Translations under genes and position numbers: made by a program
In this document: piece by piece, positions 1-64,000 of the stretch
Numbering within the stretch: the first letter of the stretch is position 1
Layout of the letters: each line of letters begins with the position of its first letter
From: Chondrocystis sp. NIES-4102
GTDB lineage: Bacteria; Cyanobacteriota; Cyanobacteriia; Cyanobacteriales; Xenococcaceae
Length of the DNA: 64,000 nucleotides
Assembly (NCBI GenBank): GCA_002368355.1
Contig: AP018281.1
Coordinates: 3,534,001 to 3,598,000, forward strand
Direction: 5' to 3'
The notes under the pieces: model-generated
The model's database searches: none
What the model saw: only the letters and a program-made list of their open reading frames with translations
Told to the model about the DNA's origin: nothing

Positions 1-454
1 CATTGACAACTTTTGCAGCCAACTCAGGATCGGGACTGGTATAGGAAACACTTAAAATATCTGTTGCAGCCAAAGAAGCTACTTTCAATTGTTTTTGAAA
101 TTCAGTAATACTTAATTTTTCCCCTTGATCATTTGTAAGTAATAATTCAGGGTCATTAATAGTTTTCTTAATTATAGGAACTGAGCGTAATACTTCTGCT
201 TCTGTGTCAATGGGGTTAGCTTTTTCAGCAATTGGTGATAGTGCTTCTAACGCCTTACTTGCTTCTGTTAAAGAGGAACTGACAGTGCTACCTTTAAATT
301 TTAATTTTGCTTCTGCTTTATAAACATTATCTTTTAATGAAGTAGCAACAACACCTAAAGTTAAAACTGATAAAAAAACGATTGATCCAGGAAGCCAACG
401 CCTCTTAATTATTTCCCAATACTGTGCAGCACCTAAAGAAGTTGGTGAATCCAT
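1..454 (-). CDS. Wzz/GumC-type polysaccharide chain-length determinant, N-terminal part (cut by window edge)
   Basis: The gene begins at ATG 454 and runs off the left edge, so only about 151 N-terminal residues are visible. They show a cytoplasmic start with WEIIKRRW, one membrane segment (about residues 24-42, GSIVFLSVLTLGVVATSL), then a periplasmic stretch with YKAEAKLKFKG and a later ILSVSYTSPDPELAAKVVN segment. This is the usual plan of Wzz/GumC proteins, which set polysaccharide chain length and, in long forms, carry a C-terminal BY-kinase; whether one is present cannot be seen. It is last in a minus-strand set after a glycosyltransferase and an aminotransferase, which supports an exopolysaccharide export role. 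Confidence 0.8.
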   Translation of the reverse strand, partial: MDSPTSLGAAQYWEIIKRRWLPGSIVFLSVLTLGVVATSLKDNVYKAEAKLKFKGSTVSSSLTEASKALEALSPIAEKANPIDTEAEVLRSVPIIKKTINDPELLLTNDQGEKLSITEFQKQLKVASLAATDILSVSYTSPDPELAAKVVN

Positions 455-741
455 ATTCTATTTGTATATATTTGATTTAGTAATGTTATTTGTGAAAAAT
501 TTAAAAAATATCGAAATTTGAACTTGAAATAAATATAGGTATATATACTGAAACTATAATAACTGAAATAATTTGAAAAATTTATTTTTTTTCCGTAAGT
601 TCAAGTAAAGTTTGTGTTAACTTTTTAGCAATTGCTAAATTATGGCAATTTGACTAATCAAATTAGTAATGTTTGATTAAAACACTATAGTTTAAGTAAG
701 TATTATTTATTTAAAACTATTAAATTCAGTATTTATTACAG

Positions 742-1893
742 TTAATAAACATTTTTAATAGCAGTAATTACTCTTTGTAGATCTGCCTCAGTTAAATTTG
801 AGCCTGATGGTAAACATAAACCCTTATCAAATAAATCTTCTGCAACTCCGTTATTAATACATTCGCAATCAGCAAACACAGGTTGTAAATGCATTGGCTT
901 CCAAACGGGTCGAGTTTCTATCTGTTGTTGTGCAAGTTGTAGACGAACTTGTTCTCGATTAACTCCCACATTAGGGTCAAAAGTAACACAACTAAGCCAG
1001 CGAGTACTTTTACCATAATCAGCTTCGGGCATAAAGCCAATTCCTGGAAGATCACCTAAAGCCTGTTGATAAATTTCAAAATTCCGACGTCGAGCAGCAA
1101 CCCGATCTTGTAGTACTGCTAGTTGTCCGCGACCAATTCCTGCCGAGATATTACTGAGTCGATAGTTAAAGCCGATTTGAGTGTGTTCATAATGGGGTTC
1201 GGGATCTCTTGCTTGAGTTGCTAAAAATTTAGCTTGTTGAATAAGATCTGCATTATCAGAGATCAGCATACCTCCGCCAGAAGTAGTAATAATTTTATTA
1301 CCATTAAAAGAAAAGATACCTGCACATCCCCAAGTACCAGGAGAAGTATTTTTATAGGTTGCGCCTAAAGCTTCTGCTGCATCTTCTATTAAAGGAATAG
1401 AATAGCGATCGCATACTTCTAAGATCGGTTCTAAATCAGCACTTTGACCATATAAATGTACTACCATTACGGCTTTTGGTAATTTATTGATCTTGGCTCG
1501 TTGAGCTAAAGCATCAGCTAGTAAATTAGGGTCCATATTCCAGGAAGTGCGATCGCTATCTATAAATACTGGTTTTGCACCTAAATAGGTGATCGGACTA
1601 GCACTAGCGATAAAGGTAAAAGTTGAACAGAATACTTCGTCTCCAGCTTGAACTCCTACTAGTTTTAAAGCTAAATGTAAAGCTGCCGTCCCTGAAGATA
1701 AAGCAGCAGCATATTTTGACCCTACTACTTGCGTAAATTCTTGCTCGAAAGCATCTATATTGGGCCCAACTGGAGCTACCCAATTGGTTACAAAAGCTTC
1801 TTTAACATATTCGAGTTCAAGCTCACCTATGTGAGGTGTGGATAGCAAAATTGGTTGTTGCACTGCTGTTTGAGGCTTAGAAGTTAAAATCAT
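742..1893 (-). CDS. DegT/DnrJ/EryC1/StrS family sugar aminotransferase
   Basis: A PLP-dependent aminotransferase of 383 residues, normal for the family, which aminates nucleotide-linked keto-sugars in making amino sugars for surface polysaccharide or glycans. Visible motifs are SSGTAALHLAL (66-76, cofactor phosphate binding), EDAAEALGATY (170-180, Asp171 to the pyridine ring) and SFNGNK with the Schiff-base Lys200. The C-terminal ETRPVWKPMHLQPVF stretch is typical of the family. It lies 29 bp downstream of the GT4 gene and upstream of the Wzz-like gene on the same strand, probably one transcript. The exact sugar substrate cannot be told from sequence. Confidence 0.9.
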   Translation of the reverse strand: MILTSKPQTAVQQPILLSTPHIGELELEYVKEAFVTNWVAPVGPNIDAFEQEFTQVVGSKYAAALSSGTAALHLALKLVGVQAGDEVFCSTFTFIASASPITYLGAKPVFIDSDRTSWNMDPNLLADALAQRAKINKLPKAVMVVHLYGQSADLEPILEVCDRYSIPLIEDAAEALGATYKNTSPGTWGCAGIFSFNGNKIITTSGGGMLISDNADLIQQAKFLATQARDPEPHYEHTQIGFNYRLSNISAGIGRGQLAVLQDRVAARRRNFEIYQQALGDLPGIGFMPEADYGKSTRWLSCVTFDPNVGVNREQVRLQLAQQQIETRPVWKPMHLQPVFADCECINNGVAEDLFDKGLCLPSGSNLTEADLQRVITAIKNVY

Positions 1894-1922
1894 TGTAGTT
1901 ATTTATATTTAATAGTTTAAAT

Positions 1923-3029
1923 TTATAGTTTTGAAGTTGTTTGATGCACAACCCCTTGGTATACTGCTAAAGTCTGCTGATACATATGTTGAAAAGTTAG
2001 TTGGGAAAGGTATTTTTGACGACCCAAAACCCCCATACTAGATCTAACCTGCTCATGAGTAATTAAATAAGCGAGCTTTTGCTGTAGGGTTTGAACATCA
2101 CCACGAGGAATTAAATATCCTGTTTGATCTTCAATAACAATTTCGCTAACGCCACCAACATCGGAAGCGACTACAGGCAAACCTGCTCGCATTGCTTCAA
2201 TAATGGTGCAGGGTAAACCTTCCCAATTAGAAATTAAGGTAAAAATTTGGACTGTTGCTAAAATTTCAGCTATATCTTTGCGAAAACCCAAAAATTTAAC
2301 TTTATTAGTAATACCTAAATCTTCTACCTGCTGACGAATTTTTCCCAAACTCGGCCCGTCGCCCACTAAAATTAACTCTGCATCTAAATGTTGCATAGCT
2401 TTAATCAAAGTTGAATGATCTTTTTGTTGATCAAAACGAGCGATCATGGCTATTCTTATTGGTTGAGATGCCCTAGAATCAGCCATAAGCTGTGATGAGA
2501 CATCGTGCATTCCATTATGGATCGTCAATAGTTGATCGGGATTAATTCCTGCTTTTAAACCAATTTGGCGATCATGTTCAGAAACACAAATAATTTTATC
2601 TGCCCAAGCTGCTGTAGCTTTCTCCAGCAAACGATAAATAGTACGATTTGGTTCAGGTATACCTGTAGTAAATGACCAACCGTGGGCGGTAAACACACAA
2701 GGAATCTTCTTAAGACGGCTAGCCAAACGAGCTAAGATCCCAGTTTTACTGGAATGAGCAGCAATTAAATCTGGTTGAAATAACTCAATAACATGGAGAA
2801 TATAACGTAAACTTTTACCATCTAAAAAAGGATTAATTGATTTACGTAAAAATTCGCATGGGATCGATTCTATGCCTGCTTGTCTTAAATCTTCATTGTA
2901 TACACCTTGTTGACCCGTCAGTATTAATACTTTATGCTGATCTTGCTGTAGAGATAAAGCTAAGTCTTTGACATGAACTTGCGCTCCACCTATGGCATCA
3001 GCCCTGGTAATAATAAATAAAATGTTCAT
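1923..3029 (-). CDS. GT4-family glycosyltransferase
   Basis: A GT-B fold retaining glycosyltransferase of 368 residues. The N-terminal half starts NILFIITRADAIGGAQVHV, the classic glycine-rich acceptor-side loop. The C-terminal nucleotide-sugar domain has IAMIARFDQQKD (193-204), LVGDGP (221-226) and the E-x7-E motif EGLPCTIIE (Glu270, Glu278), followed by GLPVVASDVGGVSE. It probably adds one sugar to a lipid-linked polysaccharide intermediate at the cytoplasmic membrane. It is first in the minus-strand set with the aminotransferase and the Wzz-like gene. Donor and linkage are unknown. Confidence 0.9.
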   Translation of the reverse strand: MNILFIITRADAIGGAQVHVKDLALSLQQDQHKVLILTGQQGVYNEDLRQAGIESIPCEFLRKSINPFLDGKSLRYILHVIELFQPDLIAAHSSKTGILARLASRLKKIPCVFTAHGWSFTTGIPEPNRTIYRLLEKATAAWADKIICVSEHDRQIGLKAGINPDQLLTIHNGMHDVSSQLMADSRASQPIRIAMIARFDQQKDHSTLIKAMQHLDAELILVGDGPSLGKIRQQVEDLGITNKVKFLGFRKDIAEILATVQIFTLISNWEGLPCTIIEAMRAGLPVVASDVGGVSEIVIEDQTGYLIPRGDVQTLQQKLAYLITHEQVRSSMGVLGRQKYLSQLTFQHMYQQTLAVYQGVVHQTTSKL

Positions 3030-3242
3030 TATTTATTTACATATCGAACTTTAATTTTATTAAAATTTAAGATAATTATAATCAGATTACGTAAAGTACC
3101 CGTCAAGTTCATATATTTTTTCGGTTAAGAATTAATCCTCTAATAAGTGGTAATACGAGTAATGCAAGCTCGAATGTTAAATTCCAGAAGTTTCAGGGAA
3201 TTATAAAAGCAAACGATATCTGTTTAAAAGCGATGGTTATTT

Positions 3243-4223
3243 ATGAGTTTTGCTACTGATTTATCATCAACTGCTGATCTTCAAGATTCTATGCCAGTGG
3301 TGCAAACTTGGAACTTAGGTAAAACTTACCGTACTGGGTTTTGGATGAATCAAAAAATAGAATCACTAAAAAACTGCTCTTTAAGTATTCATCAAGGTGA
3401 AACATTCGGTTTATTAGGACCAAATGGTGCAGGTAAAACCACTCTGCTAAAAACCCTATTAGGTATTACTCGTCCTTCAACTGGGAGGGCGCTAATTTTA
3501 GGTAAACCAATTGGCGATCGCGCTGTTAAACAAAAGATTGGTTATTTGCCTGAAAATGCTTATTTATATGATTTTTTGACTGCTTGGGAGTTTTTGGAAT
3601 TTATTGCAGGTTTATTTCAAATACCAAAAAGTAAGCAACGCCAGCGTATTGTAGAGTTACTTGATTTGGTTGGGTTGGCTCAAACTACAGCACGCAAAAA
3701 GAAGTTAAAGCAGTATTCTAAAGGGATGCTGCAACGAGTGGGAATGGCACAGGCTTTAATTAATGATCCTGAAATTGTTTTTTTAGATGAGCCGATGTCG
3801 GGATTAGATCCGATGGGACGTTATCGGATGCGAGAAATTGTTTTATCTCTCAAACAGCAAGGTAAAACCATCTTTTTTAATTCACATATTTTGTCTGATG
3901 TGGAACAAATATGCGATCGCATTGCTTTTTTGGCTTTGGGTGAGTTAATCTGTCAGGGATCTTTGGATCAATTATTAGGTAGCAGTAACGTTTATCAAGC
4001 GATCGTCGTGGGGGGTGACTCGCAGTCTCTCGCTCCTTGGATGACTAATCTTAGTCTGGAAAATAATCGTTGGCATGGTCAATTAACAGTAGCTCCTAAT
4101 CAATTTATCACCCATCTTAATGATCTTTCCGCTCAATTGGTAAGCATTCATTTAGCCCGTCCATCTTTGGAGGAGTTTTTTATGCAGCAGTTGAGATCTA
4201 GAGGTATTGAAGTGAGTCGCTAA
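3243..4223 (+). CDS. ABC transporter ATP-binding protein (ABC-2 exporter type)
   Basis: A 326-residue ATPase subunit of a probable ABC-2 exporter. Walker A is GPNGAGKTT (59-67), the signature is the degenerate YSKGM (158-162, in place of LSGGQ), Walker B is IVFLDEP (178-184) with the D-loop GLDP, and the H-loop is NSHILSD. The C-terminal roughly 90 residues, ending in a LARPSLEEFFMQQL segment, are typical of NatA/CcmA-like ATPases. No permease is adjacent: the genes on both sides are on the other strand. The ABC-2 permease at 21.5 kb lacks its own ATPase, but pairing the two is only a guess. Confidence 0.88.
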   Translation: MSFATDLSSTADLQDSMPVVQTWNLGKTYRTGFWMNQKIESLKNCSLSIHQGETFGLLGPNGAGKTTLLKTLLGITRPSTGRALILGKPIGDRAVKQKIGYLPENAYLYDFLTAWEFLEFIAGLFQIPKSKQRQRIVELLDLVGLAQTTARKKKLKQYSKGMLQRVGMAQALINDPEIVFLDEPMSGLDPMGRYRMREIVLSLKQQGKTIFFNSHILSDVEQICDRIAFLALGELICQGSLDQLLGSSNVYQAIVVGGDSQSLAPWMTNLSLENNRWHGQLTVAPNQFITHLNDLSAQLVSIHLARPSLEEFFMQQLRSRGIEVSR

Positions 4224-4326
4224 AGATCTCTACTATTTTTGAGGAATAAAGGAATAGAATTGCCAGTTCAAATAATTATCTATTCCTACTAATTCCTTGT
4301 TACATTTGTATTGAAGCTAGATTTGT

Positions 4327-5271
4327 TTATCCGCCACAACTAAACACCATACCTAATAACTGATGAGTTTGGGGTAGGGTATCTAAAATCATGCCAACAC
4401 ACAACAACATCATATAAAAAATAGAGTATTTAAACATTCCCCTAGCTAGTTGATTATTTGTAGGATCTTGTTTTAATGCCCAAGCTTTGACTAAAAATTG
4501 ATAACCAAGATAGGATGCGATCGCTCCATACACTATCCCTAAATTACCCAAAGGATAAATTAACAATAAACTACAGGGAACTACTAATAAGGTATAAATC
4601 CAAATTTGCTTAACTGTAACTTCCTCACCCCTGACGACAGGCAACATTGGTACTCCCACTTCTTCGTAATCATCCTTAATCATTAAGGCTAAAGCCCAAA
4701 AGTGGGGAGGAGTCCAAAGAAAAATCAAGGTAAATAACAGCCAAGGAATCATACTTAAATCTCCTGTAACTGCTGCCCAACCTACTAATGGGGGAATAGC
4801 TCCTGCTGCCCCACCAATGACGATATTCTGGGTGCTATGACGTTTTAACCAATGGGTATAAACGAGCATATAAAAGATAATCCCCGAAACCGCCAGCAAA
4901 GCTGCTAATAAGTTGGCAAAAACTGTTAAAACCGAGAAAGACAGGACACCTAAAACCGCAGCAAAAATTAGGGCATGACGAGGCTGAATTTTACCCGCAG
5001 GGATCGGACGTTTTCTTGTCCGTGTCATGGTGTAATCAATATCTTGGTCATAAATGCAGTTTAGTACCTGTGCGGATGCTGCTGCTAATGTTCCTCCCAA
5101 TAAAGTAACTAGCAACAATAAAGGATCTACTCTGCCTTCAGAAGCAATCCACATCGAAGCTGCGGTTGTGATTAATAGTAAGGGGATAATACGGGGTTTG
5201 GTTAACTGGTAATAGCTTTTGATTACTTCTGCTAAGTTTTGATTTTGGCGTGCAATACTAGTGCCTGTCAT
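4327..5271 (-). CDS. ctaB: Protoheme IX farnesyltransferase (heme O synthase)
   Basis: A UbiA-family integral membrane prenyltransferase that joins farnesyl diphosphate to heme B, giving heme O for the terminal oxidase. The length of 314 residues is normal. The first Asp-rich motif NCIYDQDIDYTMTRTRKRP is followed by the second, DDYEEVGVPMLPVV, with about eight hydrophobic segments. It is downstream of ctaA on the minus strand (86 bp gap) and divergent from ctaCDE, so heme A supply and the oxidase subunits sit together. Confidence 0.95.
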   Translation of the reverse strand: MTGTSIARQNQNLAEVIKSYYQLTKPRIIPLLLITTAASMWIASEGRVDPLLLLVTLLGGTLAAASAQVLNCIYDQDIDYTMTRTRKRPIPAGKIQPRHALIFAAVLGVLSFSVLTVFANLLAALLAVSGIIFYMLVYTHWLKRHSTQNIVIGGAAGAIPPLVGWAAVTGDLSMIPWLLFTLIFLWTPPHFWALALMIKDDYEEVGVPMLPVVRGEEVTVKQIWIYTLLVVPCSLLLIYPLGNLGIVYGAIASYLGYQFLVKAWALKQDPTNNQLARGMFKYSIFYMMLLCVGMILDTLPQTHQLLGMVFSCGG

Positions 5272-5357
5272 TATATTCTTCTTCCTACGACTTACCTAAA
5301 ATTTGCTCTTCTATGTAGTATGGTTAACTACTTGTTGATGAAATCATCTAACCTTAG

Positions 5358-6281
5358 TTAAATTATTGACTGTTGATAGTGATGATCTCTGATGGCTAAG
5401 ACTGTAAAAGCTACTAAAACTCCTAATAAACTTGCTCCTATGGCTTGATGAGTAACAGTCAAAGGTTCTACTTGAAGGTGCATTTTAAAGGTAGCGATAC
5501 CCAGCAATATTTGCAACCCAATTAAAGCTGCTGCTGCATTTGCTAATACACGTAGATTTTTTTGTAACCCTGGAGTTTTCCAAGCAAACCAAACTACACA
5601 AATGGTAGCCACAGTAGGGGGAACTACTCCCCAAATATGAGCATTCATCACACTGCATAACTGAGAACCTGCAAAACATTGATGTAATGCCCAGCGAGAG
5701 CCGACTAACCCGCCTAAGATACTTTGTAAATAAACTAAAATTGCTGCACTAAAACCAAACCAACGCAGTTTTCCTGCTGCTCTAGTGCCTTTATAGGGTA
5801 ATAAGGATGTGCCGATCGCAATTAAGGTACTAAAAAATAATAAAGCTGTACCCAAATGGGCTGTAACAATATCGAAACGTAGTAACTCAGTAACGGTTAG
5901 TCCGCCTAAGACCCCTTGAAAAACAATCAAAAATAGAGCCAAAGTACTTGCCCAAGGTAGCCAACGGGGTAATCCTTGACGATACCACCAACTCAAGCCA
6001 GCAAGAGCGATCGCACTTAAGCCGATCAAGGCAGCATCGAGACGATGAAACCATTCTAAAAATACTTGTAAATTCATTTGTCTAGTAGGGATCAATTGAC
6101 CATAGCATAGAGGCCAATCAGGACAGGCTAGCCCTGCATTCATCACCCTAGTTGCACTTCCTACCGCCATTAAAAGCCAAGTCGCGATCGCAATTTTCCA
6201 TACTAAACGACGAATCCAAACCTGGGGTTTAGATGTTTCTTTGACACTATTGATTGGGGGTTGAAAAACAGATTCGGTCAT
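5358..6281 (-). CDS. ctaA: Heme A synthase (COX15/CtaA)
   Basis: It oxidises the C8 methyl of heme O to the formyl group of heme A. The sequence shows repeated four-helix units with paired histidines, the conserved RVMNAGLACPDWPLCYGQ block, EWFHRLDAALIGL, TAHLGTALL, and later VTHQAIGASLLG. The reading frame extends to a TTG at 6341, but the protein starting at ATG 6281 (MTESVFQPP, 307 residues) is chosen because cyanobacterial CtaA proteins begin this way and the upstream 20 residues are unusual. It precedes ctaB on the same strand. Confidence 0.93.
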   Translation of the reverse strand: MTESVFQPPINSVKETSKPQVWIRRLVWKIAIATWLLMAVGSATRVMNAGLACPDWPLCYGQLIPTRQMNLQVFLEWFHRLDAALIGLSAIALAGLSWWYRQGLPRWLPWASTLALFLIVFQGVLGGLTVTELLRFDIVTAHLGTALLFFSTLIAIGTSLLPYKGTRAAGKLRWFGFSAAILVYLQSILGGLVGSRWALHQCFAGSQLCSVMNAHIWGVVPPTVATICVVWFAWKTPGLQKNLRVLANAAAALIGLQILLGIATFKMHLQVEPLTVTHQAIGASLLGVLVAFTVLAIRDHHYQQSII

Positions 6282-6852
6282 AGCCAACTTGCTGGATATT
6301 AATAAAATTAAAGATGAAATAAAACAGAATCTAAAATTCAAGCTCGATTAATTAAGTTATTTGTATTTTTTACGCTGATTTGGTGATCACCACTACTTTT
6401 TAATACATCCAAACTTTTATCGTCCTGATTTTTGTTTATTATTTTGCTCTTTCTTATTTCACTGTAACTACCTTTTCTTAATAGTTTTATCTTTTTAGAT
6501 ATTCTTCAGATTGAGTCCCAAAAAACTGGAAATTCAATTTATTTTTATAAAGAAAAAGTTAAATTTTTTGCAGAATTCTTTTTTTTAAGTTAAGCCTCAA
6601 ACTCTGGCTATCTATGATCCCAAATAAAAGCTAAAGAATTTATAACGATCACCTTAAACTAAATATCTAGCTATCTTTATTTCGGCAATTTGTTTTAACC
6701 TAATTAATATAGACAAAATCATATATGTAGCTAAAAACTTCAGCATAATTTCAGCAACAACTTTTCAAAGTAAGTAATAAACTGTAAACAGTTAGATACT
6801 AAAACCTACTATCTAGTAATTATTTAGCAAATACTACCCTCAATCCCAAATC
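6282..6852. other. Divergent intergenic region between ctaA and ctaC
   Basis: About 570 bp of very AT-rich sequence that must hold the promoters of both the heme A and the oxidase operons. I see no convincing ORF, RNA gene or strong inverted repeat. TATAAT-like hexamers are too common here to pick a promoter by eye. Confidence 0.5.
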
Positions 6853-7815
6853 GTGAACATTCCCAGTAATATAATTACTCTCATTGCCGGCGTTGCTCTC
6901 ACCTTAATTAGTCTTTGGTATGGTCAAAATCACGGACTACTACCCATAGCTGCTTCTAGTGATGCTGGTGACGTAGACGAACTATTTAACTTCATGATGA
7001 CCATTGCTACAGGTCTATTTTTAATAGTTGAAGGAGTATTAGTTTACTCTCTATTCAAATTTCGTCGTCGTCAAGGAGATACTACCGATGGCCCACCAAT
7101 TGAAGGTAATGTGCCTTTAGAAATCGTTTGGACAGCTATCCCTACTGTAATTGTCTTTATTTTGGCTATTTACAGTTTTGAAATTTATAACCGTATGGGG
7201 GGATTAGATCCGATGGTAGCAGGAGATCCAGGTCCCAACCAGCTAGCCCATGCTCATCACCATGCCCCTCAATTAGTAGCTTTAGACCCTCAAAAGCAAA
7301 ATATCGCTTTAGGTTTGGGGGTTTCTCCAGGATCTAAACAAGGAATTGAACCTTTAGAAATCAAAGTTAATGGTATTCAATACGCCTGGGTGTTTACCTA
7401 CCCTGAAAGTGGCGTAATCTCAGGAGAAATTCATGTTCCCGTCAACCGCCCTGTAGCTTTAACTATGACTGGGGGAGATGTGATTCATGCTTTTTGGCTA
7501 CCTGAATTTCGCATCAAACAGGATGTTATTCCAGGTAGAGAGACTAAGTTAGTTTTTACCCCTAATAAAGTTGGGCAATATCCCGTAATTTGCGCTGAAT
7601 TGTGTGGTGCATATCATGGGGGGATGAAAACTCAGCTTTATGTACAAACTCAAGAAGAATACGAGCAATGGATTCGAGACAATACCTTTGCCATGAACGA
7701 AAACACTGATCAATCTCCTGTGGCGGTTAATCCAACTAGTAATTCTCAATTTCTTGCTCCCTATGCCCAGGATCTAGGAGTAAATGCCGACACTTTAGCA
7801 CAACTAAAGCCTTAA
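6853..7815 (+). CDS. ctaC: Cytochrome c oxidase subunit II (CuA subunit)
   Basis: It accepts electrons from cytochrome c6 or plastocyanin through its CuA centre and passes them to subunit I. The 320-residue protein has two N-terminal membrane helices (about 5-25 and 48-68), then the cupredoxin domain with CAELCGAYHGGM at 247-258, which supplies the CuA ligands Cys247, Glu249, Cys251, His255 and Met258; the fourth-strand His is in DVIHAFWLP. The start is a GTG. A His-rich HAHHHAP insertion precedes the cupredoxin domain. First gene of ctaCDE. Confidence 0.96.
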   Translation: MNIPSNIITLIAGVALTLISLWYGQNHGLLPIAASSDAGDVDELFNFMMTIATGLFLIVEGVLVYSLFKFRRRQGDTTDGPPIEGNVPLEIVWTAIPTVIVFILAIYSFEIYNRMGGLDPMVAGDPGPNQLAHAHHHAPQLVALDPQKQNIALGLGVSPGSKQGIEPLEIKVNGIQYAWVFTYPESGVISGEIHVPVNRPVALTMTGGDVIHAFWLPEFRIKQDVIPGRETKLVFTPNKVGQYPVICAELCGAYHGGMKTQLYVQTQEEYEQWIRDNTFAMNENTDQSPVAVNPTSNSQFLAPYAQDLGVNADTLAQLKP

Positions 7816-7924
7816 GCTTTGATACCCTAAGAGCGATTTACATAACACCCACTATCTAAATCCTAACAAAACCTATTAATAGCTATAGAGGACTATTAAT
7901 CAAGTTCTTGAAATTAAATAAATA

Positions 7925-9613
7925 ATGAGTACAACAGTCGAAAGAAATGTTCCAATTGCAGATACTGGACATAATCAACACCCTCAGAGAAAATGGCAGG
8001 ATTATTTTGGGTTTAGTACTGATCATAAAGTGATCGGTATTCAATACTTAACCACTGCTTTTATTTTCTACTTAATCGGTGGCGCACTTGCAGAAGTAAT
8101 GCGAACCGAACTTGCCACCCCCGACCCTGATTTTGTGCAGCCTGAGTTTTATAATCAGTTGATGACCATGCACGGGTCAATTATGTTATTTCTCTGGATT
8201 ATTCCTGCGGGGGCTGGTTTTGCTAACTATTTGATTCCCCTAATGATTGGGGCGGAAGATATGGCGTTTCCCCGTCTCAATGGCGTGGCTTTTTGGATGA
8301 TTCCCCCTGGAGGTATATTTTTCCTCTCTAGTTTTTTCCTGGATACAGGGGCAGCCCAAGCAGGTTGGACATCCTACCCTCCTTTGAGTTTGGTCGCTAG
8401 TAAATGGGGGGAAGAAATTTGGATTTTAAGTGTTTTACTTTTGGGAACATCATCGATTTTAGGAGCAATTAACTTTGTTACTACTATTTTGTTGATGCGG
8501 ATGCCTGACATGGATATCCACAGTATGCCTTTGTTTTGTTGGGCAATGTTAGCAACTTCCGCCCTAATTATCTTAGGTACTCCCGTATTAGCAGCAGCTT
8601 TAATTCTACTTTCCTTTGACTTGATTGCTGGGACGGCATTTTTTAATCCTGCGGGGGGAGGAGATCCAATTGTCTATCAGCATATGTTCTGGTTTTACTC
8701 CCATCCTGCGGTATATATTATGATTTTGCCCTTTTTCGGCGCAATTTCAGAGATTATTCCCGTTCATGCTCGTAAACCGATCTTTGGTTATCGGGCGATC
8801 GCCTATTCGAGTTTGGCAATTAGTTTTCTCGGTCTAATTGTTTGGGCGCACCATATGTTCTCTAGTGGTACTCCTGGATGGTTACGGATGTTCTTTATGG
8901 CAACCACCATGATTATCGCTGTACCTACAGGTATTAAGGTATTTAGTTGGTGTGCGACTATTTGGGGTGGTAAAGTTAGCCTCAATAGTGCAATGTTATT
9001 CGCCTTCGGTTTTCTCTCTTCTTTCCTAATTGGTGGTTTGAGTGGCATCATGTTGGCTTCTGTGCCATTCGATATTCATGTCCACGATACCTATTTTATT
9101 GTTGCTCACTTCCACTATGTTCTTTTTGGTGGGGCGGTATTTGGTTTGTTTGCAGCCGTTTATCACTGGTTTCCCAAAATGACTGGACGCATGGTTAATG
9201 AAACCTGGGGAAGAATCCACTTTATTATGACCTTTATCGGTTTTAATATTACCTTTTTACCTATGCACCCCCTGGGCTTACAAGGAATGAACCGTCGTGT
9301 AGCTCTTTATGATCCTCAGTTTCAAACTTTGAATATTATTTGTACTATTGGGTCATATGTTCTGGCTTTATCTACCTTCCCTTTTCTCATCAATATCATT
9401 TGGAGTTGGCTAAAAGGTAAACAAGCCCCTCGTAATCCTTGGCGCGCTTTAACTTTAGAATGGCAAACTGCCTCCCCTCCCATTATCGAAAATTTTGAGG
9501 AACAACCTGTATTATGGGCAGGTCCCTATGATTACGGAATTGACACCGAAACTATCGACGGTAATGAAACTGTAGAGGATATGTTGGCGACGGTGAGTGC
9601 AGAAGGACGTTAG
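7925..9613 (+). CDS. ctaD: Cytochrome c oxidase subunit I
   Basis: The catalytic heme a/heme a3-CuB subunit, 562 residues with 12 predicted helices. Characteristic stretches are TMHGSIMLFLWIIP (heme a ligand His), the CuB/Tyr crosslink region FWFYSHPAVYIMILP, the paired CuB histidines in WAHHMFSSG, and HDTYFIVAHFHYVLFGG with the heme a3 and heme a ligands. All key histidines are visible, so the subunit should be active. It lies 109 bp after ctaC and 26 bp before ctaE. Confidence 0.97.
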   Translation: MSTTVERNVPIADTGHNQHPQRKWQDYFGFSTDHKVIGIQYLTTAFIFYLIGGALAEVMRTELATPDPDFVQPEFYNQLMTMHGSIMLFLWIIPAGAGFANYLIPLMIGAEDMAFPRLNGVAFWMIPPGGIFFLSSFFLDTGAAQAGWTSYPPLSLVASKWGEEIWILSVLLLGTSSILGAINFVTTILLMRMPDMDIHSMPLFCWAMLATSALIILGTPVLAAALILLSFDLIAGTAFFNPAGGGDPIVYQHMFWFYSHPAVYIMILPFFGAISEIIPVHARKPIFGYRAIAYSSLAISFLGLIVWAHHMFSSGTPGWLRMFFMATTMIIAVPTGIKVFSWCATIWGGKVSLNSAMLFAFGFLSSFLIGGLSGIMLASVPFDIHVHDTYFIVAHFHYVLFGGAVFGLFAAVYHWFPKMTGRMVNETWGRIHFIMTFIGFNITFLPMHPLGLQGMNRRVALYDPQFQTLNIICTIGSYVLALSTFPFLINIIWSWLKGKQAPRNPWRALTLEWQTASPPIIENFEEQPVLWAGPYDYGIDTETIDGNETVEDMLATVSAEGR

Positions 9614-9639
9614 GAATTATCAGTAACAAATACCTATTT

Positions 9640-10260
9640 ATGCAAAGTTCAACAGTAAATAATCAATCACAAATAGCCATTGCCTCAGAACATGAAGCAG
9701 CAGGACATCATGGACATCCCGACTTGCGCATGATTGGGGTGTATATCTTCTTAATTGCAGATAGTATGACGTTTTTGGGCTTTTTTGCAGCCTTACTTAT
9801 TTATCGGGCAACTATGCCCGTTTGGCCTCCTGAAGGTACACCAGAATTGGAGTTACTCATACCAATTATTAACACTTCCATTCTAGTAGCTAGTAGTTTT
9901 GTGATGCACCGAGGACAAACCGCCTTAAAAAATAACGATGTCAAAGGTTTGCAAGTTTGGTTTGCCATTACCGCAGCTATGGGGGCACTATTTCTAGGCG
10001 GACAAGCTTATGAATATTTTCATGCAGAATTTGGTTTAACTACTAATTTGTTTGCCAGTTGTTTTTATGTCTTGACTGGTTTTCACGGTTTACACGTTAT
10101 GACAGGCGTGTTATTAATTCTTTCTGTACTATGGCGATCGCGTCAACCAAATCATTACAGCAGTAATAGTCACTTTGGTGTGGAAGCAGCAGAGATTTAC
10201 TGGCACTTTGTTGATGTTATTTGGTTGGTGTTATTTGTCTTGGTATATCTAATTAATTAG
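9640..10260 (+). CDS. ctaE: Cytochrome c oxidase subunit III
   Basis: A 206-residue five-helix form of subunit III, usual in cyanobacteria and in other bacterial oxidases. ADSMTFLGFFAALLIYR near the first helix, GFHGLHVMTG and the closing YWHFVDVIWLVLFVLVYL are family hallmarks. It stabilises the subunit I/II core in the membrane. Last gene of ctaCDE; a good intrinsic terminator follows directly. Confidence 0.96.
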   Translation: MQSSTVNNQSQIAIASEHEAAGHHGHPDLRMIGVYIFLIADSMTFLGFFAALLIYRATMPVWPPEGTPELELLIPIINTSILVASSFVMHRGQTALKNNDVKGLQVWFAITAAMGALFLGGQAYEYFHAEFGLTTNLFASCFYVLTGFHGLHVMTGVLLILSVLWRSRQPNHYSSNSHFGVEAAEIYWHFVDVIWLVLFVLVYLIN

Positions 10261-10287
10261 TTAATATCCAATAAAACCGATGATTTG

Positions 10288-10323
10288 GAGATGTTTCAAT
10301 GGCAGCATCTCTATTTTTTTTAA
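10288..10323 (+). terminator. Intrinsic terminator of ctaCDE
   Basis: GAGATG (10288-10293) pairs with CATCTC (10306-10311) around a 12-nt loop and is followed by an A and a run of ten T. It lies 28 bp after the ctaE stop. Confidence 0.75.
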
Positions 10324-10375
10324 AATTACAGTTGTAGAAGATTAGTTAAGGATAATTCGGGTGATTATCGGATCG

Positions 10376-10447
10376 TAGTTAGGTAGTAGGTAGTAGGTAA
10401 AAGTCAGGAGAAGCTAACAGCTAAAAGCTAAAAACTAAAAGTTTAAA
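10376..10447. repeat. Heptameric TAGTAGG short tandem repeat plus AGCTAAAA-type repeat
   Basis: Two and a half copies of TAGTAGG (10376-10399) are followed by AGCTAACAGCTAAAAGCTAA-like repeats (about 10412-10447). The same pair of motifs recurs near 13.3-13.5, 21.4, 35.1 and 55.1 kb, in both orientations. Such heptamer repeats are known as STRRs in cyanobacteria. Confidence 0.8.
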
Positions 10448-10511
10448 AATGTCATAACATTATCTCGTATCGCTATAATTTACCACCAAGATTCGCGATC
10501 GCTATTTTTAC

Positions 10512-11630
10512 ATGAGTAAATTAATATCAAAACTTTCCCTCATAGCTATCCTAAAATATATTGCAATTACAATTGGCAGCTTGGCAATTTTAGGGGCTAT
10601 AGCATTTAAAATTTATCAGAAAATTATTTATCCTGATAGTTTCGTTAAAGATGTTGATTGGTATAAATCCTTAGCACCAATTAAAGGTAAGCCTGCTAAA
10701 TTACCTGTCGCAACTTCTAGTCCTATTCCCCAGGCTACTTTGGATCAAATTGCTACTTACGCTGGCAAAAATGATTCTTATGCTTTATTGGTACTACACA
10801 AAGGCGAGATTATCTTGGAACGTTATTGGCAAGATTTTACTGCTACTTCCACTTCCAATTCCATGTCTATGTCTAAAACAGTCGTTGCTTTATTAATTGG
10901 TATTGCTATTGAAGAGGGACATATTACTTCAGAATTAGATCCTGTGGCTAAATACATTCCCGAATGGTCGCAAGATCAACGCCAGCAGATTACCATCCAA
11001 GATTTATTATTGATGCAATCAGGACTACAAAATAATGGACATAGAACTGATAATCTTGCTTTTAATCTACCTGCTGTTCTCTCTCCTGGAGAAAAGTTTG
11101 ATTATAATAATGCCAATACTCAGATATTAACAGAAGTGTTAACCAGAGCGACTGGGGAAAAATATATTGATTATCTATCCACCCGTTTATGGCAACCTTT
11201 ACAAGCCAACGACGCAGCTATATTATTAGATGCCAACCGCCCCACACAAAACCCGAAGACATTTTGTTGTCTGTTTGCTACCCCCGATGACTGGGGTAAA
11301 GTTGGTCAATTGTTTGTAAATCGAGGTCGAGTAAATAATCAACAAATTGTGCCTGCTGCATGGTTAGATAAAATGGTTCAACCATCCCCGATAAATCCTA
11401 AATATGGTTATCAGATTTGGCTTGAAGCTGAAATTTATCCAGGATTTCAACAAAAAGGACACCCCACCCCATCTTTTCTTGCAAAAGATACTGTTTACTT
11501 AAATGGAACATCTTTGCAGCGAGTCTATATTATTCCCAGTCAGGAATTGGTTATAGTTCGTATTGGCGAACACTCTAAAGATTGGGACGATACTGTAATT
11601 CCCAATACTTTGGTTGATGCTTTAAATTAA
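10512..11630 (+). CDS. Serine hydrolase, class C beta-lactamase/6-aminohexanoate hydrolase-like
   Basis: A membrane-anchored penicillin-binding-protein fold hydrolase of 372 residues. After one N-terminal hydrophobic helix (about 10-32) the domain shows the SxxK nucleophile motif SMSK in MSMSKTVVALLIG, and the YxN motif in FDYNNANTQILTEVL. The third motif is less clear. The family includes esterases, D-aminopeptidases and 6-aminohexanoate-dimer hydrolases, so the substrate is unknown; a role on cell-wall or amide substrates outside the membrane is likely. Its 3' end overlaps the convergent GH57 gene by 9 bp. Confidence 0.8.
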   Translation: MSKLISKLSLIAILKYIAITIGSLAILGAIAFKIYQKIIYPDSFVKDVDWYKSLAPIKGKPAKLPVATSSPIPQATLDQIATYAGKNDSYALLVLHKGEIILERYWQDFTATSTSNSMSMSKTVVALLIGIAIEEGHITSELDPVAKYIPEWSQDQRQQITIQDLLLMQSGLQNNGHRTDNLAFNLPAVLSPGEKFDYNNANTQILTEVLTRATGEKYIDYLSTRLWQPLQANDAAILLDANRPTQNPKTFCCLFATPDDWGKVGQLFVNRGRVNNQQIVPAAWLDKMVQPSPINPKYGYQIWLEAEIYPGFQQKGHPTPSFLAKDTVYLNGTSLQRVYIIPSQELVIVRIGEHSKDWDDTVIPNTLVDALN

Positions 11631-13124
11631 CAGTGCTTCACCACGTCTATATAATTCCCTTGCATAATCTGTCCATGTACCTTGACCCCAATAGCGAAAA
11701 CAGCTAGTTTCTAATAGTAAGAGATAAAGCAACGCTTCTTGATATTCTTTGGTTTTAGTCACATTCGGATCTTGAGCAACTAAATTATCGTATTTTTGAT
11801 GAAACATCGCACTTAACTTATTCATAGGTTCGAGGATATTCTCATAACCCCTAACCCAACTAAGATCGTTCGTCCAAGAAGCACCATCCATATGAAACTG
11901 ATGATCTGTTGCTTGTAAAAGTGCGATCGCACTAGCTACTGAATCTGGAGTGGCAGATTTTGGCTCGACTTGTTGCCAGATTTTATGTTGTCCCACAGCC
12001 TGACAGGTTGGGTAATTATCGGGATCGACTCCAGCAGCTTCGATTAATTCTATATATTCTGTGCCGTTAAATCCCACTATATTCTGATTATTCTTTAATT
12101 CGTACCAAACAGGTTGAAAGTCACGGGCATATTCATTCATCATTACACCACCGTTTTCACCATCGGCTATTTGACTAACACAACTGGGTACGGCTATATT
12201 ACCAATTTGTTGTTTACCTCTGCCTTTGGCTTCGTGGTAAGGTTGCATTTGAGCAACTAGCTTGGTGTCTGAACCTTGGGTTTTAATTAAGGCTGTAATA
12301 GTTATGGTTTCCCCTTTGGAGTTATGAGCAATCAAACGATTGGGTATATATTTGTCGTCATGATGTAACCCAGAACCATCTAATCTTTCTACAGAATGTT
12401 CTTGCACCAGCAGCCAGCGATAACCGCATTCTTTTAAAGCTTTAATATATTCATAAAGGGTATCAGGATGATTAGGCAAGTGCATTTCTGGGGGAGAGAA
12501 ACCTTTAACCCTTGCTAGAGCCTCAAACCCAAAAATAGCTGCAAAGTAATGTTGCCAAGCTTGAATATGTAACTTGAGATCGGGAATAGGAGTTGATGGG
12601 GCTACTGCATGACTCCACATTGTCCCTAACCACTCTACATGAGGTTGATATTGAGGATCATTAGTAATCTTTTTTAATTTATCTAAAATATCTGTGCGTC
12701 CCATCTGTTGTAAACCCCAGAGAAGATTACCAGAATAGTCCAACATAATACGCGGTTGGCAACCATTGGCAACTAATTCAGGTATCCACTCACCCATTCT
12801 GCCATAACACCAAGCAAATACCTCTGCGTTGTGGTTATCTCCATCGTGGGGATGTTCAAACATATGTTGTAAATTGCTAATTAATTCCCCATTCCTACCT
12901 GCGCCAATAGTAGGTTGGTGCATATGAAGAGCGCAAGCAAAGCCTGCATTTACCTGATTTAGATCGATTTTACTTTGGGATAGAAATATAGGGTTTTGAT
13001 GATTAACGGTGGAACTTATTTCTAATTCCCAACCGCAGATATTAGGTAAGTCGTTAGTTAATGCTGGAAGATGATTTGTTGCAATTGAGCGTAGTTGATG
13101 CGTTTCACTCGCGGAGCTTACCAT
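11622..13124 (-). CDS. Glycoside hydrolase family 57 protein
   Basis: A 500-residue (beta/alpha)7-barrel protein of the GH57 alpha-glucan family. Markers are GFACALHMHQPTIGAGRNGE (the N-terminal HxHQP motif), AEVFAWCYGRMGEWIPEL, MLDYSGNLLWGL, EMHLPNHPDTLYEYI and the later WTNDLSWVRGYENI. The domain suits alpha-amylase, 4-alpha-glucanotransferase or branching activity on glycogen; which one cannot be told by eye. The gene stands alone, and its tail overlaps the serine hydrolase gene convergently. Confidence 0.85.
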   Translation of the reverse strand: MVSSASETHQLRSIATNHLPALTNDLPNICGWELEISSTVNHQNPIFLSQSKIDLNQVNAGFACALHMHQPTIGAGRNGELISNLQHMFEHPHDGDNHNAEVFAWCYGRMGEWIPELVANGCQPRIMLDYSGNLLWGLQQMGRTDILDKLKKITNDPQYQPHVEWLGTMWSHAVAPSTPIPDLKLHIQAWQHYFAAIFGFEALARVKGFSPPEMHLPNHPDTLYEYIKALKECGYRWLLVQEHSVERLDGSGLHHDDKYIPNRLIAHNSKGETITITALIKTQGSDTKLVAQMQPYHEAKGRGKQQIGNIAVPSCVSQIADGENGGVMMNEYARDFQPVWYELKNNQNIVGFNGTEYIELIEAAGVDPDNYPTCQAVGQHKIWQQVEPKSATPDSVASAIALLQATDHQFHMDGASWTNDLSWVRGYENILEPMNKLSAMFHQKYDNLVAQDPNVTKTKEYQEALLYLLLLETSCFRYWGQGTWTDYARELYRRGEALLI

Positions 13125-13296
13125 GAATTATTCCTCTATAATTACAACAAGATGATTCTTTATTGTATGGTGATTAGATAGTCATGCTGATAATTGAATC
13201 TCTAAGAATTTTGAAGAAAAGTAAATAAGTAATGCTAAATTGAATGCCGATAATTTTTAGCAAGTATTTATGGAGTTTGGAAACAGGAGACAGGAG

Positions 13297-13512
13297 TTAG
13301 GTAGTAGGCGCGGAAAGCGTCCCTGAGCGCACGCTTGCTTTGGTCGCCAAAGCCCGAACGTGACGATAGTAGGTAGTAGGTACTGGAGGTTTGGGTAGGG
13401 GAGTAATCCCACAAGGGGACAATGAGAGTAACGGGCTACTTATTACTTGTAAGGAGTCGGTAGTTTGAAGATAATGTTAATTAAAAGCTAACAGCTAATG
13501 GCTAAAAACTAA
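13297..13512. repeat. Mosaic of STRR heptamers, a 7-bp hairpin and AGCTAA repeats
   Basis: TAGTAGG units at 13297-13308 and 13367-13382 flank a GC-rich insert. The insert contains the perfect hairpin GCTTTGG-TCG-CCAAAGC (13337-13353). AGCTAACAGCTAA-type repeats follow at 13486-13512. The module order (GGAGACAGGAGTTAGG, heptamers, GGAGGTTTGGGTAG) matches in reverse the element at 21.4 kb. No gene is seen in this roughly 400 bp gap. Confidence 0.75.
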
Positions 13513-13523
13513 ACAATAACTAC

Positions 13524-14747
13524 TTATATTCTTTCTTGATACTCTAATTCTTTGAAGATTATAGTAACTTCTGTTCCTTGATTGTTTTTAACTTCTAATT
13601 TTCCTTCTAGTTGTTCGACTAAAGTAGAAATTAAATTCATCCCTAAAGATTTACTCTGATAGAAAATTTGAGGATCTTCAAATCCTACACCATCATCTTT
13701 GATTATGAGAGTTATTTCACCCTGACTATTTTTATTGGCATTTAAAAAAATATTGCCTTGCGATCGCTGGGGAAATGCGTGTTCGACAGCATTGGTTATT
13801 AGTTCGTTAATTATTAAACCACAAGGGGTTGCCGTTTCAATATTTAATAGCATTGGCGCGATCGCCATGGTAAAATTTATTTCTTTAGATAAATATGAGC
13901 TTTGTAAATTATCTGTTAAAACCATCAGATATTGAGCAAAATCTATTCTAGATAACCCTTTATCGCCATATAATTGTTCATGAATTAATGCCATTGACAT
14001 CAAACGATTTTGGCTATTTTCCACCATTTTTTTTATTTGTGGTGAATCGAGGTAATCCCCTTGCATTTCTAATAAACTAGAAATAATAAATAGGTTATTT
14101 TTAACTCGATGATGAATTTCTTTGAGTAATAATTCTTTTTCGTCTAAAGATTTTTTCAGTTCGTAGGTTATTTCTATTCTCTCTTTTATTTCTTGTTGTA
14201 ATTCTTTTTCAATAGACTTACGATTCTCTATTTCTATAACTAGATTAGCATTAATAATTTCTAATTTCTCATTATTTTCCAAAAGCTGTAACTCAGTTTC
14301 ATATTTATCATCTATCTGTTTTTTTAATAACGCATTTTTTCTTTTTAGTCTAGAGCTTAGCTCGAATAATTGTATATGAGACTTAACTCTGGCTAATAAC
14401 TCTTGTTCATGAAAAGGCTTAATAATATAATCATTTGCACCTGCTTCTAACCCCCTTAATTTGTTTTCACAATCATTTAAAGCTGTAATTAAAATTATTG
14501 GAATATCTCTAGTAGTTGGATTTTCTTTTAGTTGCCTACAAGCTTCAAATCCATTTAAGCGAGGCATTTTAATGTCTAATAAAATCAGTTTTGGTTTATA
14601 TTTAGCCACCTTTTCTATGGCATCTTGCCCATCTATCGCAGTATTTATATTGTAATGATGTTTAATTAGAATCCGTGAGATAAATTCCAAATCCGCAGCA
14701 TGATCATCAACAATTAAAATATTGTATGCTTTTTGCTCTCTTAACAT
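13524..14747 (-). CDS. Response regulator-histidine kinase hybrid (REC + HisKA_2 + HATPase)
   Basis: A soluble signalling protein of 407 residues with the receiver first. REC is residues 8-125 with acidic pair Asp14/Asp15, phospho-acceptor Asp58 and Lys110. A long charged coiled coil follows (130-205). The kinase core has the HisKA_2 motif [11 protein letters not shown] (His212/213), and the ATP domain has [16 protein letters not shown] (N box), DDGVGFED (G1) and SLGMNLI. This REC-kinase order means the kinase is likely controlled by phosphorylation of its own receiver. It starts 8 bp after the stop of the REC-GGDEF-EAL gene, so both are likely co-transcribed. Signal unknown. Confidence 0.9.
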
Positions 14748-14755
14748 TTCAAAAT

Positions 14756-16591
14756 CTACTTTACTTTATTTTTTGCAGCTAGATTATCTATAGCCAATTT
14801 ATAAAAATCTTGAGCATTTAGAGGACGACTAAACAAATATCCTTGTATTTCGTCACATTTTGCTTCTTTGAGAAAATTCAATTCTCCTTGAGTTTCCACT
14901 CCTTCTGCTACTACTTTTAAATTGAGTTTATGTGCCATTTCAATAATAGTTTTAGTAATCACAGCATTAACAGTATTACTATCAATATTATGGATAAAGC
15001 AAGCATCAATTTTTAGAATATCGAAGGGAAATTGCTGTAAATATCCCAAAGAAGAATACCCAGTCCCAAAATCATCGAGAGCTATTTTAATTCCCAATTT
15101 TTTAATTAGTTGCAGCCTTTGAATATTAGTTTTTATATTTTCTACTAATATTTTTTCAGTTAGTTCCAACTCTATACATTGAGGTTCTAAGGAAGTATTA
15201 AATAGAATTTGAGTAATTTGATGAAATAGATCTGATTGTCTAAATTGAAAACCTGAAATATTAATACCAACACATAAGGAACTTAAACCGTTATCCTGCC
15301 AACTTTTAACTTGCCTAATAGCAGTATGTAATATCCATTCCCCTATTGGTTTAATAAGCCCACTTTCTTCTACTATGGTAATAAATTTATCAGGGGAAAT
15401 TCTACCCATAACAGGATGATTCCAGCGTAATAAAGCTTCCGCCCCAACAATTATATTATTATTTAAATTAACTTTAGGTTGATAATATAGTTCAAATTCT
15501 TTCCTTTCTAAGGCATAATGAAGCTCGGCTTCCATAGTGATGTTCTCAGAAGATTTAGAATTGGAGATATTAAAAGCAAAGGTAAACAATTGACAACGGT
15601 TACTTCCTTGTTGTCTGGCATATTCCACTGCTTTCTGGCTTTGCTGTAACAGTATTTCAATATCTGTATTATCTGAAGGATAAAAGGCAACACCAATACT
15701 TAATGCTAAAAATATTTCTTGATTATTAATATTAAAAGCTTGCTTAAAGGAATTGAGTATTATCTGTCCATAATTAGTTGCTGTTTGTCGTTTATCTATA
15801 GCAGTTAAGATTAGATAATTATCAGCTTCTAAATATACAGTCGCCCCCTGAAAATCAAAACTCTCAACACAACTATTTAAACGTTCTACTATCTGTAAAA
15901 CTAATTTATCCTGCTGTTGTTTAGTTAATAAGTTACTAATTTTTTTTAGTCTATCTAAACTAATATTAAAAACAGCTACCAATTCTATTTGGGGTGATGT
16001 TAAGCTGATCCTATTTCTCTCATCTGATATACTAGATTCACCATTTAATGCTGCTCCTCCAGTATGATCATTGATAAATGATAGGCAATAATTAAAGATA
16101 TCTCTTAAAAACAGCTTGTTAGGTAAATTAGTCAGAGTATCTTTATATATATCATCGTATTGTGTGGAATATTCAGAGACAGTATGTTGTAAAGCTTGTT
16201 GAATTGCAGATTGTTCTTGATGCTTACTAAGAGTCATCTTGATTGTTGCTTGTAATTCTTTGGCTCGAAAAGGTTTAATTAAATAACCATAGCAACCAGT
16301 TTGTGAGGCTCTATCTAAGGTATCATCACTAGCATAAGCTGTTAGGAAAATAATAGGAATATCATGGGTGGATTTAATTTGTGTTGCAGTTTCAATGCCA
16401 TCAAGATCACCCTTAATAGCTATATCCATCAAAATCAAATTTGGTTGTTCTACTGAAGTGATATAATCGATCGCTGCTTGTCCAGAAGTCACTATTTTAG
16501 ATACTTCATAACCAAAACTTTCTAATCTGCTAGCTGTGTTTTTAGCGATTAGTAATTCGTCTTCTACAATCAATATTTTAGGTTTATCCAT
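14756..16591 (-). CDS. REC-GGDEF(degenerate)-EAL cyclic-di-GMP phosphodiesterase
   Basis: A 611-residue protein. REC at 4-122 has Glu10/Asp11, phospho-acceptor Asp56 and Lys107. The central GGDEF-like domain (about 165-335) has the signature replaced by LEADNYLIL near residue 256, so it should not make c-di-GMP. The EAL domain (from about 355) keeps EALLRW (about 383), the metal-binding [16 protein letters not shown] and VAEGVET, so hydrolysis of c-di-GMP to pGpG is expected. Phosphorylation of REC probably controls it. Upstream partner of the REC-kinase gene. Confidence 0.9.
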
Positions 16592-17025
16592 AATATTTAT
16601 AGATAAGGTTGAGATTAATAAAATATTAGAAGTTAATATCTAAACACAGGTTAACAACAAAAATTGTGATTGTAAATTAATAAAATTGTCCCCGTATAAT
16701 TGCTCATTCTTCTAAGTATAGTTTTTTAAAATCAAGAAAACCTAAAAAAGTAGTTGATATTTTAAAGTTATTATCGGCGATATGATAATAAATGTATATA
16801 AATTAGCAATAAATTGAGGCGATTGGATTTAAAATTAGAAACAGAGCAATTTTAACTACATACTATTTCCTTGATTATTTAACCTTAACATTCATTACTC
16901 ACAGCATTTATACTGAATATATTTATATATGAATATTGAACCAAAAAAATCTATAGAAGATTGCTTATACTTATACAAGGTATTTCCTCTATAGACTGGT
17001 AAATTATCTTTATAGCAACTATGAT
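16592..17025. other. AT-rich intergenic region
   Basis: About 430 bp between the signalling operon and the next minus-strand gene. I find only very short ORFs with no ribosome binding site and no stable hairpin. It should hold the promoter of the REC-GGDEF-EAL operon near 16.6 kb. Confidence 0.4.
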
Positions 17026-17313
17026 TTATATTGGACTGTGGTTAACAATTCTTAACCCAACAAAGCCAACTAAAACTACAAAACCTAAAAACCTACGAAA
17101 ATAATTAACACCTTGAAATAATTCTAGCCACGCCCAAGTAAATAAAGAACCAAAAGCGATTAAATCTAACCCAACATTAACTAAGCCACTGGTAAAAACA
17201 AGTTTAAGTAAACTAGCTACACCCCAGAGAATAATAGGTAAATTTGGTGGTTGAGCAATCACAATATTACCTTCACTGTCACGGAAGATTTTATCAAACA
17301 AAGTTCTTTCCAT
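17026..17313 (-). CDS. Small membrane protein of unknown function
   Basis: About 95 residues starting MERTLFDKIFRDSEGNIVIAQPPNLPIILWG. The start at 17313 is preferred over an in-frame upstream start at 17367 because AGAGAG lies a few bases before it and the family-like MERTLFDKIF begins there. It has two or three hydrophobic segments with no charged active-site residues. I do not recognise a named family. It is followed downstream by no obvious partner; TspO is the next gene upstream. Confidence 0.65.
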   Translation of the reverse strand: MERTLFDKIFRDSEGNIVIAQPPNLPIILWGVASLLKLVFTSGLVNVGLDLIAFGSLFTWAWLELFQGVNYFRRFLGFVVLVGFVGLRIVNHSPI

Positions 17314-17457
17314 AATCTCTCTTTTGTATTTATCATTTAGTTTCCTAGGTAAAAGAAAGATAAACACGAGTCTTAAGAGTGATTTTATTTAAAAACTAGA
17401 TATTAATTACTTTGATAAAAACCTTTATCCCCAACCCATAGCCAAAAACAAAAATAC

Positions 17458-17937
17458 TTAAGCATCCAAAGGATTTAATTGCATCATCTTCCAAGTAACG
17501 AAAGTTCCTATCGGACTCCAAAGCAAATAAGGAACTAATAGCCAAAATGCTGTATTAGAAATAGGTAATACTACTATAGCTAAAATCATTCCCAGAAAAA
17601 AACCAGTTGCGCCGACTATAGTACCAACTTTTAAACTGCGAGTTTTACACAACAGTAAAGTATACAAAGAAATAGTAACTTCTACCAACAAATAAAAACC
17701 CATTAATAGCCAGGTAGAAATAGTATTAGGCTTAACTTCCCAAACGTGATAAGCTGACCAAGCACCACAGATAAAAATAGTGATCCAGATGGCAGGAATC
17801 GCACCTTCAAAAGTAAGCCAGCTAGGACGACGCAAGCGTTTAAACCACCGAAAATCTTGACTAGAGATTAAACGGTTAAAAACAAAAGGAACGACAATGG
17901 TAATAATACCAATGATTAGCCAAGAAGGAATAAACAT
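17458..17937 (-). CDS. TspO/MBR-family tryptophan-rich sensory protein
   Basis: A five-helix membrane protein of about 159 residues from ATG 17937 (an in-frame start at 17976 would add 13 residues). The order of features is family-like: RRPSWLTFEGAIPAIWITIF, then AWSAYHVWE, and later WLLVPYLLWSPIGTFVTWKM. TspO proteins bind tetrapyrroles and cholesterol-like ligands, and in bacteria are linked to porphyrin turnover and stress. It is more divergent in helix 1 than typical TspO, so the specific ligand is uncertain. Confidence 0.75.
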   Translation of the reverse strand: MFIPSWLIIGIITIVVPFVFNRLISSQDFRWFKRLRRPSWLTFEGAIPAIWITIFICGAWSAYHVWEVKPNTISTWLLMGFYLLVEVTISLYTLLLCKTRSLKVGTIVGATGFFLGMILAIVVLPISNTAFWLLVPYLLWSPIGTFVTWKMMQLNPLDA

Positions 17938-18020
17938 TATTGCTGTATATTCATAACAAATATTATGAAACCCCAAATAATAATATATGGCAAACTATTC
18001 AATATTAAAATTTGGCGCAA

Positions 18021-18278
18021 CTAATTGTAATCTGTTTCAGTTTCTGTTAGTGGTTGCGATAACTCAAAATTAGAAGGATCTCTCAAAAAGCGCAACGCTT
18101 GTTCTTCTAAACGGTGAATTTGATATTGTTCAACAAAATCACTATTACGTAAACAGGCGATGTATCCATCTAAGTATAATCTAATCTCCTCGAAACTATA
18201 GCGTCTAAGCCAGAGATTAACCATACCGTCGGTAATTTTTTGATAATGTCGGATTGTTTGGGGGTCTTGAAGAATCAT
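18021..18278 (-). CDS. Conserved small cyanobacterial protein (DUF6761-like)
   Basis: 85 residues, soluble and mostly helical: ILQDPQTIRHYQKITDGM, then RRYSFEEIRLYLDGYIACLR and IHRLEEQALRFLRDPSNFE. I recall this pattern as a widespread cyanobacteria-only family without a known function; the DUF number is from memory. No signal peptide or membrane segment. No operon partner is evident. Confidence 0.7.
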   Translation of the reverse strand: MILQDPQTIRHYQKITDGMVNLWLRRYSFEEIRLYLDGYIACLRNSDFVEQYQIHRLEEQALRFLRDPSNFELSQPLTETETDYN

Positions 18279-18468
18279 AATTATTACTTAATATGTCGAA
18301 AACAACTAAACAGTTATTAAGTTTTTTAGCTTTTTTTCATTTTACTATTTTTCTCAAATCATTTAGTACTGCTGCTGAGTAACCATCGCTACAAAATCTT
18401 GTCAAAGCCTCTGATAGCCTTATTCTTATCATAAGCATTCCTTCTACATTCATTATGATGAGGCAAAA

Positions 18469-19236
18469 GTGATCTCAGCACATATATCAATAGTTGAAAG
18501 TAATCCTCACTTACGTTCACTACTAGGGTGGCATTTACAGCAAGCAGGTTACACGGTTAGCCAGTCTGCTAGTATACAGCAGGGGAGAGATACTTTTTAT
18601 CGACACCAACCAGCATTAGTGATTATTGATTCCGATTTACCCGATGGAGATGGATTAGAATTATCCCATTGGATATATCAACAGCAAAAATCTTTAATCT
18701 TGTTACTTTCGGCGCGTAATAATGAACAAGATATCGTCAGGGGGTTAAAAACTGGTGCTGATGATTATCTGACAAAACCTTTCGGGATGCAGGAATTTCT
18801 AGCAAGGGTAGAAACCTTATTAAGAAGAGTTAGAATTAGTAACACTGTGCCTTTGTCGATGGAATGTAAAGATCTAAAAATCGATTTAGCGCAGCGACGA
18901 GTTCAGCTTAAAGGTAATTTTATTGAACTAACTCCACAAGAATTTAGTTTATTATATGTTTTAGCCCAAGCGCAAGGCAATCCTTTGAGTCGTTCAGAAT
19001 TACTAGAACGTGCCTGGCCAGAAGATATAGATAATCCCCGTACTGTGGATACCCATGTATTATCTTTGCGTAAAAAAATAGAATTAAATCCGCGACAACC
19101 ACATATTATTCAGACAGTGCGTAATGTAGGTTATTGCTTTAATCCTGAATTAATCGAAAATACTACCCATACCTCAGAAACCAAATTAACAACAGCAGTT
19201 GTACCTAGTTTACCGCGCTTACCGAGTCGAGTATAG
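18469..19236 (+). CDS. OmpR/PhoB-family response regulator (orphan)
   Basis: 255 residues: an N-terminal receiver (about 5-120) with phospho-acceptor Asp in VIIDSDLPDGDG and Lys in DDYLTKPF, and a C-terminal winged helix ending DTHVLSLRKKIELNPRQPHIIQTVRNVGYCF. The usual acidic pair before the acceptor is partly replaced (VESNPHL), so phosphorylation may be atypical. The start is a GTG at 18469; upstream ATGs are out of frame. No kinase is adjacent. Its stop abuts the end of the convergent ABC gene. Confidence 0.88.
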   Translation: MISAHISIVESNPHLRSLLGWHLQQAGYTVSQSASIQQGRDTFYRHQPALVIIDSDLPDGDGLELSHWIYQQQKSLILLLSARNNEQDIVRGLKTGADDYLTKPFGMQEFLARVETLLRRVRISNTVPLSMECKDLKIDLAQRRVQLKGNFIELTPQEFSLLYVLAQAQGNPLSRSELLERAWPEDIDNPRTVDTHVLSLRKKIELNPRQPHIIQTVRNVGYCFNPELIENTTHTSETKLTTAVVPSLPRLPSRV

Positions 19237-19995
19237 TTAACGCCATTCTTCTTCTTGTTGAGCCTGTAGTTCTAATAATTTCTGTTGTAAATGTTGCCAA
19301 TGAGTAGTTGTTGCAGGGAGATCTGCTTCTAGTTTACCTGCATTTAAATAAATAAGGCGATCGCAAAAATCTTTAATTAGATCCAATTGATGATTTACGA
19401 TAATAATCGTCAGGTTTTGGCTTTGGTTTAAATCCTGGAGTACAGCTAGAACCTGAGTTGCCATGCCTATATCTAAAGCGGAGGTAGGTTCATCTAATAG
19501 TAGCACTTGAGGGTGCATAACCAAGGCACGAGCGATCGCAATTAATTGTTTTTGTCCTACAGATAACTGTAATTCAGTTTTTTCTAACCATTGTGAAGGA
19601 ATATGAAGTTTTGCCGTCCAAGTATCTATTCGCTGTCGAATTTCCGACTCAGGTAACTGCTGTAGCTTCAAAGGATAGCGTAAAGCTTCAATACCCTTCA
19701 TACCCAATAATTTTGTTTCTTGAGTAACTAAGACAATCTGACGACGCAGTTGGATAGAGGTTAACTGTTGTTGAGGTTGTTGCTGAAAATAAATTGTTCC
19801 TTGAGTAGGAGAAACCAAACGGTTTAACAATCGCAGGAAAGAAGTTTTACCCGCACCATTTGCCCCAATGATTGCAACTTTTGCGCCCAATTTAATATTA
19901 CAAGAAATATCTTCAAGTAAAAAACCAGACCCAAGAGAAGCTTGCAGGCTTACCTGTTGTAGACGTAAAATAAAATTAGAATCGCGATCGCTCAT
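19237..19995 (-). CDS. ABC transporter ATP-binding protein
   Basis: A 252-residue single ATPase domain with Walker A GANGAGKTS (44-52), Q-loop VTQETKLLG, signature LSVGQKQ, Walker B VLLLDEPTSALD and H-loop VNHQLDL. It looks like importer-type ATPases or YbbL/FetA-like proteins. No permease or binding protein lies next to it; the next gene upstream is a vWA protein 26 bp away on the same strand. Substrate unknown. Confidence 0.85.
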   Translation of the reverse strand: MSDRDSNFILRLQQVSLQASLGSGFLLEDISCNIKLGAKVAIIGANGAGKTSFLRLLNRLVSPTQGTIYFQQQPQQQLTSIQLRRQIVLVTQETKLLGMKGIEALRYPLKLQQLPESEIRQRIDTWTAKLHIPSQWLEKTELQLSVGQKQLIAIARALVMHPQVLLLDEPTSALDIGMATQVLAVLQDLNQSQNLTIIIVNHQLDLIKDFCDRLIYLNAGKLEADLPATTTHWQHLQQKLLELQAQQEEEWR

Positions 19996-20021
19996 ACAAG
20001 CTAAATCATAGTATCAAATAA

Positions 20022-20642
20022 TTATCCAGTCACGGCGTTGAGTAATACTTCAGCCAAGGTTAAACCCTGCATATCATCTATGGTAATCGTATCAACAATA
20101 TCAAATTTCGCTCCAGCAGATTCCAACTGATCATCCAACGCCTTTAAAAACTGAGTAGCTTTGCGATCATTACCCACTTGAATTAAACAAATACCCAATT
20201 CTTGATCTTGTTCAATTTTACGAGAAGCATCTATAATGACGCGCATTACCGCTTTATAATCATCTGGTTCACCATCAGTAATAACTAAGATAGTTTCTCC
20301 ATTTACCTTAGCTTGTCCTGCTGCTTTACGCTCAAAATAATTATTAATCGCATCATATAAAACACTGGCTAAATCAGTGCGCCCCATCGGTTCATTTTCA
20401 GCATAAATTTTACTTACCTTATCGGCTGTAACATTGTCATAACGGCGAAAACGCATAGAAAACAAATACACTGTAATCCCGTCTGAGTCAATTTTTTCAC
20501 ATTCTTGAGCCAAAGCTAAGGTAGATTCTTGGGCAGATTCCCAACGGGTTTTACCGCCAGGGCGATCGGTAATTGACATACTGCCACTTTTATCAATAAT
20601 TAATGTATAGTCGCGATCTCCGACGATCGAGGTTTCTGCCAT
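20022..20642 (-). CDS. von Willebrand factor A domain protein
   Basis: A cytoplasmic 206-residue protein that is a single vWA domain. The MIDAS metal site is complete: DKSGS (Asp17, Ser19, Ser21), Thr in GRTDLASVL and Asp in ITDGEPDD. Proteins of this TerY-like kind act as metal-dependent protein-binding scaffolds, sometimes in stress (tellurite-type) or chaperone systems. It lies upstream of the ABC ATPase gene on the same strand; the link between them is not clear. Confidence 0.88.
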   Translation of the reverse strand: MAETSIVGDRDYTLIIDKSGSMSITDRPGGKTRWESAQESTLALAQECEKIDSDGITVYLFSMRFRRYDNVTADKVSKIYAENEPMGRTDLASVLYDAINNYFERKAAGQAKVNGETILVITDGEPDDYKAVMRVIIDASRKIEQDQELGICLIQVGNDRKATQFLKALDDQLESAGAKFDIVDTITIDDMQGLTLAEVLLNAVTG

Positions 20643-20895
20643 GATGTATCACAATTTCCTTTGCTCGTAGTTATCTTCATCCAGCCTATTACAGGGTAGA
20701 ACTGAACTGTCAAAAATCAAAAATTTTCACAGATTTACTTAAGATCATTTTATAGTTTTAACTAAGTATTTGTACTCGTTAAATTACAGATAATTGTAAA
20801 CAGATATTGCAAGCTGCAAGCAAATATGGGGATATTCTAATAATCTGCGACTGATTAGAAAACCTTGGCGATAATTAGAATTAACTAAATAAATA

Positions 20896-21249
20896 ATGTC
20901 ACAACAATATTCAGGAGATAAACATTCAATGGATAATGAGTTACATAAATATAAAATGATTTGCACTTTAAAATTTGGTGATATTTACGGTCAGATAATT
21001 ATTTGGTTAATTGTAATTTTTGTAAGTCTAGCTACCACACTGGCATTGTGGAGTAGTACCAGGCAAATTTATGCTTTAGCAACTGTCGGTATTGTATTAG
21101 TTTTATCTTTACCGTTTTTGTTGTTCGCTTTCGTAACTACCTTGCTCAATAGAATTGAGTTTGTACCTATGGAAGAAGAGTTATATAGCCGTACTGTTAG
21201 AACTTCTAGTCCAACAGTCAGCACTAAATCAACAGCATCAGCTAGCTAG
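20896..21249 (+). CDS. Small two-helix membrane protein, unknown function
   Basis: 117 residues with two hydrophobic helices (about 36-58 and 66-90), an acidic linker and a Ser/Thr-rich tail ending STKSTASAS. ATG 20929 (MDNELHKY) has AGGAG about 11 bases upstream and is a possible alternative start giving 106 residues. No family is recognised. The gene is alone between two minus-strand genes. Confidence 0.55.
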   Translation: MSQQYSGDKHSMDNELHKYKMICTLKFGDIYGQIIIWLIVIFVSLATTLALWSSTRQIYALATVGIVLVLSLPFLLFAFVTTLLNRIEFVPMEEELYSRTVRTSSPTVSTKSTASAS

Positions 21250-21374
21250 GTAAACTCTCTAAGTCCACTATTTGCTTTACTATGCCACCTCGCACTTACC
21301 TTGGTATTTTACTAAGATGGGATGTGAGGTTGCAACGCCTGCTTTTTTGGATTTGAGGCGCAGTTGAAGAGTTT

Positions 21375-21503
21375 GGGTAGTTTTTAGCTATTAGCTATTA
21401 GCTTTTAATTATTACCCCCTACCCCCTACCTACTACCCACTACTTAATACCTAACTTCTGTCTCCTTTCTCATACCTACTACCCAAACCTCCACTACCTA
21501 ACT
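21375..21503. repeat. Inverted copy of the STRR mosaic
   Basis: TAGCTATTAGC-type repeats (21380-21410) are followed by pyrimidine-rich units ACCCCCT, CTACCTACTACC and CTACCCAAACCTCC. Read in reverse they match the module near 13.27-13.40 kb, including GGAGACAG-AGTTAGG and GGAGGTTTGGGTAG. The end of the element runs into the end of the ABC-2 permease gene. Confidence 0.75.
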
Positions 21504-22290
21504 AAGCTCCCATTCCTGAATAGTGTCTTAATCCTTTACGCCAAAGCCAACGATTACCCACTAGAAAAACACCTGTCCAAAACAGCATAATTAAAATACT
21601 TTTGCCGAAATTCGCAGGTAAACCCATGAGTAAGATAGCTGGAAAATGGATCATATAAGGGAAAGGAGTCCATTCAACAACTTGTCTTACAGAGTCGGGG
21701 AAAACTTCTAAAGGAGCAATTGTACCTGAGAGGAAGATATAAAATAAGAACCAGAATTGTTCAATAGCACTAGCTCTTTCTGTCCAAAAAGCGAACATTG
21801 AGAATGTATATTGAATAGCAAATCTTAAGATAAAAGCAAGAGCGATCGCGCTAATACTTAGTAAAAGATTAGGAATTGTAGGAATCCAGGCTGCATCGGG
21901 ATAAAGCCAATAAAATAAGGCACAAAACAAGGCAATCAAAGGTATACGAGTCATTTTTTCGGCGATGTGTCGGGCGACATGATGCCATACGGGATCGAGA
22001 GGTTGCAAAAGACGAAAGGATAATTTTCCTTCTACAATTTCACGCTCAAATTCCCAAATCACCCAAATGGTTGTAAATTGACGGACAATAAAAACGCTAA
22101 AGAAATAACGCGCAAAATCTACAGGACTAAAGTTAAAGTTGCCGTTTTGGGAAGCTTGAATCCAAACACCCATTAAGATAATTGGTAGAGAATTAGATAA
22201 TGCCCAAAGAAATATTTCGGCTCGATACTCCAACATATGGGCGTAATGAGCCGTGAGAATGATCCTGGCTTTTTTGATTGAAGGTTTCAC
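21502..22290 (-). CDS. ABC-2 family transporter permease
   Basis: A 262-residue permease with six predicted helices, of the ABC2_membrane_6 (DUF990) kind: ARIILTAHYAHMLEYRAEIFLWALSN at the N-terminus, VIWEFEREIVEGKLSFRLLQPLDPVW in the first cytoplasmic part, and IAPLEVFPDSVRQVVEWTPFPYM near the end. Such proteins pair with a NatA-like ATPase to export an unknown substrate. No ATPase gene is adjacent; a second permease usually accompanies it and is not in the window. Confidence 0.85.
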   Translation of the reverse strand: MKPSIKKARIILTAHYAHMLEYRAEIFLWALSNSLPIILMGVWIQASQNGNFNFSPVDFARYFFSVFIVRQFTTIWVIWEFEREIVEGKLSFRLLQPLDPVWHHVARHIAEKMTRIPLIALFCALFYWLYPDAAWIPTIPNLLLSISAIALAFILRFAIQYTFSMFAFWTERASAIEQFWFLFYIFLSGTIAPLEVFPDSVRQVVEWTPFPYMIHFPAILLMGLPANFGKSILIMLFWTGVFLVGNRWLWRKGLRHYSGMGA

Positions 22291-22478
22291 TTGATGTAAT
22301 TGTAGAAAATTGTTTTTAGTTATGATTTTGAAGACATTTTTAACAGGGTCATGATTAACAACTATTAGTTATCAACAGTTGGATGATTAATTTCACCACA
22401 ACAGCCCTGATAGCAACAATCAGGATAGATATAGACATCTCAACCGCGCAAAGCTGATATATCAATATGTTTTAATCT

Positions 22479-23540
22479 TTAGAGTAGATGTTTAAAATTC
22501 GGCTTATCTTTTAAAACTTTTACAATCTCTTTAATATCTTGAGTATGATCTTTATTAACCACCAGCGTAACTTTGCCATCGCGCACAATAACCACATCTT
22601 CTAAACCGATGGTGACAATCACCTCATCATCATCACTTGTATATATCAGCGCATTTTTAGTATTTTGACCAATATGTGTGCCTAATTCCACATTAAGCTT
22701 ATCTCCCTTCAACAGACGCTCAACCCCATTCCAGTCGCCTAAATCATCCCAACCAAAGTTAGCAGGTAGGACACAGGCGAGTTGGGTTTTTTCCATCAGT
22801 GCATAATCAATACTTTCTTTTTGCAGGTGCGGATAGGCATCTTTACCTTTTTGTGCCAATAGTTGCAGCATTTGAGGTGCATATTTTTCTAATTCATCTA
22901 ACACCACCTCTGCACGGAAAATAAACATTCCACTATTCCAACTAAACTTACCTGAATCTATAAAGGATTGAGCAGTTATCTGGTCTGGTTTTTCGGTAAA
23001 ACGAGTTACTTGGAAGACAGGTAGATCATTAAAGCGGTTTTTCTCTTCTCCTTGCTCTATATATCCGTAACCTGTGGCTGGTTGATTAGGCTTAATACCT
23101 AAAGTAACAATTGAAGGCTCGGAGGCTGCTTGCTGAGTTGCTGCTTGAAGAGTCTTTTCATAAGCTATAGTATCACCAATCCAATGATCGGCAGGGAAAA
23201 AACCAACTACAACATCACCACCATATTTTTTAGCGACTTCTAAAGTTGCCCAAGCCACCGCAGGTGCAGTATCTCTGCCTTGAGGTTCAACTAAAATATT
23301 GGAGTGGGGTAAATGTGGTAATTGTTCTTTTACTCCGTCTGCAATTATTTCCGAGGTAATAACCCAGAGATTTTGCCAACCACCTGCTAAGTTTAATAAC
23401 CTTTCGGCTGTAGCTTGTAGTAGACTTTTACCGCTACCATCAAGACACAAGAATTGTTTAGGTCTTTTTGCGCGACTAACGGGCCAAAAACGTTCTCCTT
23501 TTCCACCAGCTAAGATAATCGGAATTAATTGAGTTGTCAT
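22479..23540 (-). CDS. manC: Mannose-1-phosphate guanylyltransferase
   Basis: It makes GDP-mannose from GTP and mannose-1-phosphate for polysaccharide and GDP-fucose synthesis. The signature ILAGGKGERFWPVSRAKRPK (9-28) is intact, as are GRDTAPAVAWA, FFPADHWI, TGYGYIE, FTEKPD, WNSGMFIF and NFGWDDLGDWNG. At 353 residues it is the monofunctional type without the C-terminal phosphomannose isomerase domain. Not adjacent to the polysaccharide genes at the left edge but likely feeds the same pathways. Confidence 0.93.
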   Translation of the reverse strand: MTTQLIPIILAGGKGERFWPVSRAKRPKQFLCLDGSGKSLLQATAERLLNLAGGWQNLWVITSEIIADGVKEQLPHLPHSNILVEPQGRDTAPAVAWATLEVAKKYGGDVVVGFFPADHWIGDTIAYEKTLQAATQQAASEPSIVTLGIKPNQPATGYGYIEQGEEKNRFNDLPVFQVTRFTEKPDQITAQSFIDSGKFSWNSGMFIFRAEVVLDELEKYAPQMLQLLAQKGKDAYPHLQKESIDYALMEKTQLACVLPANFGWDDLGDWNGVERLLKGDKLNVELGTHIGQNTKNALIYTSDDDEVIVTIGLEDVVIVRDGKVTLVVNKDHTQDIKEIVKVLKDKPNFKHLL

Positions 23541-23646
23541 TGATTTTTTCCCAGTAGTGTAAGTTATCAGATATTTTAGTGAAAGTTAATTGGAATAAAG
23601 AGTTAAGCTGTATTCCCCAAATTTGAATCACATTTATTTAGTTATT

Positions 23647-23703
23647 TTTGACCAACGGTCACGTGCCGTCTTTGTCGTTTTACGGCAGAGTAATCTGTGA
23701 CTT
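23647..23703. repeat. Dispersed 57-bp stem-loop repeat, copy 1
   Basis: The sequence begins TTTGACCAACGGTCAC and ends AGAGTAATCTGTGACTT; a near copy lies at 53222-53277. Internal arms TGCCGT and ACGGCA, and outer GTCAC/GTGAC, can fold into one stem-loop. It lies in the 396-bp gap between manC and the LCP gene, which holds no other gene. Confidence 0.75.
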
Positions 23704-23936
23704 GGGTGATACTATATAAAAAATTTTTGCAAGGAACGAAAATTAATCTTGGTAATTAATGCTATAAATTCTGGCAAGATAGTCGGCTAATACAATTATG
23801 AATAATTGGGGATTGGTAATTGGTAATAAAAATTAGTTGATAATCTGACATTTCGCTAATTTAGAAATGGTTTTAGTTTGAGTGCAATTAAAAATTGAAT
23901 ACACCTAAATTAACATTAGTTTAGAGAATATAAAAT

Positions 23937-24929
23937 ATGAATGACGAGCGATCGCCCTTGGAAGCATCAGCCACAGCAGGTTTGACAGACACTCAGATAT
24001 TATCCCGCCGTCAAATGCAACAGTCTACAGCAACAGAGGATAATTATCAGCCTCTATGGTTTTGGCGGTTACACTCTAGTTGGTCTAGTTTTGTACGCGG
24101 TTTATTTTGGGGTGGAATTATTGCTTCTACAGCTATTGTTTCGGCTTCTTTGGGAGTGGGTTTAACTAGAATTGCAGTCGTGGAAAAAGTTATTGCTCAA
24201 ACTATTGATTATAAAACTTATCAAGCTCGATCGGATACTCAGGTGCAACGGTCAAATCAGCCTAGTTTGACTCGTCCAGTTAATATTTTATTGATTGAAG
24301 TTCCTAATGATCCTAATGATTTACTCGCCTTTGATCGCGATTTTGTTGGTAGAACTAAAACTATTTTACTCTTAAAATTTAATCCTCAATTAGGTACAGT
24401 AGAAGCTATTAATATTCCTACCAATAGTCGGGTTAAAATTCCTGGGCTTGGTTGGGGGACTATCGCTGATGCTCATTCTCAAGGGGGGACAGCTTTAGTA
24501 TCTCAAATGATTAGTCAATTATTACCCGATGTAGTTATTGATGGTTATATGCGTGCTACGACTCAAACTTGGCGACAGTTATCTGCAAGTGGCAAACTAA
24601 CTTTAGTTGATTGTAATGGGCGTATTGAGAATTGTCAGGATAGGAAAGAACAAGTTCTTAGACAGGAAAATACTTTTAAATCTATTAGACAACATTTAAG
24701 TGTCCCTGCTTATCTTAATAATATCAAAATTACAGCTTCTGAACTTCAATCTCAGTTGGATAGTAATATTTCCGCTTCAGAAATAATGTTAATTATTAAT
24801 TTTATACAGGAATTGGAGTCTGATAAAATTACTGTTAGTTTGCTACCAGGATATATTCCAGGTAAGACTATGGTTAAAAATAATCGAGGTAATTTTAATC
24901 CTCAAAGTTTATCACATAACTATCAATGA
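23937..24929 (+). CDS. LytR-CpsA-Psr (LCP) family protein
   Basis: A 330-residue protein with a cytoplasmic N-terminus, one membrane helix (about 54-78) and an external LCP domain. Family signs are NILLIEVPNDPNDLLAFDRD, GRTKTILLLKFNPQLGTVEAINIPTNSRVKIPG, INDAHSQGG-like IADAHSQGGTALVSQMISQLL, and DGYMRATTQTW. LCP proteins transfer polysaccharide or glycopolymer onto the wall from a polyprenyl carrier. The active-site arginines are partly present (RTKT, NSRVKIP). The C-terminal quarter is shorter than usual for the family. Confidence 0.85.
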   Translation: MNDERSPLEASATAGLTDTQILSRRQMQQSTATEDNYQPLWFWRLHSSWSSFVRGLFWGGIIASTAIVSASLGVGLTRIAVVEKVIAQTIDYKTYQARSDTQVQRSNQPSLTRPVNILLIEVPNDPNDLLAFDRDFVGRTKTILLLKFNPQLGTVEAINIPTNSRVKIPGLGWGTIADAHSQGGTALVSQMISQLLPDVVIDGYMRATTQTWRQLSASGKLTLVDCNGRIENCQDRKEQVLRQENTFKSIRQHLSVPAYLNNIKITASELQSQLDSNISASEIMLIINFIQELESDKITVSLLPGYIPGKTMVKNNRGNFNPQSLSHNYQ

Positions 24930-25068
24930 TCGGGCGATCGCCTTTTAATCTTACCAAATCAGTCTACTATTAATACAGGGATGCCAACTTTTCCTAGTTT
25001 TTAAACCTTGGCTATCTTGTTTTGCTCCTTATAGTCTTCTTTATAATTAATATATTTACATTTGATTT

Positions 25069-25584
25069 ATGCTTTTATCTCACCTCAAACAACGTTTACT
25101 CGGCATAGTATTAATTATTGCGATCGCTATTATTTGGGTTTTGTTTAGTGCTACTCCTGTATTAGCCCAAGAGAATGCGGTTAATTATACCTATAGCGAA
25201 ATTAGAGGTAAGGATTTTTCTCATCAGAATTTGGTGGGGGGAGTTTTTGCAGCAGCAGATGCTAGAGGCGCGAGTTTTGAAGGGTCTAATGTTAGTAATT
25301 CGATTTTGACTAAAGGTATTTTTATTAACACTAATCTTAAAGATGCTAACTTTACAAGCTCTTTGATGGACAGGGTGTCTTTTGAAAATTCTGATCTGAC
25401 TAATGCTATCTTTCAAGACGCGGTAGCTACTAGTACAAACTTTGAAGGGGCAAATATTAATGGTGCTGATTTTTCTAACGCTATTCTAGATCGCTATCAG
25501 GTATTTTTAATGTGCAAACGAGCAACTGGTACAAATCCTAGTACAGGAGTGGAAACTAGATTTAGTTTGGGATGTAGAAATTAG
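25069..25584 (+). CDS. Secreted pentapeptide-repeat protein (probably thylakoid lumen)
   Basis: 171 residues. A signal peptide (about 1-34) ends VLA before QENAVNYTYS. The mature part has about 15 pentapeptide units of A(D/N)LXX type, e.g. FSHQNLVGGVFAAADARGAS and NLKDANFTSSLMDRVSFEN, forming a right-handed quadrilateral helix. The C-terminal cap has two cysteines (MCKRATG, LGCRN), as in lumenal TL-type proteins. Function of these lumen proteins is unknown. Confidence 0.85.
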   Translation: MLLSHLKQRLLGIVLIIAIAIIWVLFSATPVLAQENAVNYTYSEIRGKDFSHQNLVGGVFAAADARGASFEGSNVSNSILTKGIFINTNLKDANFTSSLMDRVSFENSDLTNAIFQDAVATSTNFEGANINGADFSNAILDRYQVFLMCKRATGTNPSTGVETRFSLGCRN

Positions 25585-25658
25585 CGGTAATTTTATTGGT
25601 TATTTACGCCCCGCAGGATAACATTACCTATATAGATGTGCCTAATTTATTTATAGTT

Positions 25659-25797
25659 TTAATTGCTTTCTAAATTTTGATATCTTTGGGCTAAGGATAT
25701 AGCTGCTTGACGATGTTTTTCTCTTAATTGGGGTGGTGATAGCACAATAGCATTATTTAAATATCTATTAAGCCAAAATCCTAATTCATTTCCGCGA
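25659..25797 (-). pseudogene. Out-of-frame C-terminal remainder of the WYL regulator
   Basis: In the other frame, reading past the TGA at 25786, the sequence gives RDRGNELGFWLNRYLNN followed by AIVLSPPQLREKHRQAA and a short tail to TAA at 25659. The protein LPP plus RDRGNELGFWL joins smoothly, and VLSPPQLREKHRQAA resembles the C-terminal VLSPxxLxxKHR segment I recall from CRISPR-linked WYL proteins. The shift falls in the palindrome CCGCGATCGCGG (25792-25803), which contains HIP1. The result is a C-terminal truncation, unless it is a sequencing error or programmed shift. Confidence 0.6.
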
Positions 25798-26835
25798 TCG
25801 CGGTGGTAAATTAATTGTATAATCTAGATATTCTGGACTCTTTTTGATTATTTGTTGAGGATGTCTTAATTCTCCTTCGGCAATAAAAGCACTTACTGGA
25901 GGAAAAAAGCGAACTTTTACGACAATTAAATCGAGTTTACCTGCTAATTCTAGTTGTTGTTCTTCCCCTTTACCTAATTTTAAACCCCAGCCATTTTGTA
26001 ATAGTTGATGGGCATTATTTAAACTTATTTGCTGTTGGGTTATAGTTTTAGATGGATAAGCATTGATTATTTTAAGGTAGTCTTGGAAACGATTAATTCT
26101 ACCAACGGCTAATGTATTGTTTCGGCAGTTTTCGTAAATTAAATACCAGGCAATATCGTAGTATATTAATTGTAAAGGATAAACTGTAATTAGACCTATT
26201 TTATTTTCTTGATAAAGATCTACAGCACGAGAAAGTTCAATTGCTTGACCTTTGATAATAGCTGTTTCTAATAATTCGATTTGATGAAATAGAGTATGAC
26301 GATAGTTACCTTGCGCCATCATTTCTTGCGGATCGGTATAGTCAATTGTACGATTAAGATGTTGTCTTACAGGATAAAAAAAGTTCTGTTGTTCTTCAAA
26401 TTCAAAGTTTAATAATCGCTTTTTTAAAGTATAGTAAGTTTTTCTAAATTCAGGATGTCCTTGATAAATTGCTTGAGACTCCAAAGCATTAAATGCTGCT
26501 TGAAGTTCACGTTTATCCATCACTCCTGTACCAAGATAATAACCCCAGCGATACATTCTACGGTCTAAAATCTGATAATCCCTTAATATTTCTAAATCTT
26601 TTCTTAAAGTCGGTATTGCTGGATATTTTTCGGGCAAATTAATACCTAAAGATAAGGCTAATGCTTGCAATTTCAATTGTACCAATTTTAAAGCATTATG
26701 ATGTTGAGTATCATATTTTTCCAACTCATCAGGACACCCTACACCTGAATATTTTATCAAAGTTGCAATTAATAATAACAATCTTTCCAAAGCTTGGGCA
26801 TTAGTATAACGGTTTATTTTTGCTGATTGATTCAT
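25786..26835 (-). CDS. WYL-domain transcriptional regulator of the CRISPR locus, C-terminus frameshifted
   Basis: About 349 residues from ATG 26835 (an upstream TTG at 26862 would add nine). The protein has a helical N-terminal part and a WYL-like segment near IDLYQENKIGLITVYPLQLIYYDIAWYLIYE, then a WCX-type tail. It is divergent from csx18-cas1 across 289 bp. WYL regulators flank CRISPR loci in cyanobacteria, and Sll7009 of Synechocystis acts as a repressor of crRNA accumulation, so a similar role is likely. The frame stops at 25786 after LPPRSRK, although conserved-looking C-terminal coding continues out of frame (see next entry). Confidence 0.8.
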   Translation of the reverse strand: MNQSAKINRYTNAQALERLLLLIATLIKYSGVGCPDELEKYDTQHHNALKLVQLKLQALALSLGINLPEKYPAIPTLRKDLEILRDYQILDRRMYRWGYYLGTGVMDKRELQAAFNALESQAIYQGHPEFRKTYYTLKKRLLNFEFEEQQNFFYPVRQHLNRTIDYTDPQEMMAQGNYRHTLFHQIELLETAIIKGQAIELSRAVDLYQENKIGLITVYPLQLIYYDIAWYLIYENCRNNTLAVGRINRFQDYLKIINAYPSKTITQQQISLNNAHQLLQNGWGLKLGKGEEQQLELAGKLDLIVVKVRFFPPVSAFIAEGELRHPQQIIKKSPEYLDYTINLPPRSRK

Positions 26836-26891
26836 TAGTTTTAGGATAACCAAGAAAAGCAATAATAGTTAAATTACAGGGTAATATTAAT

Positions 26892-26949
26892 GTCATCCGT
26901 TCCCTGGATTTGAACTTTAGGGCTTGCGGATGACCGCATTCCGCGGTCA
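26892..26949. promoter_or_regulatory. Overlapping inverted repeats between the WYL gene and csx18
   Basis: GTCATCCG (26892-26899) pairs with CGGATGAC (26927-26934), and TGACCGC (26931-26937) pairs with GCGGTCA (26943-26949). The second arm of the first overlaps the first arm of the second, sharing TGAC. These lie in the divergent region of a predicted repressor and its likely target, so an operator is possible. A mobile palindromic repeat is the other reading. Confidence 0.45.
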
Positions 26950-27124
26950 AGAAAAAGAAAATATTATACAGGCGATCGCACTGTTAACTTATACCACTTT
27001 TTTATTGTAGTTTCTCAAGCTTGATTTGTAAGTTTGGAGATATTTTTAATTTATATAACTATCCGTTTGTTTTAGATAAATTAGAGTTTAACAACCAAAT
27101 AAAATCTTTCTAATCTATAAATAA

Positions 27125-27415
27125 ATGTATTTATCAACCCGTGGCGCGAGCGTAAGAAACTTAGCAACTGCTATTATAAATGGTGCGATCACTTTAATTT
27201 TATTATTAATTGCCCCTTTAGGACTGGCAACTGTAATTAGTAATACCTTCTTAGTAACTGTCGCTAGCTTTTTTGTTGGCACATTTGCCGATATGATTGT
27301 TAATTGGTTAACTTTTGCTGACGCTAGAAAAAATAAATTTACTCCCTTTCAAAGCACAAGAGAATTAAAACTGCAAAAGCCAAAATTATCCGCTATAGAG
27401 AGACATAAATCATGA
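27125..27415 (+). CDS. csx18: Small membrane protein next to cas1, probably Csx18
   Basis: 96 residues: YLSTRGASVRNLATAIINGAI start, two hydrophobic helices (about 12-36 and 40-62), then a basic cytoplasmic tail DARKNKFTPFQST. It overlaps cas1 by four bases (ATGA), so they are translationally coupled. It resembles the small membrane protein annotated as Csx18 beside type III-B and related cyanobacterial CRISPR loci; the name is from memory. Its function is unknown, but fixed linkage to cas1 suggests a role in adaptation or in anchoring the system to membranes. Confidence 0.65.
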   Translation: MYLSTRGASVRNLATAIINGAITLILLLIAPLGLATVISNTFLVTVASFFVGTFADMIVNWLTFADARKNKFTPFQSTRELKLQKPKLSAIERHKS

Positions 27416-28401
27416 AAAGTCTCTATGTATCTCAACAAGGTTGCCATATATCCTTAGATAAGGAAACTCTTATTGTTCGTTATCGCCAAGACATTGTAAA
27501 TAGTATCAAGATCCCATTACTTGAACAAATTTTAATTTTTGGTAAGTCTCAAATTACTACTCAGGCAATTAGAGCTTGTATTTGGCAAAATATCCCCATT
27601 GTCTATCTTTCACGCATGGGTTACTGTTACGGTCGAGTTTTACCCCTAGAAAGAGGATACCGTCAACTTTCGCGCTATCAACAGCAATTAGCTCATGGAG
27701 AAAAATTAACCGTAGCTAGAGAAATTATTCTAGCAAAACTAAAAAACAGTCGCGTTTTATTACAAAGACAACAACGCAAACAACAAACACCAGTATTATC
27801 TCAAAGCTTGCTGGATTTAAATCATTTGATTACTAAAATTAAACAGGTTAAAGATATAGATCAATTAATGGGTTTAGAGGGTGCAGGTGCAGCTTGTTAT
27901 TTTTCTGCCTATGGGGAAACTATTACAAATTCAGATTTTATCTTTATTGGTCGTAGCCGTCGTCCTCCAGCAAACCCTGTCAATGCCATGTTAAGCTTCG
28001 GATATCAGATATTATGGAATCATCTTTTAGCTTTGATTGAAGTGCAGCAACTAGATCCCTATCAAGCTTGTTTGCATCAAGGTAATTATCGTCATGCAGC
28101 CTTGGCTTCTGATTTAATTGAAGAATTTCGCGCCCCTATAGTTGATTCTCTAGTTTTATATCTAATTAATCGACGGATAATTAACTCCGTAAACGATTTT
28201 ATTTATCATAATGGCGGTTGCTATCTCAATGACTTGGGAAGAAGGAAATACCTACAAGCATTTATACAACGCATGGAAACAGAAATTAAAACCGATGGAG
28301 GAAATCAACCACGATGGGATTTATTGACACAGCAAGTCAAATTATTTAAACAGTTTGTTTATCAACCCTGCCAACTATACCAACCTTATCTAATTCGATA
28401 A
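27412..28401 (+). CDS. cas1: CRISPR-associated endonuclease Cas1
   Basis: 329 residues, usual length. The N-terminal beta domain carries KSLYVSQQGCHISLDKETLIVRY, the C-terminal helical domain has LMGLEGAGAACYF with the metal ligand Glu156, HQGNYRHAALASDLIEEFRAPIVDS with His228, and Glu237/Glu238. All three integrase ligands are present, so it should work with Cas2 to insert spacers. The gene is upstream of the array on the plus strand, opposite to the inferred array transcription. A terminator follows. No cas4 or reverse transcriptase fusion is seen. Confidence 0.97.
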   Translation: MKSLYVSQQGCHISLDKETLIVRYRQDIVNSIKIPLLEQILIFGKSQITTQAIRACIWQNIPIVYLSRMGYCYGRVLPLERGYRQLSRYQQQLAHGEKLTVAREIILAKLKNSRVLLQRQQRKQQTPVLSQSLLDLNHLITKIKQVKDIDQLMGLEGAGAACYFSAYGETITNSDFIFIGRSRRPPANPVNAMLSFGYQILWNHLLALIEVQQLDPYQACLHQGNYRHAALASDLIEEFRAPIVDSLVLYLINRRIINSVNDFIYHNGGCYLNDLGRRKYLQAFIQRMETEIKTDGGNQPRWDLLTQQVKLFKQFVYQPCQLYQPYLIR

Positions 28402-28462
28402 TCATCTAATCATCTCGATAGCGGGCATGGTTTTGCCATTTTAATTATTATAACACAATTAG

Positions 28463-28507
28463 GCGATCGCTCTTGAAAATAATTTAGCGATCGCTTTTCT
28501 TTTTTTT
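28463..28507 (+). terminator. HIP1-containing intrinsic terminator after cas1
   Basis: GCGATCGCT (28463-28471) pairs with AGCGATCGC (28486-28494) around a 14-nt loop, followed by TTTTCTTTTTTTT. Both arms hold HIP1, so the site is also a HIP1 duplication. It separates cas1 from the convergent end of the array. Confidence 0.8.
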
Positions 28508-28619
28508 AATTAGTTTTTCGCTTAAATTAAACAGAATTATCTGCCGAACACATAGTTTAATTTTCATTCTGTTACTTTCTTTAGAAATTAAATAGTTGTT
28601 AATTATTAATTAAAGTTCC

Positions 28620-31215
28620 ATTGCCATTCAATTAGTTTCTCTAAAAAATATAGACCCTTACATGAAATATCTGGATTTCATCTTTTTTCAGAAGTTTCCA
28701 TTCAATTAGTTTCTCTAAAAAATATAGAGTGTAAACCCTTTGTGATTCATCATATCTAGCCATTGTTGTTTCCATTCAATTAGTTTCTCTAAAGAATATA
28801 GAGTTAGACAAATGCTAAAAAACGGTATTCCAGAAACAGAAGCCTGTTTCCATTCAATTAGTTTCTCTAAAGAATATAGAGTCAATTAAATCCAATGCTC
28901 TTCGCGCCGAAAGAAAGAATAATGCGTTTCCATTCAATTAGTTTCTCTAAAGAATATAGAGTGGAATGATGCTATTGCGCTTTATATAAGTATTCTCGAT
29001 GTTTCCATTCAATTAGTTTCTATAAAGAATATAGAGTACACTAGTATGTTTGGTGATACTCGCCATCGTTTTAGTTTCCATTCAATTAGTTTCTATAAAG
29101 AATATAGAGATCAAAAGATGGTGCAGATAAAATATTTTCTTTCCAAGTTTCCATTCAATTAGTTTCTATAAAGAATATAGAGACAAATTTACGTCCGAAA
29201 GCAATACCATCTTTGATAAGTTTCCATTCAATTAGTTTCTATAAAGAATATAGAGTTTATGCCTTTACCAAAATCTGGAGGAGTGAAATTGATCAAACAG
29301 TTTCCATTCAATTAGTTTCTATAAAGAATATAGAGATAAAATCAGCAGAGAGAAAAAAAATGACTAAAGTAAAGTTTCCATTCAATTAGTTTCTATAAAG
29401 AATATAGAGACAAGAATTTTTCCATATGGATTGACTGGCACAACGGGAAGTTTCCATTCAATTAGTTTCTATAAAGAATATAGAGTTGAGAAGATGGAAG
29501 GGTTAATCAATCATGTTAAAGAGTTTCCATTCAATTAGTTTCTATAAAGAATATAGAGAACAACTTCATTGTCGATCAACAAGCTCATTTAGATAATTTG
29601 TTTCCATTCAATTAGTTTCTATAAAGAATATAGAGTTTATACTACAAAATTTGGAGCTACTTACCTATACGTTTCCATTCAATTAGTTTCTATAAAGAAT
29701 ATAGAGTTGATATTTTTGTAGTTCCTGTATCTACACTGGAAGTGTTTCCATTCAATTAGTTTCTCTAAAGAATATAGAGAATATTTTTACTTTGAAGAAA
29801 AACCTTCGCTAATTTTAAGTTTCCATTCAATTAGTTTCTCTAAAGAATATAGAGAGAGAATTGTGAATTTACCAATTAATAAATTAATGTTTCCATTCAA
29901 TTAGTTTCTATAAAGAATATAGAGTGCCCTGAGTAAAGCTTGGAAGATACTAAGTATCCCCCAGGTTTCCATTCAATTAGTTTCTATAAAGAATATAGAG
30001 TAATTAAGATGCTAGTAGTATACCCATCAAATGATGATCAAGTTTCCATTCAATTAGTTTCTATAAAGAATATAGAGTTGCAATAATACTACGCAAGTGG
30101 AAATTGACAACGCTTCTTTGTTGTTTCCATTCAATTAGTTTCTATAAAGAATATAGAGTTGTTGTGCGGAATCAATAGATTTTTTATTCAACTCGTTTTG
30201 TTTCCATTCAATTAGTTTCTATAAAGAATATAGAGGCTGATTCGAGGAATAGGGTATTAAGATCTGGGTTAAAGTTTCCATTCAATTAGTTTCTATAAAG
30301 AATATAGAGTTAACAAAAAGCTTTGCCCAAGCCCGTCAACAATTCCACCAAGTTTCCATTCAATTAGTTTCTATAAAGAATATAGAGAGAATCCATTCGT
30401 TTTTAAATCCAACACGGCGATTAGTTTCCATTCAATTAGTTTCTATAAAGAATATAGAGTTAGTTCTGACAAAGAACCAACGCTATTATATTACAATGTT
30501 TCCATTCAATTAGTTTCTATAAAGAATATAGAGTCGTAATTAGATTCTACTTCCATTAAAATTTCTTTTAAAGAGTTTCCATTCAATTAGTTTCTATAAA
30601 GAATATAGAGTTTAGTACCTTTATTGACCTTTGCTTTAGGATTATATTTGTTTCCATTCAATTAGTTTCTATAAAGAATATAGAGTTTAACTCGTCAAGA
30701 AATACAAAACAGCTATATAAAGTTTCCATTCAATTAGTTTCTATAAAGAATATAGAGAAATCTATACTTTTAACCTAGTAAAACCAGGAAGTACTTGTTT
30801 CCATTCAATTAGTTTCTATAAAGAATATAGAGGTAAAACAAATTAAAATTAATAGCTATAATACATTTGTGTTTGCATTCAATTAGTTTCTATAAAGAAT
30901 ATAGAGTTTTTGTTATAGCTTTTGCAGTGTCGAACATATTTCCATCAGGTTTCCATTCAATTAGTTTCTATAAAGAATATAGAGAGTAGCTATTATAGCC
31001 CAGTTACCCTCTGAACTTTTGCAAAGTTTCCATTCAATTAGTTTCTATAAAGAATATAGAGTCTATTCCCTGAATAGGCTTGACATCGTATAAATAATGT
31101 CTGGTTTCCATTCAATTAGTTTCTATAAAGAATATAGAGTTGAAGGAATGAATGATGACCAATTCCGCTATTGGTCGATGTTTCCATTCAATTAGTTTCT
31201 ATAAAGAATATAGAG
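28620..31215 (-). CRISPR. CRISPR array, 35 repeats of 36 bp and 34 spacers of 34-45 bp
   Basis: On the plus strand the repeat starts GTTTCCATTCAATTAG, continues TTTCTATAAAGAATATAGAG, and occurs 35 times at 72-81 bp spacing. The first copy (28620-28655) is degenerate in its first bases and ends TAGAC; repeat 31 starts GTTTGC. Five copies read CTCTAAAG (repeats 3-5, 16, 17) and two read CTCTAAAAAA (1, 2) where the rest read CTATAAAG. The minus strand is called the crRNA sense because the repeat then ends ATGGAAAC, like the GAAAC-type 5' handle of type III crRNAs, and the worn repeat lies at the far end. I saw no duplicate spacers. Confidence 0.98.
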
Positions 31216-31441
31216 ATTCTCCATTAAAACCCAGATATAGTGCAATGTCTAGCAAGGGTTTGCGAGGCTGAGAAAAGATAGAGTAGGATAGGCGGTTAAA
31301 AATAAAATAAAAATGACACAAAGCCATATTTGGCAAAGAATCGAGGCTGATAATGAGACAATAATAGTTATAGGGATTTTAGTTAAGCGTCGGCAAAAAT
31401 ATCAACTAATAAAAATAAATTACTCAAAAATACGATCGCCC
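31216..31441 (-). promoter_or_regulatory. Probable CRISPR leader
   Basis: A 226-bp AT-rich region between the well-conserved end of the array and cas2. It contains AAACCC (31227-31232) and GGGTTT (31256-31261) as an inverted repeat close to the first repeat, plus a GCGAGGCTGAG stretch. On the minus strand a possible promoter is TTGCCG with TATAAC 18 bp downstream, far from the array; this is weak. Position next to the least degenerate repeats supports leader function. Confidence 0.65.
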
Positions 31442-31720
31442 TTAGATAATTATTGAACCAGGTGATTTAGTAAGTTCTTTTCCTACACCCCAAGTTTTGA
31501 CTTGCTGCAATGTGTGACGACTTATTGTATAAATTCTAATGTTATCCTCATCTAAATTAATTCTTTTTTTTAAGCGATCGCTAAGTTGTTGATATTGTTG
31601 TGTATTTAAGACACATTCAAACACACTATACTGAACTCTCTCTCCATAACCTAATAACAAGTCGGCAATTTTTTTGCGCCGTTTATCGCAAGGGATATCG
31701 TAGACAATTAGATAAAACAA
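31442..31720 (-). CDS. cas2: CRISPR-associated protein Cas2
   Basis: 92 residues, a ferredoxin-fold homodimer that bridges two Cas1 dimers. MFYLIVYDIPCDKRRKKIADLL with the conserved Asp8, then GYGERVQYSVFEC and a closing IYTISRHTL...GVGKEL segment, all typical. Unlike most systems it is split from cas1 by the entire array and lies on the opposite strand to cas1, reading toward the leader. Its stop lies at the leader edge. Expression must be separate from cas1. Confidence 0.96.
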   Translation of the reverse strand: MFYLIVYDIPCDKRRKKIADLLLGYGERVQYSVFECVLNTQQYQQLSDRLKKRINLDEDNIRIYTISRHTLQQVKTWGVGKELTKSPGSIII

Positions 31721-31950
31721 AGATTTTAATGATTTGGGCGTTACTAATTGATAATTTATTAAGTTTTATAAAGAAGGTCAAGAATAAGAAAATATTGATT
31801 TGAATGGTAATTGTGATGAGCAAAAGCTTATGATAGGGGACTTTGGATAATTTTAATTTTTTTATCCTCAGTATTATTACTTGCTCGACTGTTTAAAATC
31901 ACTCAGCTAAAGTTAAAAAAGAAATTTGATATATTACTAAATGCAAGTCT

Positions 31951-34900
31951 ATGACAAGACTTTATTGGCAGGCGAAAAGCTGGGGCTTGCTGCATGATCC
32001 TGGTTATAAAGGTTTATCACACTCACAAGATTTCGGTAGAGAAGGGCAATGGCACATTCTAAAATCTATGAGTGGCTGGAAATCTCCCAAGGAGAAATGT
32101 AAGTATGAATCCTTAGATGCGATCGCAAGTGAATCTCTTAATGGTACTTGGTTAAAACATATTGGGTTATCGGATTTAATTGCTTCTGCTAGTGACAGGA
32201 GTACAATAGGTAGACTAGATCCCACCTACAGTGCCATCAGTTATCGTGATCATGGGTTGCAAATTCACCATTTATTATCAGGTAAAGCTCAATCTATAAA
32301 AATATCTCAGTGGCATGAGAGGTTGCAACAACCCAAACGTAAAGACTTTTTAGAAGCACAGGAATTAGCAGTATTAAACCTAATTAAAGAAGAAGAAGAT
32401 CCACGTTTAGTACATTGGTGGTTATGGCGTTGCTATCCCGATATATTAGCCAAAGATATGTCAGAAATATATCTGCTACCTGCTGAAACCCGTTTTCCCG
32501 ATGCTTCCTTATGGAGTCATACTAGTATTACCTCAGCCTTAGCTGGCGGTTTGGCAGGATATTATCAGCAAAGAGAAGATTATCCCAGTAAAAATCAAAG
32601 TTTCACCCGTTCTCGTCCCCATTTAGTAATATTTACCTTCTCTCCCGTACAAGAATTAGTTAAATCTAGTCGCAAGATGCGTGACTTTTGGGCTGGTTCT
32701 TTTTTACTACATTATCTATCCGCCAAAATTTGTTATAAATTAGCCCATAGATACGGTGCAGACATCTTTTTATATCCTTGTTTATATCAACAGCCTTTAA
32801 TCGATCACTGGTTGTTAGATGATTATCCCCAGTTTAGTCAATGGATCGAAAAGCCAACCCCACAGCAATTACTCACGGCGGGTTTCCCTAATAATATTGT
32901 GATGATTCTTCCAGATAATGGCAAACAGGGAGAAGAAATAAAAGATAATCCTATATATGCAGCAACTCAATATGCCAAACAGATTTTAAAACAAGAGTGG
33001 GAAAAATTAGGCAATAAATCCTTAGAAAATCTCATAAAAATAAATCCAGCTTGGGAGAATATCAACCCCCACACTTGGGATGGATGGTTAAATGCACAAT
33101 GGCAAACATATTGGACAGCTTTACCTATAGGTAACATAGAAACAGATTTACATCATTCCTATGGCAAAAGCAAAGATAAAACCAAAGAAAGAGAAAATCA
33201 GCAGAAATATCAAGCTTGGTGTCGCCAACAAAACGATTTTACTGGTTTAGAAGAAGATCCCGAAAATCCTGAAAAATCACCTACCCTGTTTCATCAACAC
33301 GAAGCGGAGTTTCTCAAAGCAATTTTTGGGATTGCAGACATGGAGACGGAAATAGGATCAAATTCTCAAAGCTATTCCAAACAACCCAATCTTAATGTTG
33401 GTTCTTGGTGGGGTAATATATTTGATCGCCTGCGGAATAATCTCAGGGCAGTTAAAAACGCCCGTAACTGGAAAATACCCACCGCTTTTACAACTCGTTC
33501 CACTATTTCTGGTATTGGGGCGGTAGTGCATAACTATAATTTAGACTGGGTAAAAGAAGGAGAAACCAAACAGTTTTGGCAAAATAAGCGTCATATTGGT
33601 TTATTTGATGGTGTTGAACAATTAAACGCCACCGAAGTAGTTAAAAGAGTTTTACACAGAATATTGCCAGAGATTCTAGCAGGAAATAATAACCAGATTA
33701 AAGATTTTTCCCTAACTTATCCCGATCTTAGTTCGGGGGTTGCAGGTTGGTTAAAACAAGCCCAAAGCCAGGGAGATAAACAAGCCATTGAACTTTACCA
33801 AAGAAGTTGCGCCGAAATTACTCAACAGTATAATTGGACAGAAGCAGTAGCCCGAACTGCTTGGGGTATTCCTTGGATTAATTATAATTATCCACAATTA
33901 CCCAATCCTCGACTATTAAATTATGGTTGGTTAATCGAAGATGCAGGTATTGATCAAACTGTCGCAGCCAAGCAAAAACAACTAGAAGAACTTAAAAATA
34001 CTATAACTAAATATTTCCCTGCTGGTCGAAATCCTACCGACTGGTATGTCATTGCTGCTGGTGATGGGGATGATATGGGTAAATGGTTGAAGGGAAGTAA
34101 ATTAAAATCCTATCAAAACTATATACCCCAGGAATTAATTAATAAAATAAATAACTCTCCCGACACAATTAAAACACCAGTCACCCAATTTCTTCAGGTA
34201 AACAAAAGAATGGGCCCTGCTACCCATAGTGCTTTGAGTCGTTCCCTACTAGATTTTGCCAATCAATTAGTACCCTATTTAACAGAATCTCGCTACGCAG
34301 GGAGATTAATTTATTGCGGTGGTGACGATATTTTAGCCTACAGTAATCTTTGGGAATGGGATCAATGGTTGTGGGATATTCGCCAGTGTTTTAGGGGACA
34401 AGATGATCCAAAACAGGAGTTTATTAGTCAGGGAGATTATTGGCGACTGGGAGACAAACATTTAAATAAAAATTCTGCCACAGATGGTTTATGCTTACCA
34501 GATCGTCCTTTATTTACCTTGGGATCTTCGGCAACTATTAGTTTTGGTGTCGTTATTGCCCATCATTCCGTCCCGCTAGCGATCGCTTTAGAAAATCTTT
34601 GGCAGGCAGAGGCAGAAGCTAAGGAACATTATTATCTTGATGATATAGGAATTATTTATAAAGATGCAGTTCAAGTTCGGGCCGTTTATGGTAACGGTAA
34701 CATTTTACAAGCCACGGCTAAATTCAATGTCTTCGATGCTTGGCGAGAGTTGGTAGAATTTGCACAACAACATGATCAATTAGATAGCGCAATTTTTGAA
34801 CAAGCTGTTGAAATTTGGTTACAACATCCTGCACCACCAACAGCAATTGAACAATGGACAAAAGGATTTTGCGAGCGAAGAAATGTTTTTAGTAATAATA

Positions 34901-35073
34901 TAGAAGACCGTGAAATCTTTGCTTTCAAACTTAGTAAATTAATCAAGGATTTAATTAAACATAATTATAACCATCAAAAGAGTGATGAGGAAATAAGAAA
35001 CTGGTTAAAACTCGCAGCATTTACCATTAGAAATAGAGCAATTTCTGTGAGTAATTTAGTAACGCAACATTAG
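31951..35073 (+). CDS. cmr2: Type III-B Cas10/Cmr2, large subunit with GGDD palm
   Basis: 1040 residues, the signalling subunit of the Cmr complex. N-terminal LLHDP (His15, Asp16) is the HD-type motif of Cmr2. The block LPAETRFPDASLWSHTSIT is characteristic of Cmr2. The palm domains show GDGDDMGKWL (about 699-708) and CGGDDILAYS with Gly790-Gly791-Asp792-Asp793, so cyclic oligoadenylate synthesis on target RNA binding is expected. First gene of the plus-strand effector operon. About 230 bp separate it from cas2, which reads away on the other strand, so promoters for both lie there. No clear Shine-Dalgarno before ATG 31951. Confidence 0.95.
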   Translation: MTRLYWQAKSWGLLHDPGYKGLSHSQDFGREGQWHILKSMSGWKSPKEKCKYESLDAIASESLNGTWLKHIGLSDLIASASDRSTIGRLDPTYSAISYRDHGLQIHHLLSGKAQSIKISQWHERLQQPKRKDFLEAQELAVLNLIKEEEDPRLVHWWLWRCYPDILAKDMSEIYLLPAETRFPDASLWSHTSITSALAGGLAGYYQQREDYPSKNQSFTRSRPHLVIFTFSPVQELVKSSRKMRDFWAGSFLLHYLSAKICYKLAHRYGADIFLYPCLYQQPLIDHWLLDDYPQFSQWIEKPTPQQLLTAGFPNNIVMILPDNGKQGEEIKDNPIYAATQYAKQILKQEWEKLGNKSLENLIKINPAWENINPHTWDGWLNAQWQTYWTALPIGNIETDLHHSYGKSKDKTKERENQQKYQAWCRQQNDFTGLEEDPENPEKSPTLFHQHEAEFLKAIFGIADMETEIGSNSQSYSKQPNLNVGSWWGNIFDRLRNNLRAVKNARNWKIPTAFTTRSTISGIGAVVHNYNLDWVKEGETKQFWQNKRHIGLFDGVEQLNATEVVKRVLHRILPEILAGNNNQIKDFSLTYPDLSSGVAGWLKQAQSQGDKQAIELYQRSCAEITQQYNWTEAVARTAWGIPWINYNYPQLPNPRLLNYGWLIEDAGIDQTVAAKQKQLEELKNTITKYFPAGRNPTDWYVIAAGDGDDMGKWLKGSKLKSYQNYIPQELINKINNSPDTIKTPVTQFLQVNKRMGPATHSALSRSLLDFANQLVPYLTESRYAGRLIYCGGDDILAYSNLWEWDQWLWDIRQCFRGQDDPKQEFISQGDYWRLGDKHLNKNSATDGLCLPDRPLFTLGSSATISFGVVIAHHSVPLAIALENLWQAEAEAKEHYYLDDIGIIYKDAVQVRAVYGNGNILQATAKFNVFDAWRELVEFAQQHDQLDSAIFEQAVEIWLQHPAPPTAIEQWTKGFCERRNVFSNNIEDREIFAFKLSKLIKDLIKHNYNHQKSDEEIRNWLKLAAFTIRNRAISVSNLVTQH

Positions 35074-35099
35074 TTATGTATCTTCATTGCATATATTAA

Positions 35100-36272
<1,173 letters not shown>

Positions 36273-36290
36273 ATAAATAGAAAAATCGTT

Positions 36291-37076
36291 ATGCTTATTA
36301 ATTACAGCTATCTTTATTTACTTTCTCCTTTACATACAGGGGGGACTACCCAAGAAGGTAATTTAGTCGGAATTGCCCGTGAATCTCATACTAATTTTCC
36401 TTATATTCCTTCTAGTAGTATTCGTGGCAGACTTAGGGCGAATGTAGAAGATCAACAGCAAAAATATAAACTATTTGGTACAGAATTAGAAAATACTAGC
36501 CAGTTAGAACAGGGTAATATTTGGATTGGGGATGGTGCATTATTATGGCTGCCCGTACCTTCCTTAAGTCATGGAGTAGTTTGGGTAAGCTGTCCGATGC
36601 TATTGAGACGCTGGGGGAGATATACGGGTAAATTAGCCCAAATTCCCGTAGAATATAGCTGTAATTGTCTAAATGGTAATTCGGGTGTTTATCTTAAAGA
36701 TGCCATTCTCAAAAAAGAAGAATTAAAACAATGGCACAATTGGCAAGAATTCATCCCTCAAACACCCCAAACTCAAACAATAGAAAGAGCGATCGTACTT
36801 CCCGATAAACATTGCGCTACCTTAATACAAATGAGTTTATGGCGACAGGTAAAAATTAAACTCGACGAAAAGAAAAGTGTTGATGGTGGTTTGCGTTATG
36901 AAGAAGCTATTCCCCCCGACACTCTAATGTATTTCACTTGGGGAATTACCTCGGCTGCCAATGCTAGGGCATCTGAAATGGATCAAGAATTTACTGAATT
37001 ACTAAATAAACAAAAAATCTTGCAAATTGGCGGACAAGAAAGCCTAGGCAGAGGTTTTGTACAGCAATGGGTATAA
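36291..37076 (+). CDS. cmr4: Type III-B backbone subunit Cmr4, catalytic Asp apparently absent
   Basis: 261 residues, the repeated filament subunit that slices target RNA every 6 nt in canonical III-B. SPLHTGGTTQEG and HTNFPYIPSSSIRGRLR are clear Cmr4 marks. In canonical Cmr4 an Asp (Asp26 of P. furiosus) stands between G and the P-I-Q-R-E run; here residues 23-31 read GNLVGIARE with no acidic residue in that place. So the family is clear while slicing activity looks lost. The rest, including IGGQESLGRGFVQQW, is normal. Confidence 0.92.
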   Translation: MLINYSYLYLLSPLHTGGTTQEGNLVGIARESHTNFPYIPSSSIRGRLRANVEDQQQKYKLFGTELENTSQLEQGNIWIGDGALLWLPVPSLSHGVVWVSCPMLLRRWGRYTGKLAQIPVEYSCNCLNGNSGVYLKDAILKKEELKQWHNWQEFIPQTPQTQTIERAIVLPDKHCATLIQMSLWRQVKIKLDEKKSVDGGLRYEEAIPPDTLMYFTWGITSAANARASEMDQEFTELLNKQKILQIGGQESLGRGFVQQWV

Positions 37077-37116
37077 AAACGCTCACACATAGCAATTATT
37101 ATTATATTTAAGATAT

Positions 37117-37503
37117 ATGCAAACCTTCGACCCCCGCACCCTCTCTACTCCTGTATACGAAGCCTTACAAGAGTTACGCACGCGACATAGCAATAATAAT
37201 TCTCGTTTAAAAGAACAAAAAAGCCAAGCAGTAGAATTATATACTTACCTCGCCACTTGGGGCATGATGCGCTTAAAAGCAGAAGAACAAGCATTAAGCC
37301 AAGATGGGAAAAAAGATGTGGTTAAGAAATATTTTGAATGTCTGCAAATTCTCTATCAGGATAAAAGTTTTAGCAACAATTTAGATTCCCTCAAAGATAT
37401 GAAAGCGGATGACTACCTGGGTTTAACTGGTTTGGGCGTAAGCTTGGCACAAGAATTTAGTTTCTGGGCAAATGCTATTTACAGTGATATTAAAGGCGAA
37501 TAA
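37117..37503 (+). CDS. cmr5: Type III-B small subunit Cmr5
   Basis: 128 residues, all helical; binds the target RNA side of the filament next to Cmr4. AVELYTYLATWGMMRLKAEE and TGLGVSLAQEFSFWANAIYSD match the small-subunit pattern. It lies 40 bp after cmr4 and 96 bp before the fused RAMP gene. An alternative small function such as Cas6 was considered and rejected: there is no ferredoxin fold signature or glycine-rich loop. Confidence 0.88.
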   Translation: MQTFDPRTLSTPVYEALQELRTRHSNNNSRLKEQKSQAVELYTYLATWGMMRLKAEEQALSQDGKKDVVKKYFECLQILYQDKSFSNNLDSLKDMKADDYLGLTGLGVSLAQEFSFWANAIYSDIKGE

Positions 37504-37599
37504 GAATTTAACGCCTCAGCAGATTACTTTTAAGTTTCACAGTTTAAATCAGCAACACTGAATTTATCCTTACTTATTAATTTATAGTTTTTTTTACTA

Positions 37600-39486
37600 A
37601 TGTCATATAGATCTAATCAACCCAGGGGAAATAATAATAATAGTAATAACAATAACGGCAGAAACATTACTCCTCCTTCACCTTGGTTAAAAGGCGATAA
37701 GGAACTTAAACCAAGTAATGCAGCTAGTTTTATTGAATACTTGCGTCATCTGCGCGAACCTGAAAAAGAATATAAAGACGTAACCAAGATACAGATATTA
37801 CAAATAGCACAGGAGAATGCCAAATATAGCGATCGCCTTAAGCAATTAAATCAACGTACTAAATTGATTGCAGGGGAGGATAATAGTTTTAAAGTTAAAT
37901 GTCCTTGGCGTATTCGTGTTGGTGGACATCGTGGGCCCGAAAATATATTATTACCTGCTTTTGATGCTTTGGGAATGCCCTATATTCCTTCTAGTACCCT
38001 TCGCGGTGTGGCAAGAAGTCAAGCTATTAGAGAAATAGTTGCTAGCAAAAACGTTAAATGGCAAGAGGCAGAAAAGCAAGTAGCCCCTTATTTTGGTTCA
38101 ATTGATATCAAGAATGGGGAAGATTGCGCTGGGAAGGTGGTTTTTCTAGATGCTTATCCTTTACCTTCTGATTCTGGTGGGTTGAGTATGGATATGGCAA
38201 ATAATATATGGAAATGGGAAGGTTCGCAACTTCAATATCAATCTAACCCTAATGTTTTTCTGTCTTTATATAATTCTGAATTTTTGGTTGGTTTACGTTT
38301 AGTTAGTAATTGTCAGGATCAAGAGGTTTTAGATAAGGTCAAGCAATGGTTGATTTTAGGTTTAGAAGCTGGTATTGGTTCTCAAATTAATAGTGGTTAT
38401 GGAAGAATTATTACACCAGATAAAAGTAAATCTAGTGATATATTTTTCAAAGTTAAATTTGCTTTAGAAGGACAGTTAATTCATGGACATCAAAAACTTA
38501 TAAATCCTCAACAACCCTTTAAAAAAAATTCAGATGGTAGTTTCAAATTAAATAGAAATGGAGAGTTACAAGCTAATACTTCTAGCGTCCCCGAAGTGCG
38601 GGCGATCGCTTTTAAATCTATGTTGCGTTATTGGTTTCGGGCTTTTGCTTTTGGGGTTTTACCAGCAGCAGAAGTAATTAATTGGGAAAGTCTAATTTTT
38701 GGTGGCATTAATCCCCAGAAATGCGGTTGGATTAAAGTAAATATTATTAACGGCAAAGTAATTCGAGAAGAAGCAAAAAAAAAGCAGCATAAATGCGGTG
38801 AACAGAAAGGTATTTTAACCCTATCTTATGGTGTTGTTTCCCCTGAAGATGAAGAGAAACGCCTAACAATTGCAGCATTATTGAAAAATTTAACTTGGAT
38901 GATGTTTAATCTTGGTGGTGTTGGACAAGGTGCAAGAAGACCCTGTTATAGTCGTCAAAATAGAGAGTTTGCTCCCTGGTTTCGTGGTTCTAGTATGTTT
39001 ATTGATGCTGACTTAGATAATCCTAAATCTTTATGGTATCTACCAGAATCTGCTAAGGATTTTCAAGGGTTATTTAGCAAGAGACTTAAAGCTTTTTATA
39101 CTGCTTTAGACAAGTTAATTCCTAATAGTAATATCGAACAAAAAATTAAAACTCCTCTAGCTTTTAAACAGCCAAGTACTGATAGTTGGTTTGATGCTGT
39201 AGATAAACATTGCAAGATTATAGTTTGTTCGGGGAAAGAACAATATGATAAATCCCATGCTTTAGCTGTTTTACATAGCGACGACTTAAAAATAGGTGGA
39301 AATTATGACGGAAATCTATGTGGACAAACTAATAAAACCGTTAAACCTTCCCCTGTTTGGATAGCTGATTTAGATGATTATCAAGTAGTTACTATATTTG
39401 GAGCGACAGTTGCACCGCGATCGCAGTATTTGGAAAAATTAAAACAGAAATCTGAGCAATATTATCAAATATTTCCTTTCAATTAA
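37600..39486 (+). CDS. cmr6-cmr1: Fused Cmr6-Cmr1 RAMP protein
   Basis: 628 residues. The N-terminus has an Asn-rich stretch (about 10-21), then a Cmr6-like RAMP (about 95-275): WRIRVGGHRGPENILLPAFD, PYIPSSTLRGVARSQAIRE, VVFLDAYP and GLEAGIGSQINSGYGRI. The C-terminal half (about 280-628) is Cmr1-like, with VRAIAFKSMLRYWFRAFAF (about 333-351), the LIFGG and GVGQGARRP loops. Both normally are separate subunits at the end of the Cmr filament. It lies seven bases before the CARF-HEPN gene. Confidence 0.85.
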   Translation: MSYRSNQPRGNNNNSNNNNGRNITPPSPWLKGDKELKPSNAASFIEYLRHLREPEKEYKDVTKIQILQIAQENAKYSDRLKQLNQRTKLIAGEDNSFKVKCPWRIRVGGHRGPENILLPAFDALGMPYIPSSTLRGVARSQAIREIVASKNVKWQEAEKQVAPYFGSIDIKNGEDCAGKVVFLDAYPLPSDSGGLSMDMANNIWKWEGSQLQYQSNPNVFLSLYNSEFLVGLRLVSNCQDQEVLDKVKQWLILGLEAGIGSQINSGYGRIITPDKSKSSDIFFKVKFALEGQLIHGHQKLINPQQPFKKNSDGSFKLNRNGELQANTSSVPEVRAIAFKSMLRYWFRAFAFGVLPAAEVINWESLIFGGINPQKCGWIKVNIINGKVIREEAKKKQHKCGEQKGILTLSYGVVSPEDEEKRLTIAALLKNLTWMMFNLGGVGQGARRPCYSRQNREFAPWFRGSSMFIDADLDNPKSLWYLPESAKDFQGLFSKRLKAFYTALDKLIPNSNIEQKIKTPLAFKQPSTDSWFDAVDKHCKIIVCSGKEQYDKSHALAVLHSDDLKIGGNYDGNLCGQTNKTVKPSPVWIADLDDYQVVTIFGATVAPRSQYLEKLKQKSEQYYQIFPFN

Positions 39487-39493
39487 ATTATCT

Positions 39494-40828
39494 ATGTCCA
39501 GCATTTTTTTATCTTTTGTTGGTAATCAAGATCCAGGTTCAGATAGAAATGGTCAAGAAGGGTCAATTGTAACTTTAATCCGTCATTTATTAGAGCAAAA
39601 GCATGACATAAAAAAGATCTTTCTTCTATATACTTTTGGAACAAAAGAAGCTGCTAAATTAACTAAAGAATGGTTGTTATTATTATTAACTATCCCTCCA
39701 GAAAAGATAGAAATAATTGCAGTAGATGAGCAACTATCCCAAGATCCCATCAATTTATTATTAGCAGTCCAAGAAGCCAGAAAAGCGATCGCACGCGCCC
39801 AAGAGGAATTATTACCAGGCGATCGTTTGGAATTTAATTCTTCTTCAGGTACTCCTGCAATGAAAAGTTCCTGGAGTATTATTCAAGCATCGGGATTAGC
39901 TTTTAATACCCATCTTTGGCAGGTTAGAGATCCTGAGAGAAAATTAGATCATCAACAACAAGTATTTGAATCGGATATTAGTGTTTTAAAGAAAACTATT
40001 GATCTTCAAACTATCAAAAAACAATTAGCTGTTTATAATTATAATGGTGCGTTAACTACTCTTAACGCTAGCAATTTAATAGATAATTCCGATAGTAATG
40101 ATAATCTGATCATTGATTTATTAAAATCTGCTTCCCTACGTTTAAATTCTGCTTTTGAATCTAGTTTTAATATAATCAAAAAACATGAGCATTTACTAGA
40201 CGAATATTTTTGGCAACAAAGTAAAAATCTAAGGGATAGACAACACGGAGAAATTCTTAAAGAAATTTACTTTCAAGCAGAAATTAAAGCTAAAAATGAG
40301 GATTATTCAGAATTACTAGTAAAAATATTTGTTTTTCAAGAAAGTGTTTTATTCTATCTACTAAAGCAACATTTATTACCCAGGCAAGATATTAATTTAG
40401 CAATGAATGACAACTTGAAGAATAAATTAACTGCTGCCATTCAAAGCTACGCTCAAGGTGATTTACAAAAATATCTCAATAACTACAGATTAGCTAACGG
40501 TCAAAAGCTGCTGATCAATAATAATTATAATCGTACAGTAATGACAGTTATTATTCAATACTGCTGCAAAAATAATAGCAAAATAATTAATTTACTCAAT
40601 AAATTTGAGCGCTATTGTCAACAAAGAAACGAATACATTCATCAACTAAAAGGCATAGATAAACTGGAAGCAGAAACAATCTTAAAAGATCTGAATGAAA
40701 TCCTAAAATTCTTAACAATTGAAACAAAAAATAAACCTTTCGAGTTGATCAATCAAACAATAGAGCAATTACTAGAAAAAAACCAAGAAATATCTAATAA
40801 TAATCACCAACTAGAAAACAAAAAATAG
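39494..40828 (+). CDS. CARF-HEPN ribonuclease, Csm6/Csx1-like
   Basis: 444 residues. The N-terminal part (1-170) is a CARF-type domain: SSIFLSFVGNQDPGS, and the ligand loop SSSGTPAM (116-123) as in Csm6/Csx1. After a helical linker the C-terminal HEPN domain ends with RNEYIH, an R-x4-H motif (Arg378, His383). Known proteins of this kind bind cyclic oligoadenylate made by Cas10 and then degrade RNA nonspecifically, causing dormancy or death. It starts seven bases after the fused RAMP gene, so it is in the same operon. Which ring size activates it cannot be told. Confidence 0.88.
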   Translation: MSSIFLSFVGNQDPGSDRNGQEGSIVTLIRHLLEQKHDIKKIFLLYTFGTKEAAKLTKEWLLLLLTIPPEKIEIIAVDEQLSQDPINLLLAVQEARKAIARAQEELLPGDRLEFNSSSGTPAMKSSWSIIQASGLAFNTHLWQVRDPERKLDHQQQVFESDISVLKKTIDLQTIKKQLAVYNYNGALTTLNASNLIDNSDSNDNLIIDLLKSASLRLNSAFESSFNIIKKHEHLLDEYFWQQSKNLRDRQHGEILKEIYFQAEIKAKNEDYSELLVKIFVFQESVLFYLLKQHLLPRQDINLAMNDNLKNKLTAAIQSYAQGDLQKYLNNYRLANGQKLLINNNYNRTVMTVIIQYCCKNNSKIINLLNKFERYCQQRNEYIHQLKGIDKLEAETILKDLNEILKFLTIETKNKPFELINQTIEQLLEKNQEISNNNHQLENKK

Positions 40829-41547
40829 ATCAAAGGAGCAAAAGCGATCGCCGGCAAAAAAGAACCGACCCGAATTTTAACAACTTCCAACAAATTACAA
40901 CCGATACCCATAATAATTAATCCGCCAATACCAGTAACAATTAAAACATAAGGATTGTGATCAGATTGAGGAACAGAATTAGCTATCAAACCCACAACTA
41001 AAGATAAACCTCCCTGATAAAACAAAATAATTAAAGTGGAAAAACCAACACCAACGCCGTAAATATTAGCAAGAGCGATAGAAATTACGCCATCCATTGT
41101 AGCCTTAATAGTTAATAAAGTATCATCACCATTTAAGCCATTATTAAAACTACCTATCAGAGTCATTGGGCCGACACAAAACAACAAACTACTAGCAACA
41201 AATCCTTCAGTAAATAATCCTTGACCTCGAAACTTTTGCTTCAACCAATCACCCACTGACGTAAGCTTTTCTTCAATTGCTAACAATTCACCAACCACAC
41301 CACCTAATACTATTGCCAGTAACCCAAAAATAGCCCCATCAATCCCTGCTGCTTCAACCTTACTAAGGCTATTTGCCATACTAATACCAATCCAAATAGT
41401 AAGCAAACCGACTCCCTGAGTAATAATAGTTTGTATTTTAGAAGAAAGACGACCTTGCAGTAACAAACCAAAACTTGTACCAATTAAAACGGTAAAAACA
41501 TTAATCCAAGTACCACTAGTTTTAGCCCAAAAGTCTAAATTTGCCAT
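40804..41547 (-). CDS. DUF554 family membrane protein
   Basis: 247 residues with about seven helices; INVFTVLIGTSFGLLLQGRL at the start and the repeated GLLTIWIGI, VLGGVVGELL, CVGPMTLIGSFNNGL motifs are typical. Members are thought to be transporters but no substrate is established. Its C-terminal 25 bp overlap the end of the CARF-HEPN gene on the other strand. It marks the right edge of the CRISPR island. Confidence 0.88.
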   Translation of the reverse strand: MANLDFWAKTSGTWINVFTVLIGTSFGLLLQGRLSSKIQTIITQGVGLLTIWIGISMANSLSKVEAAGIDGAIFGLLAIVLGGVVGELLAIEEKLTSVGDWLKQKFRGQGLFTEGFVASSLLFCVGPMTLIGSFNNGLNGDDTLLTIKATMDGVISIALANIYGVGVGFSTLIILFYQGGLSLVVGLIANSVPQSDHNPYVLIVTGIGGLIIMGIGCNLLEVVKIRVGSFLPAIAFAPLIYFLFSSW

Positions 41548-41610
41548 GTAGGCTCAAAAAGATAATCTAATATATAAGCAAGCTAATTTTAAATCCAGGA
41601 GCAACAATAA

Positions 41611-41847
41611 TTGAAAAAAATATTATTATGGCTGATTTTAGGTTATCGTCGCCTTATTTCCCCCTTGTTTCCTCCAAGCTGTCGCTTTCAACCCACCTGT
41701 TCACAATACGCCCTAGAAGCCATTACCCTACACGGGACTATTAAGGGTAGCTATCTTGCGCTAAAGAGAATATTACGCTGTCATCCTTTTCATCCTGGAG
41801 GTTATGATCCTGTACCAAAATCAGCAACCAAAACCGAGGTGAATTAG
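41611..41847 (+). CDS. yidD: Membrane protein insertion efficiency factor
   Basis: 78 residues with the YidD signature: [35 protein letters not shown] and [13 protein letters not shown], including the three cysteines at positions 28, 34 and 59. It assists YidC/Sec insertion at the inner face of the membrane. TTG start at 41611 with AGGAG twelve bases before it. It is 46 bp before the ABC permease and divergent from DUF554. Confidence 0.93.
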
Positions 41848-41892
41848 CTATAATGCGCAGCAGACTTACGCCAGCTAAGGGATAATCAAGTT

Positions 41893-42774
41893 ATGACCAC
41901 TACTAAAATAAAAGTTAGATCACCGCTTCAATTTCGTCCCAGCTTATCCCAAACCCTAACCATCATAGGACTAACCATCACCCTAATCTATCTGGCGATC
42001 GCTCTTTTTGCGCCAACCTTGCAAAGTATCGGCTGGTTACAAAACCCCAATGAAGCCTTAGCCAACCCAATAGATCAAGTACCAGGTGTAGATTACTGGT
42101 TTGGGACAACTCGCCAAGGATATGATGTCTTTTCTCGAACCTTATTTGGCACACGCGCAGCATTTCAAGTTGTTTTTCTCGCCACTACAATTAGTTTACT
42201 CCTAGGTGTTCCCCTGGGTTTAATTAGTGGTTATTTAGGGGGTAGAATCGACAAGATTTTACTTTTCATCATGGATACCATCTACACTTTACCTGGGCTT
42301 CTATTATCCATCACCTTAGCCTTTGTAGTTGGTCAAGGAGTAAAAAACGCAGCCTTAGCCTTAAGTATTGCCTACATTCCTCAATACTATCGTTTAGTTC
42401 GCAACCATACCACAAGTGTCAAAACCGAATTGTTTATTGAAGCAGCCCAAGCTATGGGTGCATCCACCAGCAGAATTTTATCCCGCTATTTATTTTTTAA
42501 TGTAATTCAAAGTGTCCCAGTCTTATTTACTCTCAATGCTGCCGATGCTATTCTTATTCTTGGTGGCTTAGGTTTTCTTGGGTTAGGACTACCTCCTGAA
42601 ATACCAGAATGGGGTCATGACCTGCGTTTAGCTCTCGATGCTTTACCTACAGGAATTTGGTGGTCAGCTACTTTTCCAGGGTTAGCAATGACTATTATGG
42701 TCACGGGTTTATCATTATTGGGAGAAGGTTTGAGCGATTTATTAAGTCATAATAGACGCAAGGACGTAAATTAG
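41893..42774 (+). CDS. ABC transporter permease, dipeptide/oligopeptide type (DppC-like)
   Basis: 293 residues with six helices. The family signs are PGVDYWFGTTRQGYDVFSRTLFGTRAAF at the N-terminus, and the EAA loop FIEAAQAMGASTSRILSRYLF that docks to the ATPase. Near the end GFLGLGLPPEIPEWGHDL is the usual DppC closing motif. It imports peptides or a nickel/opine-like solute. No partner ATPase, binding protein or second permease is adjacent, so the transporter is split across the genome. Confidence 0.88.
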   Translation: MTTTKIKVRSPLQFRPSLSQTLTIIGLTITLIYLAIALFAPTLQSIGWLQNPNEALANPIDQVPGVDYWFGTTRQGYDVFSRTLFGTRAAFQVVFLATTISLLLGVPLGLISGYLGGRIDKILLFIMDTIYTLPGLLLSITLAFVVGQGVKNAALALSIAYIPQYYRLVRNHTTSVKTELFIEAAQAMGASTSRILSRYLFFNVIQSVPVLFTLNAADAILILGGLGFLGLGLPPEIPEWGHDLRLALDALPTGIWWSATFPGLAMTIMVTGLSLLGEGLSDLLSHNRRKDVN

Positions 42775-42798
42775 CACCGACACATAGGAAGGGGTAGA

Positions 42799-43560
42799 TT
42801 ACAAAAAATTAAAATGCCTTAACCCTTCTAAAATGCCACCTGCACAAGCAGACTGGGCTAAATAAATATTGTCTTTTTTATTTTTAGCATACCACTCCAA
42901 CAATTCTGGCTTGGCATTACCCACAATTAAACCTTTTTCTTGTCCCTCAAACATCGACGTATCATTGCCAGAGTCACCACATACTATAGTTTGATCTGGT
43001 GAAACACCCCACCGTTGACGCAAGAATTGAACAGCTAACCCTTTGTCGCCATTTTCTGGCAAAAGATCTAAATCTTGACCAGCACTGTAGATTAATTTAA
43101 GATTATAGCCTCTAGCACTCAAGGCAGATTTCAGTTCGCTGATCGTTGTTTCGGCAACCGCTTGCGCCAAATAGTAGCTAATTTTAAAAGGATTTTGTTC
43201 CGATTTAGGTTGACATTGTAAAGCTGTAAATTGATTAGCTATCTCAACTATTTCCGCTCTATCCCAACCTTTTGCTAGAATTTTTGCCCATTCCTCATCA
43301 TATTCTTCTAAATTTTGCTCAAAATACATCTCTGTTCCCACAGAAGTAATTAAAGCATTTGGAGGTAATAAAGATTTAGCTTCAGCGAGTAAACTATAAA
43401 GATAAAGCGATCGCCCTGTAGCGTAAACAATTTTACTATTATATTTTTGCCGATGATTAGCCAATTCCTCATTGAGTTGTGCTAAGGCTTGATCATCTCC
43501 TACTAAGGTATTGTCTAGATCGCTTATAAATAAAAAGGGACTCATACTAGGGACAGCCAT
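42799..43560 (-). CDS. Sucrose-phosphate phosphatase
   Basis: A HAD hydrolase of the SPP family, about 253 residues from ATG 43560 (ATG 43545, MSPFLFISDLDNTL, is equally good). It carries the HAD nucleophile motif ISDLDNTL, YATGR, the KISYYL substrate loop, and the final VCGDSGNDTSMFE. It completes sucrose synthesis, a compatible solute and carbon sink in cyanobacteria. No sucrose-phosphate synthase is adjacent. A TTG at 43572 in frame is less likely. Confidence 0.88.
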   Translation of the reverse strand: MAVPSMSPFLFISDLDNTLVGDDQALAQLNEELANHRQKYNSKIVYATGRSLYLYSLLAEAKSLLPPNALITSVGTEMYFEQNLEEYDEEWAKILAKGWDRAEIVEIANQFTALQCQPKSEQNPFKISYYLAQAVAETTISELKSALSARGYNLKLIYSAGQDLDLLPENGDKGLAVQFLRQRWGVSPDQTIVCGDSGNDTSMFEGQEKGLIVGNAKPELLEWYAKNKKDNIYLAQSACAGGILEGLRHFNFL

Positions 43561-43572
43561 AAAAATATTCAA

Positions 43573-43902
43573 ACTTTAAAATAGCAACAAGAGATTTTAT
43601 ATACACATAACTATATAAACACTCTGTTTAGGAAATTGGGAATTAAAATTACTCAAATATCTAAAAATATTCTCAAGTGTGAATACTATCTTACTGTGAT
43701 AATCGCCAATCTTAATTTTTAAGGCGATCTTTAATTGCGTTTATCTAAAAATAATTTCCCTCGGTTTTTGTAAACAAACTCAAGAAAATATCTTAGAAAT
43801 TAATTTGACTCTTTACAATTGCCAACACAAACTGGTTAGCTGGAGAATGGCTACAAAATATATATTGATATTTAATTTTTAGGCAACAAGAGGACTCAGA
43901 TT
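43573..43902. other. Divergent intergenic region SPP-ccmP
   Basis: 330 bp, AT-rich, holding the promoters of the phosphatase and of ccmP. No ORF or strong palindrome was seen. GGCGATCTTTAAT near 43723 is a partial HIP1 only. Confidence 0.4.
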
Positions 43903-44544
43903 TTGGGCGTAGAACTTCGTAGTTATGTATATTTAGATAGATTGCAATCCCAACACGCAGCTTATATAGGCACTGTGGCATTAGGTTTTCTACCCTTACC
44001 AGGAGATGCTTCTTTATGGATTGAAATATCCCCTGGGATAGAAATAAATCGTATTACAGATGTCGCTCTTAAATCCGCCGTAGTTCGTCCAGGAGTACAG
44101 TTTGTTGAAAGACTTTATGGATTATTAGAGATTCATTCAAATAGGCAGGGAGAGGTCAAAGCTGCGGGCAAGGCTATCCTAGAAGCGTTGGGAGTCAGCC
44201 AACAAGATAGTTTGAAGCCTCAAGTAGTTTCTAGTCAAATTATTCGTAATATCGATGCTTATCAAGCACAATTAATTAATCGTAACCGCAGAGGACAATT
44301 ACTACTTGAAGGACAAACATTATATGTCTTAGAAGTACAACCAGCAGCCTATGCAGCCTTAGCAGCTAACGAAGCGGAAAAAGCAGCTTTAATTAACATT
44401 CTTCAGGTAACCGCAGTAGGAAGCTTTGGCAGATTATATCTAGGGGGAGAAGAAAGAGATATTATTGCAGGATCAGCAGCAGCCTTAGAAGCTCTGGCAA
44501 ATGTTCGTGGCAGAGAAACTCTAAGCTTGAAAAAAAATGAGTAG
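43903..44544 (+). CDS. ccmP: Carboxysome shell protein CcmP (tandem BMC domain)
   Basis: 213 residues formed by two tandem BMC domains (about 1-105 and 108-213). [46 protein letters not shown] and the second-domain [25 protein letters not shown] are family hallmarks. It forms trimers with a gated pore in the carboxysome shell and probably passes larger metabolites such as RuBP or 3-PGA. TTG start with AGAGGA about nine bases upstream. It is away from the main ccm cluster, as is known for this gene. Confidence 0.92.
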
Positions 44545-44623
44545 ATATATAGTTAAAATTTGGTAACTTAACCGAGATAATAAAAAATAATAATAATGCG
44601 ATCGCGCTATTGCGAGTAATTAA

Positions 44624-45520
44624 GTGGCAAATCTTGAATATCTTAATAAATTAAAACAAGGAGCAACTAATTGGTTAAATTGGTTAAACCATCATAATCA
44701 ATTCAATATAGATTTAATAAATGCTGATCTGCGAGGGGTTGATTTAACAGAAGTTTATTTAGTTAAGGCAGATTTAACAGGAGCAAATTTAACTAATGCC
44801 AATATTAGAGGGGCAAATCTAACAGGAGCTAATTTACAGTTTGCTCAACTGAGTGATGTTTGTCTCCATCAAGCCAATTTAACAGGAGTGAATTTACAAT
44901 CTGCTTGTTTAACTGAAGCTGATTTAACAGGAGCTAATTTAATTGGCTCTGATTTAAGAGTGGTTAAAGCACAATACGCTAATTTTACCCAAGCTAACCT
45001 CATTGGCACTTCCCTAAGACAGGCGCAATTACCCCAGGCAAATTTTATACAGGCTAAACTTAATCGTGCTAATTTTAGCGAAACTAATTTAGCTAAAGCG
45101 ATTTTTAATCAAGCAGATTTATCAGGGGCAAACTTTTTTGAGGCAGAAGCACAATCAGCTAGTTTTTATCAAGCAAATTTATATCGAGTCAATGCGGTAT
45201 CTACTCATCTTAGTCATGGTTATTTTTTAGCTAGTAATTTACTAGAAGCTAAATTAGTTAACTGTGATTTACGCTGGGCAAATCTGAGTTATACAGATAT
45301 GACACAAGCGAATCTAGAAGGAGCTAAGTTACGTGGCGCAAATCTCAGGGGCGCAAATCTAACAGGCGCAAATCTCAGGGGTGCAAATCTCAGGGGTGCA
45401 AATCTCAAAGGGACTAACTTGAGTGGAGCTAATTTGCAGGGGGTGGATATTGAAGAAACAGATCTTAATAAGGCTATATTAACAGGCGCGATTATGCCTG
45501 ATGAGAATCTCCATTTCTAA
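44624..45520 (+). CDS. Pentapeptide-repeat protein
   Basis: 298 residues with about 45 A(D/N)LXX units and no signal peptide. The helix-starting N-terminal cap MANLEYLNKLKQGATNWLNW is followed by DLRGVDLTEVYLVKADLTGA and regular repeats to the end. At the DNA level the last part is a nearly perfect 15-bp tandem repeat. It is cytosolic and its role is unknown; some relatives bind DNA gyrase, but nothing here shows that. GTG start at 44624. Confidence 0.88.
   Translation: MANLEYLNKLKQGATNWLNWLNHHNQFNIDLINADLRGVDLTEVYLVKADLTGANLTNANIRGANLTGANLQFAQLSDVCLHQANLTGVNLQSACLTEADLTGANLIGSDLRVVKAQYANFTQANLIGTSLRQAQLPQANFIQAKLNRANFSETNLAKAIFNQADLSGANFFEAEAQSASFYQANLYRVNAVSTHLSHGYFLASNLLEAKLVNCDLRWANLSYTDMTQANLEGAKLRGANLRGANLTGANLRGANLRGANLKGTNLSGANLQGVDIEETDLNKAILTGAIMPDENLHF
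45335..45409. repeat. 15-bp tandem repeat in the pentapeptide gene
   Basis: Five units of GGCGCAAATCTCAGG, each one pentapeptide (GANLR or GANLT), differing in at most a few bases. Such near-identity suggests recent slippage or unequal crossing over within the gene. Confidence 0.85.
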
Positions 45521-45661
45521 TTTAGCAACGGCACAGGCGATTGATTGAGGGCGTGAATTGCTCCTAAATCCTTCCTCAACCCTTCCCTCTGTTGATTAGT
45601 AGCAGTGATCAAACGAGCTTAAATCGTTATTTTTCGACTTTTCTATACTAAAAAAAAAAAA

Positions 45662-45690
45662 TTGCACTCCAGATGTCCATACTGTATGAT
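45662..45690 (+). promoter_or_regulatory. Sigma-70 type promoter of the tRNA-Leu gene
   Basis: TTGCAC (45662-45667) and TATGAT (45685-45690) with a 17-bp spacer, about 45 bp before the tRNA. This is the best promoter-like pair I found in the window. Confidence 0.6.
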
Positions 45691-45735
45691 ATATTAGTCT
45701 TTGTTGAAAAAATGTTTTCAGCAATACCCATACCA

Positions 45736-45821
45736 GGGGGTATGGCGGAATCGGTAGACGCTACGGATTTAAAATCCGTTGACCGTAAAAGGTCGTAAGA
45801 GTTCAAGTCTCTTTACCCCCA
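45736..45821 (+). tRNA. tRNA-Leu (anticodon UAA), without intron
   Basis: 86 nt with acceptor stem GGGGGTA/TACCCCC, anticodon stem ACGGA/TCCGT around loop TTTAAAA (anticodon TAA at 45770-45772), a long class II variable arm, and TTCAAGT in the T loop. CCA is not encoded. The anticodon loop is contiguous, so the group I intron typical of many cyanobacterial tRNA-Leu(UAA) genes is missing. Confidence 0.95.
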
Positions 45822-46208
45822 CTCGTATAATTTGTATTAGATTCAAGCCAGGCTATTATGTTTGTGTGTATTAGCTAATTAATGTTTAATACAAAATCAA
45901 TTTAATTAACTATAGTAATAACTCAACTAGAAAATCTTGGCAGTTTAACGAGATAGTTATAAATATCAAGTTTGTATATTAATGGTGCTATTTACCTTTT
46001 GAGTAAGATCTGTTGACATAATATAGTACAATTAGCATTCAATTTCCCTAGCAGATAGTCTAAGTAACAAAAGTATTAAGCAGCCAAATCATCAAGGTAT
46101 TGTGTTAGATTTTTTTTAAGCTAACAAGCATTATTTTTAGTAAACGCCTAATAAAAACTCAATACTTGCAAACTTCTAACACAATTAAATTAAATATTAT
46201 TTCCCTTA

Positions 46209-47198
46209 ATGCCAAACATCGACTATTTACGCATCAGTTTAATTGATAAATGTAATTTTCGTTGTCAATACTGTATGCCAGAATCTAGCAAACTAGATTA
46301 TCTGCTAAATCAGGAACTATTAACAAATGCCGAAATTGTTTCACTGGTGCAGAATGTTTTTATACCTCTGGGTTTTACTAAGTTGCGCCTAACTGGGGGC
46401 GAGCCTTTATTACGCCCTGGGGTTGTAGATTTGGTCAGGGAATTAGCAACATTAGGTAAAATTGAAGATATTGCCATAACTACTAACGGGTTTTTATTAG
46501 CTGATTTAGCACAGCCACTCTACGATGCAGGTTTAAAAAGAATTAATATTAGTCTAGATTCCTTAAACCCTGAAACATTTGATTTAATTATCGGCAATCA
46601 TGGTAAAAGTCGCTGGGAGCAAACCTGGTCGGGTATATTAACCGCCTATGATGTAGGATTTGACCCTTTAAAGCTAAATGTAGTGGTTATCCCTGGGGTA
46701 AATGACACAGAGGTTTTAGACTTAGCAGCTTTAAGTATTGAGCGCAACTGGCATATTCGTTTTATAGAATTTATGCCCATTGGTAATGCACAGCTATTTC
46801 AAGATAAAGCTTGGATCGATTCCCAACAGTTACGTGATTTAATTAGGCAAAAATGGGGCTTAATTGAATCTAATATAAAAGGAAACGGCCCTGCGGATGT
46901 CTTTAAAATTCCTAATGCCAAAGGTACTTTAGGATTTATCTCTCAAATGTCCGAATGCTTTTGCGATCGCTGTAATCGGGTGCGACTTTCAGCAGATGGT
47001 TGGTTACGCCCTTGTTTACTTAACGAAACTGGTCAAATTAATCTTAAAACTGCCCTGCGTAATGGTGTAGATTTGATTACATTACAGTCTCAAGTTAGTC
47101 AGTTATTAGCAATTAAATCTGAAATTAATTTTAAAGAGCGGGATTCTGGTACAGACAAAGGAAAGTATACCCGTACCATGTCCCAAATTGGAGGATGA
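46209..47198 (+). CDS. moaA: GTP 3',8-cyclase (molybdenum cofactor synthesis)
   Basis: 329 residues. Radical SAM motif CNFRCQYC (Cys15, Cys19, Cys22), SAM-binding [10 protein letters not shown], and the second 4Fe-4S cluster at [22 protein letters not shown]. It starts molybdopterin synthesis, needed for nitrate reductase. The C-terminal GG tail essential for activity is present (ending SQIGG). It is alone here with no other moa gene adjacent. A possible promoter, TTGAGT and TATAGT with a 17-bp gap, is at 45999-46027. Confidence 0.95.
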
Positions 47199-47327
47199 AA
47201 TCGGTATAACAAAAGAGGATACGCCAGGATGAAGAAGGTGATGGTACTATTTTAATCAAGTCTAGCTTGCAGCCTGGAGCTATGACTTAAAAATATATCA
47301 ATAAAGCCTTGGCATACCCAACGTTGA

Positions 47328-47936
47328 TTAAGCCATACGAGAATAATACTCAACAACTAGTAGTTCATTAACTTGAAGAGCTACCCATTCGCGCTCAATT
47401 ACGCCGTTTACTTTGCCTGTAAAAGTATTTTTATCAAATTCTAAATGGCTAGGTAGATTAGCTAAACCTGGGTATTCCATGTTAGTTTCTACCAACTTAC
47501 GAGAGCGATCGCGATCTCTTACTTTGATTACATCTCCAGGACGACATTGATAGCTAGCAATATTTACCACGCGATCATTAACTAATATATGTCCGTGACC
47601 AACTAACTGACGTGCAGCAGGAATAGTACCAGCCATACCCATACGGAAGATGGTATTATCTAAACGCATTTCTAGCAGTTCTAGTAGTGTTTGTCCTGTA
47701 GAACCTGCTACTCTACGAGCTTTACGAACATAACGAATTAGTTGTTGCTCAGTAACTCCGTAGTTAAAGCGTAGCTTTTGTTTTTCTTCTAGACGAATAC
47801 CGTATTCAGAACGTTTACGACGGTTTTGTCCATGTTGTCCTGGTGGATAAGCTTTACGAGGGCTTTTTCTAGATAGACCTGGTAAATCACCTAAACGGCG
47901 AACGATCCGCAAGCGCGGGCCTCTATAGCGAGACAT
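47328..47936 (-). CDS. rpsD: 30S ribosomal protein S4
   Basis: 202 residues, complete. [28 protein letters not shown] is the cyanobacterial and plastid N-terminus, [21 protein letters not shown] follows, and the S4 RNA-binding domain is [32 protein letters not shown]. It binds 16S rRNA early in assembly of the small subunit. It stands alone, as common in cyanobacteria. Confidence 0.98.
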
Positions 47937-48113
47937 ATAATTATTTCTCCTCTAAATTACAATTACAAAATATCTCCAAATATACCATCATACATCAATA
48001 TCGGAAATTATTCATGATCTAAGACGCATCAGGAATCCGCACAAGCAAGATTGATAAAAGATGATTTTTCTCTAGGATATTTTCATCCCTCTGTCTTTAA
48101 ACTCTAGCCTAGT

Positions 48114-48158
48114 ACAAGCGTACAAGCGTGACTACTACCTACTGACTAGTACAAGCGT
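48114..48158. repeat. ACAAGCGT direct repeats with STRR fragment
   Basis: ACAAGCGT occurs at 48114-48121, 48122-48129 and 48151-48158, with a CTACCTACT heptamer fragment between. The 340-bp gap from rpsD to the response regulator (47937-48276) contains nothing else recognised. Confidence 0.6.
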
Positions 48159-48276
48159 GCCTATGAACTAAACAACTAGCTAGCTGAAATTAATAATGTT
48201 TTAAAACTCAGTTAGTTAACAAAGTGGCAAATGAAAAGCTTAAAATGATCAAATCTAGGGATAATAGGCGTAGTTT

Positions 48277-48951
48277 ATGAGAATTTTATTGATAGAAGAC
48301 GAGCAAGGAATCGCTCAATTTATCACTCAAGGACTTAAAGAGGCAAGCTACATTATAGACAATGCTGAAGATGGTCAGGAAGGTCAAAAATATCTAGATA
48401 CCTATGAGTATGATCTTATTATTCTCGATATTATGTTGCCCAAAATTAGCGGTTTGCAATTACTGGCTAATATTCGAGCAGCAAACATATTAACACCTGT
48501 ATTACTATTAACTGCCAGAGATACAGTTGAAGATCGGGTAAAAGGTTTGGATTTGGGGGCAGATGATTATTTAGTTAAACCCTTTGCTTTTTCAGAATTA
48601 CTCGCCCGTTTACGTGCATTACAGCGTCGTCCGCCTCTACAATTTGACACCAGCTTACAAATTGGCGATTTAGTAATGGATACGGTTAAAAGGGAAGTTT
48701 ATAGAGGAGGAAACTTAATAACTTTAAGTCCTTTGGAGTATAGTTTATTAGAATATCTGATGCGAAATCGCGATCGCGTCTTAACTCGAACTCAAATTGG
48801 CGAGAAAGTATGGAATTTTGATTTTTTTAATAACTCTAATACAGTAGATGTCTATATTGGGTATTTACGCCGTAAGATTGATCGTGACCACTCTCAACCC
48901 TTGATTCATACAATTAGAGGTGTCGGTTATTGTTTGAAAACTTCATCATAA
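48277..48951 (+). CDS. OmpR-family response regulator of a two-component pair
   Basis: 224 residues. Receiver with Glu9/Asp10 (IEDEQG), phospho-acceptor Asp in IILDIMLPKISG, and DDYLVKPF; a winged helix follows with NTVDVYIGYLRRKIDRDHSQPLIHTIRGVGYCL. It is 31 bp upstream of its likely partner kinase on the same strand. Target genes are unknown; metal or oxidative stress are common for this subgroup but nothing here proves it. Confidence 0.93.
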   Translation: MRILLIEDEQGIAQFITQGLKEASYIIDNAEDGQEGQKYLDTYEYDLIILDIMLPKISGLQLLANIRAANILTPVLLLTARDTVEDRVKGLDLGADDYLVKPFAFSELLARLRALQRRPPLQFDTSLQIGDLVMDTVKREVYRGGNLITLSPLEYSLLEYLMRNRDRVLTRTQIGEKVWNFDFFNNSNTVDVYIGYLRRKIDRDHSQPLIHTIRGVGYCLKTSS

Positions 48952-48982
48952 TTTTTAAGCTTTAAGATCTGAGGTAAACAGC

Positions 48983-50416
48983 TTGAGACTATTTTGGCAA
49001 CTCAAGAGAACTTTAAGATTTCGTTTAACCGCCTGGTATGTTTTTCTATTGGGCTGCACCCTAATTATTTTTAGTAGTTACTTGTATCTACAATTAAAAT
49101 ACAATCTCTTGATTCAGTTAGATACGACTTTAGAAATAACAGCTTCAGAAGTATTAAGTAATTTAGTGATTGAAAAGGATCACCTTAGTTTTAATCATCG
49201 CCAACAATTTGAGGCAAGTCAACAGCAGCTAGCTAATGCAGGGTTAATAGTTAAAATCATTGACTTAAATCATAATACTGTTGATGGTTTTGGTAATTAT
49301 CAATTAATTAAGTCTTTTGTGTCGGAAAAAAGAGGTTATCAAAATCTGACTTTAGAGGGGGTGAGGTGGCGAGTTTATAGTATTCCTCTAAAAAGAGTCA
49401 ATTCCCAGATTATTGAAGCCAGATTTAAGTTTGAGCGGGATATACAGCTATGGTTACAAGTAGCACAATCACTACAACCAATTAATAAAGCCTTAGAGCA
49501 TCTTTTGACCATAATATTGTTTGCTGTCCCCTTAATTCTCTTATTTGCTGCTTTAGGGGGTTTATTGTGGGCAGATCGAGCCTTAAGTCCTATCAATAGT
49601 ATTATTCGCACAGCCTCCGCTATTAATCCTGACGATTTAAGTTATAGAATCAATTATCAGGGAGCAAGTGATGAAGTGGGGCGTTTAGCAATAACTTTAG
49701 ATCGAATGTTAGATCGAATTGAGTCAGCTTTTGAACACGAAAGACGCTTTATTGCTGATGCCTCCCATGAATTACGTACGCCTTTAACTGTAATCAAAGG
49801 AAGAATTGGGGTAGCTTTAAGTCGTCTTCGGACTCCAAGAGAATATCAAACAACTTTACAAGATTTAGATGTTCAAGTAGATCGTTTAATTAGGATGACG
49901 AATGGGTTATTATTTTTAACTCGTTTAGAACAAGAACAATTACAAGGACAAGGAAATTTTTGGCGGGTAGATTTTAGTAATTTATTGGAAATTTTAGCAG
50001 AACAAATTGAACCTTTAGCTCAAGATAAACAGCTAGATTTTAAGAGTGAGATTGCACCTGATTTATATATTTTAGGGGATGGGGATTTATTAACTAGTTT
50101 ATTTTTAAATCTTTTAGATAACGCTATAAAATATACAGATAATGGTGGTAAAGTGCGGTTAGTTGCTAAGTGTGAAGGACAAAATCTTTCTATTGTTATT
50201 AGTAATAGTGGCAAAGGTATTGCAGCAGAGAATTTACCTTATTTATTTGATCGCTTTTATCGTTTAGAAGCAGATCGTAATAAAAATATCACAGGCAATG
50301 GTTTAGGATTGGCGATCGCAGCTTTAATTGCTCGTTGTCATAGTGGTCAAATCTCAGTTGATAGTCAGATTAATCAGTTAACTACTTTTAAAGTTAGTTT
50401 TCCCTGTTTGAAATAA
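48983..50416 (+). CDS. Membrane sensor histidine kinase
   Basis: 477 residues. Two helices (about 14-36 and 171-194) bracket an external sensor domain of about 135 residues. A HAMP linker follows, with LSPINSIIRTASAINPDDLSYRI. Then HisKA with ERRFIADASHELRTPLTVIKGR (phospho-acceptor His), and an HATPase domain with N box NLLDNAIKYT, SGKGI and GLGLAIA. Partner of the regulator just upstream. TTG start at 48983 preceded by GAGG. Signal unknown. Confidence 0.93.
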   Translation: MRLFWQLKRTLRFRLTAWYVFLLGCTLIIFSSYLYLQLKYNLLIQLDTTLEITASEVLSNLVIEKDHLSFNHRQQFEASQQQLANAGLIVKIIDLNHNTVDGFGNYQLIKSFVSEKRGYQNLTLEGVRWRVYSIPLKRVNSQIIEARFKFERDIQLWLQVAQSLQPINKALEHLLTIILFAVPLILLFAALGGLLWADRALSPINSIIRTASAINPDDLSYRINYQGASDEVGRLAITLDRMLDRIESAFEHERRFIADASHELRTPLTVIKGRIGVALSRLRTPREYQTTLQDLDVQVDRLIRMTNGLLFLTRLEQEQLQGQGNFWRVDFSNLLEILAEQIEPLAQDKQLDFKSEIAPDLYILGDGDLLTSLFLNLLDNAIKYTDNGGKVRLVAKCEGQNLSIVISNSGKGIAAENLPYLFDRFYRLEADRNKNITGNGLGLAIAALIARCHSGQISVDSQINQLTTFKVSFPCLK

Positions 50417-51119
50417 TTGTTTATTTTGCAATTTATAAATAAAATTATTGCAAGAAGAAAACCCCAGTAATGACTGGATACCTCTGATTAATATTTTTAC
50501 CCAAAACTCCATAGCTATCACGGTTAATAGTAACTATTTCCATAAATAATTAGCTTGAGCTTAAAGATAGTTTTCTAATGATTGCAGACTTTTGATACAT
50601 ACCAGAATATTTTTAACCTCAACCTAGTATCTTAATTAGCTATTTATTCTTGCCGAGCAAACCATTATAAAAATTATGTTGTTTTAAAGTTTAAATTAGG
50701 ATTAAAACACACAATATTTCCTCGTCGAAAACTAATAAAATCATAGCTAATTCAATTAATAATTAATTGACACACGAATGTGTTATTAAACTAGCATAAA
50801 ATAAAATGCAATGTACCCTGCCTCAGCAATAAACCTGCAAATTGCCAAAAATTTTTTTCTTAAGCTGTGGTTTCAACTGTTGCAGAGTTAAAGAGATAAA
50901 TAATTTATTTACTGCAAGTTTAATAGTTCGCTTACTATACCTTTGCTGTTAGCTTTAAATCAACTTTTTATCCGTGTAATGTCAATTTGATGGTGGCTAT
51001 GTGGCAAAACTCTAACCTGCATTATATTTTTCGACTACTTCGTCAAGCTTAACAATTAATTACTAGCAAATATCCAATAATAAAATCAATATTGATAATT
51101 AGAATTGATAGTTATAGTT
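50417..51119. other. Long AT-rich intergenic region
   Basis: About 700 bp. No gene and no RNA motif was recognised. TTGACA at 50767 overlaps the inverted repeat ACAC-GAAT-GTGT (50772-50783), which might be a regulated promoter, but no fitting -10 box follows at the right distance. No c-di-AMP (ydaO) riboswitch features are visible ahead of the transporter. Confidence 0.4.
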
Positions 51120-53051
51120 ATGTTATCCAAAAAAAGTCGTTTGCAATTCCTTACCTGGTTACTAAAAGAAGAAAACCAAGGTAAAAAGGGTCAGCATCCG
51201 ACTCATCCCTGGTGGCAGGTAATGTGTTTAACTGGAGTTGATTATTTTTCCACACTCGGTTATCAACCTGGAATTGCAGCCTTAGCAGCAGGAGCATTAT
51301 CCCCGATCGCCACTTTAATTTTAATTATGCTTACCTTGTTCGGTGCATTGCCTATTTATCGACGGGTGGCAACCCTTAGTCCCCATGGAGAAGGTTCAAT
51401 TGCCATGCTAGAAAATCTTCTTTCCTGGTGGCAAGGTAAATTATTAGTTTTATTTTTATTAGGTTTTGTAGCAACTGATTTTATTATTACCATCACCCTG
51501 TCTGCTGCCGATGCCACAGCACATATTATTGAAAATCCTTTAATTAGCCATTTATTAGATGGACAAGCTCTTAGTCTGACTCTAATTTTAATTACTTTAC
51601 TTGGTGCAGTTTTTCTCAAAGGGTTTGGAGAAGCAATTGGCATTGCTGTAGTTTTGGTTTTTGCTTATTTGAGTTTAAATTTAGTTGTTATTAGTGCTGG
51701 CATCCATGAAATTTTACAACATCCATCAGTTATTACTAATTGGCAGAATAATTTAATTCAAGCTCATGGTAATCCCCTGACAATGGTTGCCATTGCTGCT
51801 TTATTATTTCCTAAATTAGCATTAGGATTATCTGGTTTTGAGACAGGTGTGGCAGTAATGCCCTTGGTGAGGGGAAGCAGACATGATATCGAGGCAAATC
51901 CTCAAGGAAGAATTCGTAATACCTATAATTTACTGACAGTAGCAGCAGTAACCATGAGTTTTTTCTTACTATTTAGTAGTTTGATTACAACTTTACTAAT
52001 TCCACCCGAAGAATTTCAACCAGGAGGTGCAGCTAATGGTAGAGCTTTAGCTTATTTAAGTCATCACTATTTAGGTAATACGTTCGGCACGATTTATGAT
52101 TTAAGTACCATTTCGATTCTTTGGTTTGCTGGGGCTTCGGCAATGGCAGGATTATTAAACATTGTGCCTCGTTATTTGCCCCGTTATGGGATGGCACCCG
52201 ATTGGTCAAGGAGTAGAAGACCTTTAGTTTTGGTATATACAGTAATTGCTTTTGTGGTGACAATCATTTTTAATGCTAACGTTGATGCTCAGGGGGGAGC
52301 TTATGCCACAGGGGTTTTAGTTTTGATGAGTTCTGCTGCTTTTGCTGTTACTTTGTCCTTTACTCAAGGGCGTAATAGAAATCATTCTCGTTCTTGGCGT
52401 GGAATTGCTATTTTCAGCCTGATTACTTTAGTTTTTGTTTATACTACGATTACTAATATCATTGAAAGACCTGATGGGGTAAAAATAGCTGCCTTTTTCA
52501 TAGGTGCGATTATTATCACTTCCTTAGTTTCTAGGGTTTTGCGTTCAACAGAATTACGAGTAGATAGAGTAGAGATGGATCAAATGGCAGAGCTTTTTAT
52601 CCTGCAAGAAAGCCAACACACCATTAGAATAATTGCTAACCGTAAGAATGTGGGAGATGAAGCAGAATATTATTGGAAAGAAAAAGAAGTCAGGGAAGAT
52701 AACCATATTCCTGCCTCAGATCCAACTTTATTTTTAGAAATAGAAATCATAGATGCTTCAGAATTTGTAGATACAGTAACCATTCGAGGTGTGCAGATAG
52801 GTAATCATCGTATTCTACGCGCTCAGGGTGTAGCAGTTCCCAATGCGATCGCAGCTATTTTACTACAAATTAGAAATATCACAGGAAAATTACCCCACGC
52901 TTATTTTGGTTGGGTTGAAGGTAATCCAATTCAATATTTATTGCGGTTTCTGTTATTTGGTGAAGGAGACACGGCGGTTGTAACTCGTGAGGTGCTACGA
53001 AGAGCCGAAAGTAATCCCGAACAACGACCTGGTATTCATGTTGGAGGATAA
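51120..53051 (+). CDS. APC-superfamily permease (amino acid or K+ type)
   Basis: About 643 residues from ATG 51120 (an upstream TTG at 51105 adds five). The N-terminal 480 residues hold 12 helices and [42 protein letters not shown] and [16 protein letters not shown]. The C-terminal roughly 160 residues are a soluble domain ([21 protein letters not shown]). The layout with a long soluble tail recalls KimA/Kup-like potassium transporters, yet amino acid transport is possible too. The substrate is uncertain. Confidence 0.78.
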
Positions 53052-53221
53052 AATAATATTGTTTGAGGCAGGAGTGATGTAAGTAGATAGCTCATTTTCA
53101 AGGCAGATGTCTATTTAAGTGAACAATAAATTTATTTTGCTTGACTTAGATATCTGATAAAAAATGAGCCTCAAATTAGAAGCTCAATTATTTGACCAAT
53201 CACTAAAGCTAAAGAATAACG

Positions 53222-53277
53222 TTTGACCAACGGTCACAGCAGGCTTCGTCGTTTCACGGCGGAGTAATCTGTGACTT
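53222..53277. repeat. Dispersed stem-loop repeat, copy 2
   Basis: 56 bp matching the copy at 23647-23703 at both ends (TTTGACCAACGGTCAC and GAGTAATCTGTGACTT) with a more divergent centre. It can fold with GTCACAG and CTGTGAC as outer arms. It lies between the APC gene and a small minus-strand gene. Confidence 0.75.
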
Positions 53278-53296
53278 AATTACTCAATTATTGATT

Positions 53297-53452
53297 TTAT
53301 CCATTGAGATAATTTTCAGGGCGAATTTCACCACTAAAAGGTTGAACTCCAATTACAGGATAATCATCATGATTAGGACTAAATACTTCTAAAACAGCTT
53401 CGATAAGATATTTAAAGATTCTACGTATACTTAACTTGATTTTCTTAGTCAT
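53297..53452 (-). CDS. Small conserved-looking protein of unknown function
   Basis: 51 residues from ATG 53452, MTKKIKLSIRRIFKYLIEAV then FSPNHDDYPVIGVQPFSGEI. AAGGAG stands seven bases before this ATG, the strongest ribosome binding site in the region; an in-frame extension to 53494 lacks one. A basic amphipathic first half is followed by an acidic, Pro/Gly-rich part. Family unknown. Confidence 0.6.
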   Translation of the reverse strand: MTKKIKLSIRRIFKYLIEAVLEVFSPNHDDYPVIGVQPFSGEIRPENYLNG

Positions 53453-53686
53453 TGTTTTGCTCCTTAAGTTAGGAATTATTTTTAATCTAAACATAAGTTT
53501 TTGGTTTTTGGGGGCAAACTTTGCCAGATTGATAATATTAATAACCTCTTATTTGTGCAAACTATTTATCAGTCGTCATTCCAGCTAATCTAAGAATTTT
53601 CTTATTATTTTCTTACTACTTTCTTAGATTTATCCTGTTATCTTTTAGAAGACTTAAGGAACTTAAATTAACTTAAAGATAAATAT

Positions 53687-54784
53687 ATGGATGGTAGTCT
53701 AATTCTGTTTAACTTATTAAATCCTCCCGTCTTATTCTTTTTCCTGGGAATGATTGCTGTTTTTACCAAATCAGATCTAGAAATACCCACACCTCTACCT
53801 AAACTTTTTTCTCTTTATCTATTAATTGCCATTGGTTTTAAGGGAGGTCATGAACTTGCAGAAAGTGGGATTAATCTTAAGATTGGAATAACTTTATTGG
53901 CTGCAATTGTTATGGCTGCTTTAGTTCCTATCTACACCTTTTTTATTTTAAGAACTAAATTAGATCAATACAATGCAGCAGCGATCGCAGCTACTTATGG
54001 TTCAATTAGTGCAGTGACATTTATCACCGCTAGTTCTTTTCTAGAAAAACTGCATATTACCTATGGTGGACACATGGTAGCAGCTTTAGCCTTAATGGAG
54101 TCGCCAGCCATTATTGTCGGCATTGTTTTAGTAAAAATATTTGCCCAAACCCAGGGAGAATTAAGTACAATTGCAGGTTTACCTAGCAACAAATATAAAT
54201 ATGCTTCTTCGGTGGTTGAACTTGAAAAATCATTTACCCGTAGCAGCAAAGAATATATAGTTAATCCTTCAGTTACAACAAAAAAAGAAGATTTCAATTG
54301 GGGTCAAGTTTTACAGGAAGCCTTTTTAAATGCTTCAGTTTTTCTTTTAGTTGGTAGTCTAATAATTGGTATTTTGACAGGTGAAGAAGGGTGGCACAAA
54401 TTAGAACCATTTACCCAAGGAATATTCTATGGAGCATTAACTTTTTTCCTCTTAGATATGGGTTTAGTTGCTGCTAAAAGAATCAGAGATTTAAAGAAAA
54501 CTGGCTCATTTTTAATTGGTTTTTCAGTAATAATTCCTGTAGTTAACGCTTTAATTGGAATTGCGATCGCCAAGGTTTTAAATTTTGAAGAAGGTAATGC
54601 CTTACTATTCGCGGTTTTATGCGCCAGTGCTTCCTATATTGCTGTCCCCGCAGCTATGAGAATGACAGTCCCAGAAGCAAATCCGAGTTTATATGTTTCT
54701 ATGGCATTAGCTCTTACTTTCCCCTTCAACATTATTGTTGGTATTCCTCTTTATTTGGAAATAATTAAGCACTTATTTATTTAA
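53687..54784 (+). CDS. sbtA: Sodium-dependent bicarbonate transporter SbtA
   Basis: 365 residues with ten helices in two inverted halves: LLNPPVLFFFLGMIAVFTKSDLEIP in the first and VIIPVVNALIGIAIAKVL in the second. The central cytosolic loop (about 155-200) is the regulatory region with multiple charged residues. High-affinity HCO3- uptake for the carbon-concentrating mechanism. sbtB follows after 3 bp, so the two are co-transcribed. T-rich tandem TTTTCTTA repeats precede the gene. Confidence 0.95.
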   Translation: MDGSLILFNLLNPPVLFFFLGMIAVFTKSDLEIPTPLPKLFSLYLLIAIGFKGGHELAESGINLKIGITLLAAIVMAALVPIYTFFILRTKLDQYNAAAIAATYGSISAVTFITASSFLEKLHITYGGHMVAALALMESPAIIVGIVLVKIFAQTQGELSTIAGLPSNKYKYASSVVELEKSFTRSSKEYIVNPSVTTKKEDFNWGQVLQEAFLNASVFLLVGSLIIGILTGEEGWHKLEPFTQGIFYGALTFFLLDMGLVAAKRIRDLKKTGSFLIGFSVIIPVVNALIGIAIAKVLNFEEGNALLFAVLCASASYIAVPAAMRMTVPEANPSLYVSMALALTFPFNIIVGIPLYLEIIKHLFI

Positions 54785-54787
54785 ATT

Positions 54788-55081
54788 ATGCAGCCTGTCC
54801 ACAAAGTAGAAATTATCATTAGTAGTATCGAAGTTAATCAAGTCTTAGATCTCCTCGATAGAACCCAGGTATCAGGTTACACTGTAATTGAGCATACTAC
54901 AGGAAAGGGCGATCGGGGTCTTACAGATAGTAATCTTGGTAGAGCCTTCAGCAATACTTATATTTTGACGGTATGTACTAACGAAAAACAATTGAATTTT
55001 TTAGTAGAAGAGATTACACCCTTACTTAAAAAAGTTGGCGGAATATGTTTAGTTGCTGATGCCAATTGGATTAATCATTAA
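54788..55081 (+). CDS. sbtB: PII-like regulator SbtB, short form
   Basis: 97 residues, a PII-fold trimer that binds adenine nucleotides including cAMP and c-di-AMP and inhibits SbtA. VHKVEIIISSIEVNQVLDLLDRTQVSGYTVIEHTTGKGDRG fits the family, with the T-loop GRAFSNTYILTV. It ends VADANWINH, so the C-terminal redox R-loop (a Cys pair, CGPxxC in Synechocystis) is missing. Just downstream of sbtA. Confidence 0.92.
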   Translation: MQPVHKVEIIISSIEVNQVLDLLDRTQVSGYTVIEHTTGKGDRGLTDSNLGRAFSNTYILTVCTNEKQLNFLVEEITPLLKKVGGICLVADANWINH

Positions 55082-55091
55082 CCAGTTTCGA

Positions 55092-55119
55092 TAGGTAGTA
55101 GGTAGTAGGTAGTAGGTAG
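55092..55119. repeat. STRR run after sbtB
   Basis: Four TAGTAGG units in tandem (28 bp) directly after sbtB, followed by AAGCTAGAAAGCTCAAAGCT-type repeats to about 55160. Same family as at 10.4 kb. Confidence 0.85.
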
Positions 55120-55329
55120 AGAGTCAGTGAAAAGCTAGAAAGCTCAAAGCTAAGTAAAAGCGTGGAGAGTAGAAAACCAGCAAACACTCTTAATCATTTA
55201 AATTTGCTTGTTTGACAAAGTAGATACAATAATAACAACTTGAGTTGTAAATACTAAAAATCACCATAGCAACCACTACTTTTATAGATCAGTTTTGGTC
55301 TACCCTAATAAAAACACCTAATATATATA

Positions 55330-56826
55330 ATGCTAAACGAATCCCAATCGCTTGCCACTTTTATACTTCTTGCTGCTGTTGTCTTAATACTGACGTGGGG
55401 ATACAAAAGAGCAAAGCCCTATGGAAAACTCGGCATACTAGCTTGGTTACAATCCATTGTCTTAATGAGTCCTTGGATCTTATTCTTTGGTTTATTTGCT
55501 TTTGGGTTATATCTTAATTTAGTCGGCATTTTATTTTTGTTAGTTGCTTCCATCGGCGTTTATATCTGGTTAGGGAAACAACTTAGAGCAGCAGGACAAG
55601 AATCTCTACTCCAGCAAAAAGCAGCAGCTAGAATCATTAGGGAAACTGAACAATCTCAAGAATCAGCTATTAATGCTAAATTGGATAATCCTACATCCCC
55701 AGAACTTTCCCCAATTCCTCAAGCAGATTTAGCAGAAATAAAAGGGATATTTGGTATTGATACCTTTTTTGCCACAGAAACTATCCCCTATCAAGATGGC
55801 GCAATTTTTAAAGGAAATCTACGTGGTGATGCGGATCTTACTTACTCTAAAATGAATCAAAAATTAGAGTCTATTTTTCAGGATAAGTATCGCCTATTTT
55901 TAGTAGAAAGCCCCGAAGCTAAACCCGTAGTTGTCATCTTACCTAAAACTAACGACCCTGAAACAACTACTTTGGCGCAAAAAAATCTTGCCCTGGTATT
56001 ATTTTTGGCTACAATTCTCACTACCTTAGAAGCAGCCTGTTTATTACAAGGGTTTGATTTATTTAGTGACTTTGGGCGTTACCGTGAAGCTATTCCCCTA
56101 AGTCTAGGTTTGTGGATTATTTTACTCGCCCATGAAATTGGTCATCGCCTCCTTGCCCAACGCTATCAAATTCGTCTAAGTGTTCCTTTCTTTTTACCTA
56201 GCTGGCAAATTGGTTCTTTTGGTGCAATTACTCGTTTTGAATCATTACTACCTAACCGTACAGCATTATTTGATATTTCCTTTGGTGGAATTGCTACTGC
56301 TGGGGTTATGTCCTTCATACTTTTGGTTACTGGTTTAACCCTATCTCATCCTGGCAGTATGTATCAATTGCCAACAGAATTCTTTCGAGCATCAATTTTA
56401 GTGGGAACTTTGGCTAAAGTTATTTTAGGTTCGGCTTTGGAGAAAGCGGTAGTTGATATTCATCCTTTGGTTATAGTAGGATGGCTAGGTTTAGTTATTA
56501 CCGCCTTAAATCTAATGCCTGCGGGTAAGTTGGACGGTGGTAGAATCGTTCATGCAATTTATGGACGTAAGACAGCAAGACGTAGCACTGTAGCCACTTT
56601 AATTATTTTGGGCATAATTGCTTTGTTTAACCCTAATAACCCTATTCCTCTTTATTGGGCAGTGTTGATTTTATTTCTTCAAAGGGATTTAGAGCGTCCT
56701 GTACAAAATGAATTAACCGAACCTGACGATAGTAGGGCAGCTTGGGGTTTACTGGCATTATTTTTGATGTTGGCAACTTTGATTCCTCTAAGTGCAGGCT
56801 TGGCTGGACGTATTGGTTTGGGCTGA
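55330..56826 (+). CDS. Site-2 protease family M50 metalloprotease (EGY/slr-type)
   Basis: 498 residues. An N-terminal pair of helices, a soluble domain (about 135-215) and a core with HEIGH (His268, Glu269, His272), GAITRFESLLPNR, and the NPDG-like LNLMPAGKLDGGR supply the zinc site. The layout matches plant EGY and its cyanobacterial homologues, which cut membrane proteins and may regulate ion homeostasis or thylakoid stability. It is 21 bp upstream of a kinase gene on the same strand. Confidence 0.88.
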   Translation: MLNESQSLATFILLAAVVLILTWGYKRAKPYGKLGILAWLQSIVLMSPWILFFGLFAFGLYLNLVGILFLLVASIGVYIWLGKQLRAAGQESLLQQKAAARIIRETEQSQESAINAKLDNPTSPELSPIPQADLAEIKGIFGIDTFFATETIPYQDGAIFKGNLRGDADLTYSKMNQKLESIFQDKYRLFLVESPEAKPVVVILPKTNDPETTTLAQKNLALVLFLATILTTLEAACLLQGFDLFSDFGRYREAIPLSLGLWIILLAHEIGHRLLAQRYQIRLSVPFFLPSWQIGSFGAITRFESLLPNRTALFDISFGGIATAGVMSFILLVTGLTLSHPGSMYQLPTEFFRASILVGTLAKVILGSALEKAVVDIHPLVIVGWLGLVITALNLMPAGKLDGGRIVHAIYGRKTARRSTVATLIILGIIALFNPNNPIPLYWAVLILFLQRDLERPVQNELTEPDDSRAAWGLLALFLMLATLIPLSAGLAGRIGLG

Positions 56827-56847
56827 ACACTTGGATAGTAGAGAAGT

Positions 56848-57819
56848 ATGATGATAGGAACAACCCTCAATAAACGTTATCGTATTCAGAGTTTATTAGG
56901 ATCAGGTAGATGCGGTAAAACTTATTTGGCGCAGGATATTCAGGCTACTAAAGATTCTCTTTGCGTTATTAAGCAGTTTGAGCCATTGGCAAAAGACCCC
57001 TTGAGTTTACGTAAAGCTAAATATTTATTTGCCAGAGAAGTTAAAGTTCTCAAGATTTTAGGTAGATCGGATCGTATTAGTGATCTTCTGGGTCATTTTC
57101 AACAAGGAGAGCAATTTTATTTAGTTCATTCTTATATTGAGGGTGAAGATCTGGGGCAGGAATTAGGATCAAATAAACGGTGGACGGAATCTCAGGTAGT
57201 GGCTTTATTGCGGGAAATTTTAGCAATTCTTGAAGTTGTCCATAATGAACGGGTTATCCATCAAGATATTAAGCCTTCTAATATTATTCGGCGCAAATCC
57301 GATGGTAGTTTAATTTTGGTGGATTTTGGCTCTATTAAAAAAATTTATAATCAGATGGCAAATGCTGAGGGCAAAACTTCTTTGACTGTACCTATTGGTA
57401 CTAAGGGTTATATGCCACCCGAACAAAAGAGTATTAAACCTCAACTTGCTAGTGATATTTATGCTGTGGGTATGATTGCTATTTATGCTTTAACAGGGGT
57501 TAAACCTGAAGATCTTCCCAGAAAACAAGATACTGATACAGTTCAATGGCGTAATTTAATTCAAGTGGATGAAAATTTAGCTCAATTGTTAGATAAGATG
57601 GTGTGTCCTGATTTTAGGCAACGCTATTCTTCAGCAAGTGAGGCTTTAATGGCTCTTAGAGGTTGTAAATTGGGTGGAAAGCTTAAATTGTTTGATTATT
57701 CGAGTTTGATAGCAGTATTAACCTTAATTGCAGCTATTTTGGGTGGAAGCTATCATTATCATCAATTAAATAACTCTGTAGAGGAAAATCCTAATACTAG
57801 TTATCAACAGCTAAATTAG
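56848..57819 (+). CDS. Serine/threonine protein kinase with C-terminal membrane helix
   Basis: 323 residues. Gly-loop LLGSGRCGKTYLAQ, Lys in CVIKQF, catalytic loop IHQDIKPSNII (His138, Gln139, Asp140, so HRD is HQD), DFG at 159-161, MPPEQ for APE and SDIYAVGMIAIYALTG. The Arg-lacking HQD loop suggests activation does not require an activation-loop phosphate. A single helix near 290-308 (IAVLTLIAAILGG) is at the C-terminus, with a short extracytosolic tail. Two ATG codons, 56848 and 56851, are possible starts. Substrates unknown. Confidence 0.9.
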   Translation: MMIGTTLNKRYRIQSLLGSGRCGKTYLAQDIQATKDSLCVIKQFEPLAKDPLSLRKAKYLFAREVKVLKILGRSDRISDLLGHFQQGEQFYLVHSYIEGEDLGQELGSNKRWTESQVVALLREILAILEVVHNERVIHQDIKPSNIIRRKSDGSLILVDFGSIKKIYNQMANAEGKTSLTVPIGTKGYMPPEQKSIKPQLASDIYAVGMIAIYALTGVKPEDLPRKQDTDTVQWRNLIQVDENLAQLLDKMVCPDFRQRYSSASEALMALRGCKLGGKLKLFDYSSLIAVLTLIAAILGGSYHYHQLNNSVEENPNTSYQQLN

Positions 57820-57856
57820 ATTGTAACCTGGTTTCTAAATCAGGTCTGGGGTGGGT

Positions 57857-58495
57857 TTATGTTCCAGGTAATAAACGCAAAGATTCAGGCAAATAAGAGC
57901 GATCGCCCAATTTTTTTAACATCGGCCCATATTTACCAAACTCCACCACACTTAGGGAGACTACAGGCACATCCAGGCGATCCCGATACCTACCTAAATC
58001 TATTCCTAAAAGACTACATAGGATAATGCGAATTGTAGCTTTATGGGAAACAACTAAAACATTACCATCTCGATATTTAGCTTCAATTTCAGCAATTACC
58101 ATCGCAGCACGACTAGCAATCTGTACTGTTGTTTCTCCCCCTGTCGGTGCATTCCAGGCTGGTTCGGTTAACCAATTTTGGTAATCTACAGCATAGTTTT
58201 GTTGCACATATTCAGAGGTTTTTCCCTCCCACTCGCCATAACGGATTTCTTTTAATCCTTCGCGGATCTGCATTTCTAGCCCCGCACTTTGACATAAGCC
58301 TTGAGCAGTGGCGATCGTTCTTTGCATCGGACTAACATAGATTGCTTGCCAAGATAGCTGTTTATAAGCATCAGTAAAGGCTTTTGCCATTGCTAGACCT
58401 TCGGGGGTCAATTGGGGGTCGAGATCACCACAGAAACCACCACTGCGACTATAAACTGTCTCGCCATGTCTGAGCAGATAAAGTGTTAATGCCAT
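57857..58495 (-). CDS. Histidine phosphatase family protein (phosphoglycerate-mutase fold)
   Basis: 212 residues. RHG motif LLRHGETVYS, second His in LVVSHKATIRIILCSLL, and QLTPEGLAMAKAF are diagnostic of branch 1. GEWEGKT is present. These enzymes include phosphatases and phosphoglycerate mutases; the substrate (e.g. sugar phosphate or 3-PGA) is unknown. Convergent with the kinase and 21 bp before the next gene on its strand. Confidence 0.9.
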   Translation of the reverse strand: MALTLYLLRHGETVYSRSGGFCGDLDPQLTPEGLAMAKAFTDAYKQLSWQAIYVSPMQRTIATAQGLCQSAGLEMQIREGLKEIRYGEWEGKTSEYVQQNYAVDYQNWLTEPAWNAPTGGETTVQIASRAAMVIAEIEAKYRDGNVLVVSHKATIRIILCSLLGIDLGRYRDRLDVPVVSLSVVEFGKYGPMLKKLGDRSYLPESLRLLPGT

Positions 58496-58516
58496 GAGTG
58501 ATTACTTGCTTTAATG

Positions 58517-59584
58517 TTAATCAAGAGGTTCAAGATCTGCGGTTATGACTTTTAAGCGTACAATTCTTTCCCCTTCTTCGTCTAAAGGTACTTCGATAGT
58601 ATCGTTGGTTAAAGATTCTAAACAAGTTAAAAGCGATCGCAAGTGGGGATTAGATGCTCCTGTTTCTACATACAGGCGATCGGCAACATTGCCCATCCGT
58701 TTCCAGGTAGTATATAGTTTACCTACTGTTTGCTCTAAAGTTGTAGCTTGTTTTACTAAATCTGCTGCCGTATTAATACAATCTAGTCTTAATGCTTCTT
58801 CTAAGGCTAATTCCATATCTACAGCCTTATCCCGTAAAGTTTGAACTTGAGCAGCAGCATCGAGATATTTTGCTAGGTTTTTTGCCTCCGTCGTCATGAG
58901 TTTTACTGTATCAATATCAGGACTTTCCGCAATTTCTTTTTTTATTTCCACTAAATGGGAATCTGGTAATTTCTCCATTTCTCTTACCAAAGGCGCAAGA
59001 TGACGGGCTGGTAAAGATCCTTGTACTGCTTTTTCCTTAACTTCCTCTGGTAGTAATTCTGAACTCATTGCTGTCCATTCATCCGCAAGTTGTTTAACTT
59101 CACGACGAGTAATGCGATCGCCTTTTTGGGCAGCTTCACTAATGAGTTGTTGTATTTCTGGGGCTGCTTTAGCGGTTTCTACAAATGCCCGTTTACTAAA
59201 GTTATTGATATTATCTGGATCTAGTTTTCCCTCCGTTACCAGAGTATCTGCACTATTTGCCAATTGAATTAAAGCATAAGCTTGGGATTTAGTAATTTCT
59301 CGATCTTTTAACCAATTAAGAAATCCAGCCCCTCTACCCTCACCGCCTTTCTTTTCGCGATCTCGAATTGAGCGCAACACCCGCCCTCGCCAGATATCTG
59401 TCTGAAGATCAAAGCGATCGCATATTTGCCAGATGGTATCTAATTGATTTTGAAAATCTCTTTCCTGGATCTCTTCGTCTTCAGGATCGGGGAGATTGAA
59501 GTTAAAATCTGGGGGAATTTCCAATGCAGCAACAATTTCTGCTTCTGAGACTCCATTTTCATTCGCGATCGTCTTGTCATTCAT
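58517..59584 (-). CDS. Conserved cyanobacterial protein of unknown function
   Basis: About 355 residues from ATG 59584 (a TTG three codons upstream is less likely). Rich in acidic and basic helices, with segments WQICDRFDLQTDIWRGRVLR, AGFLNWLKDREITKSQAYALIQLA and RITRREVKQLADEWTAM. No membrane segment, no enzyme motif. The helix-turn-helix-like ITKSQAYALIQLANSADTLV and charged coils suggest a nucleic-acid or protein-binding role, but this is inference only. Confidence 0.7.
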   Translation of the reverse strand: MNDKTIANENGVSEAEIVAALEIPPDFNFNLPDPEDEEIQERDFQNQLDTIWQICDRFDLQTDIWRGRVLRSIRDREKKGGEGRGAGFLNWLKDREITKSQAYALIQLANSADTLVTEGKLDPDNINNFSKRAFVETAKAAPEIQQLISEAAQKGDRITRREVKQLADEWTAMSSELLPEEVKEKAVQGSLPARHLAPLVREMEKLPDSHLVEIKKEIAESPDIDTVKLMTTEAKNLAKYLDAAAQVQTLRDKAVDMELALEEALRLDCINTAADLVKQATTLEQTVGKLYTTWKRMGNVADRLYVETGASNPHLRSLLTCLESLTNDTIEVPLDEEGERIVRLKVITADLEPLD

Positions 59585-60123
59585 GCGAGGCAAAATATAA
59601 CAGTAAAAAGCAGGTTAGCATAAATTGCTATCTCTTCTCTTGCTAATTCTTCACTTAAGTTAACTTATTTTTTTATGCTAAGGTAAAACTTGATTGATGA
59701 TGGTATAAGCGTATTATTTAACCGAGATTTATTTAGCTTATTAATACAATTGTTATTGAGGGAATATTATTTATATTAAGAAATATTCAAAGGTTGCTAA
59801 TCTGCCTCTATTCTCTGTTGACAATAAGTTAATTGAAATACTATACAAAAAAAGTAACTTAGATTTTGCTAAGATGTGTTAACAAAATGATTTTATAAAG
59901 TTTAAAAAATCATCTATTTAACTATACATCGTTAGATATAGTACATATATTTCTTTTCTTTTCTTTTAACAGGTATTTTTGCTATAAAGTTGTCGACCCA
60001 AAGTAAGAGATTTTAATAATTGCTAGCTTCAAACTTTTCTTGCTTTTGATAGATGAATTATTAAGCACATTTCTATTAAATTATTCAGTAACAACAATTA
60101 CCAAATAGTTGGAGAATAAAAAC
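59585..60123. other. AT-rich intergenic region
   Basis: About 540 bp without a recognised gene. It should hold the promoter of the CsbD-like gene. AAATAGTTGGAGAATAAAAAC just before 60124 contains the ribosome binding site GGAG. Confidence 0.4.
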
Positions 60124-60306
60124 ATGAGTGCTGAAGATAAAATTAAAGCTGCTGCTAAAAACGTCGAAGGTAAAGCTCAAGAAGCTTTAGGTAATGTCAC
60201 TGGCGACGAAGGCGATAAAGCAGCAGGAAAAGCTAAGCAAGCTGAAGCATCTGCTCGCCATGCAGTTGAAGATGGTAAAGATGCAGTTAAAAAAGCGATC
60301 GACTAA
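60124..60306 (+). CDS. CsbD-like stress protein
   Basis: 60 residues from ATG 60124, chosen because GGAG stands nine bases upstream; an in-frame TTG at 60109 is less likely. SAEDKIKAAAKNVEGKAQEALGNVTGDEGDKAAGKAKQAEA is the CsbD pattern, very rich in Ala, Lys and Asp, unfolded or helical. Family members rise under general stress in bacteria; molecular role unknown. A strong terminator follows. Confidence 0.85.
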   Translation: MSAEDKIKAAAKNVEGKAQEALGNVTGDEGDKAAGKAKQAEASARHAVEDGKDAVKKAID

Positions 60307-60348
60307 TAAATAATTAAATAAGAAGTATTACTAAATTAGCAGTAATAG

Positions 60349-60379
60349 AGGAGGAGTATTTTCTACTCCTTCTTTGTTT
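60349..60379 (+). terminator. Intrinsic terminator after the CsbD-like gene
   Basis: AGGAGTA (60352-60358) pairs with TACTCCT (60364-60370) around a five-base loop, extended by outer pairs, and is followed by TCTTTGTTT. Confidence 0.65.
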
Positions 60380-60513
60380 AGATAGTCTGCAAAAAACAGC
60401 TAATCAGTATAGATACAATTACTGATAATCCAAAATTTCATTGAGATTAAACTGTTATATTTTCCTAATTAAATCTTGCCCATAACGTTACATAGAAAAA
60501 AGAGGTATAACTC

Positions 60514-60951
60514 ATGGGAATCAATATAAATAAGATTCGTAGATCTTTAGTAGCTATGCTACTGGGAATCATAGTTTTTAGCACTACAGCTTGTGCATCT
60601 AGTAGTACTGCTACACTCCCTAGCCCCACCACTACTCAAAATCAGGCTTATAGCCAATTGGAAAGAGGTGATAGTGTTGCAGGACAAAAGTTTGGAGATT
60701 GGGTAGTTAGTACTAGCCAAGGGATGATTAATGATGCTTATGTACGTGACAACAATAAGTTAGGTGTAGTCATTTCTGAACAAGTTAAACCTACAGAAGT
60801 AAAAAATTTAGCCAAAGCATTAGCAACTGGTTTTCATAAGAATTTCCCAGATCAAGATATAAGCGTTTTGATGTATGCACCAGATAAGAAAAAGATCTTA
60901 ACTGCTAAATATGATGTGCAGTCAAACCAGGTTGAATATCAAGCTAGTTAA
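60514..60951 (+). CDS. Small lipoprotein of unknown function
   Basis: 145 residues with a signal peptide (basic RRS, then LVAMLLGIIVFST) and a lipobox-like TTAC with Cys27. A Ser/Thr/Pro-rich linker follows, then a folded domain starting FGDWVVSTSQGMINDAYVRD and ending SVLMYAPDKKKILTAKYDVQ. Family not recognised. AGAGG lies upstream of the start. Next to other small stress and envelope genes. Confidence 0.7.
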   Translation: MGININKIRRSLVAMLLGIIVFSTTACASSSTATLPSPTTTQNQAYSQLERGDSVAGQKFGDWVVSTSQGMINDAYVRDNNKLGVVISEQVKPTEVKNLAKALATGFHKNFPDQDISVLMYAPDKKKILTAKYDVQSNQVEYQAS

Positions 60952-60999
60952 ATTTATAAGTTTTAAATTTGCGATTAATTATTTAGGAGGAATGATCTA

Positions 61000-61515
61000 A
61001 TGTCTAGCAGTGACAAATATAAGCAGCAAATAATGAATGACTTAGCAGGCGGTAATGTTGAGTCTTTGGATGGAACATCTACTGGTGCAGAGGAATATGA
61101 TAACTTTGATGATTTTGCCCAACGTAGTAGTAAAGAAGAAAGACAAGGTTTATTCCGTAAAACCTTCCATCATGATAATGTTTCTCCACAACAGATGGAA
61201 CCTGAACTACAAAAAGCGATCGCACAAATTAAGCCTAATGAAAGAGATGATGTAGCGAGAGAGTTTTTTAAACATTTAAAAGGCAGAGGTTTGAGCGAGA
61301 AAGATTTAGAGAAACAATTGGGTTTGTCTACTCATAATGCTAATCGTATGAGTGCAGATGATGTGAGCAAGTTAGCTAATTTTGCTTATCATTCTCATCC
61401 TGATATATTTCAAGACGTAATGGCAGATCAACCAGCCTTGATTAAATTTCTAAGTAATCCTTTAGTAGGTGCAGCTTTAGGTGCAGTAGCTGCTAAATGG
61501 TTGCGTAAGCATTAA
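61000..61515 (+). CDS. Unknown protein with hydrophobic C-terminal segment
   Basis: 171 residues, start marked by an excellent AGGAGG (60984-60989). Acidic, helical, e.g. EPELQKAIAQIKPNERDDVAREFFKHLKGRGL and SADDVSKLANFAYHSHPDIF, ending in a short hydrophobic segment PLVGAALGAVAAKWLRKH, likely a membrane contact. No named family recalled. It lies 48 bp after the lipoprotein gene and is followed by a terminator, so the two may form one operon. Confidence 0.7.
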   Translation: MSSSDKYKQQIMNDLAGGNVESLDGTSTGAEEYDNFDDFAQRSSKEERQGLFRKTFHHDNVSPQQMEPELQKAIAQIKPNERDDVAREFFKHLKGRGLSEKDLEKQLGLSTHNANRMSADDVSKLANFAYHSHPDIFQDVMADQPALIKFLSNPLVGAALGAVAAKWLRKH

Positions 61516-61544
61516 ATAAATTAGGTTAAATTTAAACAGGATTT

Positions 61545-61576
61545 AAGGACGTGATGATAACGTCCTTATTTTTTTA
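61545..61576 (+). terminator. Intrinsic terminator
   Basis: AAGGACGT (61545-61552) pairs perfectly with ACGTCCTT (61560-61567) around loop GATGATA, followed by ATTTTTTTT. The clearest terminator in the window. Confidence 0.9.
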
Positions 61577-61613
61577 ATTGCTCAAATACATAGAACTAGG
61601 GGAATTGTATTTA

Positions 61614-61931
61614 TTATTGATCAGAAATATTTTTTAGAAAAAGTTCTTGAGAATTGGGCAACTCTGGTTTAGATTCAGCTTTTTTAGCTAATTTATCAAG
61701 ATTTTCACTCGCCTTTTCCTGAGCTTTTTCTATAAATTCCTTCCCTTTTTCTGACTGACCAAATTGGTCTTTTACCCCTGTATCCTTAACCACTTCTTTA
61801 GCAGCTTGTTTAGCGGTCTGGGCAGGGTCTGATTTAACTGTACCTGCCACAGCAAAATTTACAGGGGTGATAAACATTGCTACTAATAAGAAGGCAAGGG
61901 CAAAAAGCTTAGTTAGATTATATTTCATCAT
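61614..61931 (-). CDS. Small secreted helical protein, unknown
   Basis: 105 residues. A signal peptide (KLFALAFLLVAMFITPVNFAVAG, cleavage after AVA) precedes a charged Lys/Glu-rich helical region with GKEFIEKAQEKASENLDKLAKKAE, like the plant-type LEA or CsbD-like stress proteins. It overlaps the htpX stop by one base (TAATG), so translation is coupled to htpX. Confidence 0.7.
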   Translation of the reverse strand: MMKYNLTKLFALAFLLVAMFITPVNFAVAGTVKSDPAQTAKQAAKEVVKDTGVKDQFGQSEKGKEFIEKAQEKASENLDKLAKKAESKPELPNSQELFLKNISDQ

Positions 61932-62818
61932 TATTGATTATAAGCAAGATTGGTATTGTTTCCTTGTTGTTTGGCAAGTTCCTGTAACTGTTTGACTCTT
62001 TCTTCTGTCAACGGATGAGTACGAAATAGAGATTGCAACCCAGCACCAGAAAAAGGATTAATAATTAATACAGGTTCAAAAGCAGGATTACCATTCATGG
62101 GTATTTGCTTACCAATGGTTTCCAGCTTTTCTAACGCACTTGCCAACGCTAAAGGATTTCCAGTAATTTCGGCAGCACCGCGATCGGCAGAAAATTCACG
62201 AGTACGAGAAATCGCCATTTGAATTAAGGAAGCAGAAATAGGTGCAAGTATCACTAAAACCATCACCCCGATAGGATTACCTCCTTGGCGGTTATCACGG
62301 TTTACAGGGCCATATAATGCACCAAACGTTAATATTCTACCTAAAAATGTTACTGCACCTCCCAATGTACCAGCTACTGCTTGGGTTAAGGTGTCGCGGT
62401 TTTTGATATGGGTTAATTCATGAGCGATTACTCCTGCTAATTCTTCTTTATCTAAAATGTCCACAATTCCTTGAGTTACTGCAACTGCTGCATTATCAGG
62501 ATTGCGACCCGTTGCAAAGGCATTAGGAGTTTTTGTAGGTACTAAGCACAATTTGGGCATAGGTATATTGGCTTTTGTGGCTAAATCCGCTACCAGATCA
62601 TATAATTCGGGTGCTTGTTCACGAGCTATAGGTTGCGCTCTATAGGCTGCTAATGCAGCTTGATCTGAATAAAACCAAGACCCAAAACTACTAATTGCAG
62701 CAAAAATTAAACCAATTAATGCACCCTGTTCGTTACCTGTTGCCCAATAGCCACCTAATACTAATATTCCGCTTAATAAGCCCAATAAGGCTGCGGTTTT
62801 CAATTGATTTGCCAACAT
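61931..62818 (-). CDS. htpX: Membrane-bound zinc metalloprotease HtpX (M48)
   Basis: 295 residues. Two N-terminal helices (about 7-46), then the catalytic HELTH (His133, Glu134, His137), a third ligand Glu in FSADRGAAEITG, and TGRNPDNAAVAVTQGIVDIL before the zinc motif. Two further helices are in the middle. It degrades misfolded membrane proteins together with FtsH. It is followed by a small secreted protein gene overlapping by one base. Confidence 0.92.
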   Translation of the reverse strand: MLANQLKTAALLGLLSGILVLGGYWATGNEQGALIGLIFAAISSFGSWFYSDQAALAAYRAQPIAREQAPELYDLVADLATKANIPMPKLCLVPTKTPNAFATGRNPDNAAVAVTQGIVDILDKEELAGVIAHELTHIKNRDTLTQAVAGTLGGAVTFLGRILTFGALYGPVNRDNRQGGNPIGVMVLVILAPISASLIQMAISRTREFSADRGAAEITGNPLALASALEKLETIGKQIPMNGNPAFEPVLIINPFSGAGLQSLFRTHPLTEERVKQLQELAKQQGNNTNLAYNQ

Positions 62819-63182
62819 TAGCTAAACTATCGATATATGTATATTTTCTTTAATAAAGATACATTATTAAACAGCAAATAATTTTCGTCAGGCATCTAGC
62901 TTAAGTAATATAGGGTTTGGCAGAAGTGTTTATAAATATTTTTATGTACGATGAGTAGAGCAAAAATCTATTTCAATTAATCTTGATAAAAAGAGTTTAC
63001 AGATAGGTCGTTCTTTTGGATAGATATTATAGTAATTAAATAGCGATAATACTATTAAAAATAATTACTCTCCCCAGGTTAGGATGTAGAGATAAACATT
63101 TTCTCTCTTAATAAAAAATAGGGGAATAGATAATAATTACTATCCCCCATCTGTGTTATTTAATTAATTTGTCAGGCTAAAA
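62819..63182. other. AT-rich intergenic region
   Basis: About 360 bp between htpX and the BON lipoprotein gene (both minus strand). No gene seen. ACTATCCCCCAT (63139-63150) and TAGGGGAATAGATA (63120-63133) form a weak inverted repeat (AATAGGGG...CCCC) that may be the terminator of the BON gene on the minus strand. Confidence 0.4.
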
Positions 63183-63641
63183 TTACGATTCAGTAGCAGG
63201 TACAATTTCAACTTCTACATTCACATCTTTAACCCCTTTAATTTCCTTAGCAAGAGGCATAATCTTGTTATATTCATCCTGGCTAGGAACTGTACCAAGT
63301 ACTTTAACTGTTCCTTCTTCCGATTCTATAGTTAACTTAGAACGAGGAATATTAGCTTCTAATTTTGATCTAACTTGGCTTTCGAGATCGGAATCTAGTT
63401 TTTCTTGGTCATCGCCAGCTACATTATTACGCTCTTCTCTAGCACGAATATCCGAGTTTAATTGCTTTCTGCGAACTTCACTAACTCCATCTTCCTTAGT
63501 TGTTTTAACTTCTGTGGCATCTTCCACTTTTGCAGTATCGTCTGTTGAAGTTGGAGCATCAGAACTAGTTCTAGACACATCACAAGCAACTGTACTAAAA
63601 AGTAATGTACTACCTAATAAGAATAATGTTAATTTTTTCAT
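63183..63641 (-). CDS. BON-domain lipoprotein
   Basis: 152 residues. Signal peptide KKLTLFLLGSTLLFST with lipobox VAC (Cys20), an acidic, disordered region (about 25-85), then a BON domain: LESQVRSKLEANIPRSKLTI, VKVLGTVPSQDEYNKIMPLAKEIKGVKDVNVEVEIV. BON domains bind phospholipid or membranes, found in osmotic-shock and secretin proteins. The protein probably sits in the periplasm on a lipid anchor. Confidence 0.87.
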   Translation of the reverse strand: MKKLTLFLLGSTLLFSTVACDVSRTSSDAPTSTDDTAKVEDATEVKTTKEDGVSEVRRKQLNSDIRAREERNNVAGDDQEKLDSDLESQVRSKLEANIPRSKLTIESEEGTVKVLGTVPSQDEYNKIMPLAKEIKGVKDVNVEVEIVPATES

Positions 63642-63848
63642 TAGTTTTTACCTAAATTAATTGAGAATAATTATTTATTTTGCCAACAGTAACTTACTTC
63701 TAATTGGTCAATAAAAATAAGGCTGGAATTTTGGAAACTAAAATGGCAATTTCCACTTCTTTTACTATTTAATACATAACCGTAAAATTAAAGGTAAATT
63801 TGCTTTTAAAATTTCCAAATCCAACTTTATTTATTTGAGCGTACTATT

Positions 63849-64000
63849 TTACTGCTGAATCACATCGCCATCACTGTCGATATCTAATTCCTCACGACGG
63901 ATAGTTTCGCTTGTTTGAACAGTTTCTTGTTCAACTTCTTTACGGATGCTCACCTCTTCACGCAGGAATGCTTGTTTTTGAATGTTTGCTGATTCTTCGT
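63849..64000 (-). CDS. DUF2382 (YsnF/AvaK) domain protein, C-terminal end (cut by window edge)
   Basis: Only 49 residues and the TAA at 63849 are seen. QAFLREEVSIRKEVEQETVQ and SETIRREELDIDSDGDVI are the charged beta-strand repeats of DUF2382, found in stress proteins such as YsnF and cyanobacterial AvaK. The N-terminal part, perhaps a PRC-barrel, lies beyond the edge. Confidence 0.8.
   Translation of the reverse strand, partial: EESANIQKQAFLREEVSIRKEVEQETVQTSETIRREELDIDSDGDVIQQ

What the first reader, a model, noticed from the sequence alone, without database searches (positions are those of the whole stretch)
36291..37076. Cmr4 lacks the slicing aspartate while Cas10 GGDD and the CARF nuclease are intact
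By motif alignment, the canonical Cmr4 catalytic Asp falls in residues 24-28, which read NLVGI with no acidic residue. Together with intact GGDD (790-793) and R-x4-H in the HEPN protein this predicts a complex that senses RNA and signals through cyclic oligoadenylate without cutting the target. Without slicing, the signal may stay on for longer.
Basis: partly seen in the sequence, partly recalled or inferred. Interest (0 to 1): 0.85.

Follow-up and report, generated by a model that had tools for sequence, protein, structure and literature searches.

The report
Cyanobacterial CRISPR complex without its slicer
This cyanobacterial type III CRISPR complex has lost, by a one-residue deletion, the amino acid that normally cuts the bound target RNA while keeping the enzyme motif that sends the alarm signal, and most related complexes found in cyanobacteria share the change, so it looks like a lineage-wide redesign and not a local defect.

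Summary
The window holds a complete type III-B locus whose Cmr4 (36291-37076) has no acidic residue where P. furiosus Cmr4 has slicing Asp26. The residue is deleted, not substituted: the loop has 7 residues in 80 of 80 D-less cyanobacterial Cmr4s and 8 in 93 of 93 Asp-bearing ones.

It is not peculiar to this genome. Of the 83 best Cmr4 matches in 386 genomes of the phylum, 76 (37 genera) share the D-less loop, 3 others lack Asp and 4 keep it. Synechocystis 6803 Cmr4 is D-less too. In 80 loci from a wider scan, 81 of 81 Cmr4 ORFs have Asp, though the ranking favoured Thermus-like sequences. Cas10 keeps GGDD in 77 of 77 D-less loci where it was found, the HD motif in 37.

Most likely this is a functional non-slicing complex whose constant output is cyclic oligoadenylate. 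A Microcystis system sharing its repeat with D-less loci protects E. coli from T4, more with Csx1. No cleavage assay was available; a rebuilt active site is not excluded.

The parts
27412..28401 (+). Cas1
   Evidence: PF01867 299.8 bits
28694..31215 (+). CRISPR array, 34 repeats of 36 nt (GTTTCCATTCAATTAGTTTCTATAAAGAATATAGAG, up to 3 mismatches)
   Evidence: one search found no copy elsewhere in the genome at up to 3 mismatches
31442..31720 (-). Cas2
   Evidence: PF09827 87.8 bits
31951..35073 (+). Cas10/Cmr2, 1040 aa, HD motif at residues 15-16, GGDD at 790-793
   Evidence: TIGR02577 157.6 bits, cut-off 79.4; motifs
35154..36272 (+). Cmr3
   Evidence: PF09700 222.8 bits; TIGR01888 42.8 bits, below its cut-off 100.4
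36291..37076 (+). Cmr4 backbone subunit without the slicing Asp
   Evidence: TIGR02580 137.1 bits; AlphaFold2 model pLDDT 87.2, Foldseek TM (query length) 0.81-0.83 to Cmr4 chains of target-analog-bound complexes 9x25 and 3x1l
36357..36383 (+). Loop G23-N-L-V-G-I-A-R-E31, one residue shorter than in Asp-bearing Cmr4
37117..37503 (+). Cmr5
   Evidence: PADLOC Cmr5 213.6 bits; no Pfam or NCBIfam match
37600..39486 (+). Cmr6-Cmr1 fusion
   Evidence: two RAMPs stretches; Cmr6 matches in the N part and weak Cmr1 matches from residue 324 on
39494..40828 (+). CARF-HEPN ribonuclease (Csx1/Csm6 type), R-x4-H at residues 378-383
   Evidence: PADLOC CARF1-CARF_HEPN 548 bits; TIGR02672 88.9 bits, below its cut-off 150; motif

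Best explanation
The locus encodes a working type III-B (III-Bv-like) Cmr complex whose Cmr4 backbone binds crRNA and target RNA but no longer cuts the target. Target binding switches on Cas10: the Palm cyclase makes cyclic oligoadenylate, which activates the adjacent CARF-HEPN ribonuclease, and in this genome the HD domain may also cut DNA. Shown here: the catalytic Asp is deleted; the deletion is fixed in a large cyanobacterial lineage, under purifying selection, with the cyclase motif kept in every D-less locus where a Cas10 was found. Inferred: absence of slicing, cOA production, prolonged activation. Shut-off would then come from target dissociation or decay, or from cOA breakdown (possibly by the CARF protein itself), not from cutting.
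For: Asp26 column: gap in the window and in all 80 cyanobacterial group A/B/C Cmr4s; loop 7 residues there against 8 in 93 of 93 Asp-bearing Cmr4s. The 76 D-less loci of the phylum scan span 37 genera and 21 families. Tree built without the loop columns: A+B+C against Asp-bearing rows needs 1 change. Sites kept in 80 of 80: His15, Arg30, Arg45, Gly46, Arg49, Gly247, Gly248. Purifying selection in group A: median omega 0.23 over 42 pairs; Gly23, Asn24 and Gly27 invariant in 46 of 46 with 2-4 synonymous codons each. GGDD in 77 of 77 D-less loci with a Cas10; HD motif in 37 of 77. Function: the Microcystis FACHB-524 Cluster 4 complex gave about 10-fold T4 resistance and about 10-fold more with Csx1; its repeat occurs exactly in 4 of 291 genomes (1-2 mismatches in 3 more), and in the five of these seven whose Cmr4 I had, listed repeat copies lie 5.0-8.2 kb from a D-less group A Cmr4. 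Synechocystis D-less Cmr4 (Sll7087) is listed as a candidate RNA-interacting protein in an RNase gradient study (passages).
Against: I found no cleavage or cOA assay of any D-less Cmr4. Cmr4-alpha D27A was lethal through autoimmunity in S. islandicus, which would call for another brake in natural slicer-less systems; none was identified here (no Csx3 above cut-off, no Cas_APE2256 match). The same paper says that the Cmr4-beta D31A mutant was readily made and that several bacterial Csm3-dead strains are viable, so a special brake may not be needed. Acids remain near the site in most D-less proteins (Glu22 in 44 of 46 group A; Glu/Asp27 in 10 of 10 group B) and Asn24 is invariant, so a rebuilt site is possible. 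The Microcystis strain's own Cmr4 was not read; the link is through its repeat. The Asp-bearing control set favours Thermus-like proteins.
Confidence: 0.74

Rival explanations
1. The active site was rebuilt: the shortened loop with invariant Gly-Asn, helped by His15 and Glu22 (group A), Glu/Asp27 (group B) or upstream acids (group C), still cuts target RNA, perhaps slowly.
For: Asn24 and His15 are kept in 80 of 80 D-less Cmr4s and Glu22 in 44 of 46 group A proteins; strict conservation of the loop suggests a function.
Against: No acidic position is common to groups A, B and C; L007 and L033 have no acid at all between His15 and Arg30. D26A (V. metoecus) and D27A (S. islandicus) abolish slicing in the papers read in passages. 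In PDB 9arw Cmr4 the same Asn coexists with the Asp (GNVD), so Asn is not simply its substitute. The column of P. furiosus Glu227 is Asp in group B and Thr/Val in group C.
Confidence: 0.15
2. Target RNA is cut by another part of the system (Cmr6-Cmr1 fusion, HEPN effector, or a host RNase), so the complex is reset as usual.
For: The fusion has two RAMP stretches; the HEPN ribonuclease is next door.
Against: None of these is known to cut within the guide-target duplex (recalled). Not tested here.
Confidence: 0.06
3. The locus is decaying and Cmr4 is a broken relic.
For: Loss of a catalytic residue can mark decay.
Against: The Cas genes are open; array of 34 repeats; loop conserved across 37 genera; omega about 0.23 in group A; cyclase motif kept in 77 of 77.
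Confidence: 0.03
4. Alignment artefact: the Asp is present but misaligned.
For: The loop is short and the alignment there has a gap.
Against: Flanking motifs (LSPLHTGG and IARESHTNFPYIPSS) fix the loop on both sides; between His15 and Arg30 the window has one acid only, Glu22; pairwise, profile and multiple alignments agree.
Confidence: 0.02

Closest known systems
Subtype III-Bv of Synechocystis sp. PCC 6803 (pSYSA)
   Same: Same gene order Cas10-Cmr3-Cmr4-Cmr5-RAMP fusion; Cmr4 about 64% identical and also D-less.
   Different: Window has a CARF-HEPN gene directly behind the fusion and cas1/cas2 on either side of the array; Synechocystis has cas2, cas1 and csx18 together. Its crRNA maturation by RNase E (title of Behler 2018 seen in a reference list; paper not read) was not tested here.
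Microcystis aeruginosa FACHB-524 III-B Cluster 4 (PMC11855584)
   Same: Cmr1-6 fusion; Csx1-type effector; repeat 30 of 36 identical to the window's.
   Different: The authors suppose Asp-based slicing by Cmr4; Cmr4s near that repeat in five other genomes are D-less.
Slicing type III-B Cmr (P. furiosus, T. thermophilus HB8, A. fulgidus)
   Same: Subunits and Cmr4 fold (TM 0.81-0.83 to target-analog-bound 9x25 and 3x1l chains).
   Different: They have Asp in an 8-residue loop (P. furiosus and T. thermophilus; 9x25).
Vibrio metoecus Cmr (PMC8682760, passages)
   Same: Prolonged activation is proposed there because slicing is very slow.
   Different: It has the Asp and cuts slowly; its Cas10 lacks HD.
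[quoted passage not shown]
   Same: Cas7 catalytic aspartates not conserved.

Membership tests
Type III-B CRISPR (Cmr) | Cas10/Cmr2, Cmr3, Cmr4, Cmr5, Cmr6 (and Cmr1) in one locus | tested here: met
   Cmr1 only weakly, fused behind Cmr6; Cmr3 and Cmr6 below NCBIfam cut-offs, Cmr4 and Cas10 above; Cmr5 by PADLOC only
Type III-B CRISPR (Cmr) | Cas10 with GGDD cyclase motif | tested here: met
   Residues 790-793
Slicing Cmr4 (Cas7) | Catalytic Asp in the loop after the first strand (P. furiosus Asp26) | tested here: not met
Slicing Cmr4 (Cas7) | Target RNA cut at 6-nt spacing | not testable with these tools
   Needs an assay
Subtype III-Bv (Synechocystis 6803) | Gene order with Cmr6/Cmr1-type fusion and group A Cmr4 | tested here: met
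Subtype III-Bv (Synechocystis 6803) | crRNA maturation by RNase E without Cas6 | tested here: inconclusive
   No cas6 among the eight locus proteins scanned; one Cas6 match elsewhere in the genome, about 1.4 Mb away; processing not tested
cOA signalling system | CARF effector with active-site motif | tested here: met
   CARF-HEPN 548 bits, R-x4-H; activity not tested
Subtypes III-G / III-H | Cas10 cyclase motif replaced | tested here: not met
   GGDD intact

The most novel reading that the evidence does not exclude
A whole cyanobacterial lineage of type III-B has shed its slicer and, in about half of its loci, its DNase too, leaving an RNA-triggered second-messenger synthase with no built-in timer. 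In 40 of 77 D-less loci with a Cas10 neither the Asp nor the HD motif was found, and GGDD is the only one of the three catalytic motifs left. The conserved Gly-Asn loop would then be a new holding element for target RNA, and signal shut-off would lie wholly outside the complex.
Probability: 0.45. Interest if true: 0.78.

Novelty: new variant of a known kind. Interest (0 to 1): 0.66.

Why it matters
In the current model, Cmr4/Csm3 slicing is the off-switch that stops Cas10; removing it was lethal for the S. islandicus Cmr-alpha system, although Cmr-beta and several bacterial Csm3-dead mutants are viable (passages of PMC9368842). If 37 cyanobacterial genera carry slicer-less complexes with an intact cyclase motif, cutting the trigger RNA is not a general requirement, and these systems let one ask directly how type III immunity is stopped without it. 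It also means that cyanobacterial III-B complexes should not be assumed to degrade target RNA, and may be ready-made long-signal RNA sensors.

Tried and rejected
Glu22 as a stand-in catalytic acid: not an acid in groups B and C and Ala in 2 of 46 group A proteins; kept only as a rival. Locus decay: rejected. A window-specific mutation: rejected by the survey. Relation to III-G/III-H: rejected because GGDD is intact. Atomic placement of the loop from the AlphaFold2 model: not possible, no coordinates were found in the box. A ring nuclease in the genome: Csx3 gave one match below cut-off, Cas_APE2256 none; other ring nuclease families were not searched. Prior report of the D-less state: ten paper searches gave listings, and the passages or parts I read did not state it; Behler 2018 was not looked up, one Cas10 survey is not held, and most subscription papers are not in the library, so an earlier report is possible. 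The first tree had 4 Asp-bearing rows mislabelled by a pattern of mine; they were relabelled by the aligned column, which is the one used. The first HD count used a loose pattern; one search supersedes it. The tree used 80 of 176 rows: eight long-branched loci were left out and groups A, C and D were thinned.

Full report
What is there. The window carries a full type III-B locus: Cas1 (27412-28401 +), an array of 34 repeats (28694-31215), Cas2 (31442-31720 -), then Cas10, Cmr3, Cmr4, Cmr5, a Cmr6-Cmr1 fusion and a CARF-HEPN protein on the + strand from 31951 to 40828. Cas10 has an HD motif at residues 15-16 and GGDD at 790-793; the CARF-HEPN protein has R-x4-H at 378-383.

The missing Asp. Against P. 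furiosus Cmr4 the loop GVVDQPIQRE pairs with GNLVGIARE, one residue shorter; Asp26 has no acidic counterpart. That this Asp is the slicing residue is recalled for P. furiosus and read in passages for S. islandicus D27 and V. metoecus D26. In a 13-sequence alignment all 8 non-cyanobacterial plasmid Cmr4s read (I/V)DLP and all 5 cyanobacterial ones read GNL with a gap.

How widespread. TIGR02580 matched 98 of 386 genomes of the phylum. I took the 83 best-scoring matches (74.7 bits or more); the lower ones, many of them partial, were not examined. Of the 83, 42 have group A loops (GN-x-x-GIARE, the window's kind), 10 group B (GN-x-L-E/D-I-x-RE), 24 group C (GNLNLIFRD), 3 another loop without Asp (Q), and 4 have Asp. 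The 76 A/B/C loci span 37 genera and 21 families. Four more group A proteins come from named plasmids: Synechocystis 6803, Picosynechococcus 7002, Anabaena 7122 and Nostoc 7524, making 80. A fifth named case, Microcystis aeruginosa NIES-2481, reads EGNLMGIARE; it was read and is not among the 80. Other cyanobacterial plasmid matches were not read.

Controls. A scan of contigs of 84,980 species with a mixed profile whose first sequence is T. thermophilus Cmr4 kept the best 80 of 214 relatives. All 81 Cmr4 ORFs in these 80 loci, two of them cyanobacterial, have Asp. The ranking favours Thermus-like proteins, so D-less Cmr4s outside cyanobacteria are not ruled out. Loop length is 7 in 80 of 80 A/B/C rows and 8 in 93 of 93 Asp-bearing rows (81 + 8 plasmid + 4 from the phylum scan; PCC 7702 appears twice); Asn24 is present in 80 of 80 against 0 of 93. 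One solved Asp-bearing Cmr4, 9arw, does have the Asn (GNVD), so Asn is not exclusive to the D-less kind.

Evolution. A careful tree of 80 of 176 rows, with the loop columns removed, needs 1 change between Asp-bearing and A+B+C rows; the three Q rows nest among Asp-bearing rows and count as a second change. The tree is unrooted, long branches meet, and group A is not recovered as one clade in the best tree; that the change was a loss is inferred from Asp being the state of the other systems read. Group A Cmr4 is under purifying selection: median omega 0.23 over 42 non-independent pairs, and Gly23, Asn24 and Gly27 are invariant in 46 of 46 while their synonymous codons vary.

Which enzymes were kept. 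Cas10 was found in 77 of 80 D-less loci (L007 and L011 lie on contigs of about 4 kb; L054 has a Cmr3 fragment and no Cas10 found). GGDD is present in 77 of 77. The HD motif was found in 37 of 77; it was not found in 16 Cas10s of 800 aa or more (one of them, L035, is N-terminally short) nor in 24 short Cas10s of group C. Among Asp-bearing loci with a Cas10, GGDD was found in 78 of 85 (some are draft contigs), so cyclase retention in the D-less lineage is at least as strict. This is what one expects if signalling is the constant job.

Does a D-less complex work? PMC11855584 (abstract, passages and part 2 of 6 of the text read) expressed M. aeruginosa FACHB-524 Cluster 4 in E. coli: complex plus crRNA gave about 10-fold T4 resistance and Csx1 about 10-fold more; a second CARF protein added nothing significant. 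The authors suppose Asp-based slicing and call for study of Cmr4. The Cluster 4 repeat occurs in 7 of 291 genomes searched: exactly in four, all of genus g21, and with 1-2 mismatches in three, two of g21 and one of another genus. In the five of these seven whose Cmr4 I had, listed repeat copies lie 5.0-8.2 kb from a D-less group A Cmr4. I did not read the Cmr4 of FACHB-524 itself, so this is an inference. In Synechocystis, Sll7087 (D-less) is listed among candidate RNA-interacting proteins (PMC12475003, passages).

Mechanism. Shown: Asp deleted, loop conserved, cyclase and HEPN motifs intact. Inferred: guide-bound target is not cut, Cas10 stays active until target leaves or decays, cOA drives the CARF-HEPN RNase. 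In S. islandicus, Cmr4-alpha D27A was lethal by autoimmunity through either Cas10 activity, yet the Cmr4-beta D31A mutant was readily made and Csm3-dead bacteria are viable; whether natural slicer-less systems need another brake is therefore open. I found none: Csx3 only below cut-off, Cas_APE2256 none. In V. metoecus, very slow slicing is proposed to give prolonged activation, a partial precedent.

Verdict. I rate it a new variant of type III-B.

Noticed in passing
L108:8674-13095, L076:8340-12919, L093:1-3396: Orphan Cmr4-Cmr5-Cmr6/Cmr1 operons with a D-less Cmr4. L108 and L076 sit at the same chromosomal place (ETF genes, MgsA-type AAA ATPase, S-adenosylmethionine synthetase upstream). No Cas10 (TIGR02577) and no Cmr3 (PF09700) match in 3 of 3 of these draft genomes (83-95% complete), and no CRISPR-like repeat array in the stretches: possibly a domesticated Cmr backbone.
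   Followed up: partly
window 27412-31720: cas1 and cas2 lie on opposite sides of the CRISPR array and on opposite strands.
   Followed up: no
L056 Cas10 N-terminus: Cas10 of a group A locus reads LLQAP where relatives such as L053 have LLHDP, an apparent recent loss of the HD motif in an otherwise similar system.
   Followed up: no
L054:9134-9964: A group A Cmr4 locus without a detectable Cas10 and with only a Cmr3 fragment: a possible broken locus.
   Followed up: no
L073, L157, L160: A few cyanobacterial loci (for example cyanobacterium PCC 7702) keep an Asp-bearing Cmr4, so both kinds exist in the phylum.
   Followed up: no
L108:10141-10536: Tandem repeats of 18-nt period, mostly inside the Cmr5-like gene of the orphan operon.
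   Followed up: no
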